64,000 bases of DNA, from positions 1,674,001 through 1,738,000 of the forward strand of contig NZ_AP017560.1 of the NCBI RefSeq assembly GCF_003967015.1. The letters run 5' to 3'. How positions within the stretch are numbered: position 1 is the stretch's first letter; each line of letters opens with the position of its first letter. A program made the position numbers and the translations under genes. Below, one piece after another: positions 1-64,000 of this stretch. Below the pieces are notes generated by a model. It made no database searches and had not been told where the DNA came from. It saw only the letters and a program-made list of their open reading frames with translations. This DNA is from Pseudanabaena sp. ABRG5-3. GTDB taxonomy: Bacteria; Cyanobacteriota; Cyanobacteriia; Pseudanabaenales; Pseudanabaenaceae.

Positions 1-356
1 GAGGATTTATCGCATGGTCACAGATGGGTGATGCCAATGCCAGTATTCCCACACCGCAACCTGTATATATGCGTCCCATGTTTGGCAGCTATGGCGGTGC
101 GATCGCGCCTACATCCTTTACTTTTATTTCTCAAGCTGCAATGGAACGCGATATTCCTACTCAATTAGGCTTGAAGAAACAAGTACTTACGGTTAAAGGA
201 ACTCGTAATATTAGCAAACGTGACTTAAAGCTCAATGATGCTTTGCCAGTTATGGAAGTAGATCCAGAAACCTATGAAGTTCGTGCTGATGGCGAATTAT
301 TGACCTGTGAGCCTGCGTCAGTATTGCCGATGGCTCAGCGATATTTCTTGTTTTAG
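1..356 (+). CDS. ureC: Urease subunit alpha, C-terminal end (partial)
   Basis: The reading frame is already open at the left edge (codons start at position 3) and encodes [20 protein letters not shown] followed by [12 protein letters not shown], which is the conserved C-terminal part of the urease catalytic subunit. The enzyme hydrolyses urea to ammonia and carbamate at a di-nickel centre in the cytoplasm; the Ni-binding residues lie upstream, outside the window. The visible piece is about 117 residues and ends in the typical aromatic tail RYFLF. An internal ATG at 24 is not the start. A strong hairpin follows the stop codon. Identity is secure from the sequence; the rest of the ure cluster must lie to the left. 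Confidence 0.93.
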
Positions 357-371
357 AACTTCTATCCCTAT

Positions 372-432
372 AAAAAGGAACCAATTTTTTGTAGCGCAGC
401 TAAGCCACGCCACAAAAAATTGGTTCCTTTTT
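372..432. terminator. Bidirectional terminator hairpin between ureC and bcp
   Basis: Two perfectly complementary 21-base arms (372-392 and 412-432) flank a 19-base loop. The arms begin with a run of A and end with a run of T, so on both strands the stem is followed by a U-tract. The neighbours converge, so one structure could terminate both. Assigned from sequence only. Confidence 0.8.
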
Positions 433-446
433 AAATTGTAGAACCC

Positions 447-884
447 TTACAATCCTAATGCAGCTAAAATATCACTGGCATGGGTGGATGTGTTGATTGC
501 AGTATCGACAAGAATTATTTTCCCTTCGGGGCTAATTACATAGGTAACGCGCTTGGCATAACCACCACCATCAACATCAAAAGCTTGGATCAGCTCTTTG
601 TTGGTATCCGCCAATAATGGAAAATTGAGGTCGTATTTTGCAGTGAAGGCTCGATGGGCGGCTTCATCATCAGCACTGACTCCTAGAACCACCACATCTT
701 TACCTTCGTATTGAGGTTTAGCATCGCGGAAGCTACAGGCTTGTTTAGTACAACCGGGGGTATCGTCTTTAGGATAGAAGTACAATACTACGGTTTTACC
801 AGCAAAATCAGATAAAGATACTGTATTGCCGTTGGTATCTTGGGCGGTAAATGCTGGGGCATCTGTACCTACTGCTAGAGGCAT
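447..884 (-). CDS. bcp: Thioredoxin-dependent peroxiredoxin, PrxQ/Bcp family
   Basis: The protein (145 aa) is the usual length for PrxQ/Bcp, an atypical 2-Cys peroxiredoxin that reduces hydrogen and alkyl hydroperoxides with electrons from thioredoxin. The motif DDTPGCTKQACSFRD places the peroxidatic Cys at residue 45 and the resolving Cys at residue 50, the five-residue spacing characteristic of PrxQ. The fold signature FYPKD precedes it and an AhpC/TSA-like pattern continues to the end. There is no signal peptide, so it should be cytosolic. It is a single-gene unit, convergent with ureC and about 90 bases downstream of argH in the same direction. Confidence 0.95.
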   Translation of the reverse strand: MPLAVGTDAPAFTAQDTNGNTVSLSDFAGKTVVLYFYPKDDTPGCTKQACSFRDAKPQYEGKDVVVLGVSADDEAAHRAFTAKYDLNFPLLADTNKELIQAFDVDGGGYAKRVTYVISPEGKIILVDTAINTSTHASDILAALGL

Positions 885-972
885 AATTAACCTTTTTATA
901 TTTTATGGATAATGTTGGGATTTTAGCACAGCTAAAATTTCAGACAGTGTTCGGTGATGTTTACGCGATTAA

Positions 973-2364
973 CTACGCAATTAACTTTTTCGCTGCTTCG
1001 ATTTGAATTTTGACCTGATCAAAACCAGTTCCACCATAACTATTACGAACTTTGACCACTTGTGCGGGCGCGATCGCATCGACAATATCCGCCTCAAACT
1101 GAGGATGGAAGGTTTTCCAACGCTCAACGGATAGATCCTTCAGCAAAATTCCTTCGCTAGTACAGGTTTTGACCAACTTCCCAACTAGTTGATATGCCTC
1201 ACGGAAAGGTACTCCTTTAGATGCGAGATAATCGGCAACATCGGTCGCATTAGAGAAGTCCTCAGCAACGGCTTCAGCAAGGCGTTTGGGCTGAAATTCA
1301 ATGCCTTCTTCAACGAGAATCGTCATTGCTTCCAAACAGGCGCGAACGGTTACTACGGCATCAAAAATTCCTTCCTTATCCTCCTGCATATCTTTGTTAT
1401 AAGCTAGAGGTAAACCCTTGATAATTGTCAGCAATCCTTGGAGATGTCCAAACACACGTCCAGTTTTACCACGTACTAATTCGGGAACGTCAGGGTTTTT
1501 CTTTTGGGGCATGATGCTAGAGCCAGTGCTGACGCGATCGCTTAGCTTTACAAAACTAAATTCCTGTGATGACCAAAGAATTACTTCTTCGGAAAGGCGG
1601 CTAAGATGTACCATGATCAAACTTGCCGCGCAGAGAAACTCCACCGCAAAGTCGCGATCAGAAACACCGTCAAGGCTATTGCGCCCCACAGACCCAAAGT
1701 TTAATAGTTCCGCAGTGTAATGACGATCAATTGGATGGGGTGTACCCGCCAAAGCACCCGAACCAAGGGGAGAAATATTGACTCGGTTATAAATCTCATC
1801 CAGCCTTGTCCAGTCACGCTGGGCCATCTCGAAATAGGCAAGGAGATGATGGGCGAGACTAATGGGCTGGGCGCGTTGTAGATGTGTATATCCGGGGATG
1901 AAAGTCTCAACATGTTGCTCAGCTTTACCAACTAGAGTTTGTTGCCAAGTTCGCAGATCCTCTTGGATTTTGCGAATTTGGTCACGCAGATATAAACGCA
2001 CATCTGTAGCAACTTGATCATTACGCGATCGCGCAGTATGTACTTTTTTGCCGACATCACCGATCAATTCCGTCAGACGACGCTCTACCGCAAAATGGAC
2101 ATCCTCAGCATCAACCCCAGGGTTAAAATTTCCAGATCGATATTCTTGGCGGATCTGCTCTAATCCGTTGACAAGCATTTCCCCTTCTTTGGTGCTAATG
2201 ATGCCGACTTTCGCTAGCATCCGCGAATGTGCTTGCGATCCCGTGATGTCGTATTCAATTAAATTAATGTCAAAATTAATGCTGGCATTAAATAGTGCGA
2301 TCGCAGGATGCAGCGCGGTCTCGAAACGCTGACTCCAAGGTTGGGGGGCTGTTGGCTGGCTCAT
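973..2364 (-). CDS. argH: Argininosuccinate lyase
   Basis: ArgH cleaves argininosuccinate to arginine and fumarate, the last step of arginine biosynthesis, as a cytosolic homotetramer. The 463-aa length matches the family. The fumarase/aspartase superfamily signature [12 protein letters not shown] lies at residues 281-292 and carries the catalytic serine of the mobile loop. The N-terminal [11 protein letters not shown] block (about 111-121) and [10 protein letters not shown] (158-167, with the active-site histidine) are also intact. The ATG at 2364 is in a good context and upstream codons are not conserved. The gene is divergent from the thyX-like gene; a palindrome lies between them. Confidence 0.97.
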
Positions 2365-2457
2365 ACAAAAAAACTGTAGTACTTGAAGACTTAGTTTACT
2401 TTTTGACAGCCAGTTTTGCGCCTTTTTGTCATGAATTCATTATTTATCGTACTTTGC

Positions 2458-2488
2458 TAGCTGAGCGCCCCGCAGGGGCGCTCAGCTA
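2458..2488. repeat. Intergenic palindrome between divergent argH and thyX-like genes
   Basis: A perfect 14-base inverted repeat (arms 2458-2471 and 2475-2488, arm TAGCTGAGCGCCCC) with a 3-base loop GCA. Both neighbouring genes point away from it, so it cannot be a normal terminator for either one. It resembles the other GC-cored palindromes in the window and could act as a REP-like element or in a 5' leader. It is not followed by a U-tract. Confidence 0.75.
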
Positions 2489-2572
2489 CTTGCAATTAGC
2501 CGTTATCTTAAAAGCCATACCCCATATAGCCAATCAAGACTACAATCTTAGATGAATTAAGAATTAAGCATC

Positions 2573-3394
2573 ATGTTTCAACCCCAAGCCGCCATCATTG
2601 CGGATAGCGTTAATTTAACAGGTGATCGCCTGACTACTTTTGTGCTGACCTACCACCGCATGATTCACTCAGAATTCATGACCCATCGGATGCTCAGTAA
2701 AAATAGCAGTAGCAGTCGCGCCATTCCTGTCGAGAAGATGATTAAACTTGTCGAGAGTCAAGAAGTCTATCCATTACATTGGGGTAAAAATCAAAAGGGA
2801 ATGTCCGCCCAAACTGAAGTTACAGAAGAGGAAATGCAAGCTGCCTCAGCAGTGTGGCAGGAAGCTCGACTTGATGCGATTCGTCATGCCAAACAATTAG
2901 TGCATATTGGTATTCATAAACAAGTTGTTAATCGCCTTTTAGAACCTTTTTCCACAATTACTGTAATTTGTTCAGGAACCGAATATCAAAACTTTTTCGA
3001 TCAGCGTTGCCATCCTGACGCACAGCCTGAGATTCAAGCCTTGGCAAATAAAATGAAAGCTGCCTATGATGCGAGTCAGCCTAAACAACTAGCCGCAGGG
3101 GAATGGCACTTGCCACTAATTAAACAAGAAGATATTGATGAGATTAGCGATATTAATGAATTGATTAAAGTAGCGGTAGGGCGTTGTGCGCGAGTGAGCT
3201 ATCTTAATCATGATGGGGTTCGCAATCTTGCCGATGATGTGAAACTGCACGATCGCCTATTAACCTCTAAACCAGCTCACCTATCCCCCTTTGAGCATGT
3301 TGCTATGGCAATTTCTAATTCCGAAAAACGGGCTAATTTCACTGGCTTTCAGTCCTATCGATTTGATTTAGAACGTAATCGGCTTAGTAAATAA
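2573..3394 (+). CDS. thyX: ThyX-like flavin-dependent thymidylate synthase family protein
   Basis: The 273-aa protein has the ThyX pattern: an alpha-helical N-terminus, the motif HRMLSKNSSSSRA (38-50) in place of the classical RHRxxSxNExSxR, then the RLLEPFSTITVICSGTEYQNFF block and AQPEIQALANKM, which match the dUMP- and FAD-binding half of ThyX. ThyX methylates dUMP to dTMP using methylene-tetrahydrofolate and FADH2. The first Arg of the motif is Thr and the Glu is Ser, as in a divergent, partly phage-associated subfamily, so activity on dUMP is likely but not certain. It sits 16 bases upstream of the glycosyltransferase gene and is probably cotranscribed with it. Confidence 0.75.
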   Translation: MFQPQAAIIADSVNLTGDRLTTFVLTYHRMIHSEFMTHRMLSKNSSSSRAIPVEKMIKLVESQEVYPLHWGKNQKGMSAQTEVTEEEMQAASAVWQEARLDAIRHAKQLVHIGIHKQVVNRLLEPFSTITVICSGTEYQNFFDQRCHPDAQPEIQALANKMKAAYDASQPKQLAAGEWHLPLIKQEDIDEISDINELIKVAVGRCARVSYLNHDGVRNLADDVKLHDRLLTSKPAHLSPFEHVAMAISNSEKRANFTGFQSYRFDLERNRLSK

Positions 3395-3410
3395 ATACCA
3401 AGATTTCTCC

Positions 3411-4658
3411 ATGTCTCGTATTAAAACAGCTAAAAAAGGATTTTCTAAATCGCCATCTCCTATATTATTAAGTGCTTGCCTCATTGTGAAAAATGAAGAG
3501 CAACATCTACCAAAATGTCTGGAGAGTTTGCGATCGCTTGCCGATGAAATTATTGTCGTGGATACAGGTTCCAGCGATCGCACCGTTGCCATTGCTAAGA
3601 AATATCGAGCGCGAGTATTTCATTTTGCTTGGCGTGATGATTTCTCACAGGTGCGAAACTATGCGATCACGCAGGCTAAGGGTAAATGGATCTTAGTCAT
3701 CGATGCTGATGAGGTTTTGGAACAAAGTGCGATCGCGATTTTACAAGAGGTGATGGAACGCGAGGATTGTCTGGCGGCAAATCTTTTGCGATCGGAAATT
3801 GGTGCGAAGCAAGCCCCTTATTCCCTGATCTTACGCCTATTTCGCAATCATCCTGAGATTACCTTTACGGGCATCTATCATGAATCCATTGATCAATCAG
3901 TAGCTGCCTTGCAGGTAAAAGAACCGCATTGGCGAGTTCTGAATGTGGAAGTTCCAGTTTTACTTCATTACGGCTATATGGATAGCGCAATTCAACTCAG
4001 ACATAAGTATGAGTTTGCTCAAAGGTTAATGCACAAGCATTTAGAAGTGTTTCCAGAGGACAGTTATATGCTCAATAAATTAGGGGCTTTGTATATCAAT
4101 AATCCTGATAGCGATCGCGATTTTGGTATTTCTCTATTACAAAAGGGCTTGTCATTAATTGATGATACCGATCAGCAGAATTTGACTCGCTGTGAGATTT
4201 ATTACCATTTAGGGCTTGCCTATCAACAAAATGAGGATTGGGAATCAGCGAAGAATGCTTATAAACATGTAATTGAGCTAGATGTGCCTAATCTCGTAAA
4301 GCTATCTGCTTATGTCAATTTAGGGAATATCTATCAAGAGCTTAATCAACAGGAAGCGATCACCTATTTTGAAAAGGTGACTCAAATTGCGCCCAACTTT
4401 GCTCAAGGACATTTTAATTATGGAATTGCGCTCAAAACTTCAGGATGTTTTACCGAAGCGATCGCTGCATACCAAAAGGCTATTTCTCTAGAACCAGACT
4501 ATGCTGATGCTCACCAAAATTTAGGTGTAGTGCTAATGAAAGTGGGATATTTTCCAGAAGCGATCGCCTCTTTTACAAAAGCCATTCAACTCCATGAGCA
4601 TCAACAAAATTATGAAACTGCGGAAATATTGCGATCGGCATTGCAGGAGTTCCAATAA
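3411..4658 (+). CDS. Family 2 glycosyltransferase with C-terminal TPR repeats
   Basis: The 415-aa protein starts with a GT2 (GT-A fold) domain at about residues 18-240: LSACLIVKNEEQHLPKCLES, the nucleotide-binding segment IIVVDTGSSDRT, and the DAD metal-binding motif at 98-100 within WILVIDADE. The rest (about 245-400) contains four or five tetratricopeptide repeats, for example HFNYGIALKTSGCFTEAIAA and DAHQNLGVVLMKVGYFPEAI. This SunS-like GT2-TPR arrangement is common in cyanobacteria; donor and acceptor are not known. There is no signal peptide or membrane helix. The stop codon lies inside the left arm of the shared terminator hairpin. Confidence 0.88.
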   Translation: MSRIKTAKKGFSKSPSPILLSACLIVKNEEQHLPKCLESLRSLADEIIVVDTGSSDRTVAIAKKYRARVFHFAWRDDFSQVRNYAITQAKGKWILVIDADEVLEQSAIAILQEVMEREDCLAANLLRSEIGAKQAPYSLILRLFRNHPEITFTGIYHESIDQSVAALQVKEPHWRVLNVEVPVLLHYGYMDSAIQLRHKYEFAQRLMHKHLEVFPEDSYMLNKLGALYINNPDSDRDFGISLLQKGLSLIDDTDQQNLTRCEIYYHLGLAYQQNEDWESAKNAYKHVIELDVPNLVKLSAYVNLGNIYQELNQQEAITYFEKVTQIAPNFAQGHFNYGIALKTSGCFTEAIAAYQKAISLEPDYADAHQNLGVVLMKVGYFPEAIASFTKAIQLHEHQQNYETAEILRSALQEFQ

Positions 4659-4686
4659 AGATTTTGGCGAAGCCAAAATCTTTATT
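4654..4686. terminator. Shared terminator whose stem contains both convergent stop codons
   Basis: Perfect 15-base arms (4654-4668 and 4672-4686) around the loop GAA, followed on the plus strand by GGGTTTTT. The TAA of the glycosyltransferase gene (4656-4658) is in the left arm and the TAA of the minus-strand DUF2459 gene (4682-4684) is in the right arm, so the two genes share one structure with no spare intergenic sequence. Confidence 0.85.
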
Positions 4687-5341
4687 GGGTTTTTAGTTGT
4701 TCGGCAAGATTTTTGGCTAACAGAGCGCGATTAGGACAGACAGCAACCCCTGCTTGGCGCAAACCTTCAGCCGCCCATGTGTTGCAATTAAAAGCGGAAA
4801 AATATCTAGGAACTGCCGCATAGAAGTTACCCACGCCATATTGACCTTTGCCGATCGCCGCTAAGCGATCGCCTTTCTCATTCACCGCAAAGGTCTGCTT
4901 CACATAAGCAAATAAATTTTGAAATCCCGCTTCTGATAACTCTATCGGCAAAACAGGAAACTTAAAAAACTGCTGAGGTGGTTCTGCAAAACTCGTCACA
5001 TGGAGAACGCTATCCGATGGAATAAATACTGCTCGCAGCATTGAAGGGATAGACTGATCGCCTGCAAAATAAAACTGGCGATCGCCCCAGCCCACTTCCA
5101 CAAATGGCGCATCCTTCCATGCTTCTGCACCAAAGTTCTCCTTATCTCGTTGCGCCCATGCTAAGCCTGAATGCCAGTCATGTTGAACAAAATAAATCGT
5201 CCGAGTCTTGGTATTGGGTGCAGGTGGAAATAGTCCCGCAACTGGACTAGGACAATAGAGAAAATAACTAGCGATCGCTACTGCAATCCCCAATAATACG
5301 CCTAACAATATCGCAATTTTTCTTTTGCGGGACACGATCAA
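4682..5341 (-). CDS. DUF2459 family membrane-anchored protein
   Basis: The protein (219 aa) has a basic N-terminus and one hydrophobic segment at about residues 8-28, so it is probably anchored in the membrane with the rest in the periplasm. Motifs seen are HDWHSGL (54-60), GWGD (84-87) and, near the end, NCNTWAAEGLRQAG (185-198). The last is typical of the DUF2459 family and looks like a Cys-based active-site region similar to papain-like permuted proteases, but no function has been demonstrated that I can cite. It converges on the glycosyltransferase gene and lies downstream of chlD in the same direction, separated by a terminator. Confidence 0.7.
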   Translation of the reverse strand: MIVSRKRKIAILLGVLLGIAVAIASYFLYCPSPVAGLFPPAPNTKTRTIYFVQHDWHSGLAWAQRDKENFGAEAWKDAPFVEVGWGDRQFYFAGDQSIPSMLRAVFIPSDSVLHVTSFAEPPQQFFKFPVLPIELSEAGFQNLFAYVKQTFAVNEKGDRLAAIGKGQYGVGNFYAAVPRYFSAFNCNTWAAEGLRQAGVAVCPNRALLAKNLAEQLKTQ

Positions 5342-5373
5342 CTTTCAAGCTATTTGTCTAATTATCATAAATC

Positions 5374-5420
5374 GAAACTAAACAAGAAAGGGTGTAAAAC
5401 ACCCTTTCTTGTTTAGTTTC
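5374..5420 (-). terminator. chlD terminator hairpin
   Basis: Perfect 21-base arms (5374-5394 and 5400-5420) around the loop TAAAA. The TAA stop codon of chlD (5413-5415) is inside the stem. The structure separates chlD from the DUF2459 gene on the same strand and could reduce read-through. Confidence 0.8.
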
Positions 5421-7458
5421 GCAGATCGGCGATCGCACTCATCGCAACATTGGCGATCGCCTGATCGGTCGCCTTAGGCAAATGGTAATACTTACCACCA
5501 CCTGCGGCAGCGAGTTCCTTCGCAAAGCCCGTTGATACAAATTTATTTTCCGTATCGATAACTAATAGACCAATATTCAAGGCGCGAATCTTGCGACAAA
5601 TATCGATTAATTCACCTTTGATATCGGGCTTATTTTCAGGATCTATCGGTTCACCCTGCGATCGCGCCAGTGGCACATTGCCCCGACCATCGGTAATCGC
5701 CACAATCGTGACCGAACCAACATCACCCGATTGACGAGCATTCAAGCCTACACGCACCGCTTGGGTCAAACCATGCGCCAGAGGCGAACCACCACCACAG
5801 GGCATCGTATCCAAACGCCGCCTTGCCGCTTCAATGGAACGAGTTGGTGGTAACAATACATCCGCCTTTTCACCTCGGAAGGGAATTAGCGAAATTTGGT
5901 CACGATTTTGATAGCTATCGGTGAGCATCCGCAAAGCCGCACCCTTAGCCGATTGCATCCGATTGAGTGCCATCGATCCAGACGCATCCACTAGGAAAAC
6001 CGTGAGCGCCCCTGCCTTACGAGCTAATTTCTTCGCTCTGACATCAGTACTTTCGACGATGACCTTGCGATGAGGTTGACGCGCTCTTCTTGCCTTTTGG
6101 TAGGGAGCCGAAGCGCGGAGGGTGGCATCAACGGCAATGCGATCGCTCTTTCCTTGGGGCAGAACTGGTTTAATATAACGCCCACGCTCTTGGGAATAGA
6201 TTACATTGCGCGTACCCGATCTCCCTTGCTTTTGCATCGACTGCGCGAAAAATAGCACTTCAGGATCGAGAATTACCCCTTCAGGATCGAAGATAAACTC
6301 TTCAGGAATTTCAGGAGATTCATCTTCCTGCTCTTGATCCTGTTCCTGATCCTCTTGATTATCATCCTGCTCCTGTTCACCATCATCATTGGGAGGTGGC
6401 GGTGTGGCTTGTTGCTGCTGTTGCTGTTCAGGCTGCTGCTGTTGTTCTAGCGAAAGAGGCGATCGCGGTACGATCACCAACTCCACCGCCTGACGTAAAT
6501 CATCGGCATTAACTTGAGTCCGACTATCTAGAGCCGCCGCCGCCTTTGCCACGCGCACCGCAAATAGTTCTGCTCGATGTCCCTGTACGCCACCCCGCAC
6601 TGCTTCTGCAATTAAATATTGCATTTGCGCTCTGGAAATGGTCACATCATTCAGCCATTCTCGCGCCAAAATAATCTGGGTTCGTAAATCATCCACATCG
6701 GCATCATAGCCCCGTAAAAAGGCTTCAGGTGAATTGGCATAATCCAACACCATATCCACCGCTTCTACTCGCTGATCAAGAGAGAGAACTCCGTCAGCAG
6801 ATAGATTAACCGCAATCCGATCCATCAAATGCTGACTTAAAGCACCTTCCTCTGGGTTGTAAGTGGCTATCAGCAGAGGTTGACATGGATGTTGATAGCT
6901 AATTCCTTCACGTTCGACTTGGTTATAACCTGTGGAGAGAACCGAAAGCAGTAAATTAGAAATCTGTGGATCGAGAAGATTAATTTCGTCAATATAGAGA
7001 ACGCCACGATGAGCTTCTGCTAATAGCCCCGGTTGAAATATCGTCTGACCTTCACGCACAGAACGGCTCACATCGACAGAACCAATTAGCCGATCTTCGG
7101 TAATTCCCAAAGGGATTTGGATAAATGGTGCAGGAATAACCTTAGTTTGAATTTCGCTAGGATCTTTATCCTTCATTGCCTTGACTAGCACATCGTCCCA
7201 TGTGTCGGGCTTAGTCGGATCGCAATTACTGAGGGATTCAATCGCGACTTCAATGGGTGGCAGGAGGGCATGAATACCACGAGCAAGGACGGATTTTGCA
7301 GTACCACGTCTACCTGCGAGGGCAATGCCGCCGATCGCAGGATCGATCGCTGCTAGCAATAAAGCGGTTTTAATCGCTTCTTGACCGACCACAGCCGCAA
7401 GGGGAAAGGTGATGGGGGTGTAAGAGATATTTGTAGTTAGGGGCAGCGAAGATACCAT
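5413..7458 (-). CDS. chlD: Magnesium chelatase subunit D
   Basis: ChlD, with ChlI and ChlH, inserts Mg2+ into protoporphyrin IX, the first committed step of chlorophyll synthesis. The 681-aa protein has the expected layout: an N-terminal AAA+ domain with a degenerate Walker A (GRRGTAKS, 49-56) and Walker [12 protein letters not shown] (152-162); a linker rich in Gln, Pro and acidic residues (about 338-385); and a C-terminal von Willebrand A domain with the MIDAS motif DASGSM (491-496) and a later TDGRGN. The low-complexity linker is typical of the D subunit, which couples the ChlI ATPase ring to ChlH. ChlI and ChlH are not in the window. The start is ATG at 7458. Confidence 0.97.
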
Positions 7459-7525
7459 GCGATCGAGTTATGGGGTTATGAAATATGAAAAATTTAAAAA
7501 ATGAAATTTTAAGCTTCGGGTCAAT

Positions 7526-7549
7526 TATAGCGTTTCGCAGTCTGAGAAG
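7526..7549. repeat. Fragment of the TATAGCG dispersed element upstream of chlD
   Basis: TATAGCGTTTCGCAGTCTG followed by AGAAG closely matches the left end of the element at 58760-58854 (TATAGCGTTTTCCAGTCTA then GTGAAG). No matching right end or central hairpin follows, so this is a solo end or a decayed copy. It lies about 70 bases upstream of the chlD start. Confidence 0.5.
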
Positions 7550-7587
7550 CTATTATCGCGTTATCGCGATCGCGAATCATATTAAAA

Positions 7588-7718
7588 CTGATGTTATGTG
7601 CCTCACTCCGTAAGGTAATCGTGTGCACAGTAGGGGCGGGTTTAGTTGATAATTTTGTATAAAGCAAGATCTATATGCAAAACCCGCCCCTACTTTAGAA
7701 ACTTCCAAGTAACATCAG
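7588..7718. mobile_element. MITE-like element, copy 1
   Basis: A 131-bp segment bounded by CTGATGTTA and TAACATCAG, with an internal second inverted repeat (AGTAGGGGCGGGTTT against AAACCCGCCCCTACT). It shares most of its length with the segment at 26753-26888, including the inner blocks GTGTGCACAGTAGGGGCGG and AAAGCAAGATCTATATGC. It has no coding capacity. Size, terminal inverted repeats and dispersed copies fit a miniature inverted-repeat element mobilised in trans; no parent transposase is present in the window. Short flanking matches (AA on both sides) are too short to prove a target-site duplication. Confidence 0.75.
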
Positions 7719-7753
7719 TTATAAAGATGAGATATATCTATAGCCACTCAAGT

Positions 7754-7824
7754 CAGGACATAAAAACCAATAGAGAGTTGCGGCGCAACTCTCTAGGCTG
7801 GAGAGTTGCGCCGCAACTCTCCAG
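7754..7824. repeat. AGGACATAAAA palindromic element with two stacked hairpins
   Basis: The left part carries the family start CAGGACATAAAAACC, followed by two related hairpins: arms TAGAGAGTTGC (7771-7781 and 7785-7795) and arms CTGGAGAGTTGC (7798-7809 and 7813-7824). The GAGAGTTGCGGCGC core matches those at 16199-16265, 28322-28441 and 39444-39503. It lies between the histidine kinase stop codon and MITE copy 1, and could help terminate the kinase transcript. Confidence 0.65.
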
Positions 7825-7841
7825 CTATACAGCACAAAGCA

Positions 7842-10800
7842 CTACATCGCATGTACACCTACATGAATCACAAAATAAAACGTTGCACCTTGCGTGATGA
7901 GTTCAGATTGCCAACCTACAGGAGGATTGCCACCAATTTCACCAAAACTCTCTACCCAGATCGTTCCTCCCATGAGTTCAATCAGTTTTCTGCTAATTGC
8001 CAAACCTAGTCCAGTGCCACCATAGCGACGACTAATTGAGGTGTCAGCTTGAGTAAAAGCCTGAAATAAATTAACAATGCGATCGCTTTGAATGCCAATG
8101 CCATTGTCTGTAACTGCAAATTGAAGCTCATATTGTTTCTTAGTAGCTAAAGGACTAGCTGTAACTGAGACCGATATAGTGCCACAGGGGGTAAACTTGA
8201 TGGCGTTACCAACTAAATTGATCAGAACCTGCCGTAAACGAGCGCTATCCCCCACTATATGCGTCGGCATATCAGACTGTCGCGAATATTTCAACTCAAT
8301 TTGCTTGTCTTTAGCTTGACCACTGAGCAAATTAAAAACAGAACTTATGACTTCTTCTAAAATAAATTCTCTTTGCTCTATTTCTAGCATTCCCGATTCA
8401 ATTTTAGAAAAATCGAGAATATCATTGATAATTGCTAATAGAACATCACCGCTATCGAGAATGGTTTGGACAAATTCCTGTTGATCTTCTGTGAGTTCGG
8501 TCGTCGCAAGTAGCTGCGCCATTACCAAAACTCCATTCATCGGTGTGCGAATTTCATGGCTCATGTTGGCTAGAAATTCGCTCTTAGCCTTAGTTGCTGC
8601 TTCTGCGGCTTCCTTCGCATTAGCTAAAATGATCTCGGCATTTTTACGTTCGGTGATGTCCCGTGCGATTTGGATCACCGTATCTTCAGTCAAAGGTGAA
8701 ATACTCGCTACAAACCATAGATCACGATCATCTATCTCTAAACTATATTCACAACTTACCATTTGTTTAGTTGCCAAAGATGTGTGAATGGCTTGCAAAA
8801 TTATGTTGGCGGCTTCCTGTGGAAGTTCTTCATCAATTGGTTGATTTAAAACTTCTTCGCGGGTTCCCTTTAGGTTTAAGTCTTGGGTTGCAGCTATTTT
8901 AATACAGCGTCCCTCAGCATCTCGAACTAAGACGACATCAGTCATCGCGTTGAATAGGATACTTTGTTCTGTATAGGCAGCGTTGAGTTTTGCTTGGCTT
9001 TCTCGAAGTTCTATTTCTACTTCTTTGAGATTGCTAATGTCTTGGGAAGTGCCAAGAGTCTCCTTAACACTGCCATCATCTGCTCTCGAAAATACTCCTT
9101 CACGATTATATAGCCAGCGCCAGTTTCCGTCGGCATCTCTAACTCGATATTCTAGCTCTACATATTCATAATCGTTTAGTGCTTGACATTGCTGGATCGC
9201 TTCACAAACCTTTTCAAAATCATCGGGATGACAAATGGTTTGCAATAAATTTGTACCGATTTCTTGGATTTCGAGGTCAGAATAGCCTAAAAGCTCAGCT
9301 ATCGGACGGTTGACATAAACGTTGCGTTGTTCTTTTAGATCATAGATATACATCAGATTGGGGGTTATATCCATAATCCTTTGGACAAAGGTTTTGCTGT
9401 TATCCAAATCTGCTTCTGCTTGTTTGCGATCAGTAATATCTAGAGTGATTCCTGTCATGTAGATACATTGCATTGACTCATCCCAAATAGAACTTAGGGT
9501 GTTACTGAGCCAGCGAATTGTGCCATCAACTCGACGGATTCTATATTCTATAGTGGTATTGAATCCTGAAGTCATGATTTTGGGTAAAATCGGTTTGATT
9601 ATTCTTCTCATGTCTTCTGGCAAAATCAATGAGGGTATCAGCCAAGGATCTTGGGCGATTTGTTTACTTGTATAGCCATAAATTGCTTCTGCATTAGGAG
9701 AATAGTATTGATATTCCCAAATATCAAGATTATGAATATATATACCTGCAATAAAAGCTGGGGTGCTTTCTAGGAGTAGTCTTAAGCGATTTTCGGAATC
9801 TCTTAAGGTCATCTCCAACTGTTTGCGATCGCTAATATCTTTGATTACGCCAATCACACAGTCTTGTCCATCTAGATATACCCGAATTGCAGATATTAAG
9901 ACGGTTTTAGTGGCTCTGGTAGCGGTACGAATGACTACTTCAAAATTTTGAATAATCCCTTCCTTAATAAGGGTTTGATGATAATAATGAAAATCCTCAA
10001 GATTATCCCACAAGCTAATTTCTCGACAGGTGCGACCAATAATATTACTTGGGTCAGTTTCCATAAACTGACCCAGACTTTGATTCACATAGAGGCATCT
10101 TCCTTCTGCTAATGTCGCAATCCACGCAGGATCGGGGCTGACTTGAAAAATGTTGGAAAACTTCGCTTCTGAGTCACGGAGAGAGTTTTTTATTTGAGTA
10201 AAAGATTGGTGGAACTGCTCAGCCATCCAATTAAATGATGTGGCTAGGGTTTTAATCTCGGCGATCGCAATATCTTCGGATATCGGTCGCCAATCTCCCT
10301 TGACTAAAGCTTCACTTGCTCTACCTAGACGCAAAATGGGACTTGTGATCCAGCGCGTAATCACGATCCCAATTCCCATGGATACAACTAAAGTTAGTCC
10401 ACATAGCCAAATTGTTAAATTCTTATTTGCCTGAATCTCAGCTATAAAGTCAGTTTCAGGTATTACCAGTACCGCGAGCCAATCCAAATCTTGATTATTG
10501 AGATCATTCTGAAGTGGTAAAACCTGCACAAAATAGTGGATTCCTGCTTGCTCAAATCGTAATTGTTGGCGTTCTTTGATATTTTCTAAACTACCAAAAT
10601 GTTCAATCAGATATTGAGCAGTCATCTTGGTTAAATCATTTTGACTATTTAAAACATGGAGTCGGCGATTATTGGGATCGACATTTTTAGTCAGTCCCCC
10701 TGTAGTCAATGGTGCGAGTAAACCCTGTCGAAAGGGAATTTCACCTGTGGACATGCCAATCATCTGACCATTGCGCTCAATGATAAAAGCTTGTCCTGCT

Positions 10801-11537
10801 TTGCCGACTTTGAGCTTTTGTAAGAAGCCACCAAGCTGTGTTAAGGAGACCGAAGTTCCCAATACCCCTTGGAAATTGTTGTTGCGATCAAAAAATGGAA
10901 GGAAGTTGACAGCAATTAGGGAAGGTTTATTCGGATTTGCAAGAGAAACATTTAACCGCCAGAGCGATCGCCTTGCCTTTTTCGCCTGTCCATACCAAGG
11001 ATTATTCGGCGGATCGTTATGAGGATCGTAGGTAGATGAACGCCTGAGCAGTTGTTTGCGATTACCTTCAGAATCTGCGAGATAGTTATCCCAATTGTAA
11101 TTGGTGCTTTGATCTCTTAACCGAATTGCACGGGAGCCATCATCTAATTTTTCGATGATGAGAATTTCCTTTTGTTCTGTTGCGATCGCCAAGGAGGATA
11201 TATCTGTGAAGATTTGAGATTGCTGCCAAAAATATTTTTCTACAGTTGCCAGATTTTGCCAGTCAAGAATTCCCAGTTTGATGCTAGCAGCGTTGTTTTG
11301 ATTAATTTCAGTAGGTTTACGGAGATAAGTAACAAGGTTTTGATCAATGCGATCGCCAACTTCCTGCATAATCCGATTAGCTAGTTTATCGATTGCCGAT
11401 TCACCGCTACGGTAAGATAAATAACCTACAAGACTCACTGCTCCGACAATCTGCACCACAAAGGGTACGAGCATTACCCAATATAGGGAAATGTTGCCCA
11501 GCCCAAAGCGTTTTTGTAAGTCTTGAGAAGACATCAT
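7842..11537 (-). CDS. Multi-PAS sensor histidine kinase with extracytoplasmic Cache domain
   Basis: The 1231-aa protein has two membrane helices (about 18-40 and 371-393) enclosing a periplasmic dCache-like sensor (NPWYGQAKKARR, GQAFIIERNGQMIGMSTG), then a HAMP linker, four or more consecutive PAS/PAC units (SDRKQLEMTLRDSENRLR, TDRKQAEADL, ISNLKEVEIELRESQ), a HisKA dimerisation domain with FLANMSHEIRTPMNG and phospho-His at residue 994, and a HATPase_c domain (NLVGNAIKF, DNGIGI, GGTGLGLAISR). No receiver domain follows, so it should phosphorylate a separate response regulator, which is not adjacent. It is transcribed alone and flanked by repeat elements on both sides. The signal is unknown. 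Confidence 0.93.
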   Translation of the reverse strand: MMSSQDLQKRFGLGNISLYWVMLVPFVVQIVGAVSLVGYLSYRSGESAIDKLANRIMQEVGDRIDQNLVTYLRKPTEINQNNAASIKLGILDWQNLATVEKYFWQQSQIFTDISSLAIATEQKEILIIEKLDDGSRAIRLRDQSTNYNWDNYLADSEGNRKQLLRRSSTYDPHNDPPNNPWYGQAKKARRSLWRLNVSLANPNKPSLIAVNFLPFFDRNNNFQGVLGTSVSLTQLGGFLQKLKVGKAGQAFIIERNGQMIGMSTGEIPFRQGLLAPLTTGGLTKNVDPNNRRLHVLNSQNDLTKMTAQYLIEHFGSLENIKERQQLRFEQAGIHYFVQVLPLQNDLNNQDLDWLAVLVIPETDFIAEIQANKNLTIWLCGLTLVVSMGIGIVITRWITSPILRLGRASEALVKGDWRPISEDIAIAEIKTLATSFNWMAEQFHQSFTQIKNSLRDSEAKFSNIFQVSPDPAWIATLAEGRCLYVNQSLGQFMETDPSNIIGRTCREISLWDNLEDFHYYHQTLIKEGIIQNFEVVIRTATRATKTVLISAIRVYLDGQDCVIGVIKDISDRKQLEMTLRDSENRLRLLLESTPAFIAGIYIHNLDIWEYQYYSPNAEAIYGYTSKQIAQDPWLIPSLILPEDMRRIIKPILPKIMTSGFNTTIEYRIRRVDGTIRWLSNTLSSIWDESMQCIYMTGITLDITDRKQAEADLDNSKTFVQRIMDITPNLMYIYDLKEQRNVYVNRPIAELLGYSDLEIQEIGTNLLQTICHPDDFEKVCEAIQQCQALNDYEYVELEYRVRDADGNWRWLYNREGVFSRADDGSVKETLGTSQDISNLKEVEIELRESQAKLNAAYTEQSILFNAMTDVVLVRDAEGRCIKIAATQDLNLKGTREEVLNQPIDEELPQEAANIILQAIHTSLATKQMVSCEYSLEIDDRDLWFVASISPLTEDTVIQIARDITERKNAEIILANAKEAAEAATKAKSEFLANMSHEIRTPMNGVLVMAQLLATTELTEDQQEFVQTILDSGDVLLAIINDILDFSKIESGMLEIEQREFILEEVISSVFNLLSGQAKDKQIELKYSRQSDMPTHIVGDSARLRQVLINLVGNAIKFTPCGTISVSVTASPLATKKQYELQFAVTDNGIGIQSDRIVNLFQAFTQADTSISRRYGGTGLGLAISRKLIELMGGTIWVESFGEIGGNPPVGWQSELITQGATFYFVIHVGVHAM

Positions 11538-11623
11538 GGACTAATAGGCAAAGAATGAGAGTTGATAATTCTACCTTGATGTTATAGCGATCGCGACTTA
11601 AACGCTACTTAAAAAAGAGCAAT

Positions 11624-11712
11624 TATAGCGTAAACAATCTGAAGTACAGAGTTGCGTCCCCGCCTTTGGCGGGGACGCAACTCTGTACTTCTCTTGCTTG
11701 AAAAGCGCTATA
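11624..11712. repeat. TATAGCG dispersed palindromic element, copy 1
   Basis: The element runs from TATAGCGTAAACAATCTGAAG to CTTGAAAAGCGCTATA. Its core is a perfect 24-bp hairpin (arms 11641-11664 and 11668-11691) with a 3-base loop TTT. The end sequences, the order of blocks and the total length (89 bp) match the element at 58760-58854, while the hairpin sequence differs. It lies downstream of the HTH gene (same strand) and upstream of the kinase gene. Confidence 0.7.
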
Positions 11713-11735
11713 TGTAAAGCGTAACTTCTCTTTTT

Positions 11736-12356
11736 TTAAGCTGGGCGGACAAACCAAAGGCTCCGCTTTCCATCATGGGAAATACAATCAAGAATTAAAT
11801 CCTTAACCCGAATTGGTAAACGACCACTTCTTCGCGCCCGACGTAAACTACTAGGTGAACATTCCAAAATTTTGGCGATTTCTATAGTTGTCCAGAGTCT
11901 TGTAAACAAATCATCAGGAAAAGTAGACATACTTTTCGCTAATTCCTTCCATGTCTGAACATAAGCTTCAGTTGCTTCAGTATGCTGGATTACCGTCTCG
12001 CTGTCGATATCGCTACTGTTAAGCTCAACGAGGGCAGGTGGTCTGGGATCTAATTCTCCAAAAATTTCAGTGTCAATATAGACTTGGACATTCAATATGT
12101 CATCCCAACTTTTGCGAAATTCATCTTCACTTTCTACTTCTGAATTATTTGGATAACTGGTTAAATTTTGATTTTTTAATAGTGAATAATCTATGTCTTC
12201 TTTAGCTGTGGAAACGATGTTTCTGACAGCTTCTAATGTATTTTGTTTGTTGTAGTGATAGAGATGGATAATCTCTTTAAACGATAATGCTAGTTCCTCT
12301 GGCACGGCTAGCATTTCCGTATCTGATTGCTGCGTTGGTTGAGATGGATCGGCCAC
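11736..12356 (-). CDS. Hypothetical protein with C-terminal helix-turn-helix-like segment
   Basis: I do not recognise this 206-aa family. The N-terminal 145 residues are acidic and mostly helical, with no membrane segment or signal peptide. The C-terminus, TTIEIAKILECSPSSLRRAR followed by RSGRLPIRVKDLILDC, reads like a MerR/excisionase-type winged HTH in which the first helix is IEIAKIL, the recognition helix is PSSLRRAR, and LWFVRP forms the final strand. It could be a DNA-binding regulator. The gene is divergent from the deacetylase gene, and about 125 bases of possible shared control region lie between them. Base composition resembles its neighbours. Confidence 0.6.
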   Translation of the reverse strand: MADPSQPTQQSDTEMLAVPEELALSFKEIIHLYHYNKQNTLEAVRNIVSTAKEDIDYSLLKNQNLTSYPNNSEVESEDEFRKSWDDILNVQVYIDTEIFGELDPRPPALVELNSSDIDSETVIQHTEATEAYVQTWKELAKSMSTFPDDLFTRLWTTIEIAKILECSPSSLRRARRSGRLPIRVKDLILDCISHDGKRSLWFVRPA

Positions 12357-12480
12357 AGGAAAACCTTAAGTAAAATTGCTATGAAAATATGAAAGATTTC
12401 CAACAAATCAGTAATTTTAAAAGTATAACGCTAGTCTCTATAGAGACAACAACTATTCGTTGATTTATCGATAGGCAAAA

Positions 12481-13464
12481 GTGCGTATGTTGACATCTAA
12501 CTTAGAAATTACCTCCCCATCTACCCATAAATTTCCAATTATTTATTCTGATATTTTTCTAGAGCATGATACGGGGACCTATCATCCTGAAAAAGCAGGT
12601 CGGCTTACTGCCATAGTTGATGCTTTAAAAAATTCGGCGATCGCTCCGCAATTAGTTTGGCAAGAACCAACTTCGGTCAAATCGCGGCAGCGATCGGGGG
12701 TGGATATTTTGCAGGAAGTACGCCGTTTTCATACGCAGGAGTATATTGATTCGGTGCGTACGTTAACAAATCAAGGTGGTGGTTATATTGACGGTGATAC
12801 GATCGCTTCTTGGCAAAGTTACGATGTTGCCCTGTTAGCTGTTAGTGCATGGCTCGATGGTGTGGATATTGTGATTAATTCTGGTCGTCCTGCCTTTGTG
12901 CTAGCGCGTCCCCCCGGACATCATGCTCGCGCCCACTCAGGAATGGGGTTTTGCATTTTCGGTAATGCCGCGATCGCGGCAATGTCAGCAATTGATCGTC
13001 TCAATTTAAATCGTGTAGCGATTCTCGATTGGGATGTACACCACGGTAACGGTACACAGGAAGCGGTATGGAATCGTCATGATATTGCCTATATTTCCAC
13101 CCATCAAGCACCGTTTTATCCCATGACAGGACATCAGGATGAAACAGGTGAGCATGACAATATTTTGAATATTCCGATGCGTGCTAATTCGACAATTGCG
13201 GATTATTTACCAGTGTTTGAAAATCAAATTATTCCATTTCTGAAAAATTTTAATCCTGACTTACTGATTATCAGTGCAGGGTTTGATGCTAATGCAGACG
13301 ATCCCCTTGCCAGTGTTTTGCTGAAACCAAAGGATTTCGGTACTTTGACAAAGCTTTGTCTAGAGGTAACGCCCAAAATCTTATTTGGTTTAGAAGGCGG
13401 TTATGACTTTGATAGCCTTTCGCAATCAGTTGTCAGCGTCATTGAGCAATGTCTAAAAAAATAA
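12481..13464 (+). CDS. Histone deacetylase family hydrolase
   Basis: The 327-aa protein is a zinc-dependent arginase-fold deacetylase of the bacterial HDAC/AcuC/acetylpolyamine amidohydrolase group. Seen are the tandem catalytic histidines in RPPGHHA, the zinc ligands in DWDVHHGNGTQ, the third ligand region SAGFDANADDPLA and the C-terminal LEGGYD. Together these cover the charge relay and the Zn site, so the enzyme should be active. Cyanobacterial members are widespread, but their physiological substrates (acetyl-lysine or acetylated polyamines) are mostly not established. The first start is GTG at 12481, with an ATG two codons later at 12487 that may be the real one. It is cytosolic. Confidence 0.92.
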   Translation: MRMLTSNLEITSPSTHKFPIIYSDIFLEHDTGTYHPEKAGRLTAIVDALKNSAIAPQLVWQEPTSVKSRQRSGVDILQEVRRFHTQEYIDSVRTLTNQGGGYIDGDTIASWQSYDVALLAVSAWLDGVDIVINSGRPAFVLARPPGHHARAHSGMGFCIFGNAAIAAMSAIDRLNLNRVAILDWDVHHGNGTQEAVWNRHDIAYISTHQAPFYPMTGHQDETGEHDNILNIPMRANSTIADYLPVFENQIIPFLKNFNPDLLIISAGFDANADDPLASVLLKPKDFGTLTKLCLEVTPKILFGLEGGYDFDSLSQSVVSVIEQCLKK

Positions 13465-13467
13465 AAA

Positions 13468-13498
13468 AAATAAAGAGACGCATCGCGTCTCTTTATTT
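13468..13498 (+). terminator. Terminator hairpin after the deacetylase gene
   Basis: Perfect 14-base arms (13468-13481 and 13485-13498) with loop ATC, preceded by an A-tract and ending in TTTATTT. It lies just after the stop codon of the deacetylase gene. Confidence 0.75.
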
Positions 13499-13502
13499 CA
13501 AA

Positions 13503-13533
13503 TAAACAAATAACGCATCGCGTTATTTGTTTA
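13503..13533 (-). terminator. Terminator hairpin after rpsR
   Basis: Perfect 14-base arms (13503-13516 and 13520-13533) with the same ATC loop and the same CGCATCGCG core as the preceding hairpin but with different flanks. It abuts the rpsR stop codon on the minus strand, so the two convergent genes have one hairpin each. Confidence 0.72.
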
Positions 13534-13761
13534 CTAACCTTCTTTGTTGATGAAAGGCAGTAATGCAACTACACGCGCTTGTTTAATTGCTGTGGTCAAA
13601 GCACGTTGTTGCTTTGCGGTCAAACCTGTAATACGACGGGGAAGAATTTTGCCACGTTCGGTGATGTACTTACGCAGTAATTCGACATCTTTATAGTCGA
13701 TTTTGGCAGCAGGCGCGATCGGAGAGAGGCGCTTGCGATAAAAAGAGGAGTTAATTGCCAT
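13534..13761 (-). CDS. rpsR: 30S ribosomal protein S18
   Basis: The 75-aa protein has the S18 core [20 protein letters not shown] followed by [20 protein letters not shown] and ends with the usual ARVVALLPF. It is a small-subunit protein that binds 16S rRNA together with S6. It lies 38 bases downstream of rpmG on the same strand, the rpmG-rpsR order usual in cyanobacteria and plastids, and is probably cotranscribed. Confidence 0.97.
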
Positions 13762-13799
13762 GATGGGATTATGCGATTTTAATGATTGGGATTAACGGA

Positions 13800-13994
13800 C
13801 TACTTGATTTCTTTGTGAACAGTGTGAGAGTTGCAATGAGGACAGAACTTTTTGAGTTCTAATCTTGCAGTGGTATTACGGCGATTTTTCATGGTCGTAT
13901 AACGAGATACACCAGGCGATCGCTTATTGGCATTGGTGCGACATTCGGTGCACTCTAGCGTAATAACGAGACGGACACCTTTGTTTTTAGCCAT
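13800..13994 (-). CDS. rpmG: 50S ribosomal protein L33
   Basis: The 64-aa protein matches cyanobacterial and plastid L33: [40 protein letters not shown] and the ending HTVHKEIK. The paired cysteines (ECTEC and CPHC) make a zinc ribbon, so this is the zinc-containing (C+) form of L33. It is the first gene of the rpmG-rpsR pair. Confidence 0.97.
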
Positions 13995-14107
13995 TTTTTT
14001 AGTTGTGAGATTACTTAAAAGTGCGATCTACAAGTATTACATAAAATTATCCCACTTCCACAATAACAGGAAAATTATTGCCAAAAATTTGGGCGATCGC
14101 AATAACT

Positions 14108-14215
14108 AACGTTAGTTCGGGTTAAGCTAGCAAATTTTCAAAACCCAAAAGTAAAAGGCTTGCGTAGCAAGCCTTTTACTTTTGGGTTTTGATTTATACC
14201 GAACTCGCGTTAACT
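14108..14215. repeat. Long nested palindrome between divergent rpmG and the Rieske gene
   Basis: The core is a perfect 25-base inverted repeat (arms 14139-14163 and 14167-14191, loop GTA). Outer flanks also pair: GTTAGTTCGG on the left against CCGAACTCGCGTTAAC on the right. The genes on both sides point away, so it is not positioned as a terminator. It may be a mobile palindromic element or form the 5' leader structure of one of the transcripts. Confidence 0.68.
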
Positions 14216-14297
14216 AGATTCGTGCAAGGTTATACAGAATAAAACTTTGGTGCGTTGTAACGTCAATCCTATAGAACTAGACACAAGAGTGATTTTT

Positions 14298-15335
14298 ATG
14301 GTAGCAACCAAAGAAGTATCTTTGCCACGCAATTGCACTTTTAGTTCAACTGATTGGCAAGCGCTTGCACCCTTCTGGTATCCCGTTGCATTTTCCCATG
14401 AAATCACCGCCGAAAAGCCCTATGGCACACACCTGTTAGACGAAAGATTGGTGATTTATCGAGTTTCTGATGGCTCGGTTATTGTTGCCAAAGATCTATG
14501 CCTGCATCGTGGCGCACCCCTGAGTTTAGGTTGGATTGAAAACGATCGCCTCATTTGTCCTTACCACGGTGTGCAGTATGACTGTAATGCTAAATGTGTT
14601 CACATTCCTGCCCAGCCTGAAGCCACAATTCCAGCAAGACTTAAGCTCAGGACCTATCCAGTGATGGAGCGCTATGGGTTAGTCTGGACAAGATTGGTAG
14701 ACAATGGTGTAGTTCCATTTCCTGAATTAGCTGAATGGGAAGATCCAGATTACATTCAGGTTTTACCCAATTCCGTGGATTTGGATGCTGCCGCAGGGCG
14801 GCAAGTGGAAGGATTCTTAGATGTCAGTCACTTTGCTTTTATCCATGCGAAGTCTTTTGGAGAAAAGGATAATCCCGAAGTGCCAGACTATAGCATTGAG
14901 CAAACTCCTCAAGGCTTTCGTGCAGACTATATCAGTACTGTTAGCAACTATGCTCATGGCATGAAGCATTTAGCTCCACCAGATTTTTTGTGGCGTAGAT
15001 TATTTGAACTGTTTATTCCCTTCACTGCCAAGTTGACTGTTTTCTTTCCTCATGGCAAACTGCATGTTCTCAATGCGGCTTCGCCGATTTCAGCACGGAA
15101 AACGCGAGTATTTGTGCCGATTTGCCGTAACTTTGATAAAGATGCACCGTTGCAAGACACCCTTGATTTTAATCATCAAGTATTTGATGAGGACAAGGCG
15201 ATCGTGGAGGAGCAGTGGCCAGAGGATTTGCCCATTTGCCTTGCGGACGAGGTACATATTGCAGGTGATAAAAGCTCGATCGCTTTTCGGAAAAAGCTAG
15301 CAGCGATCGGCTTAGGCAAATCTTTCACTTCCTAG
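14298..15335 (+). CDS. Rieske 2Fe-2S oxygenase, pheophorbide a oxygenase-like
   Basis: The protein (345 aa from the ATG at 14298; an upstream in-frame TTG at 14247 lacks support) begins with a Rieske domain: CLH (C68, H70) and CPYH (C87, H90) bind the 2Fe-2S cluster. The catalytic domain has the mononuclear iron motif DVSHFAFIH (D175, H178, H183). The PaO/TIC55/chlorophyllide-oxygenase-type proteins of cyanobacteria have this arrangement and act on tetrapyrroles or other ring substrates with reductant from ferredoxin; the exact substrate cannot be read here. No membrane helix is obvious at the C-terminus. It is a single-gene unit with terminators on both sides. Confidence 0.85.
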   Translation: MVATKEVSLPRNCTFSSTDWQALAPFWYPVAFSHEITAEKPYGTHLLDERLVIYRVSDGSVIVAKDLCLHRGAPLSLGWIENDRLICPYHGVQYDCNAKCVHIPAQPEATIPARLKLRTYPVMERYGLVWTRLVDNGVVPFPELAEWEDPDYIQVLPNSVDLDAAAGRQVEGFLDVSHFAFIHAKSFGEKDNPEVPDYSIEQTPQGFRADYISTVSNYAHGMKHLAPPDFLWRRLFELFIPFTAKLTVFFPHGKLHVLNAASPISARKTRVFVPICRNFDKDAPLQDTLDFNHQVFDEDKAIVEEQWPEDLPICLADEVHIAGDKSSIAFRKKLAAIGLGKSFTS

Positions 15336-15356
15336 TTTGATATTAATATTCGTGCT

Positions 15357-15397
15357 GCAAAATGGTAAGAATCGCAAAGCGATTCTTACCATTTTGC
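15357..15397. terminator. Terminator hairpin between convergent Rieske and SnoaL-like genes
   Basis: Perfect 19-base arms (15357-15375 and 15379-15397) with loop AAA. It is placed 21 bases after the Rieske stop and 27 bases before the stop of the opposite gene, which fits a shared bidirectional terminator. Confidence 0.72.
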
Positions 15398-15424
15398 GGT
15401 TTGTGATCATATCACTGGATAGAA

Positions 15425-16042
15425 TTATTTACCTGAATAAGGTAGTGAGGAGTGGTGAACAATAATGCGTAGCTTACCAGTATCGTCCTTAAAGAACTGC
15501 CAAGTCTTGTCTACGGTGATCACATTGCCATCTTTATCGGTAAGGGTCACTTTACCCATAGAAGTAGCTGTATCGCCAGAAATAAAGATTCCAATATTCT
15601 TACTCTCTACTTTTCGCCAACCATTCAAAGCAAATCCCTTATCTCTCGGAAATGCAGGATCATCGCCGACAAAATAAGCCAGAGCGCTTGCACGGGTAGT
15701 TCGGAATGTCTGGGGAGCTGTAGTGAGTGTTGGCTTGAAAAGAACAAGTCCAAATTGGTAACCGTAGGCTTCGTCAATTACCTTTCCAGCTAATGCTTTA
15801 GCAGCATCTTTTCCCTCAGTCTCGTATGTCTTGGAAATAGATACCAATGCGTCCCCCCAAGCTTTTTGGGCTGCTAAAACCTCGCTTTCAGTAATTGCTC
15901 TGTTGACAATAGTTGTCTTCAGACTTGAAGGAGCAGTTGTACTCTTAGATTGGGCAACAGATGTCTGGGCTACTACTGGAGTCCCAGAGGCAAATGTAAC
16001 TGTGGCAAACAATGCTGAAACGCTAGTCTTCCAAAACTTCAT
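15425..16042 (-). CDS. Secreted SnoaL/NTF2-like protein
   Basis: From the ATG at 16042 (a TTG six codons upstream is less likely) the protein is 205 aa with a clear signal peptide: a basic start MKFWK, a hydrophobic stretch, and AQ cleavage near residue 25. The mature part starts with ITESEVLAAQKAWGDALVSI and ends with LRIIVHHSSLPYSG; the VHHSSLP end is typical of NTF2-fold SnoaL and CaMKII-association-like domains. Close relatives in databases are often labelled phosphoribosyl-AMP cyclohydrolase, but none of that enzyme's zinc motifs is visible here. It is probably periplasmic; the function is unknown. Confidence 0.75.
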   Translation of the reverse strand: MKFWKTSVSALFATVTFASGTPVVAQTSVAQSKSTTAPSSLKTTIVNRAITESEVLAAQKAWGDALVSISKTYETEGKDAAKALAGKVIDEAYGYQFGLVLFKPTLTTAPQTFRTTRASALAYFVGDDPAFPRDKGFALNGWRKVESKNIGIFISGDTATSMGKVTLTDKDGNVITVDKTWQFFKDDTGKLRIIVHHSSLPYSGK

Positions 16043-16198
16043 GATTGTTATAGATTGCAAATATTATTTAGCTAATCTTCTCATAAGTTTTGTGCTTACA
16101 ACAGCAAAATATCGCTTATAGGTATAGTAATTTTAGAGATGTTGCTTTAGCAATATTTTCTGTAATATAGCAAAAAAAAGAGTTAGCTAGTACAAACC

Positions 16199-16265
16199 AA
16201 AACCCAAAAAAAGCGAGTGGCGGCGCGAAGTGCCGCCACTCGCTTTTTTTGGGTTTTATGTCCTA
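16199..16265. repeat. AGGACATAAAACCC palindromic element
   Basis: Perfect arms (16199-16224 and 16232-16257), beginning AAAACCCAAAAAAAGCGAG and reaching a GGCGGC core, enclose a 7-base loop. The right flank ATGTCCTAAG is the reverse complement of the family start CTTAGGACAT seen at 39442. It lies downstream of the DUF3326 gene (minus strand) and upstream of the secreted SnoaL-like gene, so it could terminate the DUF3326 transcript. Confidence 0.7.
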
Positions 16266-16306
16266 AGCAAAGCTTGCTTTGCTATACAAACTCACGAGAA
16301 TATTAC

Positions 16307-17359
16307 TTATGCTCGTAAACTTTGAGGATTAATTCCAGATTTAATTGCGGTTAAAACCCCGATCGCTTCCCAATAATTTTCAACTACGACACCCTTTAAT
16401 CTCAACATTTCAGGTGTGACATTTAGCGCTGTTTGATTTTCCTTCACAAAAATAGTTTGGACATGGGGTAATGGATTAAGAGCCAATAAACCTGCACCAC
16501 CGCAGGCACTATAGGGCGTAACGATCACATCAATCCGATCTGCCGTAATGTCATCAGCATTAAACAAATTAGGGGATGTAATGATTTTCGGAGCGCGACT
16601 TAACCCGACTAATACACAGGGTAAAAAGGTATAGCCTAATTCTTCAGCAGCAGCACGGGGCGACACATTCGGATCAAGAGGTAAAGGTTGTAAGGCAGGT
16701 GCATGAGCGCAAGGTATGGAAAACTCGCGCACGATCGCATGGCTAATTACGGCTTCGGCTCCTGCAAGAGCATCAACGCCTTTACCTTGGCGATAGTTTT
16801 GTAAGGCTTCACTATCAGGGTCATCAGGAAATCTGGCGACAACGGCGATCGCTTCTACTTGAGAAACTTTAATTAATTTCTCGGCGGCTCTCAGCAAACT
16901 ATCGAGATTAGCGATCGTTCCCCATGTTGCACCCGAATCTCCTGATCGCAGTTCCACTCCCAGATCGCGATCGGTAACTAAAACATCGGTAATATTTAAA
17001 CCTAATGTTGCTTGTGCGGCAGCGATCGCTTGACGATGACGCAATTCTAAATCTGGTTCCATTGCGCGATCAAGAATTACGCCAATGCGGTTAGCTCGTA
17101 CAGGACGCAATCCCCAGTCACCCTTTGCCATGCGATCGAGGGCATAACCTTCGGTATATAAAACATTTGGCATCGACCAATATAAACTCGCGCCGTTTAA
17201 AACATTGGGATGCGTAATTAAGTTATCTGCTATTGAGGCGATCGCTCTCGCTACTGGCAAAGCATCCCCCGCATAACCACCAATAGATGCATTAATGCCC
17301 GTCGGCACTAGTAGTAAAACATTAAAAGATTGAGACAGGGATTTTGAATTCGATAACAT
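16307..17359 (-). CDS. DUF3326 family protein
   Basis: This 350-aa protein matches the DUF3326 family of cyanobacteria and plants: it opens with VLLLVPTGINASIGGYAGDA, continues with NVLYTEGYALDRMAKGDWGL, and ends with TPYSACGGAGLLALNPLPHV. There is no signal peptide or membrane helix. The glycine-rich N-terminal stretch and the conserved CGG near the C-terminus hint at a catalytic or nucleotide-binding role, but no function is established to my knowledge. It is monocistronic. The ATG at 17359 begins a leader that is a little variable; an ATG-independent alternative is not needed. Confidence 0.78.
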   Translation of the reverse strand: MLSNSKSLSQSFNVLLLVPTGINASIGGYAGDALPVARAIASIADNLITHPNVLNGASLYWSMPNVLYTEGYALDRMAKGDWGLRPVRANRIGVILDRAMEPDLELRHRQAIAAAQATLGLNITDVLVTDRDLGVELRSGDSGATWGTIANLDSLLRAAEKLIKVSQVEAIAVVARFPDDPDSEALQNYRQGKGVDALAGAEAVISHAIVREFSIPCAHAPALQPLPLDPNVSPRAAAEELGYTFLPCVLVGLSRAPKIITSPNLFNADDITADRIDVIVTPYSACGGAGLLALNPLPHVQTIFVKENQTALNVTPEMLRLKGVVVENYWEAIGVLTAIKSGINPQSLRA

Positions 17360-17510
17360 CTGAAATATTTAGGAATTGGCAAGCCAAGGAATTTTTCAGT
17401 AATGATAACAATGATTCAGATGAATAATTTAGGCTAAATCTATTGACATCGAAATACCGATTTGATATTCTTCTATTTACAATCGTAAAATATAGAATAA
17501 GAGGTGATCA

Positions 17511-17882
17511 ATGGTAAAGAGAAACCTTTTTATCACGGAAAAAGGGTTGAAAACTTTGGGAGGATTTTTAAGAAGTAAAAGACAATCCCTTCCGCAAGAA
17601 ATGAGACTAGAAGACCTCAGAAATAAAATTATTGAAGAGACAGGTTATACAGAATGCTCTGTCAGCACCTTATCTAAGCTTGAGGTTGGTCATATGAAAA
17701 TCAATCCAGATTTGCTAGCTGCAATTTCTGTCGCAATGCCAATTTCTCATCCATTTGAGGATCGAGCTTACTCAGATTGGGAATTACAAGAAATTGCCAG
17801 AGAAAATTTAGACCCGCACACTGGACTTCAGCCAAAATATATTGACTGGCTTGTAGAATATTTAGCAAAGAATACTATTTAA
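17511..17882 (+). CDS. Small Xre-like helix-turn-helix regulator
   Basis: The 123-aa protein has a putative HTH in the N-terminal half: LGGFLRSKRQSL, RLEDLRNKIIEETGYTECS, VSTLSKLEVGHMKINPDLLA, which resembles a Cro/C1-type DNA-binding domain with an enlarged first loop. The C-terminus (SDWELQEIARENLDP, YIDWLVEYLAK) is helical and of unknown role. A good ribosome binding site (GAGGTGAT) precedes the ATG. The upstream 130 bases are AT-rich. It opens the accessory region and has no obvious partner; it might regulate itself or the toxin genes that follow. Family assignment is tentative. Confidence 0.55.
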   Translation: MVKRNLFITEKGLKTLGGFLRSKRQSLPQEMRLEDLRNKIIEETGYTECSVSTLSKLEVGHMKINPDLLAAISVAMPISHPFEDRAYSDWELQEIARENLDPHTGLQPKYIDWLVEYLAKNTI

Positions 17883-18069
17883 ACCTACACGCACTAGATA
17901 ATTATAGATTGCGGTAGTTCATATTTGCATTTTAAATAGCTTGGTTATACGATATTTGTAGGTTATCTCAGCAATTAAAGTCTCTGCTTTATCAAGAAGA
18001 ACAATACAAGTCCTACTTCAGTTGACAAAAAACTAGTAGGACAAGAAGACCTTTATTAGGATAAGTATT

Positions 18070-18463
18070 ATGCTACTGGACACATCAGGACTACTATGCT
18101 TTTTGCATGAAAATGAGCCGAAGCATTCAACATCTGTTCGTTTTATTGCGGAGACAAGTGGCATTTTTCTAACGCACAACTATGTTTTGGCTGAATTAGT
18201 AGCTTTATCTCTTGTGCGAGGATTCCCGCAAAATAACCTTCTGCCTTATATGTTAGAAATGCTCAACAATCCTAAAATCGAAATTGTCTGGGTTGATGAG
18301 CATCTTCATCAAGAAGCGATGGAACTTTTGTTGTCAAGACAAGACAAAACGTGATGCAGTTAGCTTTGTACTGATGCGTAAGCGTAGAATTAAGGCTGCT
18401 TTGACTACAGATAAGCATTTTGAGCAAGAAGGATTTGTCCGTTTATTGACACCAGAAGCTTAA
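18070..18463 (+). pseudogene. PIN-domain toxin gene broken by a frameshifting deletion
   Basis: The first frame (18070-18354) encodes a PIN start, MLLDTSGLLCFLHENEPKHS, with the conserved D4 and the ELVALS segment, up to LLSRQDKT, then a TGA. One base on, the next frame continues the same family without a start: DAVSFVLMRKRRIKAALTTD then KHFEQEGFVRLLTPEA and TAA at 18461-18463. Intact relatives read roughly DK-x-YSLTDAVSFVLM, so several residues and the frame were lost by a small deletion at about 18350. The lost segment borders the third acidic residue of the PIN active site, so nuclease activity should be abolished. A short frame ending just upstream (about 18010-18056) may be the remnant of its antitoxin. 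Confidence 0.75.
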
Positions 18464-18471
18464 ATTCAAAT

Positions 18472-18750
18472 CTAAAACTCATTAGCGTAAGCTTTTGCCA
18501 AATCAGCATCAATACTTTCGTTGTCTATACCTGTGGCATAACCTAAGTTAATAACACCTGCATAATTGAGTAATCGCTGGCGGGCTTCTTGTTCAACAGC
18601 ACTAGTTAAATTAGAGTTACTTAAAGCCCCATACTTTTTATTAATTTGAGCAATGAGCAATTCTGAGACTGATAGCTTAGCTACATTTGCTTGATGTTGC
18701 AAACTTAGATAAATATCATCACTTATTTCTAATATTAGTTGCTGACTCAT
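18472..18750 (-). CDS. Orphan antitoxin-like protein
   Basis: The 92-aa protein starts MSQQLILEISDDIYLSLQHQ, the beta strand and helix start of ribbon-helix-helix-type antitoxins, and ends GVINLGYATGIDNESIDADL then AKAYANEF, a tail that recurs in many small cyanobacterial proteins of toxin-antitoxin loci. No intact toxin gene is directly downstream; the broken PIN gene converges on it with a gap of only 8 bases. It may be an antitoxin that outlived its partner, or a solitary regulator. Assignment rests on general pattern only. Confidence 0.6.
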   Translation of the reverse strand: MSQQLILEISDDIYLSLQHQANVAKLSVSELLIAQINKKYGALSNSNLTSAVEQEARQRLLNYAGVINLGYATGIDNESIDADLAKAYANEF

Positions 18751-18819
18751 AGGATCGCCTCAAAGTCTGAATCTTTTTGATTATACCTTTTCTTTTTAAA
18801 GCTCAAAAATATGATAAAT

Positions 18820-19584
18820 TTACGACCCCAAATAAGCTTCTAAAACTTTAGGATCACTTTGAACTTCAGTAGGTGAACCATCGGCAAGGTTGTGACCTTC
18901 AGCTAAGACCCAGACGCGATCGCATAGGGACATAATCACATCCATGTTGTGTTCGATAATCAAAAAGCTCAATCCGTCTTGATTTAACTTGTGGATCAGG
19001 CTACAAATCTCTTCAATCAAGGCAGGATTTACACCCGCAGCAGGCTCATCTAGCAAAATTAATTTGGGGTCAGTCATCAAGGCACGGGCAATTTCTAATA
19101 ACTTGCGCTGACCACCAGATAGAGAACCTGCGTAGTTATCCGCCATTCTGATTAAGCCGACGGATTCGAGAATATGTCTTGCTTTTTCGCGATTTTCTTT
19201 TTCCTGTGTGGCGATTTTTTGTCCTTGAAACCAAGTATTCCAAAACTTTTCACCTGCTTGATCTTGGGCTGCCAGTAGCATGTTTTCTAGTACTGATAGG
19301 CGCGACAAGACGCGAGGGACTTGAAAGGTACGGATCATGCCGAGTTTGGCGATCGCATGGGGTGGCTTACCTTGAATCGGCATTCCGTCAAACTGCACTG
19401 TGCCACGATCGGGTTTCAGGAAGTTGGAGAGCAATCCAAAAAATGTAGTTTTCCCTGCCCCATTGGGACCAATTAATCCTGTGATACTGCCTGCTGGTAC
19501 TTCAATGCGGGCATTGCTTACGGCATGGATGCCGCCAAAGGATTTCGAGATGTTTTCAGCTTTAAGTATTGGGGCGATCGACAT
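18820..19584 (-). CDS. livG: Branched-chain/neutral amino acid ABC transporter ATPase, LivG/NatA type
   Basis: The 254-aa ATPase has Walker A GPNGAGKTTFF, Q-loop TFQVPRV, the ABC signature LSGGQRKLLEIARAL, Walker B LILLDEPAAGVNP and the switch His in IIEHNMDVIM. The Q-loop sequence and the C-terminal LEAYLGS are typical of LivG, which powers uptake of branched-chain and neutral amino acids (the N-I system in cyanobacteria, where it is called NatA). No LivF, permease or binding-protein gene is adjacent, which is normal for scattered cyanobacterial nat genes. It starts 28 bases after the PIN toxin gene on the same strand, so it may be read from that unit. Confidence 0.88.
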   Translation of the reverse strand: MSIAPILKAENISKSFGGIHAVSNARIEVPAGSITGLIGPNGAGKTTFFGLLSNFLKPDRGTVQFDGMPIQGKPPHAIAKLGMIRTFQVPRVLSRLSVLENMLLAAQDQAGEKFWNTWFQGQKIATQEKENREKARHILESVGLIRMADNYAGSLSGGQRKLLEIARALMTDPKLILLDEPAAGVNPALIEEICSLIHKLNQDGLSFLIIEHNMDVIMSLCDRVWVLAEGHNLADGSPTEVQSDPKVLEAYLGS

Positions 19585-19612
19585 AGATTTCGATAGTTAG
19601 CAGTTGGGAATA

Positions 19613-20020
19613 CTACGCAAATAAGTTAACAAAGTCTGTGGCTTTAGTGATCGCAATATTCTGATGTTGACTAAGTGACAAAAGGTGTTTATCACCTGTA
19701 ATTATATGCGTTGCACAACCAGCTACAGCACATTCAATCACCATATCGTCATCAGGATCATTAGGCACAACTTTAAGTGTTCCAGAAATTGTCACTATCC
19801 GCGAGAATTTCTGTATTTCATTAACCGCAAATTGAGTTTTTTCTTCAGAGAATTTAAATTTTAATAATAGTTTTTCAGAAAATTCATCTAAAATTTCTTG
19901 GCAGGTAACAGACTCTATTTGTCCAATTTTTGCTAGGGCTAAGGCTCTAAATGGACTTCCAGTTTGTGAGAACAATGCCGAAATTAGGATGTTTGTGTCA
20001 AAAACAACAATATATTTCAT
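19613..20020 (-). CDS. PIN-domain toxin of a type II toxin-antitoxin pair
   Basis: The 135-aa protein starts MKYIVVFDTNILISALFSQ, with the first catalytic Asp in FDTN, then EILDEFSEKL with the second acidic residue, and the core VPNDPDDDMVIECAVAGCAT then HIITGDKHLLSL with the third and fourth acidic residues, as in the VapC-like PIN toxins of the COG1569 type. All four acidic positions appear present, so an active RNase is predicted. Its start codon overlaps the antitoxin gene by 4 bases (20017-20020), which suggests translational coupling. The target RNA is not known. Confidence 0.85.
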   Translation of the reverse strand: MKYIVVFDTNILISALFSQTGSPFRALALAKIGQIESVTCQEILDEFSEKLLLKFKFSEEKTQFAVNEIQKFSRIVTISGTLKVVPNDPDDDMVIECAVAGCATHIITGDKHLLSLSQHQNIAITKATDFVNLFA

Positions 20021-20259
20021 GGAGTTTCATGTAAAACTTCATCAATAAATTCTTCTCTTTCTGCTTCTGACATATTTTCCCAGTCGTATCCTCTTTCTTG
20101 TGCTGCAAGTTTGACTTTATCAGATCCATAGCTAGATAAATCTTGCCATTCTTGCCATTGAGAAACCAGTAAAAACCTAAATATTTCTATTTTTTGATCC
20201 TGTGGCAGTTGTTTAACTAGTTCTAAAACCTGCTCAGTGCTAATTGTTATGCTTGGCAT
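20017..20259 (-). CDS. Antitoxin of the PIN pair
   Basis: The 80-aa acidic protein (MPSITISTEQVLELVKQLPQ, then KIEIFRFLL) is the upstream partner of the PIN toxin and overlaps it by 4 bases. Small proteins with this TEQ-LxxVKQLP pattern commonly precede COG1569-type PIN genes in cyanobacteria. It should neutralise the toxin and may bind the promoter, although no classical DNA-binding motif is clear. It also overlaps the stop of the preceding short gene by 13 bases. Confidence 0.75.
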   Translation of the reverse strand: MPSITISTEQVLELVKQLPQDQKIEIFRFLLVSQWQEWQDLSSYGSDKVKLAAQERGYDWENMSEAEREEFIDEVLHETP

Positions 20260-20429
20260 TTTTTATACTCCAATAAAAATTTAAGTTTTCCTATTAGTAA
20301 ATTAGAAATGCAAGATTGCGATCGCTCTTTACTTAAAGCTAGCCGAAAGTGATATATTAAGCCATAAATTTCGGCAAGTTTTTCTTCTGGTATATCTTGT
20401 AGTTCTTGAACAATTTTGTGAATCAGCAT
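20247..20429 (-). CDS. Truncated antitoxin-like protein (DUF2281-like N-terminus)
   Basis: From the ATG at 20429 the protein is 60 aa. MLIHKIVQELQDIPEEKLAE then IYGLIYHFRLAL is the usual N-terminal half of a widespread cyanobacterial antitoxin family. The remainder (SKERSQSCISNLLIGKLKFL) does not resemble the normal Pro-rich tail, which suggests that the gene was cut and now ends in unrelated sequence. An earlier GTG at 20459 would only add residues encoded by the 18-bp tandem repeat. A GGTGAT ribosome binding site precedes the ATG. It overlaps the next antitoxin gene and may serve mainly to couple its translation. Confidence 0.55.
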   Translation of the reverse strand: MLIHKIVQELQDIPEEKLAEIYGLIYHFRLALSKERSQSCISNLLIGKLKFLLEYKKCQA

Positions 20430-20431
20430 AG

Positions 20432-20467
20432 GTCGTATCACCTTTCTATGTCGTATCACCTTTTTAT
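20432..20467. repeat. Two tandem 18-bp repeats carrying ribosome binding sites
   Basis: GTCGTATCACCTTTCTAT (20432-20449) is followed directly by GTCGTATCACCTTTTTAT (20450-20467), with one mismatch. On the minus strand each copy reads AAAGGTGATACGAC, so each holds an AAGGTGAT ribosome binding site; the second copy in transcription order serves the ATG at 20429. The direct repeat could equally be an operator for an antitoxin. Confidence 0.7.
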
Positions 20468-20474
20468 TAAGTAT

Positions 20475-21248
20475 CTATGAGTGCCATGTAATTGATTGAG
20501 AAATTGAATTAGCTAGTCGTTCTACACAGTTTTTAATTGATTTGTCAGGCACATAAAGATTAGACAATTGTTCAGAGACTACGGTAGAAATTGTTTGCCA
20601 TGTTGTCCAGCAAACAACTTTATGAGCTTCTTGTAAAAGTTTTGATTTCTCAAAAGTATGATTTTCTGATCTTTCTAGCACAGACTCTAAGTGAAATTCA
20701 ATCGCATCGATAGGATTTTGTCTACCATGTCCACGAATTAATACGGGAGGCTCAGAACCTAAAATCAACCACAAGATTGGCTGACTATTCTTTTCATATG
20801 CTTCTTTCATTACCAAAACAAACTCTCTAGCGAGTTGTTCTGCTTGAAAATAACTTCTCTTGATTCTTTTTGCTTCAAGCACAACAAATGTACTTGGTGT
20901 TTGAATGATTCCATCTGGTTGGACGGCTAACCCATTTCTATGTAATGAGGCACTTGGGATAAGATAAAAATTGCTTGGTAAAAGTGTAAACTTCGCCTCT
21001 TCGATTTCTTGCTGAAGTTGTATACGCGCTTCTAATGCTCCATGCGAAGCTTTTACTATTGCTCCCAGAAATGCTTGACGAGGAAGAAAATCTAAGGCTT
21101 GAAATACTTCAGCAGTTAGGACATTTTCAAAACCTTTTCCCCCTTGACGATATTCTTTGATTGTTTGCCCCATCCATGACAACTCTTCTAAAAGCCTTCC
21201 TAGAACCCTAGAGTTATTTTTTTCAATTCTCATATCACTTATTCTCAA
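20475..21248 (-). CDS. Putative PD-(D/E)XK nuclease-like protein in a toxin-antitoxin cluster
   Basis: I do not recognise the family of this 257-aa protein. In its middle it has QPDGIIQTPSTFVVLEAKRI (residues 110-129): PDG (111-113) plus EAK (125-127) form the D-x12-E-x-K pattern of the PD-(D/E)XK fold, followed by a helix with QAEQLARE that places a conserved-type Gln after the core. The N-terminus (RVLGRLLEELSWMGQTIKEY) and the C-terminus are helical. There is no membrane segment. It ends 15 bases before the tandem ribosome-site repeat and the antitoxin genes, so it could be the first gene of a five-gene minus-strand unit ending in livG. It could be a restriction-type or defence nuclease; this is inference. 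Confidence 0.6.
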   Translation of the reverse strand: MRISDMRIEKNNSRVLGRLLEELSWMGQTIKEYRQGGKGFENVLTAEVFQALDFLPRQAFLGAIVKASHGALEARIQLQQEIEEAKFTLLPSNFYLIPSASLHRNGLAVQPDGIIQTPSTFVVLEAKRIKRSYFQAEQLAREFVLVMKEAYEKNSQPILWLILGSEPPVLIRGHGRQNPIDAIEFHLESVLERSENHTFEKSKLLQEAHKVVCWTTWQTISTVVSEQLSNLYVPDKSIKNCVERLANSISQSITWHS

Positions 21249-21311
21249 GTAGATGCTTATAGTAATAGCTTATACTCTGAGTAATAGCCCTATCGTATAG
21301 TAACAACTATC

Positions 21312-21509
21312 ATGCAAGTTAAAGATCTCACAATTGAAGAGCTAGAAGTATTGATTCGTGAAACTGTCATCGAATCCTTAAAAAATCTTTTGCCAGATCC
21401 TGACACAGGAAGAACAATCAAAGAGCAGTTTTAACAAGAGCTATTAGAAATTCGTCAGCAAAGAAAAGCGGCAACTAAAAACATTTCAGCAGAAGAAGTT
21501 AAGGTGATT
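21312..21509 (+). pseudogene. Antitoxin-like gene with an in-frame stop codon
   Basis: The ATG at 21312 opens MQVKDLTIEELEVLIRETVI, then ESLKNLLPDPDTGRTIKEQF and a TAA at 21432-21434. In the same frame after the stop the family continues with QELLEIRQQRKAATKNISAE then EVKVIF. Intact members are about 65-75 aa without an interruption, so a single codon, probably CAA or AAA, has become TAA. The truncated 40-aa product may still be made. The 3' end overlaps the convergent Rpn-type gene and its normal toxin partner is missing. Confidence 0.7.
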
Positions 21510-22329
21510 TTTGTGTTCGAGGCTTCTTTGTAGAAATTTTTTGAAGTTTTTGGATTTGTTTTAGAGTTAGTCCAGTTAACTGAGCCACCAAATCTGGAGA
21601 CATGTTAGAACGCAACATATTGAGCGCAATTTGATTAGTCGCTTCAACCTTGCCCTTAGCTTCTCCTTTAGCTAAACCTTTAGCTTCTCCTTTAGCTAGA
21701 CCTTCGCGCAAAATTTCTTGATAGACTACAGATTCTTCCATGATCTCACTCCTAAGTAATCTTTGAATTACTTCATGTTCTAATGCTAACCCAGAAATAA
21801 TTGCTGTGGCAGCAGCGACATTACTTTTAACTTTTTTATCATCAATATTGTTAATCAGTTGGGCGACTTCTCGTAAGGTTTCAGCGCGATCGCCTGTTTT
21901 TGTTAAAACTGCCAGAGGCAATAGTCCTTGATATTGTTGAAAAATTTCCGTAGGCTGCTCCCAAAGACGAATGACATTAAATTCATGATTTAACTTTTTA
22001 GTGTTAAAGCTTGATTGATAGGCAAGTGGTGATTTTGTTTCTCTTAAGTAGACAACAGTTTGATGAATATCCTTAGTGGGATATTTGCCATATAGCCGCA
22101 AATAGTAATTAGCCATCCGATAAGTCATTGTGTCATCGGTCTTAGTTTGAAATTCTAGATGCACAATTATTTCTGCTGATTCCAAAAGAATTACAGAATC
22201 AGCACGGATCGGATCGGCGGAGAGTTCCGATGGCTCCAGTTTTGTCAAAGGAATCGGTTTCCCCAAGAGCCAACTGGCAAAGTCAGTGGGGAAGTTTTCG
22301 ACTAAAAACTTACAGGTGTTGTCATACAT
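21499..22329 (-). CDS. Rpn/YhgA-like PD-(D/E)XK nuclease family protein
   Basis: The 276-aa protein is of the Rpn recombination-promoting nuclease / putative transposase family common in cyanobacteria. The active-site region RADSVILLESAEIIVHLEFQ gives D44, E59 and Q61 (D...E-x-Q), followed by RMANYYLRLYGKYP and TVVYLRE. The C-terminal third holds a tandem repeat (GLAKGEAK twice, from a 24-bp DNA repeat near 21655-21702) and ends in a small helical domain LNMLRSNMSPDLVAQLTGLT. In Escherichia coli, Rpn proteins cut DNA and promote recA-independent recombination and act in phage defence. The lone gene sits in the degraded toxin-antitoxin stretch. Confidence 0.8.
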   Translation of the reverse strand: MYDNTCKFLVENFPTDFASWLLGKPIPLTKLEPSELSADPIRADSVILLESAEIIVHLEFQTKTDDTMTYRMANYYLRLYGKYPTKDIHQTVVYLRETKSPLAYQSSFNTKKLNHEFNVIRLWEQPTEIFQQYQGLLPLAVLTKTGDRAETLREVAQLINNIDDKKVKSNVAAATAIISGLALEHEVIQRLLRSEIMEESVVYQEILREGLAKGEAKGLAKGEAKGKVEATNQIALNMLRSNMSPDLVAQLTGLTLKQIQKLQKISTKKPRTQKSP

Positions 22330-22407
22330 CGTTCAGCTAGATTAAACCGACATCGCTTCTACAGGGATAACCGATCGCAATTTTGATTGACGCGCAGTAT
22401 GTCTACC

Positions 22408-23028
22408 CTACAGTTGCGAACTATCAAGAAAGTCAACATTTTCGTAGAGGGCGGATAAGGGAAATTGGAGATCGATGCTAGTTATGGGAATAAGAGGATC
22501 ATCTTGCTCAAAAGTTATCTGCTCGATCGCTATGGACTGATATTCCCAAGCGCAATCGCCATGTCTTTGATAAACCTCGACTCTGGGACGCTCTGAGTCG
22601 ATCAAGATATAGGTTTGCAGCGTATCGATCACCATATAACTTTGCTGCTTAATACCGCGATCGCGTGCTTCAGTAGTAGGTGATAAAACTTCCGCAATCA
22701 GCACAGGATATTGCAAAAAATCACGGGAAAAGCGATCGCGAGCGTCACAGGATACGACAACATCAGGATAGTAATATTTTCGAGATCTAACAAGAACTTT
22801 GGCATCACTGATCGAGATCTTGCATTTTTTTCCCCGCAAATGAGCAAGTAGTAATGCTCCTAAGTTAAGAGGAATTTGACTATGAGGAATTGTACCGCCT
22901 GTCATCGCGATGATTTTACCGTTTTCGTATTCATATTTTTCTTCTTGCTGACTTTCCCAAACAAGGTACTCATCAGCAGACATGATGATTTGATGATTTT
23001 CTTGGATTAACTGTGGTTGAGCAATCAT
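22408..23028 (-). CDS. Uma2 family protein (DUF820, PD-(D/E)XK fold)
   Basis: The 206-aa protein has the Uma2 pattern: MSADEYLVWESQQEEKYEYE then NGKIIAMTGGT, the core SDAKVLVRSRKYYYPDVVVS with the first acidic residue, and VLIAEVLSPTTEARDRG with the second. Uma2 proteins expanded greatly in cyanobacteria; the fold is that of restriction endonucleases, but biological roles remain unclear. A second member lies at 34439-35020 with moderate similarity, so they are paralogues of the family rather than a recent duplication. It is 79 bases upstream of the Rpn-type gene. Confidence 0.88.
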   Translation of the reverse strand: MIAQPQLIQENHQIIMSADEYLVWESQQEEKYEYENGKIIAMTGGTIPHSQIPLNLGALLLAHLRGKKCKISISDAKVLVRSRKYYYPDVVVSCDARDRFSRDFLQYPVLIAEVLSPTTEARDRGIKQQSYMVIDTLQTYILIDSERPRVEVYQRHGDCAWEYQSIAIEQITFEQDDPLIPITSIDLQFPLSALYENVDFLDSSQL

Positions 23029-23065
23029 CGCCTTAATCTCCTAAAACAACATTTAGTTACAAGTC

Positions 23066-25054
23066 CTAAACCGTCATAGGCTGCACTTGTGCAGCGATCG
23101 CTTCCCGATTAACTGGATTAACTGGTAACTCACAACGATCTTGATACACGCTCAAATCAAACCAGAAGGTCGTACCCACACCAACCTCACTCTTGATATG
23201 GATCGTACTGTGGTGTTTTTCGATGATGTTGCGGACGATTGATAAACCTAAGCCAGTACCTTCGAGAGTATGCACCTTATCCTCGACACGGTAAAAGCGA
23301 TCAAACACGCGATCGCAATCTTCGGCAGGAATACCACAACCTGTATCTTCGACTTCGACCCGCACATAATTGACAATGCGATGGGGCTGGGTGGTGGTTT
23401 GGTCTTGCCAAGGATAAATACGAATCGTGACTTTACCCCCAGCTTCAGTGAATTTGAGTGCATTGCCAACGAGGTTAGATAACACCTGCAAAATCAAATC
23501 ATAGTTGCCCCAAATTCTTTCTAGATTTGGTGCAATTTCATGGATTAGCTCAATACCCTTAGAGGAAGCATTGAGTTTATAGGTGCGTACCGTTTGTTCG
23601 ATGGTTTCGGATAGATCGATCGCCGAGAAATGATATTGACGACCCGACTCGAGGCGCGAGAGATCGAGTACATCATTGACAAGGCGCGTCAGGCGATCGG
23701 TTTCATTATTTGCCGTACCGAGAAATTCTTTTTTCTGTTCATCACTTAACTCATCGCCATATTCGTGCAAAGTCTCAATAAAGGACTTGATATTAAATAA
23801 TGGTGTGCGTAACTCATGGCTGACATTGCTAATAAAGCGACTCTGGGCAGCATTTAGCTCCACCTCACGGGTGATGTCCTGAATCGTGATTGCAATCCCC
23901 TTAATGGCATTACTAGTGCTGAGTACGCTGGTAATCCAGATCCTGAAGGCATGGGCTAGCACCGAGTCCCCCTTATCCCCCGATGCCATGATCCGAAATT
24001 CGCCACCTTCGCGATCGCCTGTGGCAATTTGCATCAGCGATCGCCCTAATTCCTCGCTGAGGCGCTCTGGCAAAATATTTAAAATACTTTTACCTTTCCA
24101 GCTACTATTTTCTGCATCCTGTTCCCAGCCCATGATTTTAATCGCCGCAGGGTTAGCAAGGACAATTCGCATATCGGAGTCGAGTAATAACGCCCCATCA
24201 GCGATCGTCGATACCAAGGTTTCTAGCTTTGCCTTTTGAGCTGTTAACTCCTCAATATTCTGCTCCTCATAGGTTTTGAGCCTCTGAGCCATCTCATTAA
24301 AACTACGAATCAATTCCCCTAATTCCCCCCCAAAAGGCAGATCAATGCGCTGTTTAAAATTACCACTGGCAATATTTTGTACCCCTGCCACTAGTTCCCG
24401 CAATGGTCGCGTAATTGTCACCGCATTTGATGCAGCCCCCAAAATCACCATCGCCCAAATCGACACAAAGACGGCTGTGGTCACATCTAAAGTCAGCCCC
24501 GAAGAGGCAACTGCCGTCGGATTAGGATTAATCCCGATCGCAATAATGCCTAAGGATTTACCATCATGTTGTAAATTCACAAACACATCTGTTACTTCCC
24601 CCTGTGGCGTAATATGCTGGCGTACCAAAGGGCGATCGGGGCGCGACATCGGATCTTCGGGTAACTGAATCCGCCGCCTGATGCTTAGCGAATTTTGTAC
24701 CTCATTGGAATTAAACGGGATACCGTAAAAAATTTCACCATCGGGATCAGCATAGAGAATGTAGCGAATGCTAGAGCTACTATCGTAAAATTCTTTAGAT
24801 AGGCGTGTTACTTCCTCTAGATCATTTTTCGCAACTAAAGGGGCAACATTAGCAGCAAGTAGCAATCCCAAGTCTTTGCCAAAGCGCGTATCATTGAGGC
24901 GAGCATCGGTCTGAATATCGTTGACTGCCCAAAATGTGACTGCACTCATTAGCAAAGACACTAGCAGCGTAATTAGAGCCATTAGCTTCGTTTGTAGTGA
25001 AAACTCTGTCCACCAACGTCGGGATGTATTGTAAATTTGAAGCAAAAAGTTCAT
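23066..25054 (-). CDS. nblS: Sensor histidine kinase NblS (Hik33/DspA)
   Basis: NblS is the conserved cyanobacterial stress kinase that responds to high light, cold, osmotic and nutrient stress and works through RpaB/NrrA-type regulators. The start is taken at the ATG at 25054 (662 aa, NFLLQIYNTSRRWWTEFSLQ), as the 49 codons upstream are not conserved. Domains: two membrane helices around a periplasmic sensor (NDTRFGKDLGLLLAANVAPL, RRRIQLPEDP), HAMP (ITRPLRELVAGVQNIASGNF), a PAS domain (LLDSDMRIVLANPAAIKIMG), HisKA with FISNVSHELRTPLFN (H413), and HATPase (NLVGNALKF, DTGCGI, GTGLGLSIV). All catalytic boxes are intact. The gene is divergent from an unknown membrane protein gene. Confidence 0.95.
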   Translation of the reverse strand: MNFLLQIYNTSRRWWTEFSLQTKLMALITLLVSLLMSAVTFWAVNDIQTDARLNDTRFGKDLGLLLAANVAPLVAKNDLEEVTRLSKEFYDSSSSIRYILYADPDGEIFYGIPFNSNEVQNSLSIRRRIQLPEDPMSRPDRPLVRQHITPQGEVTDVFVNLQHDGKSLGIIAIGINPNPTAVASSGLTLDVTTAVFVSIWAMVILGAASNAVTITRPLRELVAGVQNIASGNFKQRIDLPFGGELGELIRSFNEMAQRLKTYEEQNIEELTAQKAKLETLVSTIADGALLLDSDMRIVLANPAAIKIMGWEQDAENSSWKGKSILNILPERLSEELGRSLMQIATGDREGGEFRIMASGDKGDSVLAHAFRIWITSVLSTSNAIKGIAITIQDITREVELNAAQSRFISNVSHELRTPLFNIKSFIETLHEYGDELSDEQKKEFLGTANNETDRLTRLVNDVLDLSRLESGRQYHFSAIDLSETIEQTVRTYKLNASSKGIELIHEIAPNLERIWGNYDLILQVLSNLVGNALKFTEAGGKVTIRIYPWQDQTTTQPHRIVNYVRVEVEDTGCGIPAEDCDRVFDRFYRVEDKVHTLEGTGLGLSIVRNIIEKHHSTIHIKSEVGVGTTFWFDLSVYQDRCELPVNPVNREAIAAQVQPMTV

Positions 25055-25135
25055 CTTTTTGTAGGCATTTGTTAGATATTTGTATAGCTTTTCGTTTAAT
25101 ATGTGCGATCGAAACGCAAGGGTAAGGATCTCAAG

Positions 25136-26746
25136 ATGGATGAGGCTAGCATTGTCAGTGCGATACAGGCAGACCTTCAAAACTATAAGGTAAAAACCCA
25201 AATCCGCCGCAAGGAATCTCAGCTACATGTTCTGATCACCAGAGCTGAGGGAGATAAGATTGACTACGCATCTCTCTATGATATTGTGAAAAGCCGTATT
25301 GATAAGATGGCGATCGAGGGAGCAAGTAGTTTTGTTCTCTATGGCAGATTGGCTGGCGCGAAACATCCTGAATGGCAAAAGACAGGTGATATTAAACCGC
25401 CCTTGCCATTGATTGAGCTTGACCTTGAAGACTTAGAAGACCTAAGCGAAATTGCCGAGCTAGGAAGCCTAACCTTCCCGATGGAAAGCAATGAAACTGA
25501 AATCCAAACTGATAGTTTTGATTTAAATCCTGATACCTTTGATAGCTTTAAGCAAAGCATCGAAAATGACCTCAGAAGAGCATCTCTAAAAACTGGTGAT
25601 ACGAACTCTAGTAATCACACTAGCAATCACAAAAATGGTAAGTCTGAGAACTTTGATTTCGGTGATTTAGATTTAGGTGGGTTTGAACTAAATAATCTCC
25701 AGCAAAAGCAAAATACGTTTGACTTAGATAGTCTAGACACAGATCATCTTGAGCCAGATCCCTTTGAATTAAGTAGCCCATCGTCTAATCATCGATCGCC
25801 TACTCCTATAGATAAAAATGTTTGGAACGATGATGATCTTGATGACCTTAGTTTAGATCAAACAACCTTAGCAATGCCTATGCCATTGCCGCCGCCACCA
25901 CTGCCTCCTACCAGACGCAACTTTAAGGTTGATGAGGATTTCGAAATCCAACCTGAGCCTAAAAAATCAACTTCTCCCAGTAAAAATTCATTGCTTCTGT
26001 CAGGTGCTTTTGCCGTAGTCGCGATCGGCATCTTGGGAATTTGTGGTTGGTTATTATGGGAGCGTTCAGTTCAGCAAAAATATATTGCGGAGGCTCGTGA
26101 TTTAAATAGCCAAAACCTCAATCCTAAAACTGTTACAAAACTAGAATCCCTTGCGGAGACTCGTAATCAATTACAGGTTAATATTTCTCAATTGGAGAGT
26201 ATTCCCGATCGCCCTGCTTCGTTGTACACCGATGCTCAGACAGAGCTAACCACTTTGCGGGCAAAACTCGAAGATTTTGATCGCAAACTGAATCTGGAAC
26301 AAGGTGCTAATAAGAAATTGGAGGCGGCTCGTAATGGTACGGTTGAGGCTGCGAAGTTAGTCCAAAATCCACCGCACAAGTCCACGATCTGGAAATCTGC
26401 CCAAGAGAAGCGCCAACAAGCGATCCAACTTTTGGAAGAGGTTCCGACAGACTCTCTACTATATGCAGATGCTCAAAAGTACCTCAAAACCTATCGTGCG
26501 GAATTAGTGCAAATCAGCAAATGGGTAGAAATCCAGCAAAGAGCAGAGTCGGTAATAGCTAATGTTAGTCCTAATGTAGTAAACCAACTAAAACAGTTGA
26601 AGACCAAGACTCCAGATAAACAGAAGTTTTTGCCTCAATGTAAGGCTATTTTGCAACCACAAATTTCTAATTTTGATGCTCAAAGAGTGGGCTTACCAGT
26701 AGTAACTTTAACGGAATATCTCTGCGCCTATTTCTGGAGTTCTTAA
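25136..26746 (+). CDS. Conserved cyanobacterial membrane protein with coiled-coil C-terminus
   Basis: From the ATG at 25136 (AAGGATC upstream as a ribosome site) the protein is 536 aa. The first 95 residues form a small conserved cytosolic domain (SIVSAIQADLQNYKVKTQIR, LHVLITRAEGDKIDYASLYD, FVLYGRLAGAKHPEWQKTG). Then comes a long acidic, Asp/Phe-rich disordered linker, a proline run, one membrane helix (about 286-308) and a periplasmic region rich in coiled-coil-forming Gln, Leu and Lys. The N-terminal domain occurs in many cyanobacterial proteins of unknown function. It is divergent from nblS, with 81 bases between the starts, so the two may share control. A MITE copy starts 6 bases after the stop. 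Confidence 0.7.
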   Translation: MDEASIVSAIQADLQNYKVKTQIRRKESQLHVLITRAEGDKIDYASLYDIVKSRIDKMAIEGASSFVLYGRLAGAKHPEWQKTGDIKPPLPLIELDLEDLEDLSEIAELGSLTFPMESNETEIQTDSFDLNPDTFDSFKQSIENDLRRASLKTGDTNSSNHTSNHKNGKSENFDFGDLDLGGFELNNLQQKQNTFDLDSLDTDHLEPDPFELSSPSSNHRSPTPIDKNVWNDDDLDDLSLDQTTLAMPMPLPPPPLPPTRRNFKVDEDFEIQPEPKKSTSPSKNSLLLSGAFAVVAIGILGICGWLLWERSVQQKYIAEARDLNSQNLNPKTVTKLESLAETRNQLQVNISQLESIPDRPASLYTDAQTELTTLRAKLEDFDRKLNLEQGANKKLEAARNGTVEAAKLVQNPPHKSTIWKSAQEKRQQAIQLLEEVPTDSLLYADAQKYLKTYRAELVQISKWVEIQQRAESVIANVSPNVVNQLKQLKTKTPDKQKFLPQCKAILQPQISNFDAQRVGLPVVTLTEYLCAYFWSS

Positions 26747-26752
26747 AACTAA

Positions 26753-26888
26753 CTGATGTTACGTGGAACCATCACTCAGTAAGTTAATCGTGTGCACAGT
26801 AGGGGCGGATTTAGTTGATAATTCTGGGCTAAAGCAAGATCTATATGCAAAACCCGCCCCTACTTTAGAAATTTCCACGTAACATCAG
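26753..26888. mobile_element. MITE-like element, copy 2
   Basis: A 136-bp element with perfect 16-base terminal inverted repeats (CTGATGTTACGTGGAA at 26753-26768 and its complement at 26873-26888) and an inner inverted repeat around AGTAGGGGCGG and CCCGCCCCTACT. It is collinear with copy 1 at 7588-7718. The better-preserved ends suggest that it is the younger copy. It lies between two plus-strand genes and could fold into a large hairpin in the RNA. Confidence 0.8.
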
Positions 26889-26971
26889 AACTAATTTAAA
26901 AGTGCTTCTCTGCAACACTTTTAAAAATAAATACTTGAGCAGATTTCTGTAGTTTCTGGGTGGAACTTTAA

Positions 26972-27706
26972 ATGACTTATTCTCTGCGAATAGTAGATAT
27001 GGCTGAAAGCGATCGCCCCCGTGAGAGATTGCTCAGTCAGGGAGTTCGCAGTCTATCCAATGCCGAATTAATCGCCATTCTCTTAGGTACAGGACAGGGA
27101 GCAGGCAAACTCTCGGCTGTGGGGCTAGGACAGCTAATCCTGCAAACCATCGGTAAAGATCGGAATAGTGATCCTGTGGCTGCGTTGCAAACTGTATCTC
27201 CAGAGGAACTGATGCAAATTGAGGGGGTAGGCCCTGCTAAAGCAACGGCAATTTTGGCTGCGATCGAATTGGGTAAACGCGCACTCTATGCGAAGTTACC
27301 TGATTTAACTGAAGTTACGGAACCTGCGATCGCGGCAGCGGCTCTTAGCCAAGATCTGATGTGGCAACCCCAAGAGCGTCTAGCTGTAGTCATGCTCGAC
27401 AACAAAAATCGGATCATCGCCCAACGGATCATCACGATTGGTACGGCAACAGAAACTCTCGCCCATCCCCGTGATATTTTCCGAGAGGTTTTAAAAAGTG
27501 GTGCAGTCAGGCTCATCGTGGCGCACAATCATCCATCGGGCAATACAACACCGAGTCCTGAAGATATCAAGCTCACGCGCCAATTACTGGAAGCGGCAAG
27601 AATGTTGAGTCTTCCGCTGTTAGATCATTTAATTTTGGGAAATGGAACCTTTTCTAGTATTCGTGAACTTTCAACATTATGGAAAGAAGTTCCACAATCA
27701 GAATAG
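26972..27706 (+). CDS. radC: RadC family protein (JAB1/MPN-like)
   Basis: The 244-aa protein has the N-terminal helix-hairpin-helix region ([20 protein letters not shown]) and the C-terminal JAB domain with the metal motif [14 protein letters not shown] (185-198: H185, H187, D198) preceded by a conserved Glu in FREVL. Despite its name the protein is not firmly linked to DNA repair; it is a predicted Zn-dependent isopeptidase-like or DNA-processing protein. The start ATG is 225 bases after the previous gene, across the MITE. The stop codon lies inside the terminator stem. Confidence 0.95.
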
Positions 27707-27740
27707 AGAAAGGCGGCGCATTGCGCCGCCTTTCTCTATT
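27702..27740 (+). terminator. radC terminator hairpin containing the stop codon
   Basis: Perfect 18-base arms (27702-27719 and 27723-27740) around loop ATT. The radC TAG (27704-27706) is inside the left arm. The GC-rich inner stem (GGCGGCGC) resembles the AGGACATAAAACCC family cores but lacks its flanks. Confidence 0.75.
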
Positions 27741-27770
27741 ACCGAGTAAAACACGATAAATCAGAAACAA

Positions 27771-28241
27771 CTAGCGAGGGGTTCCTTGTCTTGCGTTGCG
27801 GCGCTCTTTGCGTTGTTGCTGCATTTGTTCAAGTTGTTGCTTCTGTTCAGGAGTCAACACACTCTGTACTTGTGACTTGGTATCTTGCATGATTGCTTTT
27901 AACTGTTGCTTTTGAGCATCGGTTAGGTTCAACGACTTACGGACACCCTTGCGATCGCCAGACTGACGAGCTTGTTCCATAATTGCGCGTTGTTCAGGAG
28001 TGAATACACTTTGACGACGAGCCTTGGCACTCTCATGAATGGTCTTGATTTGAGCTTTCTGAGCATCGGTCAAGTTTAGCTTTTTCCAGCCTTCACCTTG
28101 ATGAGGCTTGCGTTTTTCGGTACGGGTTGTAGTTGGGCTTTGAGTAGAATCTTGTGCTGAAACAATGCTAGGAATTGTTGCTGCACCAACTGCCATACTT
28201 ACACATGCGATCGCCAAAACTTTTTTGATATCACGAAACAT
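27771..28241 (-). CDS. Spy/CpxP-like periplasmic LTxxQ protein
   Basis: The 156-aa protein begins with a signal peptide (MFRDIKKVLAIACVSMAVGA, cleavage after VSA) and contains two copies of the LTxxQ repeat: LNLTDAQKAQIKTIHESAKA and LNLTDAQKQQLKAIMQDTKS, each followed by a TPEQ turn. This is the pattern of Spy and CpxP, small helical periplasmic proteins that act as ATP-independent chaperones or stress-signal modulators. The C-terminus is rich in Arg and Gln. There is no adjacent Cpx-type two-component system. It converges on radC. Confidence 0.85.
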   Translation of the reverse strand: MFRDIKKVLAIACVSMAVGAATIPSIVSAQDSTQSPTTTRTEKRKPHQGEGWKKLNLTDAQKAQIKTIHESAKARRQSVFTPEQRAIMEQARQSGDRKGVRKSLNLTDAQKQQLKAIMQDTKSQVQSVLTPEQKQQLEQMQQQRKERRNARQGTPR

Positions 28242-28321
28242 TTGGTTTTCCCCTTTTTGGAAGGCTTAATTATCTGTACGAGGGTTTGGACAAGTGTGGC
28301 GATCAAAAGGTTCAAAAGAAA

Positions 28322-28441
28322 TTTATAGCCGTAGCCATTCTTTTTAGGACACAAAACCAGAAAGCGAGTTGCGGCGCTTCGCGCCGTAACTCGCTTCTTG
28401 GGTTTTGATTTTGTCCTAATACAGGCGGCTACGGCTATAAA
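28322..28441. repeat. Nested palindromic element of about 120 bp (AGGACA family)
   Basis: Three nested levels of symmetry are visible. The outer arms TTTATAGCCGTAGCC (28322-28336) and its complement (28427-28441) are perfect. The middle arms are TAGGACACAAAACC and GGTTTTGATTTTGTCCTA. The inner hairpin (28359-28377 and 28381-28398, loop TTC) has the AGCGAGTTGCGGCGC core. It is the most complete member of the family also seen at 7754, 16199 and 39444. It lies downstream of the coiled-coil gene and upstream of the Spy-like gene. Confidence 0.78.
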
Positions 28442-28458
28442 AGAGTCCTGTGCGTAAT

Positions 28459-28887
28459 TTAGCCAGCACAGCCTCTTAAAATTACGCCGATAATTATGCC
28501 GATGCCGACAAAACGAACGACTTGCCAAAAAGATTCATGTAAACTGCTCCATGAGATCAGCCGACTTTCTAGATCCGCTTCGATTTGTTCGAGGCGATCG
28601 CTAATTTGCTGAAGTTGTTGCTGTAGAGATTCTTGCAGAGGATTTGCTAGCGACTTTCCAGTACTTGAGTTCGGCTTGCGGCGAATTTTGGAATTCTTAT
28701 TTTTCCGAGGGCGATCGCCAGCAATTTCTTGAATTTGCGATCTAATTTGTTCCTGTTGTGCTTGGAGTTCATGCTTTTCGTGCAGGTCGCGACGAACTTG
28801 ATGCAAGCGTTGCTCGATTTCTTCTAAGGATTCTCTAGTTTCTTGGAGTTGAGTTTCAAGATCGCTCCAATCAGAAATTTCTGTCAC
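28459..28887 (-). CDS. Coiled-coil protein with C-terminal membrane anchor
   Basis: The frame is open from 29055, but the upstream part covers the kinase stop and a hairpin, so the start is taken as the GTG at 28887, giving 142 aa (VTEISDWSDLETQLQETRES); an ATG at 28992 is an alternative. The protein is a long coiled coil rich in Glu, Gln and Arg, broken by a basic segment (RPRKNKNSKIRRKPNSS), then a second coiled coil and a hydrophobic tail VVRFVGIGIIIGVILRGCAG, which predicts a tail anchor. I do not recognise the family. It follows the Ser/Thr kinase gene on the same strand and may belong to its operon. Confidence 0.6.
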   Translation of the reverse strand: MTEISDWSDLETQLQETRESLEEIEQRLHQVRRDLHEKHELQAQQEQIRSQIQEIAGDRPRKNKNSKIRRKPNSSTGKSLANPLQESLQQQLQQISDRLEQIEADLESRLISWSSLHESFWQVVRFVGIGIIIGVILRGCAG

Positions 28888-28989
28888 AACATCAATGTAG
28901 TAAATGGCAAGTAAAGAGTAAAGGCTTGAGGTAATACCTTTAATAACTTGAATTTTACAGTGATTCGCACTCTGGATTATAGGGATTTT

Positions 28990-29010
28990 CATTTTGTCGT
29001 AGACAAAATG
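28990..29010 (-). terminator. Short hairpin after the Ser/Thr kinase gene
   Basis: Nine-base arms CATTTTGTC and GACAAAATG around the loop GTA, 5 bases after the kinase stop codon on the minus strand. It is AT-rich and has no long U-tract, so it is at most a weak or partial terminator. Confidence 0.4.
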
Positions 29011-29015
29011 ATCTT

Positions 29016-30656
29016 CTAGAGACATATTGGCTTGGTGCGATTGGCAGCAACCCAACCTTCTATTGGTGTAGAAATTTGTAACCAGCCTTGTTTTTCAACC
29101 TTAACCGTGATTTGTGTCCCATTATCGAGAGTCCCCACGATCGCATAGTCTTTGCCTGCACCTGTGCGGACATTAATGGGTGGATTTGGGTCGGAAATTA
29201 TGCGTTTACTATAGTCACACTTCGCTTCTTGGAGATTATTAGAGCTAGGATTTGATAAGTTTACATTTCGACTGTTACGAGCTTGAAAATCACGAATATA
29301 TGCAACATTCTTGATCTCAATCGGTGTTAGGAGATCTTCAGGAAATTGGTTGGGTTGGTATGTGGGGTTATACCAAGGTTGTTTACTAAAATAAGCCTGC
29401 AATTCAGGATCTTGAAAGCGACGACCATATCTCGCAAACACTTCATTACGCATGATGTCTAGCTCAAATGCACTCTTATTGATCAAATCCTGATCAGCAA
29501 TCTCCCGTTCCGACAAAAATAAATATTGGGGACTAGGGGAAATGGCACTGATATTGACTTCACTTTTTGGGGCAGGTGATGGACGGAAGAATATAACCGC
29601 CCCCGTAGCCATAATTCCTGATACTAAAGCGATCGCCCCAATTCCTAGCCAATTTTTGGGCTTGGATGGCAAATGATCTCTGGGGGCAATGGTTGGTGTC
29701 ACCTCATCGCTAAACCTCGCGATCGCCGTTAAATCTTGAGTATTTGTTGAAGTACTGCTTTGAATAGGGTTAGATAGAATGGTTGGTGCGATTGGTATAT
29801 ACAAATTTTGGATATCTGCTAATGCTTCAGATGCAGACTGGTAGCGATCGCGAAAGTCATACTTTACGAGTTTATTGATTACTCGTGCCAACTCATCACT
29901 AATCTGGGTACGATATTTTGTCGTCGCATGGGTGGGAGATTGTCGCCATGCTAGTTCACCTGTCTCCATGTCTTCTGACAATAAACTGGGGGGAACTCCT
30001 GTCAAACCTTGGATCGCAATTACCCCCACGGCATAGAGATCGCTACAGGGACGGGGCTTGCCGATCGCTTGCTCGTTGGGCATATAGCCATCAGTGCCAA
30101 TCGCCACCGTCGAAGCGATTACCGTTGCCGTCTCCACTTGTTTGACTGCCCCAAAATCAATCAGAACTAATTTGCCATCGGAGCGCCGCCGCATTAAGTT
30201 CGCAGGTTTAATATCACGATGGATAGCTCCCTGTTGATGTACAAAAACTAAAATTTCTAGTACATCTAATAAAAAAGCGATCGCCTGTGCTTCATTCATT
30301 CGCCCCACAGGATAACCATCTTCCGAGCGTTCTGTGGCGATTAATTCATTGGTCAGTTCATAACCATCAATTAACTCTTGAACTAGATAAAATTCATGGG
30401 CTTCTTCAAAATGAGCCAGCAATCGCGGAATACGATCATGACTGCCTAACTTGTGTAGAATTCGCGCTTCTGCCTCAAAAAGACGACTCGCAATTTGCAA
30501 GATATTGGCATCGCTAGTTGCAGGTTTTAAGCGTTTGACTACACATTTGGGATGATCGGGTAGTTGCAGGTCTTTCGCTAAAAATGTTTGTCCAAACCCT
30601 CCACTGCCAAGGTTTTGGATGATTTGATATCGCTGACTAATTACAGTATCAATCAT
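29016..30656 (-). CDS. Serine/threonine protein kinase with YARHG and SH3 domains
   Basis: The start is the ATG at 30656 (546 aa, MIDTVISQRYQIIQNLGSGG). The kinase domain (about 10-285) has the Gly-rich loop LGSGGFG, Lys41, the catalytic loop HRDIKPAN (146-153) and DFG (167-169), so it is active by sequence. One membrane helix follows at about 337-357. The extracytoplasmic part has a YARHG domain (about 380-455; DIMRNEVFARYGRRFQDPEL) and a bacterial SH3 domain (about 475-540; NVRTGAGKDYAIVGTLDNGT), which may bind the cell wall. It lies 84 bases downstream of the GAF protein gene and upstream of the coiled-coil gene, all on the minus strand. Confidence 0.92.
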   Translation of the reverse strand: MIDTVISQRYQIIQNLGSGGFGQTFLAKDLQLPDHPKCVVKRLKPATSDANILQIASRLFEAEARILHKLGSHDRIPRLLAHFEEAHEFYLVQELIDGYELTNELIATERSEDGYPVGRMNEAQAIAFLLDVLEILVFVHQQGAIHRDIKPANLMRRRSDGKLVLIDFGAVKQVETATVIASTVAIGTDGYMPNEQAIGKPRPCSDLYAVGVIAIQGLTGVPPSLLSEDMETGELAWRQSPTHATTKYRTQISDELARVINKLVKYDFRDRYQSASEALADIQNLYIPIAPTILSNPIQSSTSTNTQDLTAIARFSDEVTPTIAPRDHLPSKPKNWLGIGAIALVSGIMATGAVIFFRPSPAPKSEVNISAISPSPQYLFLSEREIADQDLINKSAFELDIMRNEVFARYGRRFQDPELQAYFSKQPWYNPTYQPNQFPEDLLTPIEIKNVAYIRDFQARNSRNVNLSNPSSNNLQEAKCDYSKRIISDPNPPINVRTGAGKDYAIVGTLDNGTQITVKVEKQGWLQISTPIEGWVAANRTKPICL

Positions 30657-30740
30657 GCAGTTTTGTATGAGTCCACAATGCAACCTTACAATGCTTTGCC
30701 CTAAAGCACCAGAGCTATATTTGATTGATAATGCTTATGC

Positions 30741-33425
30741 CTAAACATAGCGAGATCGCTCGATCCTTAATGCTTCAGTAGCCCTTTGAGCTTCGATCGC
30801 TACCTGTGATAGGCAAGCATAAATTAACACCACATAATTAGCTCTCACCGCCGATTCAAGCTGGCGACATTGATAGGATAGGGGCAATGCACCGATATAG
30901 TCACTACTTGAGCGCAATGTATTCAATATTTGCAATAGGCGTGGATGATCATTGATGGCGATTGCCTTGTCAATGGCTTGTACTAGCTTTGGAGTTTCTT
31001 CTAAATAGCTATCAATTACATTTAACAAGAAATTGATGCCCTTACTGTCATTACCTGCGATCGCTAAAATCGTTTCCATAAATTGCGGTTCTATGGCAGG
31101 GTCGCGCTCCTCGTCGTAAATATCAGGTCTTGAGGTTTCTAAATCCGCTTGAGAAAGTTTCTCTTGATCTGATGGAGCTAACTCTTCTAGTCTCTCATCT
31201 ACATCTTTTATTTCTTCCTTCTCCTGTCCTATTGTTAGAGTGCTAATTTCCACTTCAGATGTTGATTCATTTCCATGTTCTGTATTATTTTCGGCAATAT
31301 TTTTTGTAATCGATTCTTGCTCAATATTTTCTGTTGTCTCCATTGCAAGAGATTCGGTCGCTTCTAGTTCCGTAGATAAGGAAGTTGTGGTCTCTACAAT
31401 TTCTCCTGCCTCATCTTCAGACTCCGATTCAATTTCTGAGGTGATTGGTTCCTGATCAGGTTGGGCTAAGCCATCTGATGTTGCGGCAATCTCAGAATTT
31501 GCGTCTGACTTAGCCTGATCTTCACTACTACTTGTCTCGCATGGCTCTGTTGCGAGTGCCTCTTCCTCAGAGTCATCTACCTTAATACTTTCTACATCCA
31601 AGGCCTTTGGTGCGACTAGAGCTTCTAGAGCCAATGGTTCTAGGTCTGAGACCTCTGCAATTAGTCTTGATTCGTTAGTGATTGGGTCCAATCGCTCTGG
31701 GGCGATCGTTTCTTGTTGATTCGTCTCTATCTCAACATTTGCAGGAGATGGTAAATCTAGGATTTCTGGCTCAACTATTTTCTCTGCGTCAAGACTCTTG
31801 ATCTTAAAAGTTTCTAAAACTTCAGATTCCTTCTCACTTACTTCTTCAGATTTAACAATGGTTGTCTCTTCTTCAGATTGCGGTTCAGGCTCATCTACAG
31901 CTTCAGACTGGTTAACAATTATCTCTTCGCGTTGAGACTCCTCTGCCTCAGACTCAGATATGTTTTCTACTTTAGTAGTAGTCTCTTCAGGTTCATTTAC
32001 TTCTTTTGCCTCGTTAACAATTACCTCTTCAGGTTCATTTATTTCTTTGATCTCATGAACAATTACCTCTTCAGTCTCAACTTTTCCGAATTCTAATGCA
32101 CTTTCAGCTATTTGAGTCTCTTCTGTATCAGTGCTATTAGTAGTATTCTCTTGAACAATCTCCAAACATTCTTCATCTCTAGTTAACTCTTCTGCATCAA
32201 CTGGATGAGAAATGATCGTTGCCTGCTCATCTGTATTTGCAGTTTCTTCTTCTGGTTCAATATCTTCAGAATCTTCAGGTTCTCCAGAGTCCTCATTTGA
32301 TGATGGTTTGATATCCTGAATCAAAAATAAGCGTGGCAGACCATTCTGAGATATTGCAATATATTCAGAATCGATAATCTCATCTTCATCAACAATGTCT
32401 TCTACGTCTTCGATATCTTCGTCTGATTCACCAATCTCTTCGTCCAAATCTTGATCTACTAGATGTTCTACTGGGCTAATAGGCTCAATATGATCTTCTA
32501 CTTCTAAATCTTTCTGATCATCATCCTCTAAATCATCACTGTTGTTCTCCATCTCTTCTGTCGTTACATCTTGGGAAAACATCGTGATGAGTGGTTCATC
32601 TATATCTGAGATTAAAGAACTTGGCGCTTCAGTAATTAGCGGTTGAGTTTCACTCTCGATAATTTCGGCAACTGTTTTTTGTAAACTATCTAGTTCAACT
32701 TTTAGCGTTTGCAAATCTTCGGCTAAGGTTTGAGACTGTTGCCGTAGATTGGCTAAGGAGATGGCAATCCCAATCTGAGCGGCAACTAGGGACAGAGAAG
32801 TGCGATCGCTTTCTGACCAAACATGATAAGCAGTCCCATGAAAAGCAACTAATGTCCCCCATGCGTCATGTCCTGCATAAATTTTGTTCGCGGTATAGGA
32901 AGATATGCCAATCTGTTCAAGCAGTGTGACGATATGCGAAGATAAGCTCGAACTACGGATACTGTCAACGATTTGGGCAGATTGTTCTGTTTGCATAGAA
33001 TCAATCATATGCCGCGCTAATAGAAGCTGTCTTTCGGGCATATCCGCAATAGACACCATCCCTGATGCGATCGCATCAGTAACAAACTCACCACGCCCAT
33101 CGGGATAACGACGAAAAATGGCGACTCGATCAACTTGGAGGAGTTTCTGTGCAACTTGGACAGCTACCTGTAAAACTAGCTCTAAGGATGGCGATCGCTG
33201 AATGGCATCGGCAAGCTGGGCGAGTGCTTTTTCTCTAGCAATAATATTGCTAAAAGCATTGGTGGTCTCCGTCTCCGTATCTGGCACGGACATGAGCTTT
33301 TTGTATCGTTCTTCCCAGCTCAGTTGATGAACACGTTCCTGCTGCACCAAAATTGCTTTGAGGCGTTCATAGGCAGCGCGATCGCGGCATAGGTGGCGAA
33401 TTTGATCTAAGAGGGTAGAATCCAT
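30741..33425 (-). CDS. GAF-domain protein with long acidic linker and degenerate HPt domain
   Basis: The 894-aa protein starts with a helical segment and a GAF domain (about 70-225; LELVLQVAVQVAQKLLQVDR, IYAGHDAWGTLVAFHG), like the phytochrome-related GAFs of cyanobacteria but with no chromophore Cys obvious. Then come some 480 residues that are extremely rich in Glu, Asp, Ser and Thr, with degenerate repeats such as VIVNEAKEVNEPEE. The C-terminus (about 775-875) aligns with an HPt domain (LNTLRSSSDYIGALPLSYQC then RQLESAVRA), but the phospho-acceptor His of the AHTLKGSS motif is Asn835. It should therefore not accept phosphate. The gene precedes the Ser/Thr kinase gene, which suggests that it is a substrate or scaffold. 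The overall function is unknown. Confidence 0.75.
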   Translation of the reverse strand: MDSTLLDQIRHLCRDRAAYERLKAILVQQERVHQLSWEERYKKLMSVPDTETETTNAFSNIIAREKALAQLADAIQRSPSLELVLQVAVQVAQKLLQVDRVAIFRRYPDGRGEFVTDAIASGMVSIADMPERQLLLARHMIDSMQTEQSAQIVDSIRSSSLSSHIVTLLEQIGISSYTANKIYAGHDAWGTLVAFHGTAYHVWSESDRTSLSLVAAQIGIAISLANLRQQSQTLAEDLQTLKVELDSLQKTVAEIIESETQPLITEAPSSLISDIDEPLITMFSQDVTTEEMENNSDDLEDDDQKDLEVEDHIEPISPVEHLVDQDLDEEIGESDEDIEDVEDIVDEDEIIDSEYIAISQNGLPRLFLIQDIKPSSNEDSGEPEDSEDIEPEEETANTDEQATIISHPVDAEELTRDEECLEIVQENTTNSTDTEETQIAESALEFGKVETEEVIVHEIKEINEPEEVIVNEAKEVNEPEETTTKVENISESEAEESQREEIIVNQSEAVDEPEPQSEEETTIVKSEEVSEKESEVLETFKIKSLDAEKIVEPEILDLPSPANVEIETNQQETIAPERLDPITNESRLIAEVSDLEPLALEALVAPKALDVESIKVDDSEEEALATEPCETSSSEDQAKSDANSEIAATSDGLAQPDQEPITSEIESESEDEAGEIVETTTSLSTELEATESLAMETTENIEQESITKNIAENNTEHGNESTSEVEISTLTIGQEKEEIKDVDERLEELAPSDQEKLSQADLETSRPDIYDEERDPAIEPQFMETILAIAGNDSKGINFLLNVIDSYLEETPKLVQAIDKAIAINDHPRLLQILNTLRSSSDYIGALPLSYQCRQLESAVRANYVVLIYACLSQVAIEAQRATEALRIERSRYV

Positions 33426-33659
33426 GTTTGCAAACGACTATCCTCGATAGTATTCCAGCATTTTCTAGATAAGGTCAGATAGTTGTTACCTAACCTAGAC
33501 AATGGATTTTAACTAACTTGATTTCGCGATCGCATGAGACACAAAGCGTAACTTTAGATCGGATTTTGTTTTTGCCGTAAGGCTTGTCTATGCGAGTTTT
33601 GACTGTAAAAACAAGTTAAGATCGTATTTTGTTTGCAAATCGACTTTAAGTTAAAAAAT

Positions 33660-34295
33660 ATGGTGCGCTATACGCTTGCCCAGAGTCCTGAAGTTGTCTT
33701 GACCGTTGCTGGCAAAGATTCGCCAAAAGCACGCGACAAGGCAATGGCAGAACTGATTGAATTAATGGACTCAGGCAAACTCGATACCGATCTTGCCGAT
33801 GGCTTTAGTCCCGACCAATTTATCGAAGTGAGAGAACTTTCCATGTCTGAAGATCGTGAAGATCCCATTACCCAAGCGGTACAAATCCTCAATAATCTCG
33901 CAACCCTCAAAATCAAAGTTCAAGAATTACGATCTGATGCAATGCAGGTGCGATCGCAAATTGACATTTTGTTTAGCGATGAAATCGTATCTGAGGAACA
34001 AATCAATAGTATTAAGGAAGGTTTTAAAACCCTCAAAAACTTTGCTCAGCTTAATATGAAGTTTCTCGATGCGCGATCGCAAGCTGAAAATGCCCGTCAA
34101 GTTCTCGATGAAGCGCTCAAGTCTCCCAACTCTGAAGCTAAAGCTCCCGAAATTGTGGCTGAAGTTCCTGCACCTGTAGAAAGTGAGACTAATGCTAATG
34201 AAACTGATGACACGGAAGTTACTAGTGAGTCTGTGACAGAAGTTGAAAATGCGATCGTGGAAGTGCCTGTAAGCAAATCCACCAAGAAAAAATAA
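33660..34295 (+). CDS. Conserved cyanobacterial hypothetical protein
   Basis: The ATG at 33660 begins VRYTLAQSPEVVLTVAGKDS; the frame open nine codons earlier is not supported. The 211-aa protein has an N-terminal alpha/beta part (KARDKAMAELIELMDSGKLD, FSPDQFIEVREL), a central coiled coil (LNNLATLKIKVQELRSDAMQ) and an acidic, Ala/Glu/Val-rich low-complexity tail ending in KSTKKK. No signal peptide or membrane helix is seen. The N-terminal domain looks conserved in filamentous cyanobacteria but I know no function. It is monocistronic and followed by a strong terminator. Confidence 0.65.
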   Translation: MVRYTLAQSPEVVLTVAGKDSPKARDKAMAELIELMDSGKLDTDLADGFSPDQFIEVRELSMSEDREDPITQAVQILNNLATLKIKVQELRSDAMQVRSQIDILFSDEIVSEEQINSIKEGFKTLKNFAQLNMKFLDARSQAENARQVLDEALKSPNSEAKAPEIVAEVPAPVESETNANETDDTEVTSESVTEVENAIVEVPVSKSTKKK

Positions 34296-34300
34296 CCTCA

Positions 34301-34329
34301 AAAAAAGCAGCACGAAGTGCTGCTTTTTT
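34301..34329 (+). terminator. Rho-independent terminator
   Basis: Perfect 13-base arms (34301-34313 and 34317-34329), loop GAA, GC-rich centre GCAGCAC and a run of seven T. It lies 5 bases after the stop codon of the preceding gene and is the most classical intrinsic terminator of the window. Confidence 0.9.
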
Positions 34330-34438
34330 TGTTTTTGCAGTAGGACTAAAATTGATCTAGTAGTCTAGGATGGGCGGCATAAAGTGTCAGCCATCTTAAC
34401 CACCAAAAATTCTTTATATAAATTAAATTCCTTGAATT

Positions 34439-35020
34439 ATGGTTGCTTTACCCGATCGCCTATTGATGACCTATGAAGAATATCTCGCTTGGGAATCAAC
34501 TCAAGAAATGCGCCATGAATTTTGCGATGGTGAAGTTATCGCTATGGCAGGCGGTAGTCGTAACCATAATCGAGTCTCAGGAAATTTTTTCAAATTACTA
34601 GATGAAAAATTTGCCGATCGCTCCTGCGAAGTTTACATTGCTGATGTTAAGGTGCAGGTACAGCCAAGACGCAAATATTTTTATCCTGATGTGGTGGTTA
34701 CTTGCGATGAACGTGATCGCCAAGATCCGCAAGTAGTGAGTTTTCCTTGTCTGATTATCGAAGTTATTTCACCTTCGACCGAAGGATTTGATCGTGGCTT
34801 CAAATTTTCGCAATATCGCGGTTTCGAGACCTTGCAAGAGTATGTTTTAGTGCAAGTCGAACAGCCAATTGTGGAAGTATTTCAGCGCAATGATCAGGGG
34901 CAATGGGTATTTTTTGAGTATGGCATAGGCGATCAAATATTCCTCAAATCGGCCAATGTCGAGATAGCAGTAAGCGATATATATCGACAAATTCAATTTG
35001 AGGAAAAGCCTGAAGATTAG
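34439..35020 (+). CDS. Uma2 family protein (DUF820, PD-(D/E)XK fold)
   Basis: The 193-aa protein shows LLMTYEEYLAWESTQEMRHE then FCDGEVIAMAGGS, VQPRRKYFYPDVVVTCDERD and CLIIEVISPSTEGFDRG, the typical Uma2 blocks with the acidic residues of the PD-(D/E)XK fold. The C-terminal part carries YVLVQVEQPIVEVFQRNDQG, as in the rest of the family. It is a relative of the gene at 22408-23028. Its role is unknown; the family is expanded in cyanobacteria, and a mobile or regulatory function has been suggested but not shown. It is a single-gene unit. Confidence 0.88.
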   Translation: MVALPDRLLMTYEEYLAWESTQEMRHEFCDGEVIAMAGGSRNHNRVSGNFFKLLDEKFADRSCEVYIADVKVQVQPRRKYFYPDVVVTCDERDRQDPQVVSFPCLIIEVISPSTEGFDRGFKFSQYRGFETLQEYVLVQVEQPIVEVFQRNDQGQWVFFEYGIGDQIFLKSANVEIAVSDIYRQIQFEEKPED

Positions 35021-35044
35021 AAAATAAGCTTCGTATTTTCTAAC

Positions 35045-36232
35045 TTATGTGACACGAGCAAGAATAATAAATCCAGCCGTCATGCCAATTAGATTTGGCA
35101 TCCATGCGGCGGCGAGGGGTGAGAGAACCTCAACTTGTCCGAGTGCGCCACAGATAAACAGCAGTAAGTAATAGCCAAAAATAATTAACACACTCAAGCC
35201 GAAACCAAGGGCTGCCCCAGTGCGTTGGGGGCGCATTCCCAAAGATGCCCCAACGATCGCAAATACGACACAGATAAAGGGCAGTGCATACTTTTGCTCA
35301 AGTCTGACCTCTAGCTTACGGATCTCTTTGGTATTGCCAGATTGTTGTAGTAACTCAATATTGCGACGAATATCGCTGATATTCATTTCTTCGGTACTGC
35401 GTTGCTCTTGCGCTAAATCTAGGGGAGCGCGAGGTAGTTTAAGATTTTGATCATCAAAGCGGAGAATACTGCGATAGTTGCCATCTGCGCCAACTAGATA
35501 GGTTGTGCCTTTGCTAAATTTCCAGACATTTTGATCGGGCAGCCAAACTGCGGACTCCGCAGATAAAATTTGCTGAAGTTGTCCTTGTGAAAAATCTAAA
35601 ACCGTTAACCCGCGCATTTCCTTGCCATCAAAGTTACGGGCATAAAAACTACGAACTAAGCCCTGCCTAGTTGTGCCATCTTCTTGCGGCACTTCCCCAT
35701 ATTGTTGATAGATAATATCTTGCTTTTTAAACTGAAGATTTTCTTGATTGAGGGCAGCTCTTAAGGTGCTTCGCGACTGCCAGTTTGCCGCAGGGACGAT
35801 CGCTTCATTAAACACATAGGTCATTCCCGTCACAAATAAGCTTAGCACCAAGGCAGGTAAGACTAGTCGATAGGTACTAACTCCACAGCTACGTAAAGCC
35901 GTTGTCTCGCCATCTCCAGACATACGGCTATAGGAGAGCAATGTTGCGAGTAACATCGACATTGGAAACGAATACACCATAAATCCGGGGACTTGGTAGC
36001 CAAAAATCTGAAAGGCTGTCCAAATACTTAGTCCCGAATCTGTGATCAGGCGGATTAGTTCAAATAGTGATCCGATCGCTAAAATCACCGAGGAAAATGC
36101 CCCTACCCCGAATAAAAATGGGGTTAACATCTGGGTGAATAGGTAACGATCCATGATCGATAGTTTCGGTAGCCATCCCTGCGACACGTTTGTAACTTTT
36201 TTCCTCGGCTGCGTCGTTTGTAAGGTTGCCAT
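35045..36232 (-). CDS. LptF/LptG family lipopolysaccharide export permease
   Basis: The 395-aa protein is a YjgP/YjgQ (LptF/G) permease: three membrane helices in the N-terminal half (LTPFLFGVGAFSSVILAIGS, GYQVPGFMVYSFPMSMLLAT, LVLPALVLSLFVTGMTYVFN), a periplasmic beta-jellyroll domain (about 150-270), and three C-terminal helices (ALPFICVVFAIVGASLGMRP, LGFGLSVLIIFGYYLLLFIC, AAWMPNLIGMTAGFIILARV). With LptB it extracts lipopolysaccharide from the inner membrane. Cyanobacteria often have one such permease gene here, so I do not choose between F and G. It is the last gene of the panC/cmk-lptA-lptB operon. Confidence 0.9.
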   Translation of the reverse strand: MATLQTTQPRKKVTNVSQGWLPKLSIMDRYLFTQMLTPFLFGVGAFSSVILAIGSLFELIRLITDSGLSIWTAFQIFGYQVPGFMVYSFPMSMLLATLLSYSRMSGDGETTALRSCGVSTYRLVLPALVLSLFVTGMTYVFNEAIVPAANWQSRSTLRAALNQENLQFKKQDIIYQQYGEVPQEDGTTRQGLVRSFYARNFDGKEMRGLTVLDFSQGQLQQILSAESAVWLPDQNVWKFSKGTTYLVGADGNYRSILRFDDQNLKLPRAPLDLAQEQRSTEEMNISDIRRNIELLQQSGNTKEIRKLEVRLEQKYALPFICVVFAIVGASLGMRPQRTGAALGFGLSVLIIFGYYLLLFICGALGQVEVLSPLAAAWMPNLIGMTAGFIILARVT

Positions 36233-36315
36233 TTCTGAATTATGACTCTATTCGAGATTACAGGTTTTTGGGTCGATTTTATTTTTTCATCCCTATGGAG
36301 GATGGGAAAATATCA

Positions 36316-37044
36316 TTAAAAATGAAATTTTTCGCCAAGATAGTATTTGCGAACATCGGGATCGTTAGCTAATTCTCGGCTAGAACCATCGGCAAATACT
36401 TCACCATCACGCATGATATAAGCCCGATCTGTAATTGACAGTGTTTCGCGAACATTATGGTCGGTGATCAAAACTCCCATATTGCGATCGCGTAAATTGC
36501 TAATAATGGTCTGAATTTCGCTAACAGCGATCGGGTCAATCCCCGCAAAAGGCTCATCCAGCAAAATAAATTTTGGTCCCTCTTCGCCAACAGCCAAAGC
36601 TCTAGCAATTTCTGTGCGGCGACGTTCTCCCCCCGACACTTGGATTCCCATTGTATCCGCAATCTTGGTCAAGCGAAACTCTTCTAATAAAGTGCGTAGA
36701 CGGTGTATACGTTTTGATTTTGGTACATGGGATTGCTGCATTACTAAGAGGATATTGTCTCGCACCGATAGCTGCCGAAAAATCGTTGCTTCCTGTGCTA
36801 GATATGCCATCCCTAGCCTAGCTCTTTGATGAATCGGTAAACGCGTAATGTCTTGCTGGTCAAGCCATACACTGCCACTATCAGGTTGTACCAGTCCTGT
36901 TGCCATATAAAACGAGGTGGTTTTGCCAGCACCATTAGGTCCCAGCAGCCCAACGATTTCTCCCTGTTTGACGGTAAGGCTTACTTGCTGAACAACTTGC
37001 CTACCGTTGTAGTTTTTACTAACGTTGTCAAGGGTGATTTGCAT
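36316..37044 (-). CDS. lptB: Lipopolysaccharide export ABC transporter ATPase
   Basis: The 242-aa ATPase carries Walker A GPNGAGKTT, Q-loop YLAQEATIFR, the ABC signature VSGGERRRTEIARAL, Walker B FILLDEPFAGIDP and switch His in TDHNVRETL. The YLAQEATIFRQLSV block and the ending DVRKYYLGEKFHF are specific to LptB. It energises LptF/G, whose gene lies 83 bases downstream. It starts 122 bases after lptA. Cytoplasmic face of the inner membrane. Confidence 0.95.
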   Translation of the reverse strand: MQITLDNVSKNYNGRQVVQQVSLTVKQGEIVGLLGPNGAGKTTSFYMATGLVQPDSGSVWLDQQDITRLPIHQRARLGMAYLAQEATIFRQLSVRDNILLVMQQSHVPKSKRIHRLRTLLEEFRLTKIADTMGIQVSGGERRRTEIARALAVGEEGPKFILLDEPFAGIDPIAVSEIQTIISNLRDRNMGVLITDHNVRETLSITDRAYIMRDGEVFADGSSRELANDPDVRKYYLGEKFHF

Positions 37045-37166
37045 TACTCAATGTCATTACTCAATATGTTTTGGAAGTGATGTTGGAGATTCGCACCCCT
37101 CAGTACTACTGAATTATGGGAATCATCAAATTCTTGTAACTTTCTTGCAACCTTAAGTCTCACCAT

Positions 37167-37766
37167 CTATGGTTTTGCTGGTAACTTCTCAGGCGTATTT
37201 TCTGGAGTTGGTGGGCTAACTTGTTGCTTTTTAAAGGCAGGTTTGATTTGGGTGACAGGGGAGGCAGAAGTTGCAGGTGCAGTGGTTGCGTCACGATCTG
37301 GGACAACATAAATCGTTTCTACCTGCTGATTATTGGGAGGAGAAGCGACAAACTTACCTTCACTGATGAGATAGGTGATCGTTTGAGCTTTGATACTGTT
37401 GACACCTTCCTGCGTGACAATCACATTGCCCGTCAAAACTACACGCTGTTCCTTAGAAAAATACTGTGCTTGCTCAGCGATCGCATCGATCTGTCGGGCA
37501 GGATAACTCATTTTTACATTGCCTGTTGCTGTGACTACCCCCGTAATCGAGTTAGCCTCTTGGACATCGGCCCTGATGGTGAGTGCTGTATTTGATGACT
37601 GGGCTTGCGTTGGTGGCAATGAGCTAGCGGCGATCGCCAAAAGTGGCAACACAATTAGGAATAACTTACTAATTGCTAATGTTCGCTTAGTTTTTCCTGT
37701 TTTCTGTTTCCTATTTCCTTGAAATTTTTCTTTCCCTTGAAAAAGTGAAGTGATTGATGTCTTCAT
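37167..37766 (-). CDS. lptA: LptA/OstA family periplasmic protein
   Basis: The 199-aa protein has a basic N-terminus and a hydrophobic signal segment (ISKLFLIVLPLLAIAASSLP, cleavage near AQA), then an OstA-like repeat of beta strands (ITGVVTATGNVKMSYPARQI, EQAQYFSKEQRVVLTGNVIV) and a Pro/Thr-rich tail. LptA forms the periplasmic bridge that carries lipopolysaccharide to the outer membrane. Its start codon overlaps the end of panC/cmk by 4 bases, so translation is probably coupled. The lptB and lptF/G genes follow, which supports the assignment. Confidence 0.85.
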   Translation of the reverse strand: MKTSITSLFQGKEKFQGNRKQKTGKTKRTLAISKLFLIVLPLLAIAASSLPPTQAQSSNTALTIRADVQEANSITGVVTATGNVKMSYPARQIDAIAEQAQYFSKEQRVVLTGNVIVTQEGVNSIKAQTITYLISEGKFVASPPNNQQVETIYVVPDRDATTAPATSASPVTQIKPAFKKQQVSPPTPENTPEKLPAKP

Positions 37767-39337
37767 AGATTTTGCACCTTGGCTTCATACAAATTTACAA
37801 TAGCGGCGACCACTTCCTCTATGGTTAGACCATCTGTGTCAACTAAAGTTGCATCATCAGCCTGAACTAGGGGGGATGAATCACGGGTGGAGTCTTTGCG
37901 ATCGCGTTCGGCAATTTCCTGCTCAAGGGTGGCGAGATCGGGGGCAACTTGACCTTGGGCAATTAAATCAGCATGACGACGTTTAGCGCGTTCCTTTGCC
38001 GAGGCTGTCAAAAAGATCTTGACTTCCGCATCGGGAAATACATGGGTTCCAATATCCCGACCTTCCATCACCACCCCACCAGACTGCCCAATTAGCTGCT
38101 GTTGCTTGACTAAAATTTCACGTACAAGGGCTTGAGCAGCGATTGTAGACACATTAGCGGTGACTTCGGGGGTGCGAATCTCGGTAGTGATATCTTCACC
38201 ATTGAGGAGTACCTGCATTGGTTGCCCTGCGATCGGATTGGCAAATAGTTGGATTTTTGATTTGGCGGCGATGTCTTGAATTTTATCGTGATCACGTAAG
38301 TCAATGCCTTCACGTAAGACTGCTAGGGTGACACTGCGATACATTGCGCCCGTGTCTAAAAATAATAAACCTAGTTTGTTGGCAACTTGTTTGGTAACTG
38401 TAGATTTGCCCGCACCTGCGGGACCATCGATCGCAATGATCGGTTTTCGAGGGGTGATTGTGTGGCTTAGCAAAATGTTATCGATTAAGCGTGTATTTCC
38501 AATTCGAGCGGCGATCGCTAGCATTAACTCTGCTTCAGACGTAATTTGACTGCATGGTTGCAAGGTCTTAGCATCGACTAATTCAATATACTCTAGGTTG
38601 ATCTCAGGTAGCTTGGCTAAATAGTTATGGGCAACTTCAAGGATTTGCGATGCGGAACAAAGTTCATGGCATAGAAAAAACTGCTGTTTGGCTTGTTGCA
38701 AACTTTGATAAATATGTGCCGCCAAAATGCGATCGCTTGCTGATAAATATTGATTGCGAGAGCTATAGGCTAATCCGCTAGGTTCACGCACCGTTGGGCA
38801 GCCAATCACTTCCACAGGTATATTTAAATCATTGACCAATTGCCGAATAATGGCAAGTTGCTGACCATCTTTGTTGCCAAAGTAAGCTCGATCAGGTTGC
38901 ACCGTATTTAGGAGCTTAGTCACGATGGTTGCCACTCCTTGAAAATGTCCAATGCGCGATCGCCCACAGAGAATATCGGTCATTCCTGATGGCGGGATCA
39001 CCTGAGTCACTTGGGCATTATTTAAGCCCATTTCGGCAGCACTTGGCGCAAAAATCGCATCAACTCCTGCGGTTTCGCAGATTTGCAAGTCTTGTTCCAA
39101 GGTTCTGGGATATCTATCAAAATCCTCACCTACGCCAAATTGGAGAGGATTTACAAAAATGCTGACAACCACACAGGCATTTTCTGTGCGAGCGCGATCA
39201 ATCAGGCTCAAATGCCCAATATGTAAAGCACCCATTGTCGGTACAAGTCCTATGGAAACTTGCCCCAGCAATTGTTTTGATTTCTGAGCATGTAAATAAT
39301 CGCGCAGAGAAGCGATCGTACTAAATATCTGTGTCAA
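37763..39337 (-). CDS. panC/cmk: Bifunctional pantoate-beta-alanine ligase / cytidylate kinase
   Basis: The 524-aa protein is the fusion typical of cyanobacteria. The PanC half (about 1-275) has LVPTMGALHIGHLSLIDRA and the FVNPLQFG and SSRNQYLS motifs; it condenses pantoate and beta-alanine to pantothenate. The Cmk half (about 290-520) has the P-loop IDGPAGAGKSTVTK, LDTGAMYRSVTL and MEGRDIGTHVFPDAEVKIFL; it phosphorylates CMP and dCMP. Both active sites look complete. It is the first gene of the unit with lptA, lptB and lptF/G. The reason for this linkage is not clear, though CMP is released when CMP-Kdo is used. Confidence 0.96.
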   Translation of the reverse strand: MTQIFSTIASLRDYLHAQKSKQLLGQVSIGLVPTMGALHIGHLSLIDRARTENACVVVSIFVNPLQFGVGEDFDRYPRTLEQDLQICETAGVDAIFAPSAAEMGLNNAQVTQVIPPSGMTDILCGRSRIGHFQGVATIVTKLLNTVQPDRAYFGNKDGQQLAIIRQLVNDLNIPVEVIGCPTVREPSGLAYSSRNQYLSASDRILAAHIYQSLQQAKQQFFLCHELCSASQILEVAHNYLAKLPEINLEYIELVDAKTLQPCSQITSEAELMLAIAARIGNTRLIDNILLSHTITPRKPIIAIDGPAGAGKSTVTKQVANKLGLLFLDTGAMYRSVTLAVLREGIDLRDHDKIQDIAAKSKIQLFANPIAGQPMQVLLNGEDITTEIRTPEVTANVSTIAAQALVREILVKQQQLIGQSGGVVMEGRDIGTHVFPDAEVKIFLTASAKERAKRRHADLIAQGQVAPDLATLEQEIAERDRKDSTRDSSPLVQADDATLVDTDGLTIEEVVAAIVNLYEAKVQNL

Positions 39338-39443
39338 GTACTCACCTCAACGAAACCACCATAAAAAGCATAGCCGCCTCCTGTAGGAAGTGACTATAGC
39401 TTTTTACATGTGATTTTTAATTTATAGCAATGAAAGCCTTGCT

Positions 39444-39503
39444 TAGGACATAAAACCCAGAAGAGAGTGGCGGCGCAAAGCGCCGCCACTCTCTTCTGGG
39501 TTT
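39444..39503. repeat. AGGACATAAAACCC palindromic element
   Basis: TAGGACATAAAACCCAG leads into a perfect inverted repeat (39453-39476 and 39480-39503; inner core GAGAGTGGCGGCGC, loop AAA). The core and left flank match 16199-16265 and 28322-28441. It lies upstream of panC/cmk and downstream of rlpA on the same strand. Confidence 0.72.
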
Positions 39504-39567
39504 GGAATGCTTTTGGTAAGCCGTGAAAATTAAGCAATGCAATTTATTAGCTTAGGGTTTCGCAATT

Positions 39568-39620
39568 AATTTAAGATTTTTGATGGTGCGGCAAAGATGC
39601 ACTATCAAAAATCTTAAATT
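39568..39620 (-). terminator. Hairpin downstream of rlpA
   Basis: Imperfect arms AATTTAAGATTTTTGAT and ATCAAAAATCTTAAATT enclose the segment GGTGCGGCAAAGATGCACT. It ends 5 bases before the rlpA stop codon on the minus strand and could terminate rlpA. The inner TGGTGCGGCAAAG is shared with a hairpin at 55653-55712 (TGGTGCGACAAAG), so it may be another dispersed element. Confidence 0.6.
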
Positions 39621-39625
39621 ACTTT

Positions 39626-40762
39626 TTATCTAGAGAGAACTTCGAGCCTTACAGGTGCAACACCAGAAGAAATTAAGCCAATCACATTAGCGGCGGCGGT
39701 AGAAACATCGATTACGCGACCATGGGCATAGGGACCACGATCATTGATGCGTACTACAACCGACTGACCATTATCCATATTCACAACCCTGACCAAAGTG
39801 CCAAAAGGCAAACTAGGATGAGCCGCAGTTAGCTCACTAGCATTAAACAATTCGCCGCTAGCACTGTAGTTGCCATCAAATCCAGGTCCATACCAAGAAG
39901 CCATGCCAGACATGACCCCCACGATCTGATTGTTGATGGTTTGGCTAAAGACAGACCTTGTTGCAACTCTAGATTTAGGTGCATTTACAACTTCAGAAAC
40001 AGGGTTTGCGCCACCAAGTAAGCGTCGCAGTAAGTTGGCTGATTCCAAAACATCTTCAGACTTGTTTTGTTGAGAATTAGGGGAAAGGGCTTGCTGATCA
40101 AATTTCAAGGTAGCGCGATCGCCAAACTTGATTACATAATTACCATTTTTCCAAGCGGGAATAATCTGACTTGCATCTAGCCCATCGCGATTAAGTTGGT
40201 TAATCATGGCGGCGGCAGCAGTGGCTCGCTCGATGGGATTAGGTGATGTGAGGAGATACTCAGGGTTATTGTTTGTTGACTTTACTGATTCAGTAGCAGT
40301 GCTAGGCTCGGTCTTAGAACTCTGAAACTCATTAGATGGCAACTTAATTAACTCAGCATTCTTTTTGGTTTCGCCCTTAACTTCGCTTTTGTTCTTAGAT
40401 AAGTTTGATTCATCATTCTGCTCTATGGCTGGGTTTGATGACTCTGACTTAGATGGATTCTCAGATTCAATATAAGTAACTACAGGAATGCCTCGAACAT
40501 ATACGGTTGCGGCATTTTTGCCATTCAATTTGTGGGTATATATTCTAGCGATCGAATCATTTTGAGTTCTCGTTAACGATTGAGATCTGGTTTCCCCAAT
40601 TTTGAGAGTATTAGATTGTGGCGAAGAGGTAGATGTATCAGTAGCTTTGACTTCTGATTGAGTTCCTGTTTGTGCCTGTGCGCTATGGCTAGCGAGACTT
40701 GAGATGATAGCAAGAGCTACGACTGAGGTAGAGAGAGTATAGCTCCAGTTCCAATTAAGCAT
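39626..40762 (-). CDS. rlpA: RlpA-type septal ring lytic transglycosylase
   Basis: The start chosen is the ATG at 40762 (378 aa); an upstream in-frame TTG at 40834 adds 24 less plausible residues. A signal peptide (LSTSVVALAIISSLASHSAQ then AQ) is followed by about 225 low-complexity Ser/Asn/Glu-rich residues and a C-terminal double-psi beta-barrel RlpA domain: MASWYGPGFDGNYSASGELF, AAHPSLPFGTLVRVVNMDNG, VRINDRGPYAHGRVIDVSTA. RlpA cleaves denuded peptidoglycan at the septum; the catalytic Asp of NDRGPY is present. There is no SPOR domain, as is usual in cyanobacteria. It is monocistronic. Confidence 0.9.
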   Translation of the reverse strand: MLNWNWSYTLSTSVVALAIISSLASHSAQAQTGTQSEVKATDTSTSSPQSNTLKIGETRSQSLTRTQNDSIARIYTHKLNGKNAATVYVRGIPVVTYIESENPSKSESSNPAIEQNDESNLSKNKSEVKGETKKNAELIKLPSNEFQSSKTEPSTATESVKSTNNNPEYLLTSPNPIERATAAAAMINQLNRDGLDASQIIPAWKNGNYVIKFGDRATLKFDQQALSPNSQQNKSEDVLESANLLRRLLGGANPVSEVVNAPKSRVATRSVFSQTINNQIVGVMSGMASWYGPGFDGNYSASGELFNASELTAAHPSLPFGTLVRVVNMDNGQSVVVRINDRGPYAHGRVIDVSTAAANVIGLISSGVAPVRLEVLSR

Positions 40763-41598
40763 AGGTAAAGCAGAAGATGAAGATAAACGACTGAAATTAC
40801 AAGTAGATACTTTCTTAAATAAGCTTGTATGCAACTAACTTGCTGACAAGCTTGATTTAGAAAAATGTTTTTGCAATTTGGGAACAAAGTACTAACGTTT
40901 TTGTTCTTGTCGTTCAGATTAACATGGTTATTTGAAATGACAATAGTTTGTAGCTCAAACCCTTGTCAGTCAAGGTTTTAAGCTCTTCTTTCTCAATAAA
41001 AATCAAAATTTTGCTTCTTTCTCATTAGAATTCTTTATAAAAATGGAACTTTGTGCCAATAATCACAAAAAGACCCTCATAAAAGTATGTCTTTAGGTAT
41101 AGGTGTTTTTGCCCTCAAAAAATTTTTATGTGCATAGGGGTGCAATATACAAGAAAATATCAGATTTATTAAGGGGATCGGCTGACTTTTGAGTCTATAC
41201 AAGCCTGATGAAGACATGATCTTGGAAATAAAATGTCGGAAATAGCAATAGATCAATCTTAGGATAGATACAAAAATTGAATTTATAGATGGCATTTAGA
41301 ATTAATTTACTAAATATGTGTGCAATCAGCTAAATCTAGATTTTTGGGTGAGAAAAATCTAGAACTGTGGGGCAATAACTAAAAAGATAAGCAAAACATT
41401 TACAGTTAAAGTATAAGGATTTCTAATCATAGATCTTAAAAAAATCGTCTAACTTAACAAAAATCTTGTGATCTGATTCACTGAAAATAGATCCAATATC
41501 TAGAAGTTTGGCTCTGTGATGTCTCTATTTGTGATCTCAATTCAAGAAATATCCATACAGTCTCTTTAACTCAAAACCTTGCTGGGAATGGGTTTTAC
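40763..41598. other. Long AT-rich intergenic region with no recognised gene
   Basis: More than 800 bases upstream of rlpA and downstream of larE hold no convincing gene. A 72-codon frame on the minus strand (41077-41295) has hydrophobic, non-coding-like composition and I reject it. The region is markedly AT-rich, lacks HIP1 sites and palindromic elements, and contains many poly-T and poly-A stretches. It may hold a long rlpA leader, a small RNA or simply degraded sequence. Confidence 0.5.
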
Positions 41599-41628
41599 TC
41601 CCCTAAAGTGTAGTGATGTTTTAGGGGA
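41599..41628 (-). terminator. larE terminator hairpin
   Basis: Arms TCCCCTAAA (41599-41607) and TTTAGGGGA (41620-41628) around a 12-base loop, 17 bases after the larE stop codon on the minus strand. There is no long U-tract. Confidence 0.6.
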
Positions 41629-41644
41629 TTGATATTAGATGTTG

Positions 41645-42478
41645 CTACTTCTTGGTCACTTCAGCGATCGCATCATTGAGTTTGCCACTGCGGAAACCCT
41701 CTAAATCCAGCGTAATCGAGGTAAAGCCATAGTCTCGGAAGGCTTTGGTGAGATTGGACATATCTATAATGTTGATAAGTTCACTGAGGCGATCGCTTGG
41801 GACTTCGATTTTGGCGGTATCTCCCATTGAGCGCACTCTAATGTCGCCTTTCCAGCCATGATCGCGTAAATATTGTTCGGCATTGCCCACGCGCCGCAAT
41901 TTCTCAACCGTAATCTCTTCACCATAGGGAAATCGCGAACTTAGGCAGGGCTGTGAAGGCTTGTCCCACCAAGGCATTCCTAAATATTGCGATAACATGC
42001 GTACTTCTATTTTGCTGATGCCTACTTCGGCAAGAGGCGATCGCACGCCGCGTTCCTTTGCGGCCTGAATCCCCGGACGATAATCCTGTAAATCATCAGC
42101 ATTTAAGCCATCGACGACATAGCCATAGCCCATCGTTTTGGCGAGGGGTTTTAGTGTGTCATGGAGTTCGCTTTTGCAAAAATAACAACGATTAATCGGA
42201 TTAGAGGTGTAATTAGGATTATTCATCTCATCGGTTTGGACGATTTGATGCTTGATGCCAATAAATTCGGCTTGGACTGTGGCGGCGGCGAGGTCAGCAG
42301 GTAATAATGACGGTGAGTTAGCGGTAATAGCTAAGGCGCGATCGCCTAAAACATCAAAGGCAACTTTGGCAACAAGGGTACTGTCGATGCCGCCAGAGTA
42401 AGCAACAAGGACTTCGGTGGCTTCATTAAAAATGTGACGTAAGCGATCGAGCTTGTCGGATAGGGTGGCATTTAACAT
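41645..42478 (-). CDS. larE: LarE-type ATP-dependent sulfur transferase
   Basis: The 277-aa protein has the PP-loop ATP pyrophosphatase motif SGGIDS (28-33) and the block KPSQPCLSSRFPYGEEIT with Cys178. LarE installs sulfur on the pyridinium dithiocarboxylate mononucleotide precursor of the nickel-pincer cofactor (NPN) of lactate racemase-type enzymes. Besides Cys178 there is a CxxC pair (RCYFCK, C98 and C101). This three-Cys set is the hallmark of the form that binds a [4Fe-4S] cluster and uses it catalytically, in contrast to single-Cys sacrificial LarE. LarB and LarC genes are not adjacent. The gene is divergent from kptA. Confidence 0.92.
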   Translation of the reverse strand: MLNATLSDKLDRLRHIFNEATEVLVAYSGGIDSTLVAKVAFDVLGDRALAITANSPSLLPADLAAATVQAEFIGIKHQIVQTDEMNNPNYTSNPINRCYFCKSELHDTLKPLAKTMGYGYVVDGLNADDLQDYRPGIQAAKERGVRSPLAEVGISKIEVRMLSQYLGMPWWDKPSQPCLSSRFPYGEEITVEKLRRVGNAEQYLRDHGWKGDIRVRSMGDTAKIEVPSDRLSELINIIDMSNLTKAFRDYGFTSITLDLEGFRSGKLNDAIAEVTKK

Positions 42479-42564
42479 AAAAACTCTGGATACTTATTGT
42501 TTAATATTTTGACATCTGCCCTTTGGAATCTTTATTTGGAATCGTTATTATTTGGCGAGAAATC

Positions 42565-43125
42565 ATGGACAAGTTAAGAAATACCTCAATTAGCAAGTTT
42601 CTCAGTAAATATCTACGCCATGAGCCAGCAAAAATTGGCTTGAGTCTCGATGTTGGTGGTTGGGTGAAGGTCGATGATTTGCTAACGGCTAGTTCTAAGC
42701 ACAACTTCGTAATTAGTCGTGAGGAATTAGAGGAAGTTGTCGCAACTAATGCCAAGCAACGCTTTTCCTTTGATCCAACGGGAACTTTGATTCGGGCTAA
42801 TCAAGGGCATAGTGTGGAAGTGGATTTGCAATTGGAGCCAATGCAGCCCCCTGATGTGTTGTATCACGGCACTGCGGAAAAGAATGTGGAAGCTATTGGG
42901 CATTTAGGTTTGCAGAAAATGTCTCGTCATCATGTCCATTTATCGATGGATTTGGTAACTGCAAAAATGGTGGGGCAAAGACATGGTAAACCTGTGGTGT
43001 TTGAGGTTGATGCGGCGGCGATGTACAAGGCAGGATCTATTTTCTATTGTTCCGCTAATCAAGTGTGGTTAGTCGATCACGTTCCACCTGAGTATTTACA
43101 AATTTGCATCAAACAAAGTTTGTAA
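42565..43125 (+). CDS. kptA: RNA 2'-phosphotransferase (Tpt1/KptA family)
   Basis: The start is the ATG at 42565 (186 aa, MDKLRNTSISKFLSKYLRHE), not the open frame 14 codons earlier. Motifs: the N-terminal winged-helix domain with SKFLSKYLRHEPAKIGL, and the ADP-ribosyltransferase-like half with LYHGTAEKNVEAI, GLQKMSRHHVHLS and VFEVDAAAMYKAG. The enzyme transfers a 2'-phosphate from RNA to NAD+. Yeast Tpt1 acts in tRNA splicing; bacterial KptA is active on such substrates, but its natural substrate is unknown. It is a single-gene unit, divergent from larE by 86 bases and convergent with narB. Confidence 0.92.
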   Translation: MDKLRNTSISKFLSKYLRHEPAKIGLSLDVGGWVKVDDLLTASSKHNFVISREELEEVVATNAKQRFSFDPTGTLIRANQGHSVEVDLQLEPMQPPDVLYHGTAEKNVEAIGHLGLQKMSRHHVHLSMDLVTAKMVGQRHGKPVVFEVDAAAMYKAGSIFYCSANQVWLVDHVPPEYLQICIKQSL

Positions 43126-43263
43126 ATCCAGTCTTTATACTTGCAATTAACGGTTCAGATTTTTGTCGATCAAGCAATTTGCTAAATGAGTATCTTGAAC
43201 TGTTTCCGTATAGAAATTACGCAATCTAAGTTTTTTATGTATTTTTTATGTATTTTTTATGTC

Positions 43264-45429
43264 TTAGCAAAGTAATTTGATCGCTACCGCACAAGCCTTT
43301 AACTCTGGCTGCTTGGAGTCGGGACAGGCTTCGGGATGGGTGAGGGCATTAGCTTCGGCATTATCTGCCCAGAGCTTTCCCCAGTGCATCGGGACGAATA
43401 ATACACCTCGCGCGATCGCCTCTGTCACTAGCGCGGGAAATTTAGAAGAACCACGTCGCGATTTAACTTCTACAAGATCGCCATTATGGATACTGAATTT
43501 CGCTGCATCTTTCGGATGGATTTCGATAAAAGGATTAGGGTACATTTGTCGAATCTTGTCGATGCGTCCTGTGCGGGTTTGGGTGTGCCAATGTCCATAT
43601 AGTCTACCAGTGGTGAGAATGAATGGATATTGCTCATCAGGGACTTCAAAGACACCTTGGGAATGATAGCTACCAAATTTGGCTTTGCGATCGCTAGTAT
43701 GAAATTGCCAATCGGTATAGAGCCGTTTGTTATGCTTGTGATCTAGTTCAGGGGCATGGTCAGGATTCGGCCATTGGATTACGCCAAGTTCAGAGAGCTT
43801 GGCATGGCTAAGCCCTGTGATATCGCAGGGGCGATCGCGAGTGATCTGTGCAAATTCTGCATAGACCTCAGCCGAATTTTGGAATGGAAATTTATCGACA
43901 AAACCTAATCTCTTTCCAACTTCTGCAAAGATTTCCCAATCGGCGCGAGCTTCACCGAGGGGCGGCTGAAAAGCTTGACAGAGGGTGACACAACGTTCGG
44001 AATTAGTCATCGTGCCAGTCTTCTCGCTCCATTGTGTGGCGGGAAGGAGAACATGGGCAAAGGCGGATGTTTCCGTAGGATAATAGGCATCTTGATAGAT
44101 GGTGAAAGGCGATCGCCTTAAAGCCGCTTTTGTTCGCACCAGATCGGGAAAGCTAACAGCAGGATTTGTCGCCGCAATCCAGAGAAAATCTACTTCATGA
44201 GCTTCTAATCCACGAATCATATCCCAAGCTGTGCGTCCAACCTGTGGCGAAATCTTTCCAGATGGCAACTGCCAAAATGCTTCTAGTTCGGCGCGATGTT
44301 CAGGGTTCGTAACGGAACGATAACCTGGGAGTAAATGGGCTAAACCGCCTGCTTCTCTTCCTCCCATAGCATTGGGTTGACCCGTCAGTGAAAATGGTCC
44401 TGCACCTTCTTTCCCAATCTGAGCAGTGAGTAAATGCAGATTGATAATACATTGGACTTTGGCTGTGCCTTGAGTGGATTGATTAACACCCATTGACCAA
44501 ATGGAGAGAACTCGTTGCGATTCTGCCCAATATTTAGCGGCAAGTTCTAAATCTTCGATGCTAATCCCACAACGTCTTGAGACAAATTCGGGGGTATAGA
44601 GTTGAGTAATTTCAGCAAATTCGGCAAAACCTGTGGTGTGATTTTCGATGAATTGGCGATCGCATTTATCCCAGAGTAATAGCAAATGGGCGATGCCATT
44701 TAATAAATCGATATCTGTCCCCGGTTGAATCGCTAGATGAAGGTCAGCGACTTCGGCGGTTTGAGTACGGCGCGGATCAACGACAATTAATTTAACGTGA
44801 GAATTTTTTTTATGATGGCGGCGAAAGCGATTGAAGATAATCGGATGGCATTCGGCGGTATTTGTGCCGATCGCAAATAAACAATCCGTTAAATCCAAAT
44901 CTTCGTAGCAACAAGGAGGTCCATCGGAGCCAAAGCTTTTGATATAGCCCGAAACTGCGGAAGACATACAGAGTCTGGAGTTAGCATCAAAATTATTGGT
45001 TCCTAAACAGCCTTTAAATAATTTTTGGGCAATGTAATAGTCTTCAGTCTGGAATTGACCTGAACCATACATACAGAGAGCATCTGCACCTTTGGTAGCT
45101 AGCACTTGCTGAATCTGATTAGTAATCGCATCAAGAGCTTCATCCCAACTGACTTGACGAAATTCTTGATCAAGGCGATCACGCATCATTGGGTGTAGCA
45201 GTCGATCCTTTTGAATCGATTCGGCAATGGTTGCACCCTTGACGCAGACCATACCTTGACTAGAGGGATGACTGCGATCGCCTCGCACCTTAAAGCGATC
45301 GGGAAATTTGAGTGTGGGTTCTTTACCAGTCTCCACGACTTCTAAACCGCAGCCGACACCACAATAGGGACAGAGGGTTTTGGCGATTTGTGGTGTGGCA
45401 CTGGCATTAGAAGGAGTAGTTGCAGACAT
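43264..45429 (-). CDS. narB: Ferredoxin-dependent assimilatory nitrate reductase
   Basis: NarB reduces nitrate to nitrite with electrons from reduced ferredoxin or flavodoxin. The 721-aa protein is of the usual length, with the N-terminal [4Fe-4S] site LCPYCGVGC (C20, C23, C27) plus C62 in GMVCVKG, followed by the molybdopterin guanine dinucleotide-binding domains ([32 protein letters not shown]) and the C-terminal molydopterin dinucleotide domain ([20 protein letters not shown]). A conserved active-site Cys is present in SRLCMSSAV. It is the last gene of the nirA-nrt operon, 13 bases downstream of nrtC. Confidence 0.98.
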
Positions 45430-45442
45430 AGATGATATTGAG

Positions 45443-47464
45443 CTATTGACGAACAGCTACTTTTTTGGTGGCGAAACCTTTTACGGGATCAAAGTAGCTA
45501 GCTTCAGTAAATCGTGAATATGGCATGGATTGCAATGCTGCGATCGGATCATTGGGATCAAATACAGAACCATCGGCTAAGGCAATGGGTGAGCGATCCT
45601 CATCGGCGATCGCTATTTCTAATTCCTTGGCAGCCTGTTGATAGACATTGGTTGCTAGCAAGTTATAGATCACTTCTGCATAGTTCTCAGGGAAATTGAC
45701 TAAGCCCCAACGCGCCATTTGCGTTAATACCCACAAATGTTCTTTACGGGATGGCATATTGCCCACCCCAAACTGACAGAAGTCCTGATCATACTTTGCT
45801 GCCATCGTACTGACGCGATAGGGACCTGCAAATCCAGGGCGGATATAGGTGGGATCAAGATTGAGGTACTCTGGTTTTGCTAACGTCAGTACTACTTCAT
45901 CGCGATTTTCTAAGGGTTCACAGAACTGGGATGCTTCTAGTAATGCCTTGACTACAGCAAGATGGGTATTGGGATATTGCTCCGCCCAATCCTTGCGAAC
46001 TCCTAAGACTTTTTCGGGATGTCCACGCCAGATATCGAGGTCAGTCGCCACGACAAAGCCGACATTATCATGCACAGCCCGCACATTCCAAGGCTCACCG
46101 ACGCAGTAACCAATGATATTGTTTGCCATCAGATTAGAAACCATTTGCGGTGGTGGAATCACGATGACATCCACATCCTTGTCTGGTTCCATGCCACCAC
46201 TAGCTAACCAATGCCTGAGCAATAGATTGTGCATGGATGCGTGATGCACCATACCCATCGCAGGGTTATATGCCTCATCTTGGAATTTATCAATATAAGC
46301 TTTCAAGGAAGCGAGATCATGCACCCCTTCGTTTTGGAGTCTCTTACTCAGGGTGATGGCATTACCATTCCGACTCATAGTTAAAGATGTCACGACGGGC
46401 ACAGGAATTTTATTACCCATACCGAGAGTAATTGCGAGAGGCATTCCCGTTACCATTTGGGCTGCGTCGAGGCGACCTTCACGAATTCCTTCCGCCAGAT
46501 CATTCCAGCTCGTTTCTTTGGAAAGAGTGACATCTAAGCCATATTTGGCAAATAGTCCTTTCTCTTGTGCGATCGCAAAGGGGGCGCAGTCGGTGAGAGG
46601 AATGTAGCCAATGGTAAGGTTGGTTTTCTCGATATTGCCAAGACTGATCGCCGCATTGCTCTTGTTCTTAGCCCGTTCGATTTTGATTTGTTTCTGGCGA
46701 TCGAGGAAGTTAACAACTTCACCTCTAAGACGGTAATAGTTGGGATGATTGACAGCTTCTAGTTTTTTGCGAGGATGGGGCAAATCAACGGTGAGAACTT
46801 GACCAATTTTCGCTTCGGGCCCGTTAGTCATCATCACAATGCGATCGCTTAGCAGCAGAGCTTCATCTACATCATGGGTAATCATTACTGCCGAGATTTT
46901 ATGCTCATCGCAAATCTGCATTAACTTTTCTTGTAATCGCCCTCTAGTTAAGGCATCCAATGCGCCAAAGGGTTCATCTAATAGCAGAATTTTCGGCTTA
47001 ATTGACAAGGCTCGAGCAATACCAACCCTTTGCTTCATCCCACCTGAAATTTCTCTAGGATACTTATCCGCAGCATGACTTAAGCCCACTAAGTCAATAT
47101 TTTCTTGAATAATGCGGCGGCGTTCCTCTTTTGGCAAATCCCTTAACACCCGATTTACCGCCAAGCCAATATTCTGACGTACCGTTAGCCAAGGCAACAG
47201 TGAATGGTTTTGGAACACCAACATGCGATCGGGACCTGGTTCACGCACTTCACGTCCTTCTAGGACAATCCCCCCTTCACTAGCTCGATCTAATCCAGAG
47301 AGGATATTCAGCACTGTCGATTTACCACAGCCTGAATGTCCAATAATTGAGACAAATTCACCTTCCTTCATCTCAAAGTAAACATCTTTGACCGCAACAT
47401 AGGGTTGCCCTTTGTTGGTTTTAAAAACACGACTAATGTGATCTATTTCTAGGAATTTGGACAT
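45443..47464 (-). CDS. nrtC: Nitrate ABC transporter ATPase NrtC with C-terminal NrtA-like domain
   Basis: The 673-aa protein combines an ATPase (about 1-255: Walker [10 protein letters not shown], signature [15 protein letters not shown], Walker [14 protein letters not shown]) with a C-terminal domain (about 275-660) similar to the NrtA binding protein: [29 protein letters not shown]-like and [13 protein letters not shown]. In Synechococcus the C-terminal domain regulates transport in response to ammonium. It acts with NrtD on the cytoplasmic face of NrtB. The gene lies between nrtD and narB; a 7-base tandem repeat occupies its short upstream gap. Confidence 0.97.
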
Positions 47465-47470
47465 TGTTTT

Positions 47471-47494
47471 TGGTGATTGGTGATTGGTGATTGG
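47471..47494. repeat. Heptanucleotide tandem repeat between nrtD and nrtC
   Basis: TGGTGAT is repeated three times followed by TGG, in the 44-base gap between nrtD and nrtC, then TAATAGCTAACG. It resembles the short tandemly repeated repetitive (STRR) sequences known from filamentous cyanobacteria. On the coding strand it reads as repeated ATCACCA. Confidence 0.8.
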
Positions 47495-47508
47495 CTAATA
47501 GCTAACGA

Positions 47509-48345
47509 CTATTCCGCATCATCAGCTAAGGCAAAGCGACTATAGAGAAATTCAAGGATATAGTTACGAAGGCTGTAGTAGCGAGGATCGTCAGCGATCA
47601 CTTTGCGATCTCGAGGACGTGCAAATGGCACATCGATAACTTCGGCAATATGGGCGGCGGGACCATTGCTCATCATCACAATGCGATCGGCGAGGAAGAG
47701 AGCTTCATCGATCTCGTGGGTAATCATCAGAGCCGTAACCCGATTTTTGCGCCAAATTGCGAGCAATTCTTCCTGCAATTCTTCTCGAGTCATCACGTCC
47801 AAGGCTCCAAAGGGTTCATCAAGGATCAGCACTTCAGGACGGATGGATAATGCACGGGCGATCGACACACGCTGGCGCATACCACCAGAAAGCTCCTTGG
47901 GCTTTTTGTGCATTGCTTCGGTCAGCCCCACTAGCTCCAGAGAGTCCTTGGCAATTTTGATCTTTTCTTCTTTGGATTTCTCTTTATAAACTTGCTTAAC
48001 CGCAAGATAGACATTTTCAAAGGCAGTCATCCAAGGTAAGAGCGAATAGTTTTGGAACACCACCATGCGATCGGGACCGGGACGAACGATTGGCTTCGAT
48101 CGCAAACAAATTTCGCCAGAGGTAGGCTTATTAAAACCAGCCACCATGTTTAAAAGTGTCGATTTACCGCAGCCAGAATGACCGATGACACAGATAAACT
48201 CGCCTTCATAGACCGTCAAATTAACATCTTCGAGAACAGTATAAGGACCTCTAGGTGTTGGATAGACCTTAGAAACTCCATCCATGACTAGAAATGGATC
48301 TCTATTTATTTGCTGATTATTATCTGTAAGATCAAGAGTCTGCAT
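47509..48345 (-). CDS. nrtD: Nitrate ABC transporter ATPase NrtD
   Basis: The 278-aa ATPase has Walker [10 protein letters not shown], signature LSGGMRQRVSIARAL, Walker [14 protein letters not shown] and switch His ITHEIDEAL. The N-terminal VSKVYPTPRGPYTVLEDVNL and the C-terminal YSLRNYILEFLYSR match NrtD. It lacks the extra NrtA-like domain of NrtC and so forms the second, non-regulatory ATPase of the transporter. It precedes nrtC in transcription order, whereas the classical order in Synechococcus is A-B-C-D. Confidence 0.95.
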   Translation of the reverse strand: MQTLDLTDNNQQINRDPFLVMDGVSKVYPTPRGPYTVLEDVNLTVYEGEFICVIGHSGCGKSTLLNMVAGFNKPTSGEICLRSKPIVRPGPDRMVVFQNYSLLPWMTAFENVYLAVKQVYKEKSKEEKIKIAKDSLELVGLTEAMHKKPKELSGGMRQRVSIARALSIRPEVLILDEPFGALDVMTREELQEELLAIWRKNRVTALMITHEIDEALFLADRIVMMSNGPAAHIAEVIDVPFARPRDRKVIADDPRYYSLRNYILEFLYSRFALADDAE

Positions 48346-48387
48346 AGGAGAAGGTTAAGGGAAAGATTTAAGTTGTGGGGAGGATGA

Positions 48388-48512
48388 TTAGCTCTTGGCT
48401 TTTAGCTTTTAGCTTTTGGCTTTGATTTGTATTGAGAAGAAGCATGATTAACTTTGAAGATGTGTCTTTTAAGCTAAGAGCTAACCGCTAATAGCTAATC
48501 GCCAATAGCTAA
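48388..48512. repeat. Inverted arrays of short AGCTTTT/TAGCTAA repeats between nrtB and nrtD
   Basis: The first arm (48388-48425) repeats TTTTAGC units (GCTCTTGGC, TTTTAGC twice, TTTTGGC). About 45 bases on, the second arm (48469-48512) repeats GCTAA units (AAGCTAAGAGC, CGCTAATAGC, CGCCAATAGC). The arms are imperfect reverse complements, so the 171-base intergenic RNA could fold into a long hairpin. Such an array may stabilise or attenuate the operon mRNA. Confidence 0.65.
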
Positions 48513-48516
48513 AAAA

Positions 48517-49446
48517 CTAAGCATCAGATTGAGCAACTAATTTGCTGACGTAGTAAACGACTTTATCGAGGATGAAGCCAACTAAACCGATGTAAACCAG
48601 AGCTAAAATCAGTTCGCTACTCTTTTGACTGTTGTAGCTATCCCAGATAAAGAAGCCGATACCAACACCACCTGTCAGCATTTCCGCCGCCACGATCGCT
48701 AACCACGATAGACCAACGGCAATCCGTAAACCTGTGAAAATGTAAGGTGCTGCTGAGGGCATCAGGATCGTGATGAAATAATCAAATTTGCTCAAGCGCA
48801 ATACTCGCGAAACGTTGCGATAGTCTTGGGGAACTTGCTGTACACCGACAGCCGTATTCATCAAGATTGGCCAAATCGAAGTTACGAAGATCACAAATAA
48901 AGCCGCAGCTTCGGTAACATCTAGACCAACAGATTTCAGTGATTCGTTGACACCTTGGAAGGCGGACATAGCGATCGGTAGCCATGCAAGGGGAGGAATT
49001 GTCCGTAGAACTTGGAAGATGGGGTCAAAGGCGCGATAGAGAAATACGTTTGTGCCGATCGCAATACCAAAGGAGATACCGATAATCGCGGAAGCGGTAT
49101 AGCCGATCGCCACACGACGTAAGCTGACCATCGTTTTTATGCCCAAGCCCTTCTCAATGGTGAGCTTTTCCTTAAGAGCTTGACGAGCAGGGCTGTCAGT
49201 TTTGTCCGCAGCACTAACATCAAAATAATCGCGATCAAAGAAGGGATTCCAAATATATTCTTGAGTTTCCTGCCAGACCTTACTTGGAGGTGGTAATGGA
49301 GGCGTTTTACCTGAGCAAAGTATTTGCCATGTTCCTAAAATAAAGAACAAAGCTATCACAGGCGGAATGATAAAACGCGCCTGCTTCTGAAACCATTCAC
49401 CTATGTTATTAACCGAAAATCGTGACTTTAAGCTTCCTGCCGCCAT
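48517..49446 (-). CDS. nrtB: Nitrate ABC transporter permease NrtB
   Basis: The 309-aa protein is a BPD-type inner membrane permease with one N-terminal helix (FIIPPVIALFFILGTWQILC) and further helices in the C-terminal 200 residues. The EAA motif region reads AFQGVNESLKSVGLDVTEAA, and the end VGFILDKVVYYVSKLVAQSD is typical of NrtB/CynB. It forms the channel for nitrate and nitrite with NrtC and NrtD. It lies 82 bases after nrtA, across a short palindrome. Confidence 0.95.
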   Translation of the reverse strand: MAAGSLKSRFSVNNIGEWFQKQARFIIPPVIALFFILGTWQILCSGKTPPLPPPSKVWQETQEYIWNPFFDRDYFDVSAADKTDSPARQALKEKLTIEKGLGIKTMVSLRRVAIGYTASAIIGISFGIAIGTNVFLYRAFDPIFQVLRTIPPLAWLPIAMSAFQGVNESLKSVGLDVTEAAALFVIFVTSIWPILMNTAVGVQQVPQDYRNVSRVLRLSKFDYFITILMPSAAPYIFTGLRIAVGLSWLAIVAAEMLTGGVGIGFFIWDSYNSQKSSELILALVYIGLVGFILDKVVYYVSKLVAQSDA

Positions 49447-49482
49447 TTTTTATATCTCCTACTTGCTTTAGAAAAGATGATG

Positions 49483-49504
49483 ACAAGGGGCTTAAGCCCC
49501 TTGT
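49483..49504. repeat. 22-bp perfect palindrome between nrtA and nrtB
   Basis: The 11-base arm ACAAGGGGCTT is followed directly by its reverse complement, with no loop. The identical 22 bases occur at 52851-52872, at the upstream end of the same operon's flank. Placed just after nrtA it could form an mRNA-stabilising or attenuating stem, which would fit higher expression of the binding protein than of the permease. Confidence 0.75.
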
Positions 49505-49528
49505 TCGAGAATTAGATTCAGTTAATAA

Positions 49529-50860
49529 TTAAGCCTTCTTAATCTTCAATCCTTTGAGGTATTCGCTGGGATTCTCTGGGTCAAACTTGACTCCATCAAA
49601 GAAAGTTTCGATGCCGCGAGAAGTACTCTTAGGAATATCAGCTTCTTTACCAATCATCTTCGCTGCTTCTTTCCATAGATCCTCGCGATTGACCTTATCG
49701 ACAAGCTTCTTCGCATCGGTGTCAGCATCAAAATAGCCCCAACGCATATCTTCCGTTACGAACCAAAGGTCATGGCTCTTGAAAGGATAAGAAGCCGCAT
49801 CTTTCCAGAACTTCATCGAAATATCTGGATTATCAACGGTGCGACCATCGCCGTAGTCAATCTTGCCTTGCTGTCTACCCAAAATCTCAGCAGGTGGAAC
49901 TTTAAACCATTTATCAGCCCCAACAATCTTACACATCTCTTCTTTGTTTTCGGGTTGCTCACACCACACTTGAGCTTCGAGCACGGCGGCTAGCAAAGCC
50001 TTTGCCGCTTTAGGATTCTTATCAACCCAGTCAGCACGTAGAGAGAATGCTTTTTCAGGATGATCTTTCCACAATTCGCCCGTGACTAGCGCACTGTAGC
50101 CCGAATTTTGGGCGACTAGTCTCGCATTCCAAGGCTCACCCACACAGAATGCCTGCATGTTACCAGCCTTCATATTAGCAACCATTTGTGGTGGTGGGAC
50201 GACAATCGTGCTCACATCCTTATCTGGATCAACTCCATTAGCTGCCAACCAATAGCGCATCCACAGATCGTGGGTTCCTCCAGGGAAAGTAACTGCACAC
50301 TTGACATCCTTACCCCCAGCTTTAATTTTGGCAAAACTTTCCTTCAAGGAATCACTCTTAAGAGCAATTTTGAGTTCTTTAAATTCATTGGCAATAGAAA
50401 TGGCTTGACCATTCGTGTTTAGCCTTGCCAAGATATACATTGGCACTTTTTTGCCATTGGTGATCTTACCTTCGGTTAGTAAATAAGGCATAGGGGTCAG
50501 AATATGCGCCCCATCAATACCACCAGCATCAGAACCGAGGGCGATATTATCTCGAGTTGTTCCCCAAGAAGCTTGCTTTAGAACTTCGACATCCTTCATA
50601 CCATACTTAGCAAAGATACCCTTCTCTTTAGCAATAATGAGCGGAGAAGCATCAGTTAGGGCAATGAAACCAAGTTTTGCTTTGGTCACTTCAGGAGCAT
50701 CGGCGGCACTAACTTTGGGTGTTGCTGTAGTTTTAGCGTCAGAGGTGGGTTTAGTATCAGTTTTCGGTGCTTCACCGCCACCACAGGCATTTAAAGCGAT
50801 CGCGCTAACAGTAGACAGTCCTGCGGTGGTTAAAAACTTGCGACGAGAGAATGTACTCAT
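49529..50860 (-). CDS. nrtA: Nitrate/nitrite-binding lipoprotein NrtA
   Basis: The 443-aa protein starts MSTFSRRKFLTTAGLSTVSA with a twin-arginine motif (R6, R7), then a lipobox IALNAC with lipid-modified Cys26, so it is a periplasmic lipoprotein probably exported folded by Tat. Conserved blocks include AKLGFIALTDASPLIIAKEK, GIDGAHILTPMPYLLTEGKI and AFCVGEPWNARLVAQNSGYS, which match the nitrate- and bicarbonate-binding NrtA/CmpA family; gene context assigns it to nitrate. It is the second gene of the operon, 51 bases after nirA. Confidence 0.97.
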   Translation of the reverse strand: MSTFSRRKFLTTAGLSTVSAIALNACGGGEAPKTDTKPTSDAKTTATPKVSAADAPEVTKAKLGFIALTDASPLIIAKEKGIFAKYGMKDVEVLKQASWGTTRDNIALGSDAGGIDGAHILTPMPYLLTEGKITNGKKVPMYILARLNTNGQAISIANEFKELKIALKSDSLKESFAKIKAGGKDVKCAVTFPGGTHDLWMRYWLAANGVDPDKDVSTIVVPPPQMVANMKAGNMQAFCVGEPWNARLVAQNSGYSALVTGELWKDHPEKAFSLRADWVDKNPKAAKALLAAVLEAQVWCEQPENKEEMCKIVGADKWFKVPPAEILGRQQGKIDYGDGRTVDNPDISMKFWKDAASYPFKSHDLWFVTEDMRWGYFDADTDAKKLVDKVNREDLWKEAAKMIGKEADIPKSTSRGIETFFDGVKFDPENPSEYLKGLKIKKA

Positions 50861-50911
50861 GAATTTCCTTTAATAACTGATTGAGGTTTGAGAATCTAAT
50901 TTTGAGGATTT

Positions 50912-52594
50912 TTAGCCAACGGCAACTAATTCGGCTGAAGGTTCAGCGATCGCCTGTTGTTTCGGGATAGCGCCAAAGTGTTCGACTAAAAGCTTGCCAA
51001 CAACTTCGCGCAAATCCTCACAGGGGATTTTTTCCATTACACATTTGCCAAGATGAGCATCTTTGCCGACCGTGCCACCCATATAAATGTCAACACCATC
51101 GACAACCTTGCCATTCTTGCGAGTTTTGCAGCCCGTAAAGCCAATATCGGCAACCTGTGGCTGAGCGCAAGAGTTAGGACAGCCACTCCAATGAATCCGC
51201 ACAACTTTAGGAAGATGGTAATCTTCGCTCAGTTGCTTAGTGAGTGCGAGGGAACGATTTTTAGTTTCCACGATCGCCACAGGACAGAATTGATTTCCTG
51301 TGCAGGAAACTAAACCACGCATGAGGTTGTCGGGATTAACGGGGAACTTCTGAAGGAGAGGTTCTTGCAAGAGTGCAGGTAATCGCTCATCACTGACATT
51401 AGTAATCAGTAAATTTTGCTCGACGGTAAGGCGCATATCGCCATTACCGTAGGTATCTGCAAGTCTTGCAAACTCGTACATATCAGGGGCATACATCCGT
51501 CCTACAGGAATTTGCAACCCTACATAATTCAATCCCGCTTGCTTTTGGGGATGAACGCCGATGTGGTCGCGCTTTTCCCATGCAATTTCATCTTTAGCGG
51601 CGGCGGTTGCCAATGATTTACCGAGCTGCTTCTCCACTTCGGCACGGAATTTTTCAATTCCCCATTCGTCAATTAAGAACATTAATCGTGATTTGGCACG
51701 ATTCTCACGTAGTCCATGATCGCGATAGACAATTAGTAACGCTTCACAGAGAGCAACAACATCTTCAGGGGGAACCCAGACATTGAGAGGGATTGCTGCC
51801 TCGACCCGCTTCGCGGAGAAAAATCCGCCGACAAGTACATTAAATCCAAATCGAGTCTCAGTTGTATCAGTACTCTCTGATGAGCTATTACCTTGAGTCT
51901 GATTATAGATATGCCAGAATCCTGAAGGAATATCCCACTCTGGGCGTTGTCCTTCTGGCTTAGTAGTGACTGATGTCGTCTTCGCCACTTCTCTAAATGC
52001 AGGTACAAAGGCTAAATCATTGATTTCGGCATGGGTGGAATTATCGCGACAGCCTGCGATCGCAATGTTAAATTTGCGAGGTAAGTTGGTAAAAGCAGGA
52101 TTACCTTCGCCATTATTAGTCAGTAAATTCTGAACTTGTATCGCTAATTCACGAGTATCGTAAAGCTCATCGGCATCAAGCCCTGCAACGGGTGAACCTG
52201 TAATATTACGCACGTTATCGATCGCCGATTGCACACTAGTTAAACCGACAGCACGAAACTTTGCGAACATTTCAGGCACATCTTCGATGAGAATGCCGCG
52301 CATTTGGATATTCTGACGGGTAGTAATATCAGCAACGCCATGCTCACCACACTTCTCAACTACTGAGGCGAGGACACGCATCTGATCGCTATTGAGCAAG
52401 CCATTGGGAATTCGCATCCGTACCATAAAACGTCCGGGGGTACTTTTGCGAAAGAAGATGCCGAGCCACTTTAAACGGTGCTGCAAGTCATCGTCATCGA
52501 TCGCTTCCCAACCTATTGCGGCGAAGTGATCAATTTCGGCTTTAAGGGCAAGACCATCTTTGGCTGCTTTCAGGTCTTCAATTTTGTTTGCCAT
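50912..52594 (-). CDS. nirA: Ferredoxin-nitrite reductase
   Basis: NirA reduces nitrite to ammonium with six electrons from ferredoxin at a siroheme-[4Fe-4S] centre. The start is the ATG at 52594 (560 aa, MANKIEDLKAAKDGLALKAE); the 28 codons upstream lie in the leader. The cluster ligands are visible in CTGNQFC and, 39 residues on, SGCPNSC (C-x5-C and C-x3-C). The half-domains FMVRMRIPNGLLNSDQMRVL and NYVGLQIPVGRMYAPDMYEF are intact. It is longer than the usual 500-510 aa, partly owing to a Ser/Thr-rich insertion near VTTKPEGQRPEWDIPSG and NQTQGNSSSESTDTTE. It is the first gene of the operon. Confidence 0.97.
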   Translation of the reverse strand: MANKIEDLKAAKDGLALKAEIDHFAAIGWEAIDDDDLQHRLKWLGIFFRKSTPGRFMVRMRIPNGLLNSDQMRVLASVVEKCGEHGVADITTRQNIQMRGILIEDVPEMFAKFRAVGLTSVQSAIDNVRNITGSPVAGLDADELYDTRELAIQVQNLLTNNGEGNPAFTNLPRKFNIAIAGCRDNSTHAEINDLAFVPAFREVAKTTSVTTKPEGQRPEWDIPSGFWHIYNQTQGNSSSESTDTTETRFGFNVLVGGFFSAKRVEAAIPLNVWVPPEDVVALCEALLIVYRDHGLRENRAKSRLMFLIDEWGIEKFRAEVEKQLGKSLATAAAKDEIAWEKRDHIGVHPQKQAGLNYVGLQIPVGRMYAPDMYEFARLADTYGNGDMRLTVEQNLLITNVSDERLPALLQEPLLQKFPVNPDNLMRGLVSCTGNQFCPVAIVETKNRSLALTKQLSEDYHLPKVVRIHWSGCPNSCAQPQVADIGFTGCKTRKNGKVVDGVDIYMGGTVGKDAHLGKCVMEKIPCEDLREVVGKLLVEHFGAIPKQQAIAEPSAELVAVG

Positions 52595-52728
52595 GTTATT
52601 TATCCTTGGCTCATGCTGGAGATGAATAAATAGATAGGGGCGATCGCAATTTATATAGATGTGTATATAAATGTGCAAAATCCCAAATATCTAACTCTCA
52701 AGCGCTATTTCAACTTGGTATAGGGTTT

Positions 52729-52770
52729 ACACTACTTAACGTTTCGATCCCAATACGTATAAACAACTAC
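52729..52770 (-). promoter_or_regulatory. NtcA-activated promoter of the nirA operon
   Basis: GTAGTTGTTTATAC on the minus strand (52757-52770) fits the NtcA consensus GTA-N8-TAC exactly. After 22 bases comes TAGTGT (52729-52734), matching the -10 form TA-N3-T. This site-spacing-box arrangement is the canonical class II NtcA promoter, so the operon should be induced by nitrogen limitation (2-oxoglutarate). The predicted leader before the nirA ATG is about 130 bases. Confidence 0.88.
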
Positions 52771-52845
52771 ATATTTTTAACTATTATTTAATAATTGCAA
52801 TATCTACATGCAGTAACCGCATAGTTGCTTGCATTGTGTAAATAT

Positions 52846-52877
52846 AAAGAACAAGGGGCTTAAGCCCCTTGTTCTTT
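52846..52877. repeat. 32-bp perfect palindrome between divergent nirA and pseudouridine synthase genes
   Basis: The 16-base arm AAAGAACAAGGGGCTT is followed directly by its reverse complement. Its central 22 bases are identical to the palindrome between nrtA and nrtB. It ends 17 bases before the pseudouridine synthase ATG, so it lies in the 5' leader or promoter of that gene and cannot be a terminator for either divergent gene. Confidence 0.78.
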
Positions 52878-52894
52878 ATTGCCTATTGCTTCTC

Positions 52895-53629
52895 ATGCTT
52901 GATCGCCTCCAAAAAATCCTCTCTCGCCATGGCATCGCCTCCCGTCGTGACGCAGAACAGATCATCCTGTCAGGTCGAGTTTGGGTCAATGGCAGACAAA
53001 TTAAAGAATTAGGGACTAAAGCAGATCCCGATCGCGATCGCATTGAAGTAGATGGGAAGTTATTGCAAACTAATGCCCCAGAATTTGTATACCTATTACT
53101 TAATAAACCAACGGGCGTAGTATGTACCTGTGATGATCCCCAAGGTCGTAGGACAGTTCTCGATCTGTTGCCATCTCAATATCGCCATGTTTATCCAGTC
53201 GGACGATTGGACTACAACAGCAGTGGCGCGTTAATTTTGACCAATGATGGTGAATTTGCCAACTATCTGATGCACCCCCGTCACCATGTCGCCAAAACCT
53301 ATGAAGTATGGGTTAAAGATATTCCTAGTCAACGAACCCTTAAGCAATGGCAAGAGGGGATCATCCTTGAAGGTAAACGCACCTTACCTTCAATTGTCAA
53401 CATTCAACAGGTTGAAGAGAGTAAATCTCAAAAATCGCGTCAAAATCCGCGCACAAAATTGCAGATAGTATTGTCAGAAGGTCGTAACCGTCAAATCAGA
53501 AAAATAGCTGAATTACTAGGGCATCCCGTCTTAGCATTACATCGAGTAGCAATCGCCTCAATTTCAGTTGCTTCATTAAAAATTGGTAACTATCGATTAT
53601 TGAACGAACAAGAAATTAAAAATTTATAG
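52895..53629 (+). CDS. RsuA/RluB family rRNA pseudouridine synthase
   Basis: The start is the ATG at 52895 (244 aa, MLDRLQKILSRHGIASRRDA); the open frame upstream runs through the palindrome. The protein has an N-terminal S4 RNA-binding domain (RLQKILSRHGIASRRDAEQI), then the pseudouridine synthase core with the catalytic Asp in GRLDYNSSGALILTNDG and the C-terminal LSEGRNRQIRKIAELLGHPV. These enzymes isomerise a uridine in 16S or 23S rRNA; the target (RsuA, RluB or RluE type) is not distinguishable here. It is transcribed alone and away from the nitrate operon. Confidence 0.93.
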   Translation: MLDRLQKILSRHGIASRRDAEQIILSGRVWVNGRQIKELGTKADPDRDRIEVDGKLLQTNAPEFVYLLLNKPTGVVCTCDDPQGRRTVLDLLPSQYRHVYPVGRLDYNSSGALILTNDGEFANYLMHPRHHVAKTYEVWVKDIPSQRTLKQWQEGIILEGKRTLPSIVNIQQVEESKSQKSRQNPRTKLQIVLSEGRNRQIRKIAELLGHPVLALHRVAIASISVASLKIGNYRLLNEQEIKNL

Positions 53630-53880
53630 TGATTGCAAAGGAGCTTTAGGATATTAAAATTAGATAAGAGCAATGCAAGGGGGTACTCTCTGGGAATTTT
53701 TAGAGGATCTTGATAGTTGAGTGAGCAATGACAAAATCTAGGGATTATCCCCTATATGTTCAGATTTTGCTTTCAAATCTTTGCAAAATGTTATATTGAT
53801 TGAGGGTAAGTAACTAAATCCAAATCAACTTACTCAAAATATAAACAACGCTCTATATAGAACTTGTGGCTAACTAAGGT

Positions 53881-55053
53881 GTGACTCAGCGTCAGATTTT
53901 ACAAGCCAGTCAGTCCAATCTCTTCATATATGTCGTGAGTATTGTGAACATTACAACCTCCAAGCAAGCAGAGAAATTAGCAGAAATCGGAGCGCAATTC
54001 AAGCGTATTCGGCAGGATAAAGACCTATCGATTCCCCATCTAACTGCAACTACTTTAATTTCTGAACGCTACCTGCGAGCGATCGAAGATGGGGAAATAG
54101 AGTCCCTTCCTGAGCCTGTTTATGTACGTGGTTTTATCCGTAAATATGGGAATGCCCTAGGGGTTGGGGATCTATCGGAAGATTTTCCTCTCAATTCGGT
54201 ATTGCCTGAGCAAAAATGGGCAGGTAGTGCTGCTGCGGAGCTACGTCCCCTACACCTGTATGCGCTATATGTTGGTGTGATTGCTGGTGCAGTGAGTTTG
54301 TTAGCAACATTTTTAAATGCACCAGAGGCTAATAAAATTAACGACAGCCAAACCATTTTAAGTAGTGCTGCCCAGATCGGTTCTCCTAAAGCCAACAAAC
54401 CAACGGAACAAGATAACCTATTACCTAAAATTGGTGGACTAGAGGTATTAAGGCAGTCGGTTACGGATTCTTCCGCAATGGCAACTACTGTGAATATGTC
54501 TAAAGCTGTAGTACCAACGCCAAATGTCTTGCCAGCCGCAACGACTACTGATAACTCACTCTCCAATAATTCGCTTAATTCGGTCAAGAAATCACCATCT
54601 GAAGCTACTTTTGGGGAAGTTAGTTCTAGCCTTAATAATGCCGCTAAATCTTGGACAAGTAATTTTGCCTTGCAGAATAGTGCAAGCCCAAATAGTTCAG
54701 AAAATGCTGCTAATAGTAAGTTTGAGTTTATTGGCAATAAGCCCGTTAATATTGGACTATTGATGAAGGGGCAGTCTTGGCTACGCATCACTGTGGATGG
54801 TAAGACTGAGTTTGAAGGTGTTCTTGATGAAGGTAAAAAGCTGACTTGGTCAGGTGATCGCCAAATTTCGATTCGTGCTGGTAATGCTTCGGCTGTTGGG
54901 CTGAGCTATAACAATCAGCAAATCAGAGTATTGGGTAAGGAAGGGGAAGTTGCGGAAAGGCTCTTTGGAATCAACCAACCGAACAATGTTGAAGCTAATG
55001 AAACAGAACTGCGTGGATTTTTAGAATCGATGTCTAACAACGAAATCCCCTAA
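53881..55053 (+). CDS. RodZ-like helix-turn-helix membrane protein
   Basis: The 390-aa protein contains an N-terminal Xre-type HTH (about 34-100: IGAQFKRIRQDKDLSIPHLT, YLRAIEDGEIESLPEPVYVR), one membrane helix (about 127-146), a long Ser/Asn-rich periplasmic linker and a C-terminal DUF4115 domain (GQSWLRITVDGKTEFEGVLD, WSGDRQISIRAGNASAVGLS). This is the layout of RodZ, which connects MreB to the cell wall elongation machinery. The GTG at 53881 is the longest start; in-frame GTG codons at 53935 and 53944 are alternatives, and the HTH begins after all of them. The stop is inside the shared terminator. Confidence 0.85.
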   Translation: MTQRQILQASQSNLFIYVVSIVNITTSKQAEKLAEIGAQFKRIRQDKDLSIPHLTATTLISERYLRAIEDGEIESLPEPVYVRGFIRKYGNALGVGDLSEDFPLNSVLPEQKWAGSAAAELRPLHLYALYVGVIAGAVSLLATFLNAPEANKINDSQTILSSAAQIGSPKANKPTEQDNLLPKIGGLEVLRQSVTDSSAMATTVNMSKAVVPTPNVLPAATTTDNSLSNNSLNSVKKSPSEATFGEVSSSLNNAAKSWTSNFALQNSASPNSSENAANSKFEFIGNKPVNIGLLMKGQSWLRITVDGKTEFEGVLDEGKKLTWSGDRQISIRAGNASAVGLSYNNQQIRVLGKEGEVAERLFGINQPNNVEANETELRGFLESMSNNEIP

Positions 55054-55089
55054 CAAAGAAATGGGTGCTATGCACCCATTTCTTTGTTA
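55051..55089. terminator. Shared terminator whose stem contains both convergent stop codons
   Basis: Perfect 18-base arms (55051-55068 and 55072-55089) around loop TAT. The RodZ-like gene's TAA (55051-55053) forms the outer end of the left arm and the DUF151 gene's TAA (55087-55089) the outer end of the right arm. This repeats the design seen at 4654-4686. Confidence 0.85.
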
Positions 55090-55584
55090 ATTACTTTCCA
55101 GCCCACTTTTTTTGACTAATTCCTCTGGCGTGAGTTTGGATAAAAACTCGCGAAATGCTTTTCTTTCTGCTTCGTCGGCATCTTGATCTACAGGGATTGA
55201 AGCTTCGAGGATTACCTCCTCCATAACCCAAATAGGACATTTAGCACGCACTGCGATCGCGATTGCATCACTAGGGCGGGCATCAATTTCTTTTTTTATA
55301 TCTCCTTGTGAAACCGTAATTACTGCGTAGAAAGTGCTGTTTTTAAGAGCATGGACGACGACACGCTCAACGGTGATCCCCCATGCGTCTAAGAAATTCA
55401 GCATTAAATCATGGGTCATAGGGCGCTCTAACGGTCTACCATCTAAAGCGCCAATAATTGCCTTGGCTTCGGCTTCACCGATCCAAATTGGCAATGCTCT
55501 CCGTTCTAAGGTATCTCGCAGTAGGACGATAGGATTACGGCTGACCGCATCAATAGCGATCCCAGCCACCTTCATTTCGATCAT
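55087..55584 (-). CDS. Bifunctional nuclease family protein (DUF151)
   Basis: The 165-aa protein carries the DUF151 pattern: MIEMKVAGIAIDAVSRNPIV then LLRDTLERRALPIWIGEAEA, RPMTHDLMLNFLDAWGITVE and ARPSDAIAIAVRAKCPIWVM. The family includes plant BBD nucleases, and the Thermotoga structure is known, but its role in bacteria is not settled; in cyanobacteria the gene is nearly universal. A short acidic C-terminal helix (EAERKAFREFLSKLTPEELV) resembles the UVR-like end of related proteins. It is monocistronic, divergent from gpsA. Confidence 0.88.
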   Translation of the reverse strand: MIEMKVAGIAIDAVSRNPIVLLRDTLERRALPIWIGEAEAKAIIGALDGRPLERPMTHDLMLNFLDAWGITVERVVVHALKNSTFYAVITVSQGDIKKEIDARPSDAIAIAVRAKCPIWVMEEVILEASIPVDQDADEAERKAFREFLSKLTPEELVKKSGLESN

Positions 55585-55652
55585 TATTGCCCGCCTTCCT
55601 CAAGAAATGAGTGAAAGTACCCCTCATCAATCAAAAACTTTAGGGTTATGCG

Positions 55653-55768
55653 ATTTAATCAAGAATCCGATCTTTTGTGGTGCGACAAAGCGGCAAAAGA
55701 TTGGTTTCTTATTTTCCTGCGCGTCCCTTAGTTAGATATTGATAATTAAAGACGATCAATATCTAACT
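55653..55768. repeat. Two inverted repeats between divergent DUF151 and gpsA genes
   Basis: An imperfect hairpin (about 55653-55712) has a stem near GATCTTTTG and CAAAAGATT around TGGTGCGACAAAGCGG, similar in its loop to the hairpin at 39568-39620. A second, perfect one has arms AGTTAGATATTGAT (55730-55743 and 55755-55768) with an 11-base loop. Both lie upstream of both genes, so they could be regulatory or mobile rather than terminators. Confidence 0.6.
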
Positions 55769-55870
55769 AGCAAGGGTTTTAGAAATTGAGAGGCTTTTGC
55801 AGGTTATTATATCACCGTCACGATAGGGAATCTGGCTTCCCGTCTTGTTTTTAAGGACACTATTCACAGC

Positions 55871-56809
55871 ATGAAATCAGATTTGAAATCAGATTTAAAA
55901 AATATTACGGTTATTGGTGCTGGTGCTTGGGGATCAGCGCTAGTAAGTCTGGTCAAAAAAAATTGTCACCATGTCCAAATCTGGTCGCGCCAAAGTCCAC
56001 AGCCACTAGCGGATGTAGCTAGTAATAGTGATGCAATTATTTCGGCAGTATCGATGAAAGGTGTTAGATCGATCGCGGAACAATTACAAACTGCACAATT
56101 ACTGCCCCATGCGGTGATCGTCAGTGCTACCAAAGGTCTCGAACCAACTACTAGACAAACCCCATCGCAAATTTGGCGATCGCTGTTGCCTGATCATCCA
56201 TTGGTGGTTTTATCGGGTCCCAATCTCTCTGCCGAAATTATGGCGGGGCAACCTGCGGCAACGGTGGTGGCGAGTACCGATGAAGCGGCGGCACAGTTTA
56301 TTCAAACAATTTTTGCATCGCGAAATTTCAGGGTCTATACCAATTCTGATCCGATTGGCGTGGAATTAGGTGGCACACTCAAAAATGTAATCGCGATCGC
56401 CGTGGGTGCTTGTGATGGTCTAAATCTGGGAACTAATGCTAAATCGGCATTAATCACGCGATCAATGATTGAAATTATTCGAGTCGGTGTTTATTTTGGG
56501 GCGCAACCTGAAACCTTTTGGGGCTTATCAGGTTTAGGGGATTTACTAGCCACCTGTAGTAGCAATCTCAGTCGCAATTATCAAGTGGGCTATGCGATCG
56601 CGCAGGGTCGAAGTCTGGAAGAGGCGATCGCCCATGTGCAGGGTACGGCTGAGGGTGTAAATACGGCTCATGTGCTGATGGAAATCAGCGATCGCGAAAA
56701 AATTAGTGTGCCTGTGTCGCGCTACGTTGCTCGACTACTTAAGGGCGAGATCACTTTACAGCAAGCTGTGGAGGGACTGATGGAACGGGATCTCAAACCA
56801 GAAAATTAG
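55871..56809 (+). CDS. gpsA: NAD(P)+-dependent glycerol-3-phosphate dehydrogenase
   Basis: GpsA reduces dihydroxyacetone phosphate to sn-glycerol 3-phosphate for membrane lipid synthesis. The 312-aa protein has the dinucleotide-binding motif VIGAGAWGSAL (14-24), the active-site region GVELGGTLKNVIAIAVGACD with the catalytic Lys, and the C-terminal KSALITRSMIEI. It is somewhat short because a loop after the first nucleotide-binding strand, where other GpsA proteins have the RRxxx segment, is reduced. The start region has a 12-base duplication (KSDL twice), so the native N-terminus may be shorter. The 3' end overlaps the opposite gene by 17 bases. Confidence 0.95.
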   Translation: MKSDLKSDLKNITVIGAGAWGSALVSLVKKNCHHVQIWSRQSPQPLADVASNSDAIISAVSMKGVRSIAEQLQTAQLLPHAVIVSATKGLEPTTRQTPSQIWRSLLPDHPLVVLSGPNLSAEIMAGQPAATVVASTDEAAAQFIQTIFASRNFRVYTNSDPIGVELGGTLKNVIAIAVGACDGLNLGTNAKSALITRSMIEIIRVGVYFGAQPETFWGLSGLGDLLATCSSNLSRNYQVGYAIAQGRSLEEAIAHVQGTAEGVNTAHVLMEISDREKISVPVSRYVARLLKGEITLQQAVEGLMERDLKPEN

Positions 56810-58616
56810 TGGCTGTGCTTTCAAAGCCTACCACCAATAAATTACTCGCTATTTTTGCTTCTACAGGTTGCGAAAATAAATATCCTTGACCAAATTCGCA
56901 ACTTAATTCTCTAATCTGATCTAACTGCTCTTGCGTTTCTACGCCCTCAGCGATCGTACACATGCCTAAACTTTGAGCTAAGGCAATGATTGCTCTGATA
57001 ATCTCAGTGTTCTTGCCATTTTTACCAATTCTCATGATAAAAGAGCGATCTATTTTGAGGTGATCAATCGGCAAGCGATGTAAATAACTTAGGGAAGAAT
57101 AACCTGTACCAAAATCATCAATACTTAACTGAATATGTCGAACTTGCAATTGCTCAATAATTTTGCCTGCAAATTCAGCATTTTCCATAATGTCGCTTTC
57201 CGTGATTTCTAAAATTAGGGAATGTCCATCAATTCCTGTTTCTTGGAGAATTAGATCAATTTTCTCTAGCAAATTGAAGCTCATGAAATGTTTCACGGAA
57301 AGATTCACACTGATACTCAAAGACGCATCGGCAATTCCTTCATTTTGCCAATTCTTCAACTGTTGACAAGCTTGACGCAAAATGAATAAGTCGATCGCTA
57401 TCACTAGTCCCATCTCTTCAGCGATCGGAATGAATTTATCGGGATAAACCATTCCTTTTTCGGGATGATTCCACCGAGCTAAAGCCTCGAATGAGGAAAT
57501 TTTGCCAGTTCCTAAGTTAATGATCGGTTGGTAGTGAGCCACAAATTCATTGCGTTCTAAGGCCTGTCTAAGATCAGATTCCAGTTGAAAACTATCTAGG
57601 GCATGGCAGTGCATTGTTGGCTCAAACAATTGATAACATGCCTTACCATTTGCCTTAGCGCGATACATGGCTGTGTCAGCATCACGGAGGATATGTTCGG
57701 GTTGTTTGTATAGGTCATTACCCATCACAATCCCAATGCTGACATTTGTAAATATTTGGTAATCACCAATCTGAAAAGGTGATGCTAATTCACTCAGGAT
57801 ATCTTGAGCAACTTTAGCTGCATCATTGGAGTTGTTGATATCTTGCAGTAATACTGTAAATTCATCTCCACCCAAACGACATAGCATGGTTCCTGGCCGT
57901 AAACATAGCTCGATCCGCCGTGAGATCGAAACTAATAGCTGATCACCTACAAGATGACCAAGGGAGTCATTCACCGACTGAAAGCGATCGCAATCTAAAA
58001 ATAAAACCGCAAAATGATAGCCTGTTTGCTGTCGCACCTGTTGCATTAACTGCTCTAGGCGCTTCATAAACCAAGTGCGATTTGGTAGCCCTGTGAGTAC
58101 ATCATGGAGAGCTAAATGTAATAAACGTTCTTGAGCTTGTAATCTTTCAGCAATTTCTTTTTCTAATTGAGCAGTTCTCTGTCTTACGCGCTGTTCAAGC
58201 TCAGAATTTAGTTGACTGATTTCTTTTTGAGCAGATCGTAAACTTAAATGGGTTTGGATACGCGCTAAGACTTCCTCTAACTGAAATGGTTTGGTGATAT
58301 AGTCCACCCCACCCACACTAAAGGCTTTGACCTTATCTAGTACCTCATCTAAGGCACTCAAGAAAATTACAGGAATATCATTGGTTTTTTCATTGGCTTT
58401 TAGGCGTTGGCAGACCTCATAGCCATCGATATTTGGCATCATGATGTCCAGCAAGATCAGATCAGGCTTTGCCGCTTGAGCTACGGTCAAAGCCATTAAA
58501 CCATCCGTGACACTGCGCACCTTATAGCCCTGTTCTGTCAAAGTTGTCGATAAAAAACGGAGGTTATTAGGTGTATCATCAACTATTAATATATCGCCGC
58601 TATATTCTCTAGTCAT
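56793..58616 (-). CDS. Response regulator with GGDEF and EAL domains
   Basis: The 607-aa protein has a receiver domain (about 8-125, phospho-acceptor D57 in DLILLDIMMP), a coiled coil, a GGDEF domain (about 165-330, intact GGDEF at 249-253 in CRLGGDEFTVLL) and an EAL domain (about 345-600, EAL at 377-379, plus DDFGTGYSSLSYLHRLPIDH). Both the cyclase and the phosphodiesterase motifs look catalytically complete; the RxxD inhibitory site before GGDEF is absent. It should turn a phosphorelay signal into a change of cyclic di-GMP, perhaps driven by the giant kinase encoded just upstream on the same strand. It ends inside gpsA. Confidence 0.93.
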   Translation of the reverse strand: MTREYSGDILIVDDTPNNLRFLSTTLTEQGYKVRSVTDGLMALTVAQAAKPDLILLDIMMPNIDGYEVCQRLKANEKTNDIPVIFLSALDEVLDKVKAFSVGGVDYITKPFQLEEVLARIQTHLSLRSAQKEISQLNSELEQRVRQRTAQLEKEIAERLQAQERLLHLALHDVLTGLPNRTWFMKRLEQLMQQVRQQTGYHFAVLFLDCDRFQSVNDSLGHLVGDQLLVSISRRIELCLRPGTMLCRLGGDEFTVLLQDINNSNDAAKVAQDILSELASPFQIGDYQIFTNVSIGIVMGNDLYKQPEHILRDADTAMYRAKANGKACYQLFEPTMHCHALDSFQLESDLRQALERNEFVAHYQPIINLGTGKISSFEALARWNHPEKGMVYPDKFIPIAEEMGLVIAIDLFILRQACQQLKNWQNEGIADASLSISVNLSVKHFMSFNLLEKIDLILQETGIDGHSLILEITESDIMENAEFAGKIIEQLQVRHIQLSIDDFGTGYSSLSYLHRLPIDHLKIDRSFIMRIGKNGKNTEIIRAIIALAQSLGMCTIAEGVETQEQLDQIRELSCEFGQGYLFSQPVEAKIASNLLVVGFESTATNFLV

Positions 58617-58759
58617 TAGTTAGCTGTATCCATAAAGTTTTTTGTTAGCTGATTTAGATGACTAGCTATTACATAGGTAAACAAATTACATAGCCTAAGA
58701 CTTAGCTATAGATATTGTAGGATTTGCAGAACTTGTATAACAAATATGGCTCTAAAGTT

Positions 58760-58854
58760 TATAGCGTTTTCCAGTCTAGTGAAGTAAGGATTTGTTTCCC
58801 CGAATGCTGCGGGGAAACAAACCTCTGTACCTCGCTTGTTTTAAAAGCGCTATA
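58760..58854. repeat. TATAGCG dispersed palindromic element, copy 2
   Basis: The element begins TATAGCGTTTTCCAGTCTAG and ends TTTTAAAAGCGCTATA, with imperfect terminal inverted repeats of about 40 bases (both lead into TTTGTTTCCCC). Total length is 95 bp. The ends match 11624-11712. It lies just after the stop of the hybrid kinase gene and may contribute to its termination. Confidence 0.7.
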
Positions 58855-58869
58855 TAGCGATTTTTGCAT

Positions 58870-61800
58870 TTATTTTTTGAGGGCTTGTTGAGTTGAGTTA
58901 ATGATTTGATTGTAACAAAAATTATCAACGAGACTGATTAAAGGCTGAATTAAAGAATTGTTATCTGTAGGTACTGACTTAACTAAATCAGCAATTAAGT
59001 CATTGTCAGCAAGAGTTGCTGCTTCATGTAACTGGGTGATCCAACTATCAGGCATTTGTGATAAAAGTACCTTGAGATGATCTTCTAATGTATCTAGATC
59101 GTGATTATCCACTTCTCGATTGTGATGCTCAGCATCGCTTTCGTATAGATACGCTACGCCCAAATATTCTGTCAATTTGTCTAAAATTACATCTTCGCGA
59201 AAAGGCTTCCGCACAAAATCATCACAACCTGCCGATAGAATAATGGCTTTTTCTTCTTCTAAGGCGCTAGCAGTCAAAGCGATAATTACAGTTGCCTGTC
59301 CTTTTAAATGGGATTTAATTTGGCGAGTGGCTTCGTAGCCATCCATAACTGGCATTCGCATATCCATCCAGATCAAGTGTGGTTCCCATTCATCCCAAAT
59401 GGCGATCGCTTCTGCCCCATTTTCTGCTTCTCGTACTTGGAAACCTACGGATTCTAATAACTTGACTAGCAGATGCCGACTTTCCCAACGGTCTTCTACT
59501 ACGAGAATGCGATATTCAGATTGGTTGGGGGCTAAGCCAATAATATAGCGATCGCTCGAGTACTTAGATATGCCCGAAATCTTAGGTATAGCCACAGGAA
59601 GTTCAACTTGAAAAATGCTGCCTTGTCCTAATTTGCTGCTCACAACAATCTTGCCACCCATAAATTGAGCAAATTTACGGCTAATTGGTAAACCTAAACC
59701 AGTTCCTTCCGCAGCCTGTCGTCCTAGCTCAGTTTGCTCAAAAGCTTCAAATATTTTTTCTAAATGTGTCGAGGGAATACCTTCCCCAGTATCTTCTACG
59801 ACAAATTTTAAGATAGTTTTGTCCTGTGGATTCTCAGGTTCTCTGGAGAGACTGAGATTTTGTTCAGTGGGAACTTCTGATGAATGAATTATTTCAGTAG
59901 ATAAAACGATAGATCCAAAATTCGTAAATTTGACGGCATTACTCAATAAATTAATTAAGATCTGGCGAAGCTTTCCTTCGTCGGTGCTAATCCATTGCGG
60001 AAGTACTGGTGACTTCTTGAAAATTAATTGTAATCCCTTATCATTTGCTCGGAGGCGAAACATTTTTTCGAGAGTATCGAGCAGGTGATGCAGATCGAAA
60101 CTGGTGATATTGAGGGAGATCCGTCCAGATTCAATTTTGGACATATCCAAGACATCATTAATTAGTTCTAATAAATGCTCACCGCTATTATGGATAATTT
60201 TGAGATAAGAGCGATGGGTGTCCTTGAGCAAGTTGTCGCGAGACATAAGTTGAGCAAATCCCAAAATAGCATTTAGGGGTGTCCGCAGTTCATGACTCAT
60301 GCTTGCTAAAAATTGTCCCTTGGCTTGACTAGCAGCTTCGGCAGCTTGTTTTGCCTGTTTAAGCTGTTGCTCAGTTTGTTTGCGATCGCTAATGTCACGA
60401 GCTACCCAAACTACTGTTTCTTGATCGATGGGAGAAATACTGGCATTCCACCAAATTGGCTGTTCGGTATCGGTAAGATTATATTCGATATTTAGTGTTT
60501 GCTGGGTTTCTAACACCTGTTGGATCGTACTGACAAATAACTCCGATAGTTCGGGAGTTAATATTTCTGAAGGAAGTTTACCAAGAACTTGGCTAGGGGT
60601 TAACCAACCTAGTTTTTTGCGTGTTTCAGGGATCTTGAGAATTCTGCCTGAATGATCGCGGACTAAAATTACTTCATCCATTGCTGCAAATAAGGCTCGC
60701 ATTTCGGCATTAGTAACTTTGAGCTTTTCCTCGGACTGTTTATGATCAATACCTAAGGCGATCGCATTAGCAACGGCATCAATGGATTGGATATCGGTAT
60801 CTAAATGTGACTCAGAAATTAAAAGCATGACCCCAATCACCTTCTCTCTCAGCATGATGGGATATCCGACAAGTGAGGCAATCTTTTCGCTCCGTAACCA
60901 TTCCTGATCCTCTGCCGATAAGTCGGTTAAGATTTGATCCGTTAACAATGGCTGAAAATTACCCTGTGTAATTGCCCAAATTTTATCCTTGGCAATCAAA
61001 TTCCGTAGGCGATCGCTATCGGTATGATTGTAATGTCCTGCATTGGCATATAGATCCAACCCATTTTTAAGATCATTAACGATCCAAATCTGGGCAAAAG
61101 CAATGTTCATATGCCGCCATAGAGATTCTACATAGGATTGAAGAACTTCTTCTAATGTACGGATTTGAGTGGATGCAGAACCAATCTCTGCCATCAAAAT
61201 TGATAGATGTACCCGTTCTAATAGCTCTGTTTCAACTTTTTTGCGATCGCTAATATCAAAAATTGCTCCATCTAGCCAGAGTAATTGGTCATCTTCATTA
61301 AATACTCCCTGTCCCTTTTCGTATAACCAGCGAATACTACCTTGAGCATTAATAATTCGGAATTCTAAGCTATAGGACTCTCTACAGACCAAGCTTTCAT
61401 CGACAATCCTCTCTACCATTTCCTGATCTTCTGGATGGATAATACTTTTCCAGTTTCTTGTCTGATTATTAATAAAATCTGTTGATGGATAGCCTGTGAT
61501 TTCTGTGACTGCACCGCCCAAAAACTCCATCTTTCTATCTTGATTGTAGGTACTTCGATAAACGATACCTGAGAAATTGGCAACTAGACTTCTAAACTTT
61601 GATTCCGATGCGCGTAATGCTGATGTCCGTTCTTCAATTTGACCTTCTAAACTCTCATTGACACTCTCTAACTCGGCAAAAGATTGTCTGAGGCGAGTAG
61701 CCATTTGGTTAAAGGTTTGGGAGAGGATATTGAGTTCTCCAATCTTGGTAGAGGGAACTTCCCGATCTAAGTCTCCATCTGCTATGGCTTGGCTGGCGAG

Positions 61801-62985
61801 GGTCAGTCGTCGTAGTGATTTATTAATATAATGAGTTGTAAAAATCCCTAAAGCGATCGCACTGCCGAGAGCAATACAAGTCATCAAAATTGTTGTTTGC
61901 CGCTTGGCATTAATCTGCTCCATAAAGTCTGACTCAGGCATGGTTACAGCGATTAGCCAATTAATCCCCCTTTCATCTCGATAGGGCATCACCTTGAGAA
62001 ATATCTGTTTTCCTTCAGCCCAAAACTGTAAGTTCTGTTCGTTCTTGATCTTGGTTAAATCTCCAACCTGTTGATCTAGATGTTGAGCTGATGCCCGAAT
62101 CATCAGTTGATTACTATTTTTAAAGGATAGCCTTTGGGGCTTGGTGGTATTGTTCGCGATTGCATAGGGATTTTCCGCAGTTGAGCTAGCCACTAATAAC
62201 CCTGATGGTTCAATAATAAAAGCTTGACCCGACTTTCCTATGCGTAATTCCCTTAAAAATTGACTAATATTTTCCAAAGAGATGTCAGCACCTAAAATCC
62301 CCATCCTTTCACCATTAGCAGCATAAACTGCCAAACTCGCAGTAATTACATGATCGGATAAAGTAGAGTCTGGATAGATTTGACTCCAAGTTGGTTTATT
62401 TGTTTTTAAGGCAGCCTGATACCAAGGACGCTGACGCGCATCATAGAATTCTGGACTCCCTTTGAGCTTTAGACGATTACCTTGTTGATCAAGACTGTAA
62501 TAGTAACGTTGGAAACCATTGATATTAATTGCGAGTTGGAGTGATCGCGATGGATCTGGATCTTTTTGAGATATGTTCTGATCAGCTTCTAAGCGAGTAA
62601 TCCCCAAAAATTCGCCTACCTTTTCGCCGCCATAATAAATCCAACAAACCGTAGGAAAATTTTGAATTTGCTGCCAGAGATAGATTTCACTAGCCCGACC
62701 TTGAGTTTTTAAAATGCCTTGCCTCACTGCATCAGCATTAAGTTTATTAACTAGGTGGGGAGTTTCGAGATAAGAGGTAAGTTTTTGCTCAATGCGATCG
62801 CTAATTTCATTTTGGAGCTGTCCGACTAAATTCGCGATCGTTTCCTGTTCACTGCGCCAAGAGATCCATGCCATTACTCCTGATATGCCTGCAATCAAGA
62901 TCACAAACTGACAAATCAGCATACATTGCAGAGATAATCTATGCTTTTTGTGAGCAATATCTGGAAATAGTAAGCGATCGCTCAT
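58870..62985 (-). CDS. Giant hybrid sensor histidine kinase with Cache, PAS, GAF and receiver domains
   Basis: The 1371-aa protein has two membrane helices (about 20-42 and 370-392) around a dCache sensor (RPWYQAALKTNKPTWSQIYP, GQAFIIEPSGLLVASSTAEN), HAMP, a PAS/PAC unit (FRSLVANFSGIVYRSTYNQD), a GAF domain (ILMAEIGSASTQIRTLEEVL, YPIMLREKVIGVMLLI), a further PAS, HisKA with FLASMSHELRTPLNA (H898), HATPase (NLLSNAVKF, DTGEGI, GTGLGLPISR) and a receiver domain with D1208 in IWMDMRMPVMDGYEA. About 100 residues after the receiver are helical but show no HPt signature. It lies upstream of the REC-GGDEF-EAL gene on the same strand and is related to the kinase at 7842-11537 in its N-terminal half. 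Confidence 0.94.
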   Translation of the reverse strand: MSDRLLFPDIAHKKHRLSLQCMLICQFVILIAGISGVMAWISWRSEQETIANLVGQLQNEISDRIEQKLTSYLETPHLVNKLNADAVRQGILKTQGRASEIYLWQQIQNFPTVCWIYYGGEKVGEFLGITRLEADQNISQKDPDPSRSLQLAININGFQRYYYSLDQQGNRLKLKGSPEFYDARQRPWYQAALKTNKPTWSQIYPDSTLSDHVITASLAVYAANGERMGILGADISLENISQFLRELRIGKSGQAFIIEPSGLLVASSTAENPYAIANNTTKPQRLSFKNSNQLMIRASAQHLDQQVGDLTKIKNEQNLQFWAEGKQIFLKVMPYRDERGINWLIAVTMPESDFMEQINAKRQTTILMTCIALGSAIALGIFTTHYINKSLRRLTLASQAIADGDLDREVPSTKIGELNILSQTFNQMATRLRQSFAELESVNESLEGQIEERTSALRASESKFRSLVANFSGIVYRSTYNQDRKMEFLGGAVTEITGYPSTDFINNQTRNWKSIIHPEDQEMVERIVDESLVCRESYSLEFRIINAQGSIRWLYEKGQGVFNEDDQLLWLDGAIFDISDRKKVETELLERVHLSILMAEIGSASTQIRTLEEVLQSYVESLWRHMNIAFAQIWIVNDLKNGLDLYANAGHYNHTDSDRLRNLIAKDKIWAITQGNFQPLLTDQILTDLSAEDQEWLRSEKIASLVGYPIMLREKVIGVMLLISESHLDTDIQSIDAVANAIALGIDHKQSEEKLKVTNAEMRALFAAMDEVILVRDHSGRILKIPETRKKLGWLTPSQVLGKLPSEILTPELSELFVSTIQQVLETQQTLNIEYNLTDTEQPIWWNASISPIDQETVVWVARDISDRKQTEQQLKQAKQAAEAASQAKGQFLASMSHELRTPLNAILGFAQLMSRDNLLKDTHRSYLKIIHNSGEHLLELINDVLDMSKIESGRISLNITSFDLHHLLDTLEKMFRLRANDKGLQLIFKKSPVLPQWISTDEGKLRQILINLLSNAVKFTNFGSIVLSTEIIHSSEVPTEQNLSLSREPENPQDKTILKFVVEDTGEGIPSTHLEKIFEAFEQTELGRQAAEGTGLGLPISRKFAQFMGGKIVVSSKLGQGSIFQVELPVAIPKISGISKYSSDRYIIGLAPNQSEYRILVVEDRWESRHLLVKLLESVGFQVREAENGAEAIAIWDEWEPHLIWMDMRMPVMDGYEATRQIKSHLKGQATVIIALTASALEEEKAIILSAGCDDFVRKPFREDVILDKLTEYLGVAYLYESDAEHHNREVDNHDLDTLEDHLKVLLSQMPDSWITQLHEAATLADNDLIADLVKSVPTDNNSLIQPLISLVDNFCYNQIINSTQQALKK

Positions 62986-63119
62986 AAATAAAATAACTTT
63001 CTAGTTACGTATGGAGCCTAGGATATGATTACTATTCTAAGGTCGTATTATCCAGATCGAATTTAGCGCCCTGACTTTTTAATACCTTTTTAAAACCTTT
63101 TCGGTCCAATCTACGCTCT

Positions 63120-63560
63120 ATGCCTCGCATTAAACTCGAACCTCTAGGAATCACAATCAATGTCTCTGCCAAAAATGGATTGTGGCGATCGCTCAAACAT
63201 GCCAAGGTCGAACTAGCTGCAACCTGTGGCGGACAAGGAACCTGTGGTACTTGTGCCTTAAGGGTTTTTGATGGGGCAAGTAGCCTGAGTCCGATGAAAA
63301 CCTTAGAGCAAGTAACCCTGAAAAACACACGCAAAGATATCTCTCTATACCGTCTCACTTGCCAAGCCTCAGTAATAGAAGATGGAGTCGTTTTTCATTT
63401 AGATAATAAAGCTGATAAAAAGTTAGTGCAAATCTTTGCAAGATTAAAAAATCGACTTGCCCCGCGTAATATCTATCATCCCCTTACAGGAGAGTTACTA
63501 GTCCAAGAAGGGGCTTTGATTACCCAAGAAATTCTAGAAAGTTTGCTGAGTGATTCCTGA
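63120..63560 (+). CDS. 2Fe-2S ferredoxin-like protein
   Basis: The 146-aa protein starts MPRIKLEPLGITINVSAKNG and has the plant-type 2Fe-2S motif CGGQGTCGTC (C36, C42, C45) with the fourth ligand C81 in RLTCQASV. The first about 95 residues form the ferredoxin domain. The extra C-terminal 50 residues (KKLVQIFARLKNRLAPRNIY) are not part of a usual photosynthetic ferredoxin and may bind a partner. It is probably a specialised electron carrier rather than PetF. It is divergent from the giant kinase and followed by a terminator. Confidence 0.9.
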   Translation: MPRIKLEPLGITINVSAKNGLWRSLKHAKVELAATCGGQGTCGTCALRVFDGASSLSPMKTLEQVTLKNTRKDISLYRLTCQASVIEDGVVFHLDNKADKKLVQIFARLKNRLAPRNIYHPLTGELLVQEGALITQEILESLLSDS

Positions 63561-63568
63561 TTTGATCA

Positions 63569-63607
63569 GTAAAGCTAAAGGCTTACAAAGCAAGTCTTTA
63601 GCTTTAC
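63569..63607 (+). terminator. Terminator-like hairpin after the ferredoxin gene
   Basis: Arms GTAAAGCTAAAGGCTT (63569-63584) and AAGTCTTTAGCTTTAC (63592-63607), with one G-T position, around a 7-base loop. It lies 9 bases after the stop codon. Confidence 0.7.
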
Positions 63608-63933
63608 CGTCCTTAGTGTTAAAAATTACATATTTTTTTTAACTTTTTGCAGCCAATCTTTTAACGGATTATATATTTGTGACAAGATTACTATTAACTT
63701 TTATCTATAGCATTTCTCAACGTTAGTAAATTAACTACACACTGTTCTGCTGAACTTCAGGATAAGTCATTTTTTTGATTTGCTGTAACCGAAAGAAACT
63801 GTGTTGCAGATGAGGGGCTATTTTTTAATATTAAACGATTCCAATTTTTTATTTTTATCATCTTAATCATTTAACTAATCTAAATTCAAGCAAATATCAT
63901 TCAAAATTTAACAAAACATTATAAAAGCCGCAA
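63608..63933. other. AT-rich intergenic region before the last gene
   Basis: About 325 bases with no gene, tRNA or repeat that I can support. The sequence is rich in A and T and probably holds the promoter and leader of the gene that starts at 63934 or 63949. Confidence 0.6.
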
Positions 63934-64000
63934 ATGCAGACGTTAACGATGAATAACTCAGATTCTTTTTTTGAAGAATTAGTTGATCAGCCTTATGCAA
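63934..64000 (+). CDS. Start of an unidentified gene cut by the window end
   Basis: ATG at 63934 opens MQTLTMNNSDSFFEELVDQP then YA and runs off the window; a second ATG at 63949 may be the true start. The 22 visible residues do not identify the product. The open frame and the long AT-rich leader are the only support. Confidence 0.45.
   Translation, partial: MQTLTMNNSDSFFEELVDQPYA

Follow-up and report, generated by a model that had tools for sequence, protein, structure and literature searches.

A histidine-less HPt domain at the end of a tethered GAF protein, kept nearly throughout the genus Pseudanabaena

The locus and the layout of the GAF protein

The window analysed here is a stretch of 64,000 nucleotides from the 5.66 Mb genome of Pseudanabaena sp. 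ABRG5-3, and coordinates refer to it unless the genome is named. It contains a minus-strand gene for a protein with a GAF domain, a long acidic tether and a C-terminal domain that we call the pseudo-HPt. The gene is followed on the same strand by a Ser/Thr kinase gene. The features are:

30741–33425, minus strand: the whole gene, an open reading frame with an ATG start encoding an 894-residue protein
30741–33425, minus strand: layout from N to C terminus of helices, GAF domain, long helix, acidic tether and pseudo-HPt
33261–33425, minus strand: N-terminal conserved segment (residues 1–55), predicted helical, with many invariant columns
32760–33185, minus strand: GAF domain (residues 81–222), Pfam 46.8 bits against a cut-off of 22.4
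31110–32660, minus strand: acidic Ser/Thr-rich tether (residues 256–772), identified by composition, poorly conserved, dN/dS 0.33–0.72
30747–31088, minus strand: pseudo-HPt domain (residues 780–893), from Pfam, AlphaFold2, fold matches and dN/dS of 0.02–0.20
30921–30923, minus strand: codon AAT for Asn835, at the place of the phospho-histidine
30762–30887, minus strand: helices D and E (residues 847–888), marked by a contrast in conservation and by conserved hydrophobic residues
29016–30683, minus strand: the next gene, a Ser/Thr kinase with Pkinase, YARHG and SH3_3 domains (Pfam)

The GAF assignment rests on Pfam, because the model of residues 1–270 is poor (pLDDT 56.5); the helices of residues 1–55 appear in this low-confidence model. 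Bilin-binding GAF domains, as in phytochromes and CBCRs, are defined by a conserved chromophore-binding cysteine. The GAF region of this protein (residues 60–235) has no cysteine, and the orthologues have either one (15 of 25) or none (10 of 25), and nothing therefore points to covalent bilin attachment.

The tether varies between 187 and 517 residues in the 24 orthologues that have it. Within this variable sequence lies a conserved island, I-S-x-N-x-x-P-x-L-x-L (residues 358–368, window positions 32322–32354), in which single positions are the same in 17–20 of 24 orthologues; 11 of the 24 contain the string NGLP. The island could be a short binding motif.

Two further genes lie nearby. A plus-strand gene at 33633–34295 encodes a 220-residue protein with no Pfam match above cut-off and no NCBIfam match, and is oriented divergently from the GAF gene at 20 of 22 further loci in the genus. 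Homologues occur in 49 of 77 genomes overall, including 24 of 51 cyanobacterial genomes outside the genus, so the adjacency says little and we set this product aside as a candidate partner. Beside the kinase, the minus-strand gene at 28459–29055 encodes a coiled-coil protein of the NCBIfam sll0565 family (93.4 bits, cut-off 50) with a strongly hydrophobic C terminus.

An HPt domain without its histidine

The earlier note on this DNA held that the protein ends in an HPt domain, and the profile search and structure prediction that it proposed bear this out, returning an HPt-type helical bundle and not another fold. Residues 804–875 match the Pfam Hpt family (PF01627) with 36.2 bits against a cut-off of 24.6 (38.6 bits in the whole-genome search), and the Pfam search finds no second HPt match in the 894-residue protein. 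AlphaFold2, supplied with an alignment of 19 sequences (18 orthologues), predicts five helices for residues 770–894 with pLDDT 91.7 and pTM 0.84; in the numbering of the model these span residues 11–21, 25–54, 58–75, 78–92 and 96–122. Among the best 26 Foldseek rows, four of which have E ≤ 0.001, 25 are HPt proteins or entries (Ypd1, AHP, HptB, the BarA HPt and others) and the remaining one, 4euk_B, is titled merely 'Crystal structure'. The best VIA-align match is HptB (7c1i; Z 16.2, rmsd 1.9 Å over 115 residues, 17% identical).

The best-aligned unrelated row reaches Z 11.5, and helical bundles may score higher still by chance, which raises the alternative that the domain is not an HPt but a four-helix bundle carrying a chance motif. 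We regard this as extremely improbable. The Pfam score is above cut-off, the orthologue profile matches three solved HPts by sequence, and the 24 top aligned rows (Z 12.2–16.2), all HPt entries save for the uninformative title of 4euk_B, exceed the unrelated rows. The predicted model and its fold matches thus give a four-helix bundle of HPt topology, and on this modelling the C terminus of the GAF protein is an HPt fold.

The segment LNTLRSSSDYIGA begins at residue 834, which puts Asn835 at the motif position normally held by the phospho-accepting histidine. Orthologues of the GAF protein are present in 25 of the 26 genus genomes searched, and 24 of the 26 encode the pseudo-HPt domain. An orthologue is missing from G016, whose genome is 76% complete. 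The orthologue in G010 (Pseudanabaena sp. ULC068bin1) stops at residue 292, with neither tether nor HPt; its GAF part survives as a 292-residue protein (L046 5443–6321, L086 8001–8876). In the 24 domain-bearing orthologues the phospho-histidine position is Asn in 23 and Ser in one, and never His, which upholds the earlier reading of Asn835 in place of the histidine. The basic residue at +3 is retained as Arg in all 24. The +4 residue is small (Ser in 17, Ala in 5, Thr in one) in every copy but one, which has Leu; one study gives Gly for about 87% and Ser for about 10% of HPts at this position (PMC6341664). The domain has no other conserved histidine, and 5 of the 24 orthologous domains have no histidine at all, which rules out a substitute elsewhere in the domain.

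Selection on the domain was assessed from dN/dS in nine orthologue pairs, for which 16 of the 24 sequences were used. A near-identical pair yields no value for the domain, and the eight informative pairs, in one of which dS is saturated, give 0.02–0.20 for the domain, 0.05–0.14 for GAF and 0.33–0.72 for the tether. Constraint on the pseudo-HPt is about as strong as that on the GAF domain.

These data bear on whether Asn835 is a mutation of this strain or the mark of a decaying domain. The truncated orthologue of G010, reduced to its GAF part, is what decay would predict. Against this stand 24 orthologues that lack the histidine and dN/dS values that show the domain to be under strong purifying selection. 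The alignment of orthologues at position 835, which the earlier note had named as a check, excludes a strain mutation, and we reject mutation and decay together as exceedingly unlikely. Because the histidine is lost genus-wide, purifying selection acts on the domain and no other histidine is conserved, the pseudo-HPt is a maintained, His-less HPt domain: an HPt fold in which the histidine is replaced and conserved as such.

Comparison with histidine-bearing HPt domains

The other Pfam Hpt matches in the same genome keep the histidine in 15 of 15 cases. One of these (L045, genome positions 2414296–2414517) has the histidine but carries Ile, not Lys, at +3, and is possibly another degenerate HPt by its sequence.

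By profile, the HPt that scores best after the pseudo-HPt itself belongs, in 24 of the 26 genus genomes, to a hybrid kinase, about 1190 residues long in most genomes, with its HPt at genome positions 3109432–3109686 in ABRG5-3. Unlike the pseudo-HPt, this paralogue has His in 24 of 24 copies, Lys at +3 in 23 of 24, and many helix E positions where charged residues predominate. At two loci (L144 and L145) the hybrid-kinase HPt stands alone in a short open frame of 127 and 150 residues, respectively, adjoining an open reading frame that, read by eye, resembles a receiver protein.

Outside the genus, the six best-scoring relatives all have the histidine, and the order- and class-level profile searches found no His-bearing orthologue among the matches listed. 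The whole-protein profile was run against 38 genomes of the order, 26 of which belong to the genus, and the outside matches listed cover the GAF or the HPt part only. With the domain profile in 338 genomes of the class, scoring at most 12 candidates per genome, the 24 genus copies reach 184–245 bits and the next match listed reaches 69.8.

After removal of two identical rows and one duplicate, 67 of 70 rows entered an HPt tree, in which the pseudo-HPts cluster together with support of 100/99 and the hybrid-kinase family also groups cleanly. The tree has few columns and long branches, and the sister of the pseudo-HPts comes out unplaced. Descent from the hybrid-kinase HPt was considered, but the tree does not make that domain the sister. 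Since the pseudo-HPts are a single group, the simplest reading of the tree would be that one loss of the histidine preceded the diversification of the genus.

With the active paralogue as control, the two domains can be compared helix by helix in the 23 genomes that share them. Mean pairwise identity is lower in the pseudo-HPt than in the hybrid-kinase HPt for helix B (0.73 versus 0.85) and helix C (0.66 versus 0.76), and higher for helix D (0.81 versus 0.73) and helix E (0.85 versus 0.72). The contrast of D/E against B/C is 0.22 (P = 0.0004 by permutation over positions) in a comparison with a single control family whose positions are not independent; taken singly, helices C and D have bootstrap intervals that span zero. 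The 14 positions that correspond to receiver contacts of HptB, mapped by ungapped profile alignment, show an identity of 0.62 in the pseudo-HPt and 0.77 in the paralogue, a result below that of 98.6% of randomly drawn sets. The HptB contacts come from a docking model and not a solved complex, and 14 of its 15 residues were used (PMC7467158). Constraint has moved from the receiver-contacting helices B and C to helices D and E.

Between the families, mean BLOSUM62 scores are 2.0 for helix B, 1.4 for C, 1.7 for D and about 0 for E. Helix E has thus changed most between families, although it is the most uniform within the genus. Relative to the paralogue, 11 positions of the pseudo-HPt have gained hydrophobic residues (824, 847, 851, 864, 866, 867, 869, 871, 877, 888 and 893), nine of which (847, 851, 864, 866, 867, 869, 871, 877 and 888) are on helices D and E, with 864 just before E. 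Four of them, V866, L867, Y869 and I877, are kept in 23–24 of 24 copies and align with mostly Glu or Asp in the paralogue. Identity across the hydrophobic strip as a whole is 0.88 versus 0.54, a comparison biased by the choice of positions after the table had been seen. Eight positions have lost hydrophobic residues (819, 827, 829, 852, 870, 879, 882 and 891), which could mean that the helix has turned or repacked. Helix E is also uncertain in register: the unshifted alignment scores best overall, but the first half prefers a shift of 4 and the second, slightly, one of −2. Because of this register and the eight losses, the claim that the new helix E hydrophobics are exposed is a weak one; they may sit on the surface, and we do not advance the strip as a firm surface feature.

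Possible functions of the pseudo-HPt

Because the histidine is Asn, or once Ser, in all genus copies, the domain cannot take phosphate in the usual way. The reading we favour, tentatively and at a little under even confidence, is that the pseudo-HPt is a protein-binding module that works mainly through helices D and E and is not a relay step. The gene product would then be a sensor-adaptor in which the GAF domain, flanked by long helices and probably dimeric, is joined via the tether to an HPt fold retained for binding a partner without phosphate. The D/E side, proposed as the working side because it is the most constrained within the genus and helix E the most changed from the paralogue, would probably be the main working surface, and could homodimerise or hold a non-receiver partner. 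The fast-evolving tether would allow the GAF and binding modules to act at a distance, and the GAF domain, or kinase action on the tether, may gate the binding module.

An evolutionary form of this proposal is that an ancestral HPt of the genus gave up its phosphorelay role and became a binding module for partners other than receivers, its histidine gone, its receiver face relaxed and its helix E rebuilt. We consider this a serious possibility that falls short of probable. With equal reserve, we suggest that helix E then became fixed as a new binding face, carried on a disordered tether by a GAF sensor whose gene often has a Ser/Thr kinase gene beside it.

The main rival, which takes up the receiver docking suggested in the earlier note, is a decoy that, by analogy with the plant protein AHP6, would dock a receiver through helices B and C without accepting phosphate and so compete with an active HPt or hold a response regulator at the GAF protein. 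We judge this somewhat less likely than the favoured binding module, but a serious possibility. It is kept as the main rival because helices B and C still resemble those of the active paralogue, because Arg838 and Glu857 are invariant in the pseudo-HPts, and because AHP6 offers a precedent. The likeness of B and C, to which D may be added (the BLOSUM62 scores above), is its best point, and the fold is intact in the AlphaFold2 model. The loosening of helices B and C and of the receiver-contact positions relative to the paralogue tells against it.

AHP6/APHP1 of Arabidopsis has Asn for the phospho-histidine, the same change as in the pseudo-HPt, and is described as unable to join the phosphorelay and as a possible competitor of active AHPs for their kinases, although in the same source AHP6 is reported not to interact with one kinase, CKI1 (PMC7402358). 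Unlike this plant HPt protein, the Pseudanabaena domain is C-terminal, behind a GAF domain and a long tether, and its receiver-contact positions are loosened. FimL of Pseudomonas aeruginosa is a bacterial HPt-like protein without a phospho-histidine that is reported to help to recruit the receiver protein PilG and to keep it at the poles (PMC3019171, PMC10519157). It differs in having two HPt-like regions with Gln for His and in its homology to the N terminus of ChpA, and the descriptions of it used here mention no GAF domain or tether. Variants of Ypd1 at +4 are reported to lose transfer while binding drops modestly, which also favours the decoy, but they retain their histidine, unlike the pseudo-HPt (PMC6341664). 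HptB, the closest structural match, differs in the presence of His57, Lys60 and Gly61 (PMC7467158) and in its low sequence identity.

A third reading places control in the tether: the neighbouring Ser/Thr kinase would phosphorylate it at many sites, and the resulting charge switch would gate the pseudo-HPt. Its starting points are two remarks in the earlier note, that the gene directly precedes a kinase gene and that the tether offers very many phosphorylation sites. The adjacency stands in the window, where the kinase gene lies directly downstream on the same strand, 57 bp off, and recurs in 16 of 22 informative genus loci, the window included (two further loci, which end too soon downstream, are left out of this count). 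The gap, which assumes the predicted kinase start of the window, is 19–93 bp in 14 of these loci and 134 and 311 bp in the other two. The adjacency is not general: in 6 of the 22 loci the kinase was not found in the 2.8–8.0 kb downstream, and there the domain is retained. G010, without the domain, is also without the kinase in the stretch examined.

As the note had described it, the tether is acidic and rich in Ser and Thr: residues 256–772 are 32% D+E and 17.6% S+T, compared with 12.1% and 12.4% in six neighbouring proteins. The S+T content is slightly higher with the kinase than without it (16 versus 6 loci; Mann–Whitney P = 0.02, with relatedness ignored), which weakly supports a link between tether and kinase. 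Against kinase control, in addition to the loci that keep the domain where the kinase was not found and a statistical test that ignores relatedness, the sequence and length of the tether are poorly conserved. We consider control by the kinase unlikely; it can be combined with either the binding-module or the decoy reading.

Pseudo-HPts were already known. As far as full-text searches tell, what is new is the GAF–tether–pseudo-HPt architecture, the retention of this architecture nearly throughout the genus, and the altered distribution of constraint; in one of these searches Pseudanabaena does not appear among the best matches listed. According to the source, at least one census, in handling its hypothetical and partial proteins, excluded those that lack the conserved histidine (PMC4558063).

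Dead signalling domains that retain their fold are known; a 2025 paper, for example, deals with pseudo-receivers. In Pseudanabaena, a nearly genus-wide pseudo-HPt is under measurable selection, and the same cells contain an active paralogue that can serve as a control. This combination of selection, spread across the genus and an active paralogue makes the question of receiver decoy or repurposed fold directly testable.
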